Below, one piece after another: positions 1 through 37,140 of a stretch of 37,140 bases of DNA. The notes below the pieces were generated by a model. The model searched no databases. It saw only the letters and a list, made by a program, of their open reading frames with translations, and was not told the origin of the DNA. The DNA is from Phycisphaerales bacterium (lineage in GTDB: Bacteria > Planctomycetota > Phycisphaerae > Phycisphaerales > UBA1924). The translations under genes were made by a program, and so were the position numbers. Location: positions 1 to 37,140 of the forward strand of contig JAJDDE010000168.1 of the NCBI GenBank assembly GCA_029260475.1, written 5' to 3'. Each line of letters starts with the position of its first letter. Position 1 is the first letter of the stretch.

Positions 1-645
1 TTCGACTTCGAGGAGGAGTTCGCCGAGAACTCCATCCACGCCGTCTTCGGCAGCCGCGGGGTGCTTCGGGAGTTCTTCAAGACCGACGAGATCAACCTGC
101 TGCAGGTGGACGTCACCAAGGACATCCCCGATGCCCAGGCAACCGAGGAGATCAAGGCGGCCATCGGCACGCCCGGCGTGATCGTCGGCTCGGGGCGCGA
201 GATCCAGGCCGAGATCAGCGAGATCGGCATCGGCTCGCTGCGCGTCGCGAGCTTCATCGCGATCGGCGTGATGCTCATCGGCTGCGTGGGCGTCGCCAAC
301 ATCGTCGTCGCGGGCATCGACGCTCGCCGCTACGAATTCGGCGTGCTCCGAGCGATCGGTGCAGCGCCGGGCGTGCTGTCGCGCCTGATCATCGGTGAGG
401 TCCTGCTCGTGGCGCTCGCCGCGTGTCTCCTGGGCACCGCGATGGGCGCGCAAGCCGCGTGGGCGGGGCTGCGGATCGCCGAGGTCATTATGAAGATCCA
501 GGGCATGCGGCTCGTGATCCCCATGACGCCGCTGCTGGTCGGCTGGGGCACGCTGCTCGGCCTGACGCTGCTCTTCACGCTGCCCATCGTGCTGCGCCTC
601 AGAAAACGCAACGCGCGAGATTTGCTGTTTTCTACGCGGGGTTAG
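1..645 (+). CDS. ABC transporter permease, FtsX/MacB type (5' end outside window)
   Basis: The reading frame is open from base 1, so the start lies upstream and only the last 214 residues are visible. They contain the C-terminal half of an FtsX-like permease: a soluble stretch, then a helix around IAIGVMLIGCVGVANIVVAG, the conserved RRYEFGVLRAIGA loop (the E-x-G-x-x-R-A-[IL]-G signature of MacB/LolC-type permeases), two more membrane segments and a basic end (RLRKRNARDLL). Such permeases work with an ABC ATPase at the inner membrane in lipoprotein export, efflux or cell-division signalling. The substrate cannot be told from this fragment. A membrane protein gene follows after 28 nt on the same strand. 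The family call is secure, the role is not. Confidence 0.88.
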   Translation, partial: FDFEEEFAENSIHAVFGSRGVLREFFKTDEINLLQVDVTKDIPDAQATEEIKAAIGTPGVIVGSGREIQAEISEIGIGSLRVASFIAIGVMLIGCVGVANIVVAGIDARRYEFGVLRAIGAAPGVLSRLIIGEVLLVALAACLLGTAMGAQAAWAGLRIAEVIMKIQGMRLVIPMTPLLVGWGTLLGLTLLFTLPIVLRLRKRNARDLLFSTRG

Positions 646-658
646 TTCCCGCTCGTGT

Positions 659-664
659 TACGAT
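659..664 (+). promoter_or_regulatory. Candidate -10 element TACGAT, near-leaderless start
   Basis: TACGAT lies 9 nt before the ATG at 674. There is no Shine-Dalgarno-like sequence and no recognisable -35. A transcript starting 6-7 nt after the hexamer would have a leader of only 2-3 nt. This is one of eleven similar cases in the window. Confidence 0.4.
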
Positions 665-673
665 CCGGTCACG

Positions 674-1405
674 ATGAACGACACCGCCCCCGCCGCTGCG
701 GCGTACCGCATCACAGACCCCCAGACGCTGTCGAAAGGCGTCTCGCTGCTGTGCTTCGGCTGGGTGTTCTCGTGGCTCGCGCTCTACGAAATCCCGGCGT
801 GGATCGGCAGCGTTTTTCTGCTGTCGTATGCGTGCGCGTACGTCCGGTCCTCGATCCGTTTCGGAGACGAGGGCCCGGGATCGCCGGAGTGGCTCCTGAT
901 CCCGATCGGTGGCGCCGCGATGTGCGTGAGCACTGGCGCCGTATGGGGCGTGGGAACGAACGGCCTCTCGAGGGAGATGATGGCGTTGCATCCGGCCGGC
1001 AGCCTGCTCATCGCGATCGCAATACTCGCCACGATGGGTCGGCTGAGACGCCTGATGAGGGCGATGAACCGCCAGAAGATCGCAGACCACTGGTCCTTCC
1101 TGATGAGCATGGTCCGTCTCATCGCTCTCGGACCGATCGTGACGCTGCTCAGCCTCGCCGCCGGAACTCCCGTCGAACACCTGCGGCATGTCCCCTCGAC
1201 CGATGAGACGCCTCCCGCGAGCGCCGAGGGCGTGTCAGTCTTCACCAACGCATTGTTGTTGGCGGCCGTGGTCCTCGCACTCGTGCTGGTGGTGGTGATC
1301 GTCATCACCTTGTACAAAGCCTTCGCCGGGACGCGCGCCGCCATCCGCGAGCACGTGACCGCCGAAACACCCGAATCCGCCGAGGCGATCGAGGACATCG
1401 CATGA
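674..1405 (+). CDS. Hypothetical multi-pass membrane protein
   Basis: This 243-residue protein is not recognised as a named family. It is strongly hydrophobic, with about six candidate membrane segments: one near residues 22-40, a short one after it, one around WLLIPIGGAAMCVSTGAVWG, one around LLIAIAILATMG, one around MVRLIALGPIVTLLSLAAG, and a very hydrophobic C-terminal helix (LLLAAVVLALVLVVVIVITL) followed by an acidic cytoplasmic tail. It begins 28 nt after the ABC permease and its stop overlaps the next start (ATGA at 1402-1405). The three genes therefore look like one operon, and it may be an accessory membrane component of that transporter. A TACGAT hexamer just before its start could also give it its own promoter. 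The function is unknown. Confidence 0.75.
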   Translation: MNDTAPAAAAYRITDPQTLSKGVSLLCFGWVFSWLALYEIPAWIGSVFLLSYACAYVRSSIRFGDEGPGSPEWLLIPIGGAAMCVSTGAVWGVGTNGLSREMMALHPAGSLLIAIAILATMGRLRRLMRAMNRQKIADHWSFLMSMVRLIALGPIVTLLSLAAGTPVEHLRHVPSTDETPPASAEGVSVFTNALLLAAVVLALVLVVVIVITLYKAFAGTRAAIREHVTAETPESAEAIEDIA

Positions 1406-1527
1406 CCACGTTCGTCATCCTCGCCCTCGGGATCAACGGCGTGCTGCTCTGGGCGTTCTTCTCGGCCACGTCGCGCACAACGGCCGCGCTCGAACGCATG
1501 GACCGCACGCTCGGAGACACGCCCTGA
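1402..1527 (+). CDS. Small single-span membrane protein, 41 residues
   Basis: This short gene starts at the ATG inside the ATGA overlap with the stop of the preceding gene, so translation is probably coupled. The product has one hydrophobic N-terminal helix (about residues 3-22, FVILALGINGVLLWAFFSAT) and a short charged tail with RTTAALERMDRT. It stops 9 nt before the convergent antiporter gene ends. The overlap, the hydrophobic profile and the lack of competing coding on the other strand support it. There is no recognisable family. It could be a small subunit that associates with the upstream membrane protein or the ABC permease. Confidence 0.55.
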   Translation: MTTFVILALGINGVLLWAFFSATSRTTAALERMDRTLGDTP

Positions 1528-1536
1528 GACGATCGC

Positions 1537-3273
1537 TCACGCCCCGATGCGGTCCCCCACCACCAGGTCCTCGACGAGTTTTTCCATCGCCAGCGCCGTC
1601 GCGATCTCCTCGACCACCATGTAGTCCGCGCCGTGCTTCTGCACCTCCGTGGCGCGGCTGACGTACTGCGAGCGGACGATGATCTTCAGGTTCGGCGCCA
1701 AGCTCTTGGCGGTCCGCACCGCGCGAACGCTCGCGCTGTCGTCGGGGATCGTCAGCACCAGCGCCGCGGCGTGGGGCACGCCCGCCGCATGCATCACCTC
1801 GGGGTCCGAGACGTCCCCAAAGATCACTTCGCGCCCGAGCGCCTGCTGCTTCCGCACCGTGTTGGGGTTCGTCTCCACGACGCAGGTCCGTATGTTCGCG
1901 GCGCAGAGCCGGTCCACGACGGCGCGCCCGACCACGCCGAAGCCCGCGACGACGACCAGCGGGCGGTCGTCCTTCTCCACGCTCGTCTCGTCGGCGTCGA
2001 GCAGCGTGGCGCTGCCGATCCACGGCGCGAGACGGGTGGAGGTCGTCCGGTGCGCGAGCCATTCGCCGAGCGAGATGAGCCCGGGCGTGGTGATGAGCGT
2101 CACGACAATCACGCCCGTGAAGATCGAGAGCTCCGCCTCGGAGATCAGCCCCAGCGAACCGGCGCCGAGGCCGAGCAGGATCAGCCCGAACTCGCCGCCC
2201 TGCGCGAGCGAGCACGCGACCTTGACGGCCACCGCGCGCGTGGTCCCGACCGCCCACGAGATCACGCCGATCGCCGCCGCCTTCACGCCGATCACCGCGG
2301 CCACACCCACGACGACGCGCCACCACTCATCCGCGATCACATCGAGGTCCACCTGCATCCCCACCGCGACGAAGAAGACCGCGAGGAAGACGTCTCGGAT
2401 AGCGCCGACCTGCCCCGTGAGCTGGTGCTTGAAGGGCGTGCTGGAGAGGACAAAGCCCGCGAGGAACGCGCCGAGCTCGGGGCTCAGCCCGACCCACGCG
2501 GTGGCGCCCGCGCTCGCGAGCCCGTAGGCGACCGAGAGCACCGTGAGCACCTCGCCCGCGGAACCAGGGCTGCTCGACGCTCGCTTGAGCAGCCAAGGAA
2601 TGGGGTAACGCCCCGCGAGGACGATGCCTACGACGACGGCCAGCCCGCCACCAACCGCCATCCAGATGTTCACTCCACCGCCCTCGCCGTCGGACGGCGC
2701 GGACGTGCCCGCGAGGTGCGCGATCGCGGGCAGCGCGATGAGCATCAGCACCACCGCGACGTCCTGCACGATGAGGATCGCCAGCGTGAGACGCCCGCTC
2801 ACGCGGTGCAGCTCGCGCTTGCGAACAAGCACGTTCATCACCACCGCGGTGGACGAGAGGCTGAGCGCCATCGCGCCGGTGAGGGCGACGGGCATGCTGA
2901 AACCGCCCGCCAAGAGCGCCGGGAAGAGAAGCGCCGTACAGCCCACCACACACCCCACGCCCGCACCGATCATCTTCGCGGCACCAGACTTCAGGATCGA
3001 GGCGTCCAGGTGCATCCCGATGCCGAAGAGCAGCAGCACGATCGAGAGGTTCCCCACCGCGTTCATGGTCGGGCCCATCACCGCTTCGCCGATCAGCCGC
3101 CCGAGCAGGTCGAGCGCCGAGGGCCCGATGATGAGCCCCGCGATCAGGTACGCCGGGACCGTCGCGATGCGGAGGCGCGCGGTGATCGCCGCGACGATCC
3201 CCGCGCTGGAGAGGAGGAGGATGAGTTCGATCAGCACCGGATCGAGTCCGGCACCGGCGGCGAGTGTGATCAT
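1537..3273 (-). CDS. CPA2-family monovalent cation/proton antiporter with RCK_N domain
   Basis: This is a 578-residue inner-membrane protein. The first ~400 residues form the 12-13 helix Na+/H+ exchanger domain of the CPA2 family (KefB/KefC/YbaL relatives): an opening helix pair, a SLSSTAVVMNVL segment, the GAFLAGFVLS region and GGEFGLILLG. Residues ~435-560 form a cytoplasmic RCK_N/TrkA-N Rossmann domain with the nucleotide-binding GFGVVGR motif, an acidic residue at the end of the second strand (VVETN), and a GDVSDPEVM segment. No RCK_C domain follows. It probably exchanges K+ or Na+ for protons under nucleotide or redox control; the ion is not determinable here. It stands alone, divergent from the PilZ-like gene and convergent with the small membrane gene. 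Confidence 0.92.
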   Translation of the reverse strand: MITLAAGAGLDPVLIELILLLSSAGIVAAITARLRIATVPAYLIAGLIIGPSALDLLGRLIGEAVMGPTMNAVGNLSIVLLLFGIGMHLDASILKSGAAKMIGAGVGCVVGCTALLFPALLAGGFSMPVALTGAMALSLSSTAVVMNVLVRKRELHRVSGRLTLAILIVQDVAVVLMLIALPAIAHLAGTSAPSDGEGGGVNIWMAVGGGLAVVVGIVLAGRYPIPWLLKRASSSPGSAGEVLTVLSVAYGLASAGATAWVGLSPELGAFLAGFVLSSTPFKHQLTGQVGAIRDVFLAVFFVAVGMQVDLDVIADEWWRVVVGVAAVIGVKAAAIGVISWAVGTTRAVAVKVACSLAQGGEFGLILLGLGAGSLGLISEAELSIFTGVIVVTLITTPGLISLGEWLAHRTTSTRLAPWIGSATLLDADETSVEKDDRPLVVVAGFGVVGRAVVDRLCAANIRTCVVETNPNTVRKQQALGREVIFGDVSDPEVMHAAGVPHAAALVLTIPDDSASVRAVRTAKSLAPNLKIIVRSQYVSRATEVQKHGADYMVVEEIATALAMEKLVEDLVVGDRIGA

Positions 3274-3279
3274 GGGGCG

Positions 3280-3285
3280 ATCCTA
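3280..3285 (-). promoter_or_regulatory. Candidate -10 element TAGGAT before the antiporter
   Basis: On the minus strand TAGGAT lies 6 nt before the ATG of the antiporter, which fits a leaderless transcript. The same AGGA could instead serve as a weak ribosome binding site if transcription starts further upstream, so the case is ambiguous. Confidence 0.35.
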
Positions 3286-3359
3286 TTCAAGGGCTCAAGC
3301 CGCGTGTGGTGCCGGGTGTTCGAGTCTACCTGCGGGTACCGCTGTGACGATACCGAGCC

Positions 3360-3409
3360 CGGACTCTCCGGAACCCTCGGGATGTACCGGTCACGCGGGA
3401 GAGTGTCCG
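3360..3409 (+). promoter_or_regulatory. Imperfect dyad in the divergent intergenic region
   Basis: CGGAC-TCTCC at 3360-3369 pairs with GGAGA-GT-GTCCG at 3398-3409, giving ten pairs with a 2-nt bulge and a 28-nt loop. It lies between the divergent antiporter and PilZ-like genes. It could be an operator or leader structure, but nothing else supports a role. Confidence 0.25.
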
Positions 3410-3507
3410 AAAATTGGGCGTGAGTCACAATCGAACAGAATCCTCGTATTAAGTCGCGGGGTGTGACACTCGATGAAATCCGCTGCAACACCCTTCCGGA
3501 GAGTGAG

Positions 3508-3882
3508 ATGCCCCCACAGAAGCATCGCCGTGAGCACGAGCGATTCCGCGCAAAGACGAAGACGGCCCTGGTGCTCCTAGATGCTGCGTCGGGAGAGCGT
3601 GCGATCATCGAAGGCACGATCGTTGACCTCGGAGAAGGTGGCGCCTGCGTCGCGGTCTCCAAGATGATCAACGCGGGCTCGGTCGGCGTGATGAAGTTCG
3701 CCCTCGGGGGAAGACCCATCGTGAAAGGGATCGAGACGCGCTCGGTCCGTTACGAGCCGAAGCGCGGCCACCTCGTGGGACTCAGATTCTGGAACACACC
3801 GCCCAACGCGAAGCTCGACCGCCTTCTCCGGCAGGTCAAAGACGCCTCGCGTGAGGACGCCCCGAAAAAGGACGCCGCCTGA
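3508..3882 (+). CDS. PilZ-like domain protein
   Basis: This 124-residue protein begins with a basic HRREHERFRAK stretch and continues with a strand carrying IVDLGEGGACV. That arrangement matches the PilZ fold, where an RxxxR motif precedes a strand with [DN]xSxxG; here the serine position is changed (DLGEGG). c-di-GMP binding is therefore possible but uncertain. I chose the ATG at 3508 because GGAGAG (3498-3503) sits 4 nt before it. A GTG at 3463 would add 15 residues without a ribosome site. A TATTAA hexamer at 3447-3452 could be the -10 of its promoter. It is a single-gene unit that converges with aspS. The tail is lysine-rich (DAPKKDAA). Fold confidence is moderate and ligand binding is unproven. 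Confidence 0.65.
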   Translation: MPPQKHRREHERFRAKTKTALVLLDAASGERAIIEGTIVDLGEGGACVAVSKMINAGSVGVMKFALGGRPIVKGIETRSVRYEPKRGHLVGLRFWNTPPNAKLDRLLRQVKDASREDAPKKDAA

Positions 3883-3888
3883 GTTGCC

Positions 3889-5739
3889 TCACGCCTCGGG
3901 CAGCCCGTCGTTCTTCACGAAGAGCTCTTCGAGCTGCTTCGGGTCAACGGGGCCGGGCGAATCGGACATGATGTCCGCGCCCGTCTGCGTCTTCGGGAAC
4001 GCGATCACGTCGCGGATGTTGTCGGTGCCCGAGAGGTGCATCACGAGTCGGTCGAAGCCGAAGGCGAGCCCGCCGTGTGGCGGCGCGCCGTACCGGAGGG
4101 CGTCGAGCAGGAAGCCGAACTTCTCGCGGGCCTCCTCCTTGCCGATACCGAGCAGTTCGAAGACCTTCGACTGCACGTCCTGCCGGTGGATACGGATAGA
4201 ACCGCCACCGATCTCGGAGCCGTTGCAGACGATGTCGTAACCGTCGGTCACGATGCCCTCGAGCGCGTCACGATCGCTGGGGTCGGCGGCCATGAAGGAG
4301 GCGAGGTGGTCGGCACGCGGGCCCGTGAAGGGGTGGTGCATCGAATAGAAGCGCTGCGTCTCCTCGTCGTACTCGAACATCGGAAAATCGACGACCCAGC
4401 AGAAGTTCCAGAAATTGGCGTCGCCCGGCTTGGGGTAGAGGTCCAGGTCACGGGCCACCTTGAGGCGCAGCTCCGCGAGGGCCTTGGAGGCCATCGCGTG
4501 GGTGTCGGCACCGAAAATGAGTACGTCCCCCACTTTCGCTTGCATTCGTGAAATCAACTCATCTCTGACACTAGGCACGAAGAATTTTGCAATTCCACCT
4601 TGGAATGTCAGACCGCCATCAGGCATGCTTACGATCTTCGTTACCGGCGCGCCGCCCGCGCCGAACTGCTTCACGAACTCCGTGTAGCCGTCGGTGAGCT
4701 TGCGCGTCAGCTTGTCGGCGCCGCCCGGGACGCGGATTGCCTTCACCACGCCCTGGCGCTTCGCCAGCGCGTCGCTGAAGACCTTGAAGTCCGTCTTGGC
4801 GGCGATGTCCGAGATGTCCACCAGCTCCAGACCGATGCGTCGGTCCGGGCGGTCGATGCCGTAGCGGTCCACCGCGTCCTGGTACGAGATCACGTCCATG
4901 CTGGTGATGTCGTAGCCGAGCGTTTCTTTCCACAGACGCGTGAGGTAGCCCGAGCAGATCTCGATCACCTCGTCGCGCGACACGAAGCTCAGCTCGAGGT
5001 CGATCTGTGTGAATTCCGGCTGGCGGTCGGCGCGCAGGTCCTCGTCGCGGAAGCACTTGACGATCTGCATGTACCGGTCGCAGCCCGCGACCATGAGCAG
5101 CTGCTTGAAAATCTGCGGCGATTGCGGCAGCGCGTACCACCCGCCCGGCGTCAGGCGGCTGGGCACCAGAAAATCGCGCGCGCCCTCGGGCGTGCTCTTG
5201 CAGAGCACCGGCGTCTCGACCTCGATGAAGCCGTTCTCGTCGAAGTAGTCGCGCGCGACCTTCGAGGCGCGGTGGCGCGTCATCAGGTGGCCCTGCATCT
5301 CCTGACGACGGAGGTCCAGGTAGCGGTGCTTGAGGCGCGTCTCCTCGCCCGGCAGGTTGCTCGTGTCGCCCGGCTGGAAGGGCGGGGTGGTCGCCTTGTT
5401 CAGCACCTCGAGCTCCTCGGCGACGACCTCGATCGCGCCCGTCTCGAGCTTGGGGTTCGAGCCCCCCTCGCGGGTGCGGACCGGGCCCGAGACGCGGATG
5501 ACGTCCTCCGAACGCAACGCGTCGGCGGCCTGGAGCAGTTCCTGCGAGGCGTCCTCGCGGTCGAACACGAGCTGCGTGACGCCGAAGCGGTCACGCAGGT
5601 CGATGAAGACGAGGCCCGTGCCGTGATCGCGGTAGGAGTTCACCCAGCCGACCAGGGTGGCGCGACCACCGACGTGATCGGTGCGCAGAGCGCCGCAGGT
5701 GTGGGTTCGTGAGACGTGGGCAGCCGCGACCGAGGACAT
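3889..5739 (-). CDS. aspS: Aspartyl-tRNA synthetase, bacterial type, probably non-discriminating
   Basis: This 616-residue class II synthetase charges tRNA with aspartate. It has an N-terminal OB-fold anticodon-binding domain (GWVNSYRDHG, VFIDLRDRFG), a catalytic core with motif 2 (CFRDEDLRADRQPEFTQIDLE), the bacterial GAD insertion, and motif 3 (GLAFGFDRLVMHL). Length is normal for the bacterial enzyme. Residue 39 in RDHG is histidine. In known bacterial AspRS, His at this site marks non-discriminating enzymes that also charge tRNA-Asn, whereas leucine (as in E. coli) marks discriminating ones. This suggests Asn-tRNA is made by the GatCAB route. The start at 5739 has GGAGGT about 5-6 nt upstream. 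It is divergent from lpxB. Confidence 0.97.
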   Translation of the reverse strand: MSSVAAAHVSRTHTCGALRTDHVGGRATLVGWVNSYRDHGTGLVFIDLRDRFGVTQLVFDREDASQELLQAADALRSEDVIRVSGPVRTREGGSNPKLETGAIEVVAEELEVLNKATTPPFQPGDTSNLPGEETRLKHRYLDLRRQEMQGHLMTRHRASKVARDYFDENGFIEVETPVLCKSTPEGARDFLVPSRLTPGGWYALPQSPQIFKQLLMVAGCDRYMQIVKCFRDEDLRADRQPEFTQIDLELSFVSRDEVIEICSGYLTRLWKETLGYDITSMDVISYQDAVDRYGIDRPDRRIGLELVDISDIAAKTDFKVFSDALAKRQGVVKAIRVPGGADKLTRKLTDGYTEFVKQFGAGGAPVTKIVSMPDGGLTFQGGIAKFFVPSVRDELISRMQAKVGDVLIFGADTHAMASKALAELRLKVARDLDLYPKPGDANFWNFCWVVDFPMFEYDEETQRFYSMHHPFTGPRADHLASFMAADPSDRDALEGIVTDGYDIVCNGSEIGGGSIRIHRQDVQSKVFELLGIGKEEAREKFGFLLDALRYGAPPHGGLAFGFDRLVMHLSGTDNIRDVIAFPKTQTGADIMSDSPGPVDPKQLEELFVKNDGLPEA

Positions 5740-5816
5740 CGGGCACCTCCGCGAGTGTGGTTGTCTAGGATGCCCCCTACCGATGCACGGCGCGTCGGAA
5801 CAGGGCGAGCGGCGAG

Positions 5817-5822
5817 TATACC
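5817..5822 (+). promoter_or_regulatory. Candidate -10 element TATACC before lpxB
   Basis: TATACC ends 6 nt before the lpxB ATG and no Shine-Dalgarno sequence is present. The last base is C rather than the usual T, so it is a weaker member of the leaderless set. Confidence 0.35.
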
Positions 5823-5828
5823 CACACG

Positions 5829-7100
5829 ATGACCACCCCCCACGATCATCAGAAGACGGATTCCGGGACCGCGGGCGCTCAGGCCTCGCCCGCCGACCGC
5901 CCCTCGGTCCTCTTCACCGCCTTCGAGCCCAGCGCCGACGACCACGCGGCGGTCGTCATCCGCGAACTCAAGCGCCGCGAGCCGGGCCTGCCGATCTACG
6001 CCTGGGGCGGCCCCAAAATGGCCCGCGCCGGGGCCGAGATCATCGCCGAGACCGGGCACGACGCGGTCGTGGGTCTCCCGGGGTTCAGCAAGATCCGCCA
6101 GCACCTCCGCATGAACGCGGAGATCGCACGCTGGATGAAGAACCACCCCAACGTCCGCGTCCACGTGCCGGTGGACTCCCCCGCCGCGAACTTCCCGCTC
6201 TGCAGGTCCGCGAAGAAGCTCGGGCGGAAGGTCGTCCACCTCGTGGCGCCGCAGGTCTGGGCGTGGGGCACGTGGCGCGTGAACAAGCTCCGCAAACGCA
6301 CGGACCTCGTGCTCTGCCTGCTCCCCTTCGAAGAGAAGTGGTTCGCAGAGAGGAAAGTCCCAGCTCGCTTCATCGGGCACCCGCTCTTCGACGAGGCGAT
6401 CGATCTCGAGACCCTCTCGGAGCGCGCCGAGCTGCTGCCACAGGGCACGCCCAAGGTCGCGCTGCTCCCCGGCTCACGACCCGCGGAACTGCGCCGGAAC
6501 TTCCCCGTGATGATCAACGCCTTCCGGATCCTGCGCGAGCGGTACCCCGGTCTCGTGGGCACCGTCGCCGCGACCACCGAGACCGTCCGCGCCGATCTCA
6601 TGAAGCGCGCCCGCGAACTGGGCGGCTGGCCCGAGGGGCTCGACGTCCGCGTTGGCGAGACGGACCTCGTCGTCCGCTGGGCGGACCTCGCCCTCGTTGT
6701 CAGCGGCACCGTCAGCCTCCAGGTCGCCCGCCAGGCGACGCCCATGGTGCTGATGTACAAGGTCAACAAACTCTTCTACCGCACCGTCGGCACGATGCTC
6801 CTCCGCACGCCCTACATCACGCTTCCGAACCTCATCGCGAATCAGGAAGTCATCCCCGAGCTCATCCCGTACTTCAAGGGGCCCGACCGCCTCGTGGACG
6901 CCGCGAGCCGGCTCATCGACTCCCCCGAACGCCAGGAGGCCCAGCGTCTCCACCAGCGCATGATCACAGGTGCCTTCGCAGGCACGATGGCGTCGCAGGC
7001 CGCGGCGCAAGCGATCCTCGAGACGCTCGGGCTCGCGCAGCCCGAGACAGCAGAAGCCGTCATCGAACCCATGCCCGTCCGCACTCCCGCCGGCGCGTAA
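5829..7100 (+). CDS. lpxB: Lipid-A-disaccharide synthase
   Basis: This is a 423-residue GT-B glycosyltransferase that joins UDP-2,3-diacylglucosamine and lipid X to form the lipid A disaccharide at the inner membrane. Visible family motifs are the N-terminal loop (FEPSADD at 32-38, against GEASGD in most LpxB), VDSPAANF with the conserved aspartate D116, APQVWAWG, LLPGSRPAELRRNFPV, and the donor-site VVSGTVSLQVAR. The protein is about 40 residues longer than usual, with an N-terminal extension and an extra C-terminal tail. The gene stands alone, divergent from aspS by 89 nt and convergent with the symporter gene. Other lpx genes are not in the window. The family call is firm. The changed first loop could reflect lineage drift or altered acyl-donor binding. 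Confidence 0.9.
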   Translation: MTTPHDHQKTDSGTAGAQASPADRPSVLFTAFEPSADDHAAVVIRELKRREPGLPIYAWGGPKMARAGAEIIAETGHDAVVGLPGFSKIRQHLRMNAEIARWMKNHPNVRVHVPVDSPAANFPLCRSAKKLGRKVVHLVAPQVWAWGTWRVNKLRKRTDLVLCLLPFEEKWFAERKVPARFIGHPLFDEAIDLETLSERAELLPQGTPKVALLPGSRPAELRRNFPVMINAFRILRERYPGLVGTVAATTETVRADLMKRARELGGWPEGLDVRVGETDLVVRWADLALVVSGTVSLQVARQATPMVLMYKVNKLFYRTVGTMLLRTPYITLPNLIANQEVIPELIPYFKGPDRLVDAASRLIDSPERQEAQRLHQRMITGAFAGTMASQAAAQAILETLGLAQPETAEAVIEPMPVRTPAGA

Positions 7101-7137
7101 TCCCGACACACCGACTCCAACTGTCAGCGCACAACAA

Positions 7138-7155
7138 CGGGCGCCGTAGCGCCCG
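7138..7155. terminator. Hairpin between convergent lpxB and symporter genes
   Basis: CGGGCGC-CGTA-GCGCCCG is a perfect 7-bp stem with a 4-base loop. Further AAC/GTT pairing is possible beyond a bulge. It lies in the 88-nt gap between the two convergent stops and could terminate both directions. There is no T-run on either side. Confidence 0.5.
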
Positions 7156-7188
7156 CCGTTGCTCGTTCACATCTGTTGAACCGACGTC

Positions 7189-9597
7189 TTACTCGACGTC
7201 TTTGCCCGAGGCGACCTCCACTATGGGCGGCGCATCGTGCGGATCGTTGCCGCCGTGCTTCATGCGATCGAAGTAGTCGCGGTACGCGCCCATCGCCTTG
7301 GCACCGAAGATGAGCATAATGGGCACGTTGGCGACGAGCATCACGCCCAGGCCGAGGGTCGTCCACATGTCGAGCTCGGCGTCGGTGCCGATGATCGGAG
7401 CGGTCGTGCCGTCGGCCTGCTCGATGATGGGCATCGCGAGGACACACGTCAGCAGCACGAGGGCGCAGTAGATGAGCTTGTAGACCAGCACCACGGATTT
7501 CGTGCCCGCTGTCCCCAGACGGCGGAACATGAAGAAGATGCCCTGCTCGCCGTAGTAGCTCCACGAGATCATCGTGGAGACCGCGAAGAGCCACGCGGCG
7601 ATCGAGACCATGATCTTGCCGAGCCCGGGGGTCACGCGGTCGAAGGCGTACGCGGTAAGCGAGGCACCGGCGTAATCGCCGTAGAGACCCTTGTCGAGCA
7701 CGGGTGCGCCGTTGTCGTCGATCACGACGTTGCCGTCCTCGTCCTTGAGCGGGCGGAAGAAGGGGCGGGTCTCGGACTCGAGGGCGTTCCACTCGACCGT
7801 CCAGTTCACCACACCGTCATTCTCGGCCTCCGTCCGCTTGACGGTGCCGGTGATGCGCCGAAGGTCGCGCCCCGTGTTGGTATCCAGGTCGGCCTCCACG
7901 ACCGCGAAGATCGTCTCGCCCTCTCGCCAGCCGAGCAGACCCTCGTCGGTGCGGCGGATCCGGCGGGCGTCCGCCGTCATGCGCGGCAGCACGGTCGCGT
8001 CGATCTTCCAGGCCGGATCCGATCCGTGGTAGAGCGTGGCCCCGGGCGTGACGGAGACGAGTGCGCCCTTGCCCGTGCCGGCGTGGCGATCGGAGAAGAC
8101 GACCTCGCCCTTTTTGTACTTGCCCGGGAACGCGATGCGGAGCGTGCCGGTTTCATCGTCGCTGTCTTCCGCGTCGGCGAAGACGAATACGGTGTCGCCG
8201 TCTTCCCACTGAGCGCTCACACCGTCACCCGCCTCGCTCTTCTCACGCTCACTGCCAGAGGGCATGTACGTCGGGGCGTCCACGCTCGGCAAGCCCCACC
8301 AGTCGCCGTCTAACGACGCCGTGACCGGCGTCGCGAGTTCGCCAGCGACTTCACTCGCGAGCACGATGCTCGGCGTCACGTCCTCAAATATCGCCTCGGC
8401 CTCACGGTTGTACGCGCCGGAGGACAAGATCACGAGGGCCGTCAGCGTGCAGACGACGATGGTGTCGATGAAAGGCTCGAGACCCGCGACCACGCCCTCG
8501 CGGACGGGCTCGTCCGTCTTCGCCGCGGAGTGGGCGATGGGCGATGAGCCCTGCCCGGCTTCCGAACTAAAGAGCGCACGCTTCACGCCCCACATCGCGG
8601 CGTACGCGAACGTGCCGCCCAAGAACGCGCCGGTCGCGTCGGGCGATTCGCCGCCCAGGAAATCGGGCAGGCCGCTCCGGACGATCAGACCCAGCATCGC
8701 GGGGACCTCGCCGATGTTCAGGATGATCACATACAGGGCCGCGAGCACGTACATCACGCACATAAAGGGCACGATCTTCCCCGCCACCGAACCGATCCGC
8801 TTGATGCCGCCGATGATCACGAGGCCAACCACGATCGACAGGATGATGCCCGTGAAGACCTGCGGCACCTGGAAGTACGTGTACGTGATGTCGGCGACAT
8901 TCCAAGCCTGGAACATGTTTCCGCCGGTGATCGCCGAGATGATCAGCGTGACGACGAAGATGCCGCCGATGAAGGAACCGAGCGCCCCGCCGGAAATGGC
9001 ACCGAGCCCGAGGAACGCGAGCGAGAAGACGCCCGCGACGACGATCGAGGCGTAGCTCAGCGTCGTCGCGACACCAGCGTCCATGGTGCTCGTGTAGCCA
9101 ATGTAGCCCAGACCGGCGGAGACCAGCGCGAAGAGGATGGCCGTGGGCCAGCGGAGATTCGCGGACGCCGCGAGGCCTTTCTGCACCACGAACATCGGTC
9201 CGCCGTGCGGGTTGTCCGGATCGTCGGTGTTGCGGTAGAGCATGGACTGCGTGACCTCGGTCATCTTCAGGGCCATGCCGAGCAGACCGATGAGCCACAT
9301 CCAGAGCACCGCACCGGGCCCGCCCAGCGCCACCGCGAGCGCCACGCCCGCGATGTTCCCCAGGCCGACCGTCGCAGAGAGGGCGGCGGAGAGAGCCTGG
9401 AAGTGGTTGATCGCCCCGGGGTCATTGTGGTCGTCGTACTTGCCCCGCACGACCGAGACGCCGTGGGTGAGCGCGCGGTACTGACCGAAGCCGGACCAGA
9501 CGGTGAACAGCAGACCCACAGCCAGCAGCGCGTACACCGTGTAGTCAGAGAAGAGCACGCCGTTGAGGGCGTTGATCACATTGTTCATGGATTCCAT
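7189..9597 (-). CDS. AGCS-family Na+:alanine/glycine symporter with large inserted domain
   Basis: This is an 802-residue inner-membrane transporter of the alanine/glycine:cation symporter family. The core motifs are present: GLGNIAGVALAVALGGPGAV (residues 78-97), GGPMFVVQKG (132-141), the SSEAGQGSSPIAHSAAKT segment (344-361), and SWSYYGEQG near 680. The family is usually about 450-550 residues. The excess comes from a hydrophilic, acidic, beta-rich insert at roughly 397-640, between the helix ending LTALVILSSG and the helix KIMVSIAAWLFAVSTM, where most homologues have only a short loop. The start has GGAG 8 nt upstream. It probably takes up alanine or glycine with Na+; the insert's role is unknown. 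It is monocistronic and divergent from the next gene. Confidence 0.92.
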   Translation of the reverse strand: MESMNNVINALNGVLFSDYTVYALLAVGLLFTVWSGFGQYRALTHGVSVVRGKYDDHNDPGAINHFQALSAALSATVGLGNIAGVALAVALGGPGAVLWMWLIGLLGMALKMTEVTQSMLYRNTDDPDNPHGGPMFVVQKGLAASANLRWPTAILFALVSAGLGYIGYTSTMDAGVATTLSYASIVVAGVFSLAFLGLGAISGGALGSFIGGIFVVTLIISAITGGNMFQAWNVADITYTYFQVPQVFTGIILSIVVGLVIIGGIKRIGSVAGKIVPFMCVMYVLAALYVIILNIGEVPAMLGLIVRSGLPDFLGGESPDATGAFLGGTFAYAAMWGVKRALFSSEAGQGSSPIAHSAAKTDEPVREGVVAGLEPFIDTIVVCTLTALVILSSGAYNREAEAIFEDVTPSIVLASEVAGELATPVTASLDGDWWGLPSVDAPTYMPSGSEREKSEAGDGVSAQWEDGDTVFVFADAEDSDDETGTLRIAFPGKYKKGEVVFSDRHAGTGKGALVSVTPGATLYHGSDPAWKIDATVLPRMTADARRIRRTDEGLLGWREGETIFAVVEADLDTNTGRDLRRITGTVKRTEAENDGVVNWTVEWNALESETRPFFRPLKDEDGNVVIDDNGAPVLDKGLYGDYAGASLTAYAFDRVTPGLGKIMVSIAAWLFAVSTMISWSYYGEQGIFFMFRRLGTAGTKSVVLVYKLIYCALVLLTCVLAMPIIEQADGTTAPIIGTDAELDMWTTLGLGVMLVANVPIMLIFGAKAMGAYRDYFDRMKHGGNDPHDAPPIVEVASGKDVE

Positions 9598-9687
9598 GCA
9601 GGGGGCTCCTGTATCTGAATGATTCCGTTCAGACTATCATCTCTGTCCACCGGCGTTCAGACGCCGAACACCTCGCCCGGAGCACCC

Positions 9688-10788
9688 ATGCCGTCGATCG
9701 AGATCGATTCCACACTCAAGCGCACCACGATCGAGGGGCTCTCGTTCCCGCTCGGGGTCTACCCCGTCGAACCGGTCGTTCCCATCGCGGGGTACTTCAG
9801 TCAGTTCGAAGCCGCCGACGGCGCAGAGCCTTTCCTCACCGGTGGCGATGAGGGCTTCGAGGACTGGGAGGCGTGGCCCGATCGGTACATGTTCGATGTG
9901 CTCCTCAACGCTCAGCGGCTGCCCGCCTTCCTCCGCGCGCTCCTCACACTGCTCCCGCCCCGCGTGTACCCCATCCTCGACGTCCTGGGGCACGACGCCT
10001 ACCGCGAGATCGATCCCTACGTCTCCTACGACCCCGTCGGGCTCGACAAGATCATCGAGGCCCAGCGCCTCTACGGCGAGTGGCTCCTCGAGGACGGGCT
10101 CGTCGGCTTCGGCGCGATGAGCATCGAGCCCTTCGTCTACGTCTTCATCGACGAGCACAAAATCGCCACCATCCGCGTCGAGCTCGAGCTCCGCGAGAAG
10201 GTCGAGCGTCTGCTCACCGCCTTCGAGATCCCAAGCGTCGGCGAGATCATCGGCGCCGACTCCGCGGCCCACGAGCACCGCTCCGTCCTCTTCTGCCCCC
10301 CCGACCGCCCGGACCTCTACACGCCCGAGGAGATCGTCGAGCGTCTGCGCCGCGAATGGCTGCTGCAGCTCAACGTGCCGGGCGACACGAATCTCGACGA
10401 CGAGGGCAACCCGCTGGGCGTCACGCCCTGGCGCTGCGTCGTGCGATGCCTTCCCGCCGATTCGACGACCGAGAAGTACGCGGAGGTCTTCCTCCGGGCG
10501 GACTCACTGGACCGCGCCGAGCAGCTCGCGACGGACGCCGCCATCGCCTCGCCCCCCGAGGGCACCGCGAAGGCCGAAGACGACCAGGAGGACGGCTGGC
10601 TAGAAATCGACCCCGTGCAGTGCGACCGCGTCCGCGATGAAGACTTCGCCACGATGCTCAAGCAGCACGGCTTCGACGACGCGACGGGCAAAGACGCCCA
10701 AGGCATCATCCACGTGATCTGGCACGGGCACGATGATCCGATCCGCGATGAGCCGGACGACGACGCGAACGGCGCCGACACCGACTGA
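9688..10788 (+). CDS. Hypothetical acidic protein, 366 residues
   Basis: I do not recognise this family. The protein is soluble in appearance, with no signal peptide or membrane helix, and rich in Asp and Glu, ending DDDANGADTD. Two parts look structured: residues ~60-185 (a helical run around RLPAFLRALLTLLP, then YVFIDEHKIATIRVELELREKVERLL) and ~215-265 (YTPEEIVERLRREWLLQLNV, then a strand WRCVVRCLP). I chose the ATG at 9688 because GGAG (9679-9682) lies 5 nt before it. An upstream in-frame ATG at 9619 lacks a site and would run into the divergent symporter promoter region. It converges with the RsbW-like gene, leaving 15 nt. The function is unknown; it may be lineage-restricted. Confidence 0.75.
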   Translation: MPSIEIDSTLKRTTIEGLSFPLGVYPVEPVVPIAGYFSQFEAADGAEPFLTGGDEGFEDWEAWPDRYMFDVLLNAQRLPAFLRALLTLLPPRVYPILDVLGHDAYREIDPYVSYDPVGLDKIIEAQRLYGEWLLEDGLVGFGAMSIEPFVYVFIDEHKIATIRVELELREKVERLLTAFEIPSVGEIIGADSAAHEHRSVLFCPPDRPDLYTPEEIVERLRREWLLQLNVPGDTNLDDEGNPLGVTPWRCVVRCLPADSTTEKYAEVFLRADSLDRAEQLATDAAIASPPEGTAKAEDDQEDGWLEIDPVQCDRVRDEDFATMLKQHGFDDATGKDAQGIIHVIWHGHDDPIRDEPDDDANGADTD

Positions 10789-10803
10789 TCGCGCCGATTC
10801 CCG

Positions 10804-11241
10804 TTACGAGCGCTCGTACACCATCGTGACGGTGTTGCCGCTCTCGTTGTGGCGCACCTCGGTCATGTACTGACGCATCAGCATGAGGCCTCGCCCGGAG
10901 GGCAGTTCGAGGTTCTCTTCCGCGAGCGGGTCGGGCACCGCGTCCGGGTCGTACCCCGGGCCATAATCGTTGACGGTGATCACGACGCGCCGGGCGGTCA
11001 CGCTGACGCCCAGGTCAACGACCTCCGCGCCGCCGTGCTTGAAGGCGTTCATCATCGCCTCTTCGAACGCGAGCCGAATCGCGAAGACCGCGGCGCTCGG
11101 GTAGCCCGCGCCCTGCACCGCTTCGAGCAGGAGCGCCTCCTGCTCGCGGTAGTCATCGACACCCTTGGGCACCTTGGCTGACCACACCCCGGGCGCGTGA
11201 TCGCCTGGCTGCGGACTCGGGACTGGGCGGTGGGCGTTCAT
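10804..11241 (-). CDS. RsbW-like anti-sigma factor / serine kinase (HATPase)
   Basis: This 145-residue protein has a GHKL-type ATPase domain of the RsbW/SpoIIAB class. The N box is EEAMMNAFKHG (60-70), the G1 box NDYGPGYDPD (91-100) and the G2 box SGRGLMLM (115-122). Proteins of this family bind a sigma factor or other target and phosphorylate a STAS-domain antagonist in a partner-switching circuit. It lies 21 nt downstream of a STAS gene on the same strand, the classic pairing. No alternative sigma factor or PP2C phosphatase is adjacent, so its target may be encoded elsewhere or be a non-sigma protein. The start ATG at 11241 has no clear ribosome site, which suggests coupling to the STAS gene. 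Confidence 0.88.
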   Translation of the reverse strand: MNAHRPVPSPQPGDHAPGVWSAKVPKGVDDYREQEALLLEAVQGAGYPSAAVFAIRLAFEEAMMNAFKHGGAEVVDLGVSVTARRVVITVNDYGPGYDPDAVPDPLAEENLELPSGRGLMLMRQYMTEVRHNESGNTVTMVYERS

Positions 11242-11262
11242 CGGACGCTGGCGTGCCGGGCG

Positions 11263-11622
11263 TCAGGCGAAGCTCGACATCGCGCCGTCCACGTCGTCGT
11301 GGATCTCGAACAGCTTGTCGAGCTTGGTGATGATGAAGACCTCGTGGATCTGAGGGTCGATGTCCGACAACCGGAGCTGCCCGCCCTTCTCCTTCACCTT
11401 CTGATGGATGGTGATGAGCGTGCCCAGCGCCGCGGACGAGAGGTGGTCCACGTTCGAGAAGCTCAGCAGCAGCTTGGGCTGCTCGTGCTCCTGAATCAGG
11501 TCATCGATCTCGTGCCCGATCTGCTGGATGAATCCCTCGTCGAGGATGTTCCGATCGACAAACTCGACCTGGGTCACCTCGCCCTGAAGTTTCACGCGCA
11601 GCCTGGATTCATCAACACCCAT
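11263..11622 (-). CDS. STAS-domain anti-sigma factor antagonist
   Basis: This 119-residue protein has a single STAS domain, the RsbV/SpoIIAA fold. The conserved phosphorylation loop is VDHLSSAALGTLI, with S62/S63 the candidate phosphoserine. The flanking strands (RLRVKLQGEV, KLLLSFSNV, QLRLSDI) are as expected. It should be phosphorylated by the RsbW-like kinase encoded just downstream. When dephosphorylated, it would release that kinase's target. The start at 11622 is well supported: GGAGG at 11629-11633 lies 6 nt upstream, while a longer frame from 11676 adds residues with no domain match. A strong hairpin lies 69 nt upstream. Confidence 0.88.
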   Translation of the reverse strand: MGVDESRLRVKLQGEVTQVEFVDRNILDEGFIQQIGHEIDDLIQEHEQPKLLLSFSNVDHLSSAALGTLITIHQKVKEKGGQLRLSDIDPQIHEVFIITKLDKLFEIHDDVDGAMSSFA

Positions 11623-11690
11623 ATCGATCCTCCGTGGAAGGTGCGTCAACGTAGCCTGCGCAGAGGGGCGGGTCAACGCGGCGCAAAGAG

Positions 11691-11725
11691 ACGCCCCGCG
11701 TTCCGGTGTCGGTGGCGCGGGGCGT
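11691..11725. terminator. Perfect 10-bp GC-rich inverted repeat
   Basis: ACGCCCCGCG (11691-11700) and CGCGGGGCGT (11716-11725) are perfect complements around a 15-nt loop. It sits between the secretin terminator region and the STAS gene, whose start is 69 nt away. It could be a second terminator, or a leader structure or operator for the STAS-kinase operon. There is no T-run. Confidence 0.45.
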
Positions 11726-11745
11726 GACGTTCGGGCGAACCCGCT

Positions 11746-11763
11746 CCCGCCCTATCGGGCGGG
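11746..11763 (-). terminator. Hairpin after the secretin gene
   Basis: CCCGCCC-TATC-GGGCGGG is a perfect 7-bp stem with a 4-base loop, starting 31 nt past the secretin stop. Its position fits a transcription terminator for that gene, although it lacks a U-tract. Confidence 0.5.
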
Positions 11764-11794
11764 GTGAATAACCCGGTGCAGATACCTGTTCGGG

Positions 11795-14700
11795 TCAGCG
11801 GAGGTAGGACTGGCTGTCAAGGCGATCATTGAGGCCCGGGAAGGCGTCTTCTTCGCGCTCGTTCTGCAGCAGGATCTCCGGGCGGAGCATGATCAGCAGC
11901 GTGCTCTCGGACTTCGCGGTGGCGGAGTTCGTGAAGAAGCGGTTGATAAAGGGGATCTTGGAGAGGACGGGCACGCCCGATTCCACCGTAAATTCCTCGG
12001 AAAGACGCTGGCCGCCCAGCAGGATGGTGCCCTTGTCGGGGACCGTCACGCCCGTGCGGACGTCCGTGACCGTGATCGTCGGGAGCTGGACTGAACCGCT
12101 GAAGGTGGCGCCGCCGCCGCCCTGTGTCGCACCGCCCGCGGCACCACCGAAGGTCGGGCTGTTCGCGATGGTCTCGAGGTTGGAGAGCTGGAAGACGACG
12201 TTCAGGTTCACGTACCGCCGGTCAGCCGAGACCACGCCGTTGAGCGCGAGCTGGAAACCCGAGGGGATGGTGCGAATCACGGGGTCGAACGCACCTGAGC
12301 CGGCACCGGTAACGGGCGTGAGGTCAGAAACGAAGGCCTGCTGCGTCTGCACACGGATGAAGGACGTCCCGCCGTTGGGGAAGGTCAGTCGCGGCGCCGA
12401 GAGCGTCACGTTGCGTTGGTCGGCCTGCGTCGCCTCGATGAGGAAGTCCACCTGGATGTCATCGAGGAACGTGCCGGCGAGCGAGAGTGCCGAGTTGGCG
12501 GCCACCGCGTTGGCGAAGTCCGTCGCACCGCCCAGCAGGTTGTCCACGATGCCCAGCGAGTTGGACTGGATGGGCACGGTGCTCAGACCGCTCTGCGCCA
12601 CGACCGTCGCGGTGGGGTCGGTGCCGTTGCCGGGCGTCACGACAGCACCGCCCGTGCCCGAGGCGGGCGTGGAGATCGTCGAACCGACGCCGCCCGTGAT
12701 CTGGCTCGGCAGGATGCCGAGCTGGCCCGAGGGGGAGTTGAAGCCGTTGTTGGCGAGCTGCTGGTTGATGTCGCGGAACGCGTCGTTCTCGGCGTTGAAG
12801 TACACGTCGAGGTCGAAGCCGATCTGCTCGAAGAAGTCCGTCGCGACGGTCAGCACGCGACCCTCCACGAGCACCTGGATGGTGCGGACCTCTCGAAGCT
12901 GATCGAGAAGGCCCTGAATGTCGCGGTGGTTGTTGGACGTCGTCGTGATGATGAGGTCGCCGCGGAACGGCCGGATACGGCTGGTGCCCTCGATCCACGC
13001 GTCGGGATCGACCTGGTCCTCGATGATCTCCTGGATCTCGTCGAGGTCCGCGCCGCCGCCACCGAGGTCGAGGTCGTCATCGCCGCCGCCGCCGCCGCCG
13101 CCGAAGAGGCCGCTGCCGCCGCCGCCTCCGCCGCCGCCGGCGCCGCCGGCTCCACCACCACCGCCACCGCCGTTGATCGCGTTGTTGAGGTCGAGGGACT
13201 GCGGGGGCTGGTTCTCGTCGAATTCGAAGAGCAGGTCACGCACGTCGTAGACGAGCGGGAAGACGTTCCGATCGAGATCCTCTTCCGAGGCGACCACGAG
13301 GATGCCGTCCTGCACCGCCCAAGCGGCGGACTCGAACTCGTCGATGGAGATCTTCTCCAACACGCGATCCAGCACCACCCTCGCGGTGATCTCGCCCGTG
13401 AGGTCCAGCGAGACGCGGGTATCGCGGGAGATGTTCACCTCCGCGAGCGAGTCCCAGTCCGGGTCGATGTTCAGGTTCGTCACGCCCTGGAGGAAGCCGA
13501 GCACGTCCTCGAGGGGGAACTCGTCGAAGCGCGCGGGGATGCGGCGTGTCTCGAGCGTCGCGAGCACGCGACGGTCCTCCTCGGACTCCGTGAAGCTGCG
13601 GATAGTGCCGCGCCGCACGGAGAGCGTGGGCCAGTCGTCCGGGTACTCGAGAGCCGAGCCCGGGATGATGAGCGCTTCTTCGATCTTGAGGGATTCTTCC
13701 GCGTAGGACTTGCCCTTGTCGCGCTGCAGCTCTTCCCACTTCACTTCGAGGATGCGCTGCTGCAGGATGTCGCGGGCGAGGAGGGCCGCGGAGTTGTTGG
13801 GGTCCTTGAAGAGGACCTGCGCGACGACGTCCAACGCCTCGTCGTACTTCTGCTCGAGGTGCAGGGCGTAGGTGCGATCCAGCGCCTCAGAAATCTCGCG
13901 CCGACGACGCTCCGTAGCGGCGGCTGCGGCTTCGAACGTCGAATCCGCGATCCTCTGACTCGCCTCGTCCCGCTCGCGGATGAGCTGGGCCTCGGTCTCG
14001 GTGTTGATGTCGGCCAACAGCTGGCGCAGATCACCGAGGCGGGCCTGGTGCTGGTCTTCGCTGAAGTTCTGACGGGCAGCGGACCACGACGCGATCGCCT
14101 GACTCGCGAGCGTGCGAGCCTCTTCGGTCCGCCCCTGACCGAGCATGTTGCGGGCCTGCTGCTCGAGGTTCTCGACCGTCGCGATCGCCTGCTGGCGGGC
14201 GATGGAACGCTGGTCCTGCAGGTTCTGGGCGGTGGAGTTGCTCCCGAGCCCCGCCTGGCTGGCAGCAGCGGCCCGGTTGTTCGCGACGCGGGTGTACTCC
14301 TCCTCCGACAGCGAAGAGCGGTACTCCGCCGACAGACGCTGGTACTTGCGGTACGCCTCGGCGTAACGACCGTCCTCGAAGGCCATGTCGGCCTCCTGCA
14401 GGAGTTGCTCGGCGAGGGCGCGGACGCCGCTCGCCATCGGGTCGTCCTGCACACCGATCGTCGTCACCGCGGCGGTCATCACCGCACGCTCACCCGAGAG
14501 CACGCCCATGGGCGTGTAGTTCACACGGAAGGGGATGCCACGCTCCTGCTCGAGGGCAACCAGGCGGTCCTGGAAGGTCTTGAGGGCACGCTCGTCGGAG
14601 TCCGACATGGAGCAACCGATGCGGGCCACCGCTCCGAAGCCGGCCTTCGCCTCAGCGAAGTTGCCGTTCTCGAAGTCGCGGACCGCCTGCTGCAGGGCGC

Positions 14701-15136
14701 CCTGCACCATCGGCTCGAGCTCCACGCGGCGCATCGCCGTGGTGTCGAGCAGGTCGGACGCCTGTGTGCGTTCTTCGAGCGTGGACTTGTCGGAGCGCCG
14801 GGCGGCCTCCGCGTGCATCTCGGCGCGAACCAGGTCGCCCTGTCGCAGCGCGAGCTCCGCACGCTGCAAGGACACCTGGGACAGACCCATGTTCCTCATC
14901 TGCGCGTCGGCGGCCTTGAGCAGCTCCATCGCGTGGGCACGCTCTTCGCCTCGTGCGTCGCGTCGGGCTTGGGCGAGCACTTCGCGTGCCTCAACAACCT
15001 GACCGTTCTCAAGGAGCGCGGCCCCCTGCTCGATGGCCTGGGCCGTATCAGTGGCCAGCGCGGTGCGGGCCATACCGGCGGAAGCGATCAGCAGCGCGGC
15101 GCCGAGGCCAGCGGATCGAAGGAGCGAGGTGAGCAT
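11795..15136 (-). CDS. Secretin (GspD/PilQ type) with long N-terminal repeat region
   Basis: This is a 1113-residue exported protein. A signal peptide covers about residues 1-29 (MLTSLLRSAGLGAALLIASA, then MARTALA). Residues ~30-500 are alpha-helical, rich in Ala, Glu and Arg, and look like TPR-type repeats or coiled coil. A secretin N-domain follows near 540-600 (FPLEDVLGFLQGVTNLNID), then a glycine tract at ~652-695. The outer-membrane secretin domain runs from ~748 (QVLVEGRVLTV) to the end, with VPDKGTILLGGQRL near 1030 and VPVLSKIPFINRFF near 1055. It should form the outer-membrane ring of a type II secretion or type IV pilus-like machine. The start at 15136 has GGAG 7 nt upstream. No other secretion genes are adjacent. 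Confidence 0.88.
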   Translation of the reverse strand: MLTSLLRSAGLGAALLIASAGMARTALATDTAQAIEQGAALLENGQVVEAREVLAQARRDARGEERAHAMELLKAADAQMRNMGLSQVSLQRAELALRQGDLVRAEMHAEAARRSDKSTLEERTQASDLLDTTAMRRVELEPMVQGALQQAVRDFENGNFAEAKAGFGAVARIGCSMSDSDERALKTFQDRLVALEQERGIPFRVNYTPMGVLSGERAVMTAAVTTIGVQDDPMASGVRALAEQLLQEADMAFEDGRYAEAYRKYQRLSAEYRSSLSEEEYTRVANNRAAAASQAGLGSNSTAQNLQDQRSIARQQAIATVENLEQQARNMLGQGRTEEARTLASQAIASWSAARQNFSEDQHQARLGDLRQLLADINTETEAQLIRERDEASQRIADSTFEAAAAATERRRREISEALDRTYALHLEQKYDEALDVVAQVLFKDPNNSAALLARDILQQRILEVKWEELQRDKGKSYAEESLKIEEALIIPGSALEYPDDWPTLSVRRGTIRSFTESEEDRRVLATLETRRIPARFDEFPLEDVLGFLQGVTNLNIDPDWDSLAEVNISRDTRVSLDLTGEITARVVLDRVLEKISIDEFESAAWAVQDGILVVASEEDLDRNVFPLVYDVRDLLFEFDENQPPQSLDLNNAINGGGGGGGAGGAGGGGGGGGSGLFGGGGGGGDDDLDLGGGGADLDEIQEIIEDQVDPDAWIEGTSRIRPFRGDLIITTTSNNHRDIQGLLDQLREVRTIQVLVEGRVLTVATDFFEQIGFDLDVYFNAENDAFRDINQQLANNGFNSPSGQLGILPSQITGGVGSTISTPASGTGGAVVTPGNGTDPTATVVAQSGLSTVPIQSNSLGIVDNLLGGATDFANAVAANSALSLAGTFLDDIQVDFLIEATQADQRNVTLSAPRLTFPNGGTSFIRVQTQQAFVSDLTPVTGAGSGAFDPVIRTIPSGFQLALNGVVSADRRYVNLNVVFQLSNLETIANSPTFGGAAGGATQGGGGATFSGSVQLPTITVTDVRTGVTVPDKGTILLGGQRLSEEFTVESGVPVLSKIPFINRFFTNSATAKSESTLLIMLRPEILLQNEREEDAFPGLNDRLDSQSYLR
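13041..13175. repeat. GCC/GGC trinucleotide repeat encoding a polyglycine linker
   Basis: This stretch is dominated by runs of GCC (GGC on the coding strand), broken by a short acidic segment. It encodes the Gly-rich linker of the secretin, in which runs of up to nine glycines surround SGLFGG and DDDLDLGG. Changes in whole triplets would lengthen or shorten the linker without a frameshift. Confidence 0.8.
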
Positions 15137-15382
15137 GCGGAATCTCCAGATGTCTGCGTGCAGAGACAATGACGAGTTGCGTCTCGAGAGGACCGCGCCC
15201 GTGCGCGAGCCCCGTCGATTTCGAGGGGGAGGGCCGCCAAGCCGAGTGTCCTGAGACACCCAAACGGCCCGTAGCGGCATGACAGTACCGATGGCCCTTA
15301 GGCGTTGCAACCGGCCCACGGTTCCATGAGATATGTCTGATGGCATCGATTGGACGTGTCCCGCGCCGACCCAGACCGCGGG

Positions 15383-15388
15383 TACCCT
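15383..15388 (+). promoter_or_regulatory. Candidate -10 element TACCCT before priA
   Basis: TACCCT lies 6 nt before the GTG at 15395. This fits a leaderless transcript and supports that GTG as the priA start, since no ribosome site is present. A TTGCAA at 15305-15310 is too far upstream to pair with it. Confidence 0.4.
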
Positions 15389-15394
15389 TGCCCG

Positions 15395-17785
15395 GTGCCC
15401 GATCCCTCCCTCTTTCACACCGAACCCGGGCCTGACGACCCCGCCGCCACGAGGCCCCCTCGCCTCGCGCTCGTCGCCCCCGAGCAGGGCATCGACGCGC
15501 CCGAGGGCCTCACCTACGACGCCCCCGAAGCACTCGGCCCCCTCGCCCCGGGCGACCGCGTCGAGATCCCGTTGGGCCGGGGTGACCGGGTCTCCACCGG
15601 GTACATCCTCCGCCTCGTGACCCCCTCGGATGAGGCCTACGAGCCCCTCCTCGCGGGTCTCAAGCGGATCAAGGCCGTCCGCAAGCGTCTCACCTCCGAC
15701 GCCCCGGCCGCCCGCATCCCCACCGCCCTGCTCGAACTCGCCCAGTGGATGGATGGCTACTGCTGCTGCCCCGTCGGCATGGTGCTCGCCTCCATGCTGC
15801 CCCGCTCGGTCAAGGAAGCCACGGGGCGTCGCCTCGAAGCGGTGCTGGAGCGGACCGGCGTCGAGCCCGTCGGCAAGCTCGCCCCAACCGTCCAGAAAGC
15901 GTGGGACGCGCTCCGCGTGTTACCGGACGACACGCCCCCACTCCCCCCCAAGCAGCTCCGCGACCGCTTGGGCCTGAAGTCCGTCGGCCCCCTCAACCGG
16001 CTCGTCGAGCGGGGAGTCCTCAAGGAAGGTGAGCGGGCGGTCGTGAAGACCCGCAAGGCCGCGATCAACGCGCTGCTCACCCCCACCGGACCGCCAGCCC
16101 CCGAGCCCACGCCCACCGACGACCAAACCGCCGCCATCGAGGGCATCGCCGCCACCCTGGGCGGCTTCGCCCCCCACCTGCTCTTCGGCGTCACCGGCTC
16201 GGGCAAGACCGAGGTGTACCTCCGCGTCATCCAGCGCGCCCTGCTCCGGGGCGAGGGTGCGATCGTGCTCGTGCCCGAGATCATGCTGACGCCTCAGACC
16301 ACCAAACGCTTCATCGAGCGCTTCGGTGCTGACCGCGTCGCGCTCCTGCACTCCGGGCTCACCGACGCCCAGCGCCACGAACAGTGGTCCCGCATCGCCA
16401 GCGGCAAGGCCTCCGTCGCGATCGGCCCGCGCTCGGCGCTCTTCGCGCCCTTCTCCGATTCCGAGGACCACCCCGCCCGCCCGCTTGGAGTGATCGTCGT
16501 CGATGAGGAGCACGACGGCTCTTACAAGCAGGACCAGCTCCCCCGCTACCACGCGCGGAACATCGCCATCAAGCGCGCGCAGATCGAGGGCTGCCCCATC
16601 GTCCTGGGCAGCGCCACGCCCTCCCTCGAATCCTGGCGCAACGCCATCGCCGGGCGCTTCGCGCTCCACCGCCTCCCCGACCGCGTGCCCGGCGCCAGCC
16701 TCCCTGACGTGCGCATCGTGGACATGCTCGACGAACGGCGCCACCTGAAGGAACTCGGCGGCACACGCTCGATAGGCCCCGTCCTCGCCGAGGCCCTCGC
16801 GCAGACGCTCGGCACGCCCGATCTCCAGGCGCTGCTCCTCCTCAACCGGCGCGGCTTCGCACGCTGCCTCGCCTGCGCCGACCCCAACTGCGCCTGGACC
16901 CTCCGCTGCCAGCACTGCGACGCGAGCATGGTCGTCCACGAGCGCGCGCACAGCAGACGATTTCTCCGCTGTCACCACTGCCACGCGGAGAACGCGGTGC
17001 CCAGGCAATGCCCTGAGTGCTCGGGGCGCGTCATCCAACTCGGCGCGGGCACGCAGCGCCTCGAGCAGGAACTCGAAAAACTCTTCCCCGACCTGCCCAG
17101 CGAGCAGGTGCTACGGCTCGATGCCGACACCATGCACCGCCCCGACGACTACGCCCGCGCCCTGGACCGCTTCGGCACGGGCGAGGCCCGCGTGATGCTG
17201 GGCACACAGATGATCGCCAAGGGGCTGGACTTCCCGAACGTCGCGCTCATCGGCGTCGTCTCCGCGGACACCGCCCTCGAGCTCCCCGATTTCCGCGCGA
17301 GCGAGCGCACGTTCCAGCTCGTCGCGCAGGTCGCGGGGCGCGCAGGGCGGGGCGACAAGCCCGCGCGCGTCATCGTCCAGACCATGCACCCCACCGAGCC
17401 CGCGATCGAGATGGCCTCCCGCCACGACTTCGAGTCCTTCGCGACCAGCGAACTCGCCCTCCGCGAAGCGATGCTGCTCCCCCCCGCCTCTCGCATGGCG
17501 CGGCTCGTCTTCCACGACACGAACCTCGACAAGGCCAAAAAAGCCGCCCGCAACGCCTTCGAGGCGCTCCGCGAAGCGATGGACGCCGGCACCGTCCGCA
17601 TCCGCCTCGACTCGCCCGCGCCGGCGGACCTGCCGCGGCGCGCCGACCACTTCCGCATCGCCATCGACCTCTTCGCCCCGACGCCGGGCGATCTCACGGC
17701 GGCGCTGGACTTGCTTCGCCGCCAGAAACTCGTGAAGGCAGACGCGCGCACGATCGTGGATGTCGATCCGGTGGCGCTGCTCTGA
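15395..17785 (+). CDS. priA: Primosomal replication restart helicase PriA
   Basis: This is a 796-residue superfamily 2 helicase that recognises stalled forks and reloads the replisome. Residues 1-~100 form the 3'-DNA-binding domain. A winged-helix-like region follows. The helicase lobes carry Walker A GVTGSGKT (265-272), the DEEH box (370-373, then DGSYKQ), and the GAGTQRLEQEL and QMIAKGLDFPNV motifs. Between the lobes lies the zinc-binding insertion with CLAC, CQHC, CHHC and CPEC pairs (16859-17030). The C-terminal domain ends near VDVDPVALL. The start is uncertain. GTG at 15395 is preferred for its TACCCT hexamer; an upstream TTG at 15350 would add 15 residues. It is monocistronic and converges with an unknown gene, leaving 5 nt. 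Confidence 0.94.
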   Translation: MPDPSLFHTEPGPDDPAATRPPRLALVAPEQGIDAPEGLTYDAPEALGPLAPGDRVEIPLGRGDRVSTGYILRLVTPSDEAYEPLLAGLKRIKAVRKRLTSDAPAARIPTALLELAQWMDGYCCCPVGMVLASMLPRSVKEATGRRLEAVLERTGVEPVGKLAPTVQKAWDALRVLPDDTPPLPPKQLRDRLGLKSVGPLNRLVERGVLKEGERAVVKTRKAAINALLTPTGPPAPEPTPTDDQTAAIEGIAATLGGFAPHLLFGVTGSGKTEVYLRVIQRALLRGEGAIVLVPEIMLTPQTTKRFIERFGADRVALLHSGLTDAQRHEQWSRIASGKASVAIGPRSALFAPFSDSEDHPARPLGVIVVDEEHDGSYKQDQLPRYHARNIAIKRAQIEGCPIVLGSATPSLESWRNAIAGRFALHRLPDRVPGASLPDVRIVDMLDERRHLKELGGTRSIGPVLAEALAQTLGTPDLQALLLLNRRGFARCLACADPNCAWTLRCQHCDASMVVHERAHSRRFLRCHHCHAENAVPRQCPECSGRVIQLGAGTQRLEQELEKLFPDLPSEQVLRLDADTMHRPDDYARALDRFGTGEARVMLGTQMIAKGLDFPNVALIGVVSADTALELPDFRASERTFQLVAQVAGRAGRGDKPARVIVQTMHPTEPAIEMASRHDFESFATSELALREAMLLPPASRMARLVFHDTNLDKAKKAARNAFEALREAMDAGTVRIRLDSPAPADLPRRADHFRIAIDLFAPTPGDLTAALDLLRRQKLVKADARTIVDVDPVALL

Positions 17786-17790
17786 CGCGG

Positions 17791-18453
17791 TTACACCTCA
17801 TGGTGCTCCACGATGAAGTGATGACGAAGCGGTTCAATAGCCCGCTCGATAACTTCAGCAACGTCGCGCCGCGCGAAGAGTGAACCGTTCCACACCAGCC
17901 CGCTGTCTTCCAACTGATCGAGAGGCACCGTGCATCTACCAGCGTAATTGGACGGATGAAAAGGGGTGGCGAAGTTCACTCGAGCAGAACGCTCCGGGTC
18001 CCCCGCCCGATAGCGAACCTCCCACAAAGGTTCTTGTTTCGTCCATGCCAAGAAATCCGTGGTCTTGATCGTCCTGCGCGAGTACATCCAGCGTCGCGTG
18101 CGCCACTCCAACCAACGCACCTTCCGCTCGCTCGCGTCGTATCGATAGAACCAATCGGGATCGACCTCATCACAGGCGGCATCAGCGTCAGCAGGCAACT
18201 CACGCCTCAACCGGTCCGAAATCAGGTTGAACAGTCCCACATTCGCGATGCCCGTTTGGTCGAGCGTTCGCGCATTGACCACGATACGAGGCCCTCCGCC
18301 CTCGGCGAAAGCGCCAGCGAAATCGGTTGCGAAGAGTGGAGGCAAGCCGCCGCTCACCTGCTCACCAAACATCCATAGCGACCGGAAGCAATTCGCATCA
18401 CTCGATACACGCGAATAAGGGGCCAAGTTCTTTGCGAATGAGGTGATCTTCAT
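17791..18453 (-). CDS. Hypothetical protein, 220 residues
   Basis: No family is recognised. The product looks soluble, with no signal peptide or membrane helix, and is rich in Arg and Trp (FYRYDASERKVRWLEWRTRRW near the middle). It ends EPLRHHFIVEHHEV. The ATG at 18453 is chosen because the hexamer TATTCT lies 7 nt before it. An upstream in-frame start at 18531 adds a proline/arginine-rich stretch without support. It follows the zinc-ribbon membrane gene after 93 nt on the same strand. Base composition is a little less GC-rich than priA or uvrB on either side, which may indicate a fast-evolving or acquired gene. The role is unknown. Confidence 0.6.
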   Translation of the reverse strand: MKITSFAKNLAPYSRVSSDANCFRSLWMFGEQVSGGLPPLFATDFAGAFAEGGGPRIVVNARTLDQTGIANVGLFNLISDRLRRELPADADAACDEVDPDWFYRYDASERKVRWLEWRTRRWMYSRRTIKTTDFLAWTKQEPLWEVRYRAGDPERSARVNFATPFHPSNYAGRCTVPLDQLEDSGLVWNGSLFARRDVAEVIERAIEPLRHHFIVEHHEV

Positions 18454-18460
18454 ACGAACA

Positions 18461-18466
18461 AGAATA
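18461..18466 (-). promoter_or_regulatory. Candidate -10 element TATTCT, leaderless start
   Basis: On the minus strand TATTCT is followed by 7 nt and then the ATG at 18453. No Shine-Dalgarno sequence or -35 is recognisable. Confidence 0.4.
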
Positions 18467-18546
18467 CGTTGCACTCGGTACCACTCCCCAGTCGCCGGGC
18501 AGTGCCGGGGGTCCGGTGTTCTGGAGCGCATCGCAAGACTATGCTG

Positions 18547-19347
18547 CTACGCCCGCCCGCACTCCGGACAGGGGCACCCTTCGGGCGTCGATCGCAGGTC
18601 GTACCCGCATCCGCGGCACTGCCAGACTTCCAAGAACAAGCGACGCCAAGTGCTACCGGTGAGAAGTCTCCATGTGCAGATCGTGAACCAGACGAGCACG
18701 AGCAGGGCAACGAGATTCATCGCCCAGCCGCCCCAGAGCACGCGCTCACGAACCGACACGTCACCAGTTTTCCAGACGTGGAGCAGGTGCCGCAGTTGGC
18801 CGTGATGTCCGTTGAGATCAAACGCCGCGATGTGAGGACCTAGGCCGCCGGGAGGAAGTTCTAGGGTCGAGTGGTCGCGGATCTCCTGTTCGCACTCGTC
18901 GATGAGTTGACGATAGGGCTCGGGGTCGATCAGCCATTCTCTTGGCGGTCCGGGACTCCCAACTCGGGCCATCCAAGACGTGTATTCAAATGAAAGCACT
19001 TCTCTTTCCCGCGTTGGGAAGCCGATCCCGTACCACTGCGCGCCATCTGTGATCAGGATTCTCCCTGTCGCAGGGTTCTGGATATCTACGTACAGGTCCG
19101 TGTTGATGTCGCACATCTGGAGTCCATACGTTGTCCTTCCGCCATAGACCATCGCGTGAAGGCCATGACCCGTGGGATCGGTTGCCGCGCTGCCCGGGGT
19201 CATCCATTCTGTCAGCAACACCGTATAGCCGGGCCTTTGCGCAAGATCCCTCAGGTGCAGAGCCGTACCTGCAAGGAGCACTCCCAACACCAGCGCACCC
19301 ACAGGGTGGAACACAACCCGAGTCCACTTTCGCGCCCTTCGGGACAT
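18547..19347 (-). CDS. Two-helix membrane protein with C-terminal CxxCGYDLR zinc ribbon
   Basis: This 266-residue protein has a basic start ([10 protein letters not shown]), an N-terminal helix around [15 protein letters not shown], a soluble domain of about 170 residues on the far side of the membrane, a second helix around [19 protein letters not shown], and a cytoplasmic tail ending in [23 protein letters not shown]. The paired CxxC motifs make a zinc ribbon. This CGYDLR...CPECG tail is a recurrent end module on planctomycete membrane proteins of unknown role. The start at 19347 has TACGAT 6 nt before it and only a weak GGTGAT. It is divergent from uvrB with 45 nt between start codons. The function is unknown; the topology is inferred from the two helices. 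Confidence 0.75.
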
Positions 19348-19353
19348 ATCACC

Positions 19354-19359
19354 ATCGTA
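19354..19359 (-). promoter_or_regulatory. Candidate -10 element TACGAT before the zinc-ribbon gene
   Basis: On the minus strand TACGAT is followed by 6 nt and the ATG at 19347. It lies 22 bp from the corresponding hexamer of uvrB on the other strand, so the two promoters would overlap. Confidence 0.4.
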
Positions 19360-19381
19360 ACTCCAGGTGAGGTACGCCCCC

Positions 19382-19387
19382 TACCAT
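19382..19387 (+). promoter_or_regulatory. Candidate -10 element TACCAT before uvrB
   Basis: TACCAT is followed by 5 nt and then the uvrB ATG at 19393, with no Shine-Dalgarno site at a usable distance. No LexA-like palindrome is evident in the 45-nt divergent gap. Confidence 0.4.
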
Positions 19388-19392
19388 CACCG

Positions 19393-21492
<2,100 letters not shown>

Positions 21493-21501
<9 letters not shown>

Positions 21502-21870
21502 TGCGCGTTCGGCGAGACGGGCGATCTCCAGCTCAAGACGCTTGACCTCACGCTTCACCTCGTTCTTGTTCATCTGCAACCACACCCAGAGTTTCAGCAT
21601 CATCACGACGAGCTGCGAGAAGAGAAACACGGTGCTCCACATGACCAGGTCCGCGACCTCACTGGCCCGGAAGAAGCGCACGATCGAGTAGACCGCCAAC
21701 GCGAGAAACGCGATGGATACCGCCATGACGATCATGACGAACCATCGTTGACGCCCTCTCATCACCACCAGGGTCTGCTGGAACAGAGACTCCTCGGACG
21801 AGGGGTCGTAGTCGGGGGGCAGCCCGGTGTCACCGAGCGCGTCGCGGATTCTTTGGTCGATGCCTGCCAT
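21493..21870 (-). CDS. DUF6768-like two-helix membrane protein
   Basis: This 125-residue protein matches the DUF6768 pattern as I know it: a soluble N-terminus opening with [13 protein letters not shown], a middle [14 protein letters not shown] stretch, two membrane helices ([20 protein letters not shown] and [23 protein letters not shown]) and a charged helical end ([16 protein letters not shown]). The gene sits 9 nt downstream of an ECF sigma factor gene on the same strand and has a good ribosome site (GGAGG before the ATG). Such pairs suggest a membrane-bound regulator of the sigma factor, possibly an anti-sigma factor, but this is inferred from context. Its end overlaps uvrB. Confidence 0.7.
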
Positions 21871-21879
21871 GGTGGCCTC

Positions 21880-22425
21880 CTATTGCTGGGGTGCGTCCAG
21901 GGCCACACCGATACGCCGGCGAGCCTCTGAGAGTCTGGATTTCACGGTGCCGATCGGGAGCGATAGCACACGCGCGATGTGCCTGAGCGACAAGCCGTTG
22001 GCGTAGTGCAGGTGCACGGGGTCGCGCAGGCGCCGAGGCAGCGCCGCGACTGCCTGCGCGACCGCGGTTCGCCCTTGAGGGTCTTCCGGACAACCGGACG
22101 GTTGGGCGCGGTTGGAGAAGCGCTCCTTCGCCCGCCGCTCTCGCTGAAGGGTGCGCACCGCGTCCATTGCTCTCCGGCGGACGATCGCGTTCGACCACGC
22201 CGGGAACGTCGCGGGGTCGCGCAGCTGACCGATCCCGCGTACGAGGCTGATGCACGCCTCCTGCGAAGCGTCCGAGGCGAGTTCGGGGTTCCCGAGAATC
22301 GCGAAGGCGAGCCGGTACGCGCGGGGGTGCCAACGGGCGATGAGCTCTCGCAAGGCCTCCGCCTCCCCGTCCTGACAGCGGAGCACGAGCAGTTCTTCCT
22401 CGATCTGTCGGGTGTTGCCGGACAT
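21880..22425 (-). CDS. ECF-type RNA polymerase sigma factor
   Basis: This 181-residue sigma-70 family protein has region 2 (EALRELIARWHPRAYRLAFAIL, then DASQEACISLVRGI and FPAWSNAIVRRRAMD) and region 4 with a helix-turn-helix (LSLRHIARVLSLPIGTVKSRL). It lacks regions 1 and 3, as ECF sigma factors do. It would direct RNA polymerase to a stress or envelope regulon. The start at 22425 has GGAGG 5 nt upstream. The DUF6768 membrane protein gene follows after 9 nt and is the likely regulator. The operon reads away from the small membrane protein/uvrA operon. No clear target promoter of GGAAC/CGTC type was found next to it. Confidence 0.9.
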   Translation of the reverse strand: MSGNTRQIEEELLVLRCQDGEAEALRELIARWHPRAYRLAFAILGNPELASDASQEACISLVRGIGQLRDPATFPAWSNAIVRRRAMDAVRTLQRERRAKERFSNRAQPSGCPEDPQGRTAVAQAVAALPRRLRDPVHLHYANGLSLRHIARVLSLPIGTVKSRLSEARRRIGVALDAPQQ

Positions 22426-22555
22426 CGGTCCTCCATCACCTCACAGGTCGTCAACCGGGCGGGGCCGGTTCGCCGATTGCCAATTACTTCTTGGAACCCG
22501 GACCCAACAGGACGGGCGCTACGATAGGAATTCGAGCCGACGCGCGGAGGACGCC

Positions 22556-22803
22556 GTGAACCGCAAAGACCGCATCAAGACGTACCTGACCGGCGTGATC
22601 ATCGGGGTGCTGCTGCTCTTCACGTGGCAAATCATGAAGTCGGTGAGCAACCGCCAGAACGCCCCACCCGCGGGCGTACCATCCGCCCCCGCGGCCGCCA
22701 GCGGCGGGACCGAAACGGCCGCGGACGCTGAGCCCGAGGGGGAACAGCCGCCCGAGGACGACACACCCGACGCCCTCCCCGAAGAGGCCTCACGGAGGAC
22801 GCC

Positions 22804-22807
<4 letters not shown>
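22556..22807 (+). CDS. Small single-span membrane protein co-translated with uvrA
   Basis: This 83-residue protein starts at GTG with GGAGG (22546-22550) 5 nt before it. It has a basic start ([10 protein letters not shown]), one membrane helix ([16 protein letters not shown]), and a low-complexity tail rich in Pro, Ala, Gly and Glu ([17 protein letters not shown]). Its stop TGA overlaps the uvrA TTG start (TTGA at 22804-22807), so the two proteins should be translationally coupled. The tail probably lies outside the cytoplasm, but topology is uncertain. No family is recognised. Being tied to uvrA, it could be a membrane partner or merely a leader gene that sets uvrA translation. Confidence 0.65.
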
Positions 22808-25833
<3,026 letters not shown>

Positions 25834-25843
25834 GCTACAAGCG

Positions 25844-26551
25844 ATGAGCGACGCGCCGCGAACGAAGACGAACCCGTCCTACGACGAATGGGTCGAGTAC
25901 TGCTTCACGAAGGGGTTGAGCGACTTCCCTGCTCCCCACGACAACTCTGATGTGCTGCGATTCGTCTACGAAATCGATCCACTGACACTAGTGGGACACA
26001 TCATCCGTCTCTTTGAGCAGCCGGAGTTTCTCCTCGACCGGTACTCGCCGGACGACATCGGCCGTGGTGTGGCGTTCATCGTTGGCGTCCCTTCAGAATA
26101 CCTCGCGGTGATTTACAAAAAACAGTTCGACGACGCACAGCGCTCTCGCGTCTACCAAGCGGTTGCAAGTCTCTATGAGCATTGCATGGACCCGCTCACC
26201 GTAGCCGAAGAAGCGGGTTCACAGACGGGATGTAATCACGGCTCACCGTTGCAGTTTGCATTGTTCACCCTCTGGGAGAGCGGCGGCCTCGGATGGAGCA
26301 TCGTGTTCGGTAAGTATGGCCGCATGCAGGCAGCGTGTTTCGAAGCGATGGAGCGCGTCCTGCACACATGCAAGTCAATAGGGTGCCGCGAGAGTGCACT
26401 GTGTGGCTATGCGTATCTCGGCATGCGATTCCAGGCTGAATCTGGGAAGGCATTCGCTCGTTACCTCAGCAAACGTCACCAGCCAGCGTGGCTGCGAAGA
26501 TTTGCACGAGCAGGCGGGCACTACCACAACATGATCGATCCCGAGGCTTGA
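25844..26551 (+). CDS. Hypothetical cysteine-rich protein, 235 residues
   Basis: The family is not recognised. The product looks soluble and mostly helical, with cysteines spread along the chain (EYCFT, EHCMD, TGCNHG, AACFE, HTCKSIGCRES, LCGYAYL) but no clear CxxC zinc pair. Its C-terminus is basic (RYLSKRHQPAWLRRFARAG). The ATG lies 10 nt after the uvrA stop, without a ribosome site. Its base composition is visibly less GC-rich than uvrA, and codons such as CTA and AGT occur, which fits a recently acquired or lineage-specific gene. A small palindrome directly follows the stop. The function is unknown; a link to excision repair is possible from position only. Confidence 0.65.
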   Translation: MSDAPRTKTNPSYDEWVEYCFTKGLSDFPAPHDNSDVLRFVYEIDPLTLVGHIIRLFEQPEFLLDRYSPDDIGRGVAFIVGVPSEYLAVIYKKQFDDAQRSRVYQAVASLYEHCMDPLTVAEEAGSQTGCNHGSPLQFALFTLWESGGLGWSIVFGKYGRMQAACFEAMERVLHTCKSIGCRESALCGYAYLGMRFQAESGKAFARYLSKRHQPAWLRRFARAGGHYHNMIDPEA

Positions 26552-26552
26552 C

Positions 26553-26567
26553 TGAGGCACTGCCTCA
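26553..26567. terminator. Short palindrome after the unknown gene
   Basis: TGAGGCA-C-TGCCTCA has perfect 7-base arms around one central base and begins 2 nt after the stop codon. It could be a weak terminator or a protein-binding dyad. The octamer GGCACTGC within it recurs at 26580-26587. Confidence 0.3.
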
Positions 26568-26662
26568 TAAATGAAGCACGGCACTGCAGTTCAAGCCGAT
26601 GGTAGATCTTAAACGGTTACGCAGCGCTGTACCCATACAGGTACACCCTCTCGCGATCCAGA

Positions 26663-26770
26663 TCACCAAGCCGCACTTTTCAGGTTCGCGCGCTCGATCA
26701 TGCCCGGGATCAGGAAGAGGTCGATGAGCTGACCGAAGCCGAAGACGCCCAGCGTGACAACGCCGCCCTG
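26663..26770 (-). pseudogene. TM2-domain protein remnant (C-terminal half)
   Basis: The minus strand encodes a hydrophobic segment VTLGVFGFGQLIDLFLIPGM, then IERANLKSAAW and a stop. This is very close to the second helix and end of TM2-domain proteins, whose LIDLFLIPGM ending is characteristic. The frame stays open to a start at 26959, but the extra residues are charged and low in complexity (KKKPARTGRRNERDAHRR). They contain neither the first membrane helix nor the HRFY-type turn a TM2 domain needs. I therefore read it as the surviving 3' part of a truncated gene. A divergent charged-N-terminus TM2 protein cannot be excluded. Confidence 0.45.
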
Positions 26771-26946
26771 CTCGCCCACTTCCCCGACCATGGCTTCTTC
26801 GGTGTCACCCTCCGCGGTGTCTTTACAAGCACGCTCTTCGACATCGTGTCCCCCGAGGCGACGGTGCGCGTCACGCTCGTTCCGTCGCCCGGTGCGGGCG
26901 GGCTTTTTTTTGGGTTGCTGCTCATCCCGCAAGGTCGCCGCAGATA
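26764..26946 (+). pseudogene. PEP-CTERM-like protein remnant (C-terminal end)
   Basis: On the plus strand a frame with no usable start (open from 26606) ends with DHGFFGVTLRGVFTSTLFDI, then VRVTLVPSPGAGGLFFGLLL and IPQGRRR before the TAG at 26944-26946. The VPSPGA motif, hydrophobic helix and terminal arginine cluster match the sorting tail of planctomycete PEP-CTERM-type exported proteins. The FFGV...FTS stretch resembles the strand that often precedes it. The 5' part of such a gene is absent. It abuts the TM2 remnant on the opposite strand. The call rests on a short motif. Confidence 0.35.
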
Positions 26947-26976
26947 GCCCAGATCGCACCGGCGTTTCAGGATCGG

Positions 26977-26982
26977 TATCCT
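26977..26982 (+). promoter_or_regulatory. Candidate -10 element TATCCT before the membrane protein/rhodanese pair
   Basis: TATCCT is followed by 9 nt and the ATG at 26992, with no Shine-Dalgarno sequence. The leader would be only a few nucleotides long. Confidence 0.4.
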
Positions 26983-26991
26983 GCCCGGCGC

Positions 26992-27531
26992 ATGGTCCAG
27001 ATCTTCGTCTACATCCTGATCGCGGTCCTCGGCTCCGTGTTCGCGTTGGCGCTGATCACCAACTGGCTCAGCGGCACCAGCACCGCCTGGAAAGCGTTGC
27101 AGGAGCGGTACCCGCCGCAGGCACACGCGGAATTCGTGGAGACGCGGACCGCGCACGTCTTTCTCTCGCGGACCGACGACCCGCGGGGCGTGCTGAAGCC
27201 TCGGGGCTGCCTCTACGTGGGGTTGGGATGGTTCACCGCCAACCGCAACTCGCAGAACGTCCGGGCGGTGATCGACGACTACTCCATGCACCTGGCCCTC
27301 GACTCCGGCGCGGGTGGGCCCAAGGCCCCGATGTCCCTGCCCTGGGGCGCGATCCAGATCGGGCAGGTCTTTGCAACCCACATGGGGGAGCACTGCGTAC
27401 TGACCATCGACGAGTTCACATTGCTCGTGCCGACCGCCTCGATCGAGCGTGAGCTGCTCATGCGCCAAGCCCTCGACGACGAGGCGGCGGAGAACCCCTT
27501 CGAGAGCGACCCGGGAGAGGGAGCGTACTGA
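26992..27531 (+). CDS. Hypothetical membrane-anchored protein, 179 residues
   Basis: One N-terminal membrane helix (IFVYILIAVLGSVFALALIT) is followed by a soluble domain of about 150 residues. That domain carries FVETRTAHVFLSR, a GCLYVGLGWFTA strand pair, LPWGAIQIGQVFAT and an acidic end (DDEAAENPFESDPGEG). The helix could be an anchor or an uncleaved signal. No family is recognised. The stop codon overlaps the ATG of the rhodanese gene (TGATG at 27529-27533), so the two are almost certainly co-translated and may act together. The start is supported by the hexamer upstream and the hydrophobic N-terminus. Confidence 0.75.
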   Translation: MVQIFVYILIAVLGSVFALALITNWLSGTSTAWKALQERYPPQAHAEFVETRTAHVFLSRTDDPRGVLKPRGCLYVGLGWFTANRNSQNVRAVIDDYSMHLALDSGAGGPKAPMSLPWGAIQIGQVFATHMGEHCVLTIDEFTLLVPTASIERELLMRQALDDEAAENPFESDPGEGAY

Positions 27532-27941
27532 TGCCCGTGATGAAGACCATGGACGATTTTGCGCGTGAGTGTCGCGAGCGGGGCGTGCCCGAGATCGACA
27601 TCGAGGACTACATCGAACTCGCCCAGCGGCGGCCGACCACGAAGCTCATCGACGTCCGCGAGAAGGGCGAATGGCTCTGCGGGCGTCTCCCGAGGGCGAT
27701 CAACGTCTCGCGGGGCGTCCTCGAGAACAGCCTCGGGACCATCGCCTACAACGGGCGCATCACCGACCACGACCTCGCCCAGCCCATCGTCTTCTACTGC
27801 GGCTGCGGCGACCGCTCCCTCCTCGTCACCGAACGCGCGATGGAGATGGGCTTCGAGAACGCCTTCAGCCTCGACGGCGGCTTCAAGGAGTGGGCGAAGT
27901 CCGGGCTCGAGATCATCGTGGACAAGCGCTTCCCCTGGTGA
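27531..27941 (+). CDS. Rhodanese-like domain protein
   Basis: This 136-residue single-domain protein has the rhodanese fold: LIDVREKGEW for the conserved DVRE loop, a RLPRAINVSRG segment for the usual G-H/R-I-x-G-A-x-N, and the active-site loop YCGCGDRS. C90 is the expected sulfur-carrying cysteine (C-x-x-G-x-R-S), with a further cysteine at 92. FSLDGGFKEWAKSG is the typical C-terminal GG-x-x-x-W motif. It likely transfers sulfane sulfur or reduces a related substrate in the cytoplasm. It is co-translated with the membrane-anchored protein upstream. Confidence 0.9.
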   Translation: MPVMKTMDDFARECRERGVPEIDIEDYIELAQRRPTTKLIDVREKGEWLCGRLPRAINVSRGVLENSLGTIAYNGRITDHDLAQPIVFYCGCGDRSLLVTERAMEMGFENAFSLDGGFKEWAKSGLEIIVDKRFPW

Positions 27942-28033
27942 GCACCGCCGGTCGGCGCGGGCTATCGGGCTGACTTTCACAACTTTCGGGGAGACGTGCC
28001 CTTCGCGTTCGCGTTCGGATTCCTCTTGGAGTA

Positions 28034-28056
28034 GGTGTGTAGGTACAACACACACC
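28034..28056 (+). promoter_or_regulatory. Leader hairpin before the beta-helix gene
   Basis: GGTGTGT (28034-28040) pairs perfectly with ACACACC (28050-28056) around a 9-nt loop. The hairpin ends 4 nt before the GAGG ribosome site (28061-28064). It could modulate translation or mRNA stability, but no role is known. Confidence 0.4.
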
Positions 28057-28072
28057 ACGAGAGGAACGACCA

Positions 28073-29584
28073 TTGAAACGCTTCACTGTACAACCCGCGT
28101 TCGTGATCCTGATTCTCGGAGCCCTGATCGTGGGCTCCTACTCGGTGATCGCCGGCCCGCTGGACCCGCCGTTCGGGCCGGTCGAGTCCACGGGGACGAC
28201 GCTGAAAGACATCGAGCCTCGAGTCGTGATCCACGTGACGGACATCCCGCTCGTCATCGACGAGCCGGGCTCGTACGTCCTCGTTGACAACCTCCGTGCG
28301 ACCGCCGATTTACCTCACGCGATCGAGATCACGAGCAGCAACGTCACGCTCGACATGGGCGGGTTCACGATCATGCCACGCGGGGGGCTCTTCCCGGTCT
28401 TCTACGAAGTCGGTGTCAAAGTCACCGGTGATCTGGACAGTGTGATCGTGCGAAACGGCACGATCACGGGGTGCTCGATCAACGGCATCAACGCGAGCAA
28501 CGAAGCGTCCGTGACGGTGCAAAACGTGCACTCGAACGCCAACGACGCGAACGGCATCCGGCTCGGGAACAACGCGCGTGTTATCGACTGCACCGCGAAC
28601 GGCAACTCGGGCATCGGTTTCTTCGTGGGCGACGGGTCGGTGATCACCGGATGCATCGCCAACAACAACGCCCAGCGCGGGATACGGGCGGGCGAGGACG
28701 CCGTCATCGAACGCTGCTCCGCGACCGACAACGTGGATTACGGCATCCAGGTCGGCGAGGGCGCGTCCGTACACCGGTGCACCGCATCGGGCACCGGCGG
28801 GTCTCCCGGGTACGGGTTCAGTATCGCGACGTACTCGACCGTGACGTCTTGCACCTCTACCGGGAATACGGCGGACGGGTTCAACGCCGTCGCCGCGATT
28901 GCGAGCGTCTTCGAGACGTGCACCAGTTCCGAGAACGGGGGCTCGGGTTTCTTCCTCACGAATGGGTGCGCAGCGAGAGCGTGCGTGGCTCGTGAAAACG
29001 GGAACACCGGTATCACCGCCGGCCAACAATGCAACATCGAATCGTGCGTCGCGGACTTCAATGGGTCGCACGGCATCGACACCGGAACGTCGAGCATCAT
29101 CACCGGTTGCAGGGCGACCGCGAATGGCGCAACCGTCGCGCTCGCCGACGGGTTCTCGGTCGGGGCGAACAACACCGTGGTGTCATGCTCGTCGTCGAAC
29201 AGCGCGGACAAGGGTTTCTCGGCGATCGGTGACGCATCGATGTTCAGAGACTGCACCGCCTACCTGAACGTGAACGAAGGGTTCTTCACGAGTTCTGCCG
29301 GTGTCAATATCCAGGGCTGCGTCGCCTCGGAAAACGGCGGCGACGGGTTCCACCTCACGTCGACCGCGGATTCCTCGATCCTCATTGGTAACCAAGCGCG
29401 GTCCAACGACGGTGCGGGGTTTCTTCTCGCGACGGGTGTGACGGGGTGCCGTATCGGTCAGAATCACACGACCGACGACGAGTATAATCTCGGCTTCTCA
29501 CTCAACTTCACAGGCGAGATCCAGAGCGTCGTCGACCCGATGAATGCGCTCTCGGATGATCCCTGGGTGAACACGGACAACTGA
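28073..29584 (+). CDS. Exported right-handed parallel beta-helix protein
   Basis: This 503-residue protein starts at TTG with GAGG 8 nt upstream. A signal peptide (KRFTVQPAFVILILGALIVG, then SYSVIAG) leads into a short linker and then, from about residue 80, a long series of ~22-25 residue coils of the type G-hydrophobic-x-V-x-x-C-x-A-x-x-N (for example DCTANGNSGIGFFVGDGSVI, then TGCIANNNAQRGI). These are the ladders of a NosD/pectate-lyase-like beta-helix. Cysteine and asparagine recur at fixed points and probably form internal stacks. No catalytic residues were identified, so it may be a carbohydrate-active enzyme or a surface or structural protein. It is monocistronic, ending 4 nt from the convergent gene. 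Confidence 0.85.
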   Translation: MKRFTVQPAFVILILGALIVGSYSVIAGPLDPPFGPVESTGTTLKDIEPRVVIHVTDIPLVIDEPGSYVLVDNLRATADLPHAIEITSSNVTLDMGGFTIMPRGGLFPVFYEVGVKVTGDLDSVIVRNGTITGCSINGINASNEASVTVQNVHSNANDANGIRLGNNARVIDCTANGNSGIGFFVGDGSVITGCIANNNAQRGIRAGEDAVIERCSATDNVDYGIQVGEGASVHRCTASGTGGSPGYGFSIATYSTVTSCTSTGNTADGFNAVAAIASVFETCTSSENGGSGFFLTNGCAARACVARENGNTGITAGQQCNIESCVADFNGSHGIDTGTSSIITGCRATANGATVALADGFSVGANNTVVSCSSSNSADKGFSAIGDASMFRDCTAYLNVNEGFFTSSAGVNIQGCVASENGGDGFHLTSTADSSILIGNQARSNDGAGFLLATGVTGCRIGQNHTTDDEYNLGFSLNFTGEIQSVVDPMNALSDDPWVNTDN

Positions 29585-29588
29585 GCCC

Positions 29589-29951
29589 TCAGCTCACCAC
29601 AGACCCCGCATCGATCGGGCTCATCGGCGTGAGGACCACCACGTTCCGCTCGCCCTCCCCGTCCTTCGGCGCGTCGGAGGCGGCGATGATCATGCCGCGG
29701 GATTCCTCGCCTCGGATGGTCCGCGGCGCGAGGTTGGCGACGATGACGATCTGCTTCCCGACAAGGGTCTCGGGGTCGTAATAGGCCTTGATGCCCGCGC
29801 ACACCTGACGGGGCTTGCCCGATCCGTCATCGACCTGGAGGCGGAGCAATTTGTCCGCATTGGGGTGGGCCTCGGCCTCGATGATCGTCGCGACCCGGAG
29901 GTCCACCTTGGCGAAGTCTTCGAACGTGATCTGCGGCTTCTCGTCCGGCAT
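29589..29951 (-). CDS. Free-standing tRNA-binding domain (MetRS beta / CsaA-like)
   Basis: This 120-residue protein is a single EMAP-type OB-fold that binds tRNA: ITFEDFAKVDLRVATIIEAE, HPNADKLLRLQVD, QVCAGIKAYYDPETLVGKQI, VANLAPRTIRGEESRGMIIAA. It matches the C-terminal domain of bacterial methionyl-tRNA synthetase much better than CsaA, whose length is similar. The synthetase core is not in the window, so it may act as a detached beta subunit. The start at 29951 has GGAG 5 nt upstream; the frame continues upstream, but with no domain match. It is convergent with the beta-helix gene and divergent from the carboxypeptidase gene. Confidence 0.88.
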   Translation of the reverse strand: MPDEKPQITFEDFAKVDLRVATIIEAEAHPNADKLLRLQVDDGSGKPRQVCAGIKAYYDPETLVGKQIVIVANLAPRTIRGEESRGMIIAASDAPKDGEGERNVVVLTPMSPIDAGSVVS

Positions 29952-30121
29952 GTCTGCTCCGGTCTTTACAGTGCAATAATTCGTTGTGTGACGTGCCCGA
30001 GGCGTCTCGGGGGGCGGGGAGTGTAGCCGCCCGCCCGGGATTATTGACGAGCGCTCGATCTCGCCGATCCCAACGTGTTCCGGGGATGCCAGTAGAAGAG
30101 TTGCCCACCATGGAGACGAGC

Positions 30122-31648
30122 ATGACGACCACCGCCCGACGCTATCGCCCCTCTGCACGCCCAGCGGCGTTCGCCTGCGCCCTGTTGGTGTGCGTTCTGG
30201 CGGCGCCCGGGGCCCTCGCACAGTCGCTGGACGGTGCCCTGGACCGCGTGCTCGGGCAGGCGAAATTCGCCGACCGCCTGAACATGTCCGTGAGCATCCT
30301 CGATGGCGACACGGGGCGGGTTTTGGCCCAGCACCGGGCCGACCGCCAGCTCATCCCCGCCTCCAACATGAAGCTGCTGACCTCCGGGGCCGCGCTCCGG
30401 GTGCTGGGCGATGACTTCGAGTTCCTCACGGAGCTGGTGCTCTTCCGAGGCGAGGGCCCGGGCGGCTCGGACCGCCTGGTCGTCCGCGGCTCGGGCGACC
30501 CCGCCTTCGCGGACCCGGAGCTCCTCGACGACATGGGCGTCTCCGTGGAGGACTTCATCGCCCTCTGGGTGGACGCCATCGAGGGCGTGGGCGTCGCGGA
30601 CTCGGTCGGCGAGGTCGTCATGGACGCACGCGTCTTCGATCGTCAACTCGTCCACGACTCCTGGCCCGACGCCCAGCTCAACCGCTGGTACTGCGCGCAG
30701 GTCTCGGGCATCAACTTCCACGCCAACGTGCTCCGCGTCTACACCCGCCCGAGCACCGAGGGCTCCCGCCCCACCGTCGTCCTCGAACCCGAGGTGCCCT
30801 GGCTCGACATCGACAACAAGGCCAAGACCGTCGGGCGTGGCAAGAACCACACCGTCTGGGCCTCGCGTGCACCGGGCACCAACCGCATCGGCGTCCACGC
30901 GGACGTGCGTCACGCGACGACGCCCATCGAGGTGACCGTCCACGAGCCGGCGCTCGTGCTGGGGCGCGTGATCGCCTCACGCCTCGCCGACCGCGTCCAC
31001 GACGAACCCACCGTCCGCCTCGCGCTGGACAGCGAGAACCTCTCGGGGGGCGAAACGATCCACCGCGTGCGCACGCCGATGTCCGTCGTCCTCGAACGCT
31101 GCAACACGGACTCGCACAACCTCTACGCCGAGGCCCTGATGAAGCGGACCGGCGCGACCGCCTCGAACGCCCAGGGCTCATGGCCCCGCGGCGCCTTCGC
31201 CCTCCGATCGCTCATCGTGCAGGAGCTCGGTTCCGACGACGCGGGCAGCCTCGTCGTCGCCGACGGCTCGGGCATGAGCCGCGAGAACCGCGTGACCACG
31301 GGCCTCGTCGCCCGCTGGCTCCGCGCCATGGATAAGAGCCCCATCGCCCGCGCCTTCCGGGAGAGCCTCCCCAGCGCCGGCGAGGACGGCACGCTCCGCA
31401 AGCGGTTCCGCAGCCAGTCGCCCGAGAACACCGTCCTCGCGAAGACCGGCTACCTCACGGGCGTCTCGGCGCTCTCTGGGTACGTGACGCACGAGGAGTC
31501 GGGGCGCACGATCATCTTCAGCGTGATCAGCAACGACAAGCCCAACGACATCTCGCTCAACGCGGTGCGCACGCTCGAGGAGCAGATCGTGCTCATGATC
31601 GACGAAGCGCTCACCGACGTCGCGGCGGGGCGCCAGCACGGCGGCTGA
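30122..31648 (+). CDS. dacB: D-alanyl-D-alanine carboxypeptidase/endopeptidase, PBP4 type
   Basis: This 508-residue periplasmic peptidoglycan enzyme belongs to MEROPS family S13. A signal peptide covers residues 1-~33 (PAAFACALLVCVLAAPGALA, then Q). The three penicillin-binding motifs are S81-N-M-K84 (catalytic serine), S331-H-N333 and K441-T-G443. An insert domain lies between the first two, as in PBP4. It trims or cleaves peptide cross-links during wall remodelling. The ATG at 30122 is chosen because GGAG (30112-30115) lies 6 nt upstream and the signal peptide begins there; earlier in-frame ATGs at 30086 and 30110 lack a site. It is monocistronic and converges with the ABC ATPase gene. Confidence 0.92.
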   Translation: MTTTARRYRPSARPAAFACALLVCVLAAPGALAQSLDGALDRVLGQAKFADRLNMSVSILDGDTGRVLAQHRADRQLIPASNMKLLTSGAALRVLGDDFEFLTELVLFRGEGPGGSDRLVVRGSGDPAFADPELLDDMGVSVEDFIALWVDAIEGVGVADSVGEVVMDARVFDRQLVHDSWPDAQLNRWYCAQVSGINFHANVLRVYTRPSTEGSRPTVVLEPEVPWLDIDNKAKTVGRGKNHTVWASRAPGTNRIGVHADVRHATTPIEVTVHEPALVLGRVIASRLADRVHDEPTVRLALDSENLSGGETIHRVRTPMSVVLERCNTDSHNLYAEALMKRTGATASNAQGSWPRGAFALRSLIVQELGSDDAGSLVVADGSGMSRENRVTTGLVARWLRAMDKSPIARAFRESLPSAGEDGTLRKRFRSQSPENTVLAKTGYLTGVSALSGYVTHEESGRTIIFSVISNDKPNDISLNAVRTLEEQIVLMIDEALTDVAAGRQHGG

Positions 31649-31658
31649 AGGCCCCGCT

Positions 31659-32630
31659 TTACTGCACGAGGCCCTGGGTCAGGCGCATGAACGCAGTCTC
31701 GAGGTTCACACGCTCGTCGGTGAACATCGTCATCCGGAACCCCGCGTTGATCAGGCGGTTCGGGATGTCCGTCGCGTGCTGCACGCCCGTCTCCTCGAAC
31801 GTGACATGGATCACCGGCCGGCTCACGCCCGAGGGGCGCGCGGGGTCGTCCTCCTCGACGATGTTCACACGCTTCACGCTCGGCATCTCGTGCAGCAGCT
31901 TCGCCGCCTCCTCCGTGCGCTCGGCGACCGCGACGTGGACCGCGTGCTCCACGCGGGCGCGCTGCATGATCTCCTTGACCGTGCCGTTGTAGAGCAGCTG
32001 CCCCTTCTCGATCACGCCGACCACGTTGCACAGCTCCGCGAGCTCGTGCAGGATGTGGCTCGAGATGATGATCGTCTTGCCCATGCGCTTGAGCTCCTTG
32101 AGCAGCTCGCGCATCTCGATGCGGGCGCGCGGGTCGAGTCCCGAGGCGGGCTCGTCCATCAGCAGCACCTTCGGGTCGTGCAGCAGCACGCGGGCGACGG
32201 AGAGGCGCTGCGACATGCCGCGTGAGAGGCTGTTGACCTCGGCGCTGGCCTTGAAATTCAGGTCGGTGAGATCGAGCACGTCGGCGACGACACGCTTGCG
32301 CTGCGAGCCGTGGATGCCGTAGGCGCTGGCGAAGAACTCGAGGTACTCGGTGACGACCATGTCCTCGTACGCGCCCATGAAGTCGGGGACGTAGCCGATG
32401 CGCGGGCGGATCTGCCGGTTCTGGTAGCCGACGGTGAGCCCGTCGATCATCGCCTGCCCACGCGTGGGTTTGAGGAGCGTCGCGAGGACCTTGATCGTCG
32501 TCGTCTTGCCCGCACCGTTGGGGCCGATGAAGCCGAAGCAGTCCCCCTCCTCGATGACGAGGTTGAGGTTATCGAGCGCGATCAGGTCGCCGTACTCTTT
32601 GCACAGGTTGATCGTTTCGATCATCGCCAT
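31659..32630 (-). CDS. ABC transporter ATP-binding protein (DrrA/CcmA/GldA-like)
   Basis: This 323-residue ATPase has Walker A GPNGAGKT (36-43), the signature region LSRGMSQRLSVARVLL, Walker B VLLMDEPASGLDP, and the H-loop IISSHILHE. A C-terminal extension of about 110 residues is typical of ATPases that drive ABC-2 type exporters. The start has GAGGAG upstream and lies 10 nt after the stop of the large membrane protein gene, so the two form an operon. No ABC-2 permease gene is adjacent. The partner may be that membrane protein, or a permease encoded elsewhere. The substrate is unknown. Gliding-motility GldA/GldG systems have a similar logic but are not shown here. Confidence 0.9.
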   Translation of the reverse strand: MAMIETINLCKEYGDLIALDNLNLVIEEGDCFGFIGPNGAGKTTTIKVLATLLKPTRGQAMIDGLTVGYQNRQIRPRIGYVPDFMGAYEDMVVTEYLEFFASAYGIHGSQRKRVVADVLDLTDLNFKASAEVNSLSRGMSQRLSVARVLLHDPKVLLMDEPASGLDPRARIEMRELLKELKRMGKTIIISSHILHELAELCNVVGVIEKGQLLYNGTVKEIMQRARVEHAVHVAVAERTEEAAKLLHEMPSVKRVNIVEEDDPARPSGVSRPVIHVTFEETGVQHATDIPNRLINAGFRMTMFTDERVNLETAFMRLTQGLVQ

Positions 32631-32640
32631 GGTCGGCTCC

Positions 32641-35034
32641 TCATTCGTAGTTCACGGGGTCGGGCGTGAGAGGGAAGACCCAGCGGACCATGGTGTGCCC
32701 GTCCATCGGGATCTCGTCACCGGTTTCGCCGCCTAGGCGCAGGGGCGTGGGGCTCTCCTCGCCCCGAAGATGCCCGGTGACGATCACGCACGGCATCGTC
32801 ATGAACCGGGCGAGGTCCAGGCCGTGCCCGGCCCGCGTGATCTGACGCTTGCGCAGCCACTGGGTGTTGTTCCACCCGGGCTGGGACACCAGAGGTCGCC
32901 ACGTCAGGCGCTCGGCGTCCTTCCGCGCGTCCACCCATGAGTAGGGCGTGCGCGCATCGGAGGTCCCGGGGTTGTTGAAGAATGCGCTGTTGTCGGCGTT
33001 GTCCGTGAGGCTGTTGCGGAACAGAAGCGAGGAACTGCCCGTGGCATCCTCCGCGACACTCTTGAGGTCGAGTTCCACACCCGGTGCCCAGGGCGCATCG
33101 AGTTTCCACACGCGGAACCGCGAATACAGCAGGCCCTCGTTCTTCCGGTTGGTGTTGTCCGGGTCTGCGCGATAGCCGGGGTCGGTCTGCCCGTAGCACA
33201 GGATGATCTGCACGCCCTCCAGCCCCCCGGGCAGCCCGTGTACGAGTCGCCCGGACATCCGATTGGCCCCCTCGAGACGCGGCTCGAACGCGGGCGCTGT
33301 GGGCCTGGGCGTCTGCCACACCACGCCGCCCCCCCACTCCGCACGGACCGTCTTCACGGTGGACCGCACGGGCGAACGCAGCGAGGAGCCGTCGCGCACC
33401 GAGTACACGTAGGCGCGCGCATCGGGGAATCGAGTCGTCAAGCCGAAGCCCGTCGGGTCGCTCCAGCCGCTGATGAGGTTCCGCGAGTTGGTGTCCACCG
33501 CGCCCTCTTTGACGCTGATCGTGCGGTCGCCGTACCCCGGCATCATCACGCCCGCGAAGGTGCGCGTGCGCTGGTACGACTGGCCGTAGACGTGATCGAG
33601 GAACGTGAGGTGCTTGGCGCGGACCGTGGTGTCCGCCAGCGTCTGCGCACCGAGCCACGCGATGACCGCGAAGACGCCGACCGTCCCGAGGAACGCCACC
33701 CACGCGTGCCGCTGCCAGTTGTTCATCTTCAGCAGCCCGAACCCCAGCGGGCCCGCGGCGAGCCAGTACGCCACGAACACCACCACCGCGAGCAGGATTC
33801 CCACGCCCGCCTGCGCCGTGTTCTCGATCGACCCCGCGAAGTGACGATCCAGCAGCTGCTCCTGCGGCTGCGGGCGGCTGCCCTGGATCGCGTTCCGGCT
33901 GTTGTCGGGAAAGGGGATCGGGAAGGTCTTGCCCAGGATGCGGTGCCACAGCCCGTCGGCGCGGAAGATGCGCCGCTGCACGAACTCGGGATCCGACAGG
34001 TCCAGCCCGACCACCGTGACCATGCCCACGCCCACGAGACGGCGCGTCACGACCACGCCGTGCGGCCCATCGATAAGCGGCGCGGCGCGCATCGGATCGA
34101 CACCCTGCGCGCGCTCGAAGGCGTGCACCGTCGCGTTAGAAGGCAGCGGGATGCGGTCGCTGTCCTTGGTGGTCAGCAGACGCCGGTAGGGCTCGTACGA
34201 CACGCCCTCGACGCGGATCGCATTGGCCTCGGGCATGATCGACGCGAGCGGGTCGTCGTTCGTGAACCAGATGCCACCGACCGGCGGCATGACGATGACC
34301 AGGTGACCGCCGTGACGCACCCATTCCTCGAGCGCCCGCGGGCGCTCTGTGCCGAGACGCGCGGGGTCGGCGTCGCCCCAGACGATCGTCTCGTACTGCA
34401 GCAGGCCTTCCCAGCGATCGGGCAGGTCCTCGGGGGCCATCCCGCTGACGACGTCGAAGGACTCCTGCGAGGAGAGCGGCGCGACGCGGGTCATGCCCAG
34501 CTCGTACTGGTTGAGCCCGAAGACGCGGGACCCGACGACACCGATGAAATCGAAGCGCGGCTCGCGCACCGCCTGCGGCGCGATGCGTTTCGCCGAGAGC
34601 TGGCGGCCGACCGAGGTCTCAGACCCCTGTGAATCGCCCAGTTCGTGGATGGTCACCGTGAAGTACGCGGGCATCGTCCAGGGCATCGGCGCGTAGACCC
34701 ACACGCCCTGCCGGCGTCCGGGCGTGAGCGTGACCTCGCGCTGAGCGAGCATGGTGTCGCCGTCCGGGTCCGGCACGTGCAGACGCACCGCGACGGCGCG
34801 TGGGGCGGTGGAGACCACGTCCTGCAGGATCAGCCGGACGCCCGTCCACTCGCCCGGGCGGACAACGTTGCCGACGCCGAAGGCGTCCACGTCGATAGCG
34901 ATGACAGACGTTGGCTGCGGATCCGGAGTGTCCTGACCCTCGGTCTCCTGCCCCGACGCGATCGGGGCGAGCACGCCCAACGCCAGAAGACAGGCGAGGA
35001 GGCGGGTCACAATCGTCGAAGAGGTCCCCGGCAT
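32641..35034 (-). CDS. Large exported membrane protein paired with the ABC ATPase
   Basis: This 797-residue protein has a signal peptide (about 1-28, TRLLACLLALGVLAPIASG). A beta-rich domain (VVRPGEWTGVRLIL, TPGRRQGVWVYAP) follows, then a domain resembling the class I amidotransferase fold (LEEWVRHGGHLVIVMPPVGG). Next come two adjacent membrane helices at ~408-433 and ~443-465, and a C-terminal beta-rich domain of about 330 residues. It most resembles, in layout, the membrane proteins that accompany ABC-2 systems, such as GldG, but no close family is recognised. The start at 35034 has TACACT 7 nt before it. The downstream ATPase gene is in the same operon. With only two central helices it is unlikely to be a full permease alone. 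Confidence 0.75.
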   Translation of the reverse strand: MPGTSSTIVTRLLACLLALGVLAPIASGQETEGQDTPDPQPTSVIAIDVDAFGVGNVVRPGEWTGVRLILQDVVSTAPRAVAVRLHVPDPDGDTMLAQREVTLTPGRRQGVWVYAPMPWTMPAYFTVTIHELGDSQGSETSVGRQLSAKRIAPQAVREPRFDFIGVVGSRVFGLNQYELGMTRVAPLSSQESFDVVSGMAPEDLPDRWEGLLQYETIVWGDADPARLGTERPRALEEWVRHGGHLVIVMPPVGGIWFTNDDPLASIMPEANAIRVEGVSYEPYRRLLTTKDSDRIPLPSNATVHAFERAQGVDPMRAAPLIDGPHGVVVTRRLVGVGMVTVVGLDLSDPEFVQRRIFRADGLWHRILGKTFPIPFPDNSRNAIQGSRPQPQEQLLDRHFAGSIENTAQAGVGILLAVVVFVAYWLAAGPLGFGLLKMNNWQRHAWVAFLGTVGVFAVIAWLGAQTLADTTVRAKHLTFLDHVYGQSYQRTRTFAGVMMPGYGDRTISVKEGAVDTNSRNLISGWSDPTGFGLTTRFPDARAYVYSVRDGSSLRSPVRSTVKTVRAEWGGGVVWQTPRPTAPAFEPRLEGANRMSGRLVHGLPGGLEGVQIILCYGQTDPGYRADPDNTNRKNEGLLYSRFRVWKLDAPWAPGVELDLKSVAEDATGSSSLLFRNSLTDNADNSAFFNNPGTSDARTPYSWVDARKDAERLTWRPLVSQPGWNNTQWLRKRQITRAGHGLDLARFMTMPCVIVTGHLRGEESPTPLRLGGETGDEIPMDGHTMVRWVFPLTPDPVNYE

Positions 35035-35041
35035 ATCCGTG

Positions 35042-35047
35042 AGTGTA
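35042..35047 (-). promoter_or_regulatory. Candidate -10 element TACACT before the membrane protein/ATPase operon
   Basis: On the minus strand TACACT is followed by 7 nt and the ATG at 35034, with no good Shine-Dalgarno sequence. It fits a leaderless start for the two-gene operon. Confidence 0.4.
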
Positions 35048-35096
35048 GAGAACACCCTCGCTTCAGACGACCGCCCCCTCACCCGATGCCAGTGGC

Positions 35097-35402
35097 GTGG
35101 GCAACACATGGATCATCCTGCTCCTGACCGGCATCGGCATCGCCGGCGTGATGGCCTTCCTCTACGGGGCCTCCAAGCACCTGCTCTACAACCGGGACAT
35201 CCACGAACTCGCGATCCAATCGCACGCGCTGCGGAGCAACCAGATCAGGCGGCTCGCGATGCTGCGCGGCTCCGAGGCGTGGGACTCTGCGGACCTGATC
35301 CTCGATCCAAGTATCGCGCGAGCCGTCCGCGATCTGACCGGCGGCCATTCCATCAACGTGGACATCGCAGACGAGAACGGCGAGTTCGCGCGGGCGGCGT
35401 GA
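35097..35402 (+). CDS. Small membrane-anchored hypothetical protein
   Basis: This 101-residue protein starts at GTG. It has one N-terminal helix (WIILLLTGIGIAGVMAFLYG) and a soluble charged tail (RNQIRRLAML type helix, then LDPSIARAVRDLTGGHSINV) ending DENGEFARAA. No other in-frame ATG gives a better start, and no ribosome site is obvious. It is divergent from the 797-residue membrane protein gene (62 nt between starts) and ends 9 nt from the convergent TetR gene. The family and function are unknown. Confidence 0.6.
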   Translation: MGNTWIILLLTGIGIAGVMAFLYGASKHLLYNRDIHELAIQSHALRSNQIRRLAMLRGSEAWDSADLILDPSIARAVRDLTGGHSINVDIADENGEFARAA

Positions 35403-35411
35403 ACCAGGTGT

Positions 35412-36068
35412 TCAGTCGGGACGGCGCGTGTGATCGGTGTCATCAGCCTCGAGCTGATCCTGCACCTGCCGAGCGTGCTCGCCCAGCATGAGCTCCGCGA
35501 CGAGGTCGCGCACCCGCACACCGCGATCGTCGATCGCGTGGTGCGGGATACTGAGCGGCGCGAGGACGCCGTAACCGAGCCCGAGCTGGAGCAGCGTCCA
35601 CGCGGTGATTTCCGGCGTGAAGTGCTTCGACACCCGCCCCTCCTCCTGAGCCTTGCCGACCTCACCCGCGACGAAGGCGTGGATCTGTGTCATGTGCTGC
35701 TGAAGAGCGCGGAGGATGTCCGGGTCCTTGAATTCCATCATCGCCTGCATGATCACGCGGTAGATGCCGCGGCCGCGATCGGTGATCAGTGGGTTCGCTA
35801 CGAACAGACGCTTGAGGCGCTGGGCGGGGTCCTTCGCGATCGCGAGCTGCTTCTCCCACGTCTCGATGGTCAACTGGCCCGTGCGCTCGATCACCGCGAT
35901 GAACAGGTGCTTCTTCGAGCTGAAGTGGCGATAGATGATGGGCTCGGTCACGCCGGCGGCCTTCGCGAGCTCGCTGGTCGTTGCGCCGTAATAGCCACGC
36001 TCCGCAAAGAGGGCCATCGCGGAGTCGAGCAGCTGTTCCCGTCGTTGTGCCGCTGGCAGACGCGTCAT
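35412..36068 (-). CDS. TetR-family transcriptional regulator
   Basis: This 218-residue protein has an N-terminal TetR helix-turn-helix (residues ~10-56: RREQLLDSAMALFAERGYYG, then ATTSELAKAAGVTEPIIYRH and FSSKKHLF) and a helical ligand and dimerisation domain that includes RGIYRVIMQAMMEF and LLQLGLGYGVLAP. It probably represses its own gene or a neighbour. The ATG at 36068 is chosen because the DNA-binding domain starts right after it. A longer frame from 36146 would read through a palindrome that looks like its operator. The ligand is unknown. It converges with the small membrane protein gene and follows yidD after about 100 nt. Confidence 0.93.
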   Translation of the reverse strand: MTRLPAAQRREQLLDSAMALFAERGYYGATTSELAKAAGVTEPIIYRHFSSKKHLFIAVIERTGQLTIETWEKQLAIAKDPAQRLKRLFVANPLITDRGRGIYRVIMQAMMEFKDPDILRALQQHMTQIHAFVAGEVGKAQEEGRVSKHFTPEITAWTLLQLGLGYGVLAPLSIPHHAIDDRGVRVRDLVAELMLGEHARQVQDQLEADDTDHTRRPD

Positions 36069-36129
36069 ATCGCTCACACACCAGGGTTTGTGGAGCCCGC
36101 ACGCGATCTCGCCCGCGACGGGACATCCA

Positions 36130-36143
36130 TTAGCACACGCTAA
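36130..36143. promoter_or_regulatory. Palindromic operator candidate for the TetR regulator
   Basis: TTAGC-ACAC-GCTAA has perfect 5-base arms and lies 61 bp upstream of the TetR start, in an otherwise GC-rich stretch. Its position and symmetry are typical of TetR autoregulatory operators. Confidence 0.45.
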
Positions 36144-36150
36144 CACATCG

Positions 36151-36190
36151 GCGATCCCGCGTCCCGGTCTTCAGCGATCCCGCCCGGTCT
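36151..36190. repeat. Short imperfect tandem repeat at the end of yidD
   Basis: GCGATCCCGC occurs at 36151-36160 and again at 36174-36183, each followed by a CCGGTCT (with GTC inserted in the first copy). The second copy encodes the last residues of YidD, so the first looks like a local duplication just past its stop. Confidence 0.5.
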
Positions 36191-36503
36191 GTGAGACGCG
36201 CAAGGGCGGCACCGGGTCCACGCCTGACCCGCCCCACGGGTGACACTTCAGGATGCGCCTGGCGGTGAGCCAGCCAGCGACCCACGGCGCGTGGATGCGG
36301 AACGCCTGCAGCCCGTAATGCGAGCAGGAGGGGTAGAAGCGGCACTTGCCCCCCATCGCGTGCCCGAGGGTGTGCTGGTACCCGATGATCATCCAAACCG
36401 CGGGCAGCCCGAGCCACACGAAGCGAGAGCGTGGCAGCATCGGCAGGGCCTCGTCGTGCGAGCACTGCGTGTGATCAGTTGGGTCCGCGTCGGGCTCACA
36501 CAT
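36171..36503 (-). CDS. yidD: Membrane protein insertion efficiency factor YidD
   Basis: This 110-residue protein has all the family marks: IIGYQHTLGHAMGGKCRFYP, then SCSHYGLQAFRIHAPWVAGW, then RRILKCHPWGGSGVDPVP. YidD is an amphipathic membrane-associated protein that assists YidC-dependent insertion. The start at 36503 overlaps the end of rnpA by 8 nt, the usual rnpA-yidD arrangement. The N-terminus before MLPRSRF is longer than typical, so a start at the internal Met near 36440 is possible. yidC is not in the window. Confidence 0.93.
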   Translation of the reverse strand: MCEPDADPTDHTQCSHDEALPMLPRSRFVWLGLPAVWMIIGYQHTLGHAMGGKCRFYPSCSHYGLQAFRIHAPWVAGWLTARRILKCHPWGGSGVDPVPPLRVSQTGRDR

Positions 36504-36909
36504 CTGAGTCCCCCCCTGCGTCCTTCTGCGCCCGCTTGGCCCAATGCCGCTCGCCAGCCTCGACGCCCTCGCGGATGAGCCGCGCGTACACCTCTGGCTT
36601 GAGGAGCTTGTGTGGCCCCGTGGGGATCACCACGTCGTACCCCGCCGGCAGGTCCGCGCGGACGTGCCGGAACGCTTCGCGCAGGCGTCGCTTGAGGGCG
36701 ACCCGCTCGTGGGCCTTGCCGAACCTCCGCCCGATCGAGAGCCCGAGCCGGCACTCCGCGAGCCCGTTGGGCTTTGTGAAGACCGTGATCGGCCCTTTCC
36801 GCTTGAGCACCCGGGCCGCGAAGACCGCCTGATAGTCGCGATCGTGCGACAGGCGGTGGCGCCTGCGGAACCACTTGCGGGCCTCGGGTTGAACGGCATC
36901 GTCGGACAC
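36496..36909 (-). CDS. rnpA: Ribonuclease P protein component
   Basis: This 137-residue basic protein assists the RNase P RNA in maturing tRNA 5' ends. Visible features are FRRRHRLSHDRDYQAVFAAR, a central beta strand RLGLSIGRRFG, and the arginine-rich helix RVALKRRLREAFRH, then DLPAGYDVVIP. The usual RNR motif (R-N-R-x-K-R) reads R-V-A-L-K-R here, so the asparagine and second arginine are missing. The start is GTG at 36909, with TAGGGT 6 nt upstream and no ribosome site. The gene overlaps yidD. Upstream is a CBS-domain gene 9 nt away rather than the usual rpmH. Confidence 0.92.
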   Translation of the reverse strand: MSDDAVQPEARKWFRRRHRLSHDRDYQAVFAARVLKRKGPITVFTKPNGLAECRLGLSIGRRFGKAHERVALKRRLREAFRHVRADLPAGYDVVIPTGPHKLLKPEVYARLIREGVEAGERHWAKRAQKDAGGDSDV

Positions 36910-36915
36910 TGACGA

Positions 36916-36921
36916 ACCCTA
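36916..36921 (-). promoter_or_regulatory. Candidate -10 element TAGGGT before rnpA
   Basis: On the minus strand TAGGGT is followed by 6 nt and the rnpA GTG. Its TAG is also the stop codon of the upstream CBS gene, so the match is partly forced. Read-through from that gene is possible. Confidence 0.25.
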
Positions 36922-37140
36922 GCCCGAAGACTCCCGCAGCGCTTCCTGATACCGGCGCATCAGACGCGAACGCGTGATCAGCCCCACGGGCATGTCGTCC
37001 TTCCGGGCGTCCACGAGGGCGAGCGATCCCACATCGTGCATGCTGAACTTCTCCAGCACGCGATCCAGCGTGTCGTCGGGGTGGACCGTCGGCAGGTCCG
37101 TCCGCACCAGTTCCTCGACCAGCAGGTACGGGATCGCCTC
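36919..37140 (-). CDS. CBS-domain protein, probably ClC chloride channel C-terminus (partial)
   Basis: The frame runs off the window edge, so only the last 73 residues are seen. They form a CBS domain: LVRTDLPTVHPDDTLDRVLE, then FSMHDVGSLALVD, then VGLITRSRLMRRYQEALRES. The preceding AIPYLLVEELV linker resembles the region between the two CBS domains of ClC-type chloride channels/exchangers. A plain CBS protein is the alternative. CBS domains bind adenine nucleotides and regulate the attached protein. The stop lies 9 nt upstream of rnpA on the same strand. Confidence 0.7.
   Translation of the reverse strand, partial: EAIPYLLVEELVRTDLPTVHPDDTLDRVLEKFSMHDVGSLALVDARKDDMPVGLITRSRLMRRYQEALRESSG

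Follow-up and report, generated by a model that had tools for sequence, protein, structure and literature searches.

Head-to-head remnants of a TM2-type gene and a PEP-CTERM gene in an intergenic gap of a Phycisphaerales bacterium

Two gene remnants share one intergenic gap

We found that the intergenic gap between the stop of a 234-amino-acid gene (25847-26551) and the start of a 179-amino-acid gene (26992) holds the 3' ends of two genes, each with its stop codon and neither with a start: a TM2-type gene on the minus strand (26663-26761) and a PEP-CTERM gene on the plus strand (about 26831-26947). The gap lies in a window of 37,140 nucleotides, the whole stretch of DNA analysed here, which is one contig (C168) of a 3.43 Mb genome in 210 contigs. 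An ordinary pseudogene scar is the most likely explanation. We see about an even chance that the gap is a non-coding scar of TM2 and PEP-CTERM pseudogene remnants, with one deletion between divergent neighbours as its simplest history. Under such a history the two genes would each have lost the start and most of the body, a single deletion would have removed both 5' ends along with the promoters between them, and the remaining 3' ends would now face each other head to head, with their meeting point near 26759-26764 or up to ~65 bases beyond it. In this account we infer that the two genes were formerly neighbours, that one deletion was involved and that the middle stretch between the remnants (26762-26830) belonged to the PEP-CTERM gene. 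The first-pass annotation of this DNA had proposed a single deletion of a divergent pair; the real 3' ends without starts, with the missing 5' ends facing each other, agree with that proposal, whereas comparison with relatives does not support it.

The part of a review on bacterial pseudogenes as junk DNA that we drew on (PMC3899985) offers a parallel, the comparison being our own: broken coding fragments persist between intact genes. The present case differs from what is described there in that two remnants lie on opposite strands, head to head. For annotation, neither remnant should be labelled a gene; the gap would record gene loss in this lineage.

The TM2 remnant

The minus-strand frame that ends at 26663 reads VVTLGVFGFGQLIDLFLIPGMIERANLKSAAW and then a stop, and its assignment draws on the frame, on protein and DNA matches, and on a codon-position pattern. 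Window positions 26672-26758 align to residues 37-65 of the intact 71-amino-acid TM2 protein of one relative, G016, at 62% identity (E 6.8e-7), and in that search 19 of 101 genomes, the window's own included, gave a match. DNA matches to the same part were found in G011 (66 bases, 83%), G016 (77 bases, 79%) and G024 (62 bases, 81%), with E-values from 1.3e-12 to 3.5e-9. The TM2 gene is whole in these three genomes and runs on through the first helix; the similarity in the window stops at 26758-26761. These matches bear out the earlier reading of this strand as the second helix and end of a TM2 protein with no first helix.

Across 24 codons, the window TM2 tail and 14 distinct other copies differ at 5-12 first, 1-7 second and 7-17 third codon positions, and 10-18 of the 24 residues are common (16 of the 21 loci matched the pattern, the window itself and a repeat of L060 among them; five were unread). 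Differences are fewest at second codon positions, which points to past selection on the TM2 protein. The piece resembles the TM2 domain (PF05154) in its second helix, in an IDLFLIPGM-type end that runs to the stop, and in its similarity to the intact copy through the second helix and C-terminus. It differs in having the second of the domain's two helices alone, without the first helix, the HRFY-containing turn or the start, and Pfam and NCBIfam searches of the TM2 and PEP fragments separately returned no families. The window piece is a remnant of a TM2 member and not itself a member.

A search of the same genome for the TM2 first half, using a hand-blended query, gave a single match to a different TM2 gene (E 0.07), and the remaining TM2 genes of this genome, on contig C109, belong to a different type. 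That no first half of the window's TM2 subfamily was found elsewhere in the genome with this query is consistent with a scar.

One other shortened TM2 gene was seen (L089, 3814-3912 on contig C193 of G007); it ends at residue 30 because the contig ends there, so that its apparent truncation is uninformative.

The PEP-CTERM remnant

The plus-strand frame is open from 26606 to a stop at 26945-26947, and its first ATG, GTG or TTG codon lies only at 26846, so the start of the PEP frame is absent. The ~39 codons at the end of this frame, from about 26831, form a PEP-CTERM-type tail, with a VPSPGA motif followed by a hydrophobic stretch (GGLFFGLLLIP) and QGRRR before the stop. A profile of the tail only, from the FD position on, matched this frame at E 2.9e-9 among 724 window frames, with the next match at 0.23; the earlier reading of a PEP-CTERM-like tail without a start thus holds.

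A whole profile of four tails (A1, with rows from G088, G021, G062 and G049) ranked the window best of 65 matches with E of 10 or less in its own genome (E 1.3e-8, 26750-26947) and matched at E 5.9e-10 among the six frames of the window, where the next match stood at 0.39; since its rows were chosen from matches of the window tail, this test is partly circular. The longer PEP profile aligns from 26750 in one frame without large gaps, and the part of the PEP profile before the VPxP motif scores E 0.26. This split in the signal makes the PEP tail secure from about 26831 and the body before it not. The tail of G010, itself one of the matches of the window tail searched alone, was used as a query and placed the window 11th of 49 matches in its own genome (E 0.00375). 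Searched alone against 101 genomes, the window tail gave 66 genomes with E of 1 or less, the best outside its own genome at 0.00113; this is the level of chance for one-genome E-values, so the lone-tail search would not support the PEP reading. Among these weak matches are the tails of G088, G021, G062 and G049, aligning over roughly 45-65 residues.

The published criterion for PEP-CTERM proteins (PF07589, TIGR02595), in the part of the source considered here (PMC1569441), is a near-invariant PEP followed by a hydrophobic helix and a basic cluster at the C-terminus. The window tail is like the proteins described there in having, at its extreme C-terminus, a Pro-X-Pro motif, a hydrophobic stretch and a basic cluster, and unlike them in that it reads PSP instead of PEP and has no start and no securely remaining body. 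PF07589 gave 30 matches in this genome, and the window tail is not among the matches listed. PEP-CTERM-type tails of the window's form occur at 22 other loci of the genome, 7 of 30 loci having been dropped from the comparison as off pattern (L099, L108, L110, L112, L116, L120, L124).

The lost gene was probably a large beta-helix-repeat PEP-CTERM gene, to judge by the relatives of its tail. The PEP-side relatives are proteins of at least 550 residues, with open frames of 800-992, and in our reading they carry repeated GG-rich, beta-helix-like stretches. A beta-helix-repeat PEP-CTERM group (L040, L042, L048, L053) was delimited by a C-terminus in which an L..DG...L part precedes ATL and VPxP.

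Two beta-helix proteins that resemble the presumed lost gene occur in the same genome (L226, 1736-3955 on contig C125, 739 amino acids; L227, 162-2279 on contig C153, 705 amino acids), and both appear to us to end in a dockerin-like stretch, not in a PEP-CTERM tail.

An intact single protein across the gap was also considered and was not supported: no start codon precedes 26846 in the plus frame, and the three strongest DNA matches listed, with 60 relatives searched, cover the TM2 part alone. A conserved full-length protein across the region, which the first-pass annotation had named as the finding that would overturn its reading, is likewise not supported by the DNA matches listed in these relatives.

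The middle stretch and the position of the join

The middle stretch (26762-26830, plus strand, 69 bases) lies in the same open frame as the PEP tail and may be PEP-gene body, a HisB-like strip or something else. The likely join is at 26759-26764, the end of the TM2 similarity, where the alignment stops and the window has G at 26762-26764 while intact TM2 copies mostly have W. Since the middle stretch is not securely PEP, the possible range of the join widens to 26759-26830, and the earlier placement near 26763-26786 falls inside it. If the middle stretch is PEP-gene body, the join would lie at 26759-26764 with nothing inserted, and the two remnants would directly abut, as had been claimed. Otherwise that claim would fail; there may then be two joins within 26759-26830, and a third source for the stretch would require more than one event.

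The spacing of the middle stretch in the PEP frame is as in the PEP relatives. Compared with the four PEP relatives, a 29-residue core (26756-26842) scored at shuffle level, with 368 to 1099 of 2000 shuffles reaching the score, and Pfam returned no families for this core. The HisB protein of G009, whose identity comes from a family search, fits the middle stretch better than the PEP relatives do. At the DNA level the match is 78% over 51 bases (E 1.3e-4 as a one-genome value, with 61 genomes searched), and in the protein alignment of LLAHFPDHGFFGVTLR from the middle stretch with MLDAFATHGRFGLTLR from this HisB the score is 44, which 2 of 1000 shuffles reach. The strip spans 26768-26818 and resembles the HMLDxFxxHGxFGLTLR part of HisB.

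This strip could be a third fragment in a different history, in which the two tails came from non-neighbouring genes and were brought together by inversion, insertion or patchwork acquisition; more than one join may then be involved. We regard this alternative as a serious possibility that stays short of probable. HisB (PF00475) has no match in the window's genome, as in 35 of 60 relatives, which would fit an outside source. When 25 HisB proteins from relatives were scored, two exceeded 99% of 300 shuffles (L232 and L252, the latter being the same G009 gene), but the other 23 fell below that level. Moreover, the DNA differences to HisB number 6, 5 and 1 at first, second and third codon positions, the reverse of the TM2 case and of diverged coding relatives. 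This fits a chance likeness of GC-rich codons better than descent from HisB, and the match may be explained by GC-rich third positions common to both. A search with a HisB profile built from 10 of the 25 proteins did not have the middle-stretch frame among the matches listed.

One further DNA match crosses the end of the TM2 similarity (window 26733-26788, 79%, in G048, E 6.7e-5 as a one-genome value). It sits among long unrelated frames, and the TM2 search gave no match in G048. Another weak DNA match covers 26839-26869 (G019, E 1.4e-4).

Gene order in relatives

We questioned whether relatives keep TM2 and PEP-CTERM genes as an intact divergent pair, the support that the first-pass annotation had asked for. 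The C-terminus of uvrA gave matches with E of 1e-60 or better in 78 of 81 genomes, the window's own included, and the stretches downstream of uvrA were read in 31 relatives (L090, L186-L215; several are shortened by contig ends). TM2 was found in none of the 31. A clear PEP-CTERM tail was present in two, under a stricter pattern than our loose first one (L201 and L203), about 0.9 kb after uvrA in G014 and about 3.1 kb after it in G016; both tails lie on the other strand from uvrA, which is not the case in the window. At the TM2 loci, the TM2 match was recovered in 17 of 19 stretches. None of the 19 held a PEP-CTERM gene divergent beside TM2, with L086 and L089 lacking the upstream side owing to contig ends. 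PEP-type or A1 matches occurred in four of these stretches (L079, L081, L088, L094), none divergent beside TM2. The expected pair was thus seen in no relative examined, at either kind of locus, which speaks against a single deletion and for an origin of the tails from non-neighbouring genes. No same-genus genome is among the relatives listed; the pair may have been confined to that genus, and its absence elsewhere is therefore weak evidence.

Other gene orders are also in keeping with a patchwork. In G016, G061, G075 and G082 the TM2 gene is next to a DnaB-like gene or separated from it by one gene, and in G011 it lies elsewhere; a pfk-like gene was seen in L079-L081 only, among the TM2 loci L079-L082. 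In this reading of neighbours, the choice of open reading frame sometimes took longer wrong-frame ones. A relative of the 179-amino-acid gene stands near uvrA without TM2 in G026 and G066, directly after uvrA in the latter, and hence the window material could be a patchwork arrival. Against a patchwork, a search for repeats gave short ones only, and the left block's low GC is what its gene families usually show (see below).

The order of the flanking genes bears on an assembly or binning artefact, in which the join would be absent from the organism. The genome is a draft of 210 contigs, which leaves room for such an error, but the genes on the two sides of the gap, uvrA on the left and the 179-amino-acid gene, tRNA-binding region and dacB on the right, also occur together in relatives. 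The order in G026 is uvrA, another gene, the relative of the 179-amino-acid gene, the tRNA-binding region and dacB; G001 has uvrA, the tRNA-binding region and dacB together, and uvrA and dacB lie within 7 kb of each other in G062, G009 and G065. Because the tRNA-binding-region query and one query derived from G026 had been translated in the wrong frame, matches to them mark similar DNA, not protein. Flanks found together in relatives argue against a chimeric contig, and the tetranucleotide contrast of 0.198 found at the join, though high, is inside the contig range of 0.129-0.212. We consider an artefact improbable.

The hairpin, the T tract and the open minus frame

A terminator-like hairpin followed by eight T lies inside the PEP frame (26885-26911, plus strand), with 3 overlapping hairpin matches against a shuffle mean of 0.4. 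The 8-T tract noted earlier is present, within 26900-26915. Among the 23 pattern-fitting PEP tails of the genome, the window has a run of 8 T and the other 22 have 1-3; L115 is the sole other one with a hairpin and then 5 or more T within 8 bases. The tract would fit an origin by drift in a dead gene, by homopolymer error or as an exapted terminator, and it would matter only if shown to act. It is unlikely that the PEP-CTERM remnant became a working intrinsic terminator, with the GC-rich VPSPGAGG codons as the hairpin and the expanded T8 as the U tract; were this so, the 179-amino-acid gene would be insulated from transcription of the upstream 234-amino-acid gene.

More broadly, the fusion might have made something functional, either a 98-amino-acid protein from the minus frame (26663-26959) or the hairpin with its T tract, and we judge this very unlikely. 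The minus frame is indeed open for 98 codons, and the hairpin and T8 have the form of a terminator with a T run longer than in the 22 other tails. However, the plus frame occupies the opposite strand over the first ~66 codons of the minus frame, and none of the three strongest matches listed covers these codons; the hairpin is ordinary for its composition, its fold being no more stable than shuffles (z 0.23).

Neighbouring genes and base composition

The names uvrA, dacB, phosphofructokinase (pfk), DnaB and tRNA-binding are ones that we presume from a reading of the proteins, with no family search behind them. A rhodanese at 27531-27941 was found by family-model search. Searches for RNA families and for tRNAs gave none in the window. 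A spacer with a GC content of 0.532 separates the 234-amino-acid gene from the TM2 stop (26552-26662), and it is absent from the best DNA matches listed for the 60 relatives searched.

We also considered whether the left side is a foreign block of low GC, and this was not supported. Among other TM2 loci with a valid measure, GC is below that of the flanks in 15 of 18; it is higher than the flanks in L067, L077 and L078, and L065 and L074 were too short to measure. For the 234-amino-acid gene, GC is below the flanks in the window and at all 5 relatives' loci computed, of 10 matches.

The 179-amino-acid protein has matches in 4 of 101 genomes, its own included, and a contig scan with it gave 82 pattern matches, none of them confirmed. 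The 234-amino-acid protein, for which Pfam gave no match over the cut-off, has matches in 8 of 101 genomes, its own included, and two of these matches are adjacent to each other in G068.
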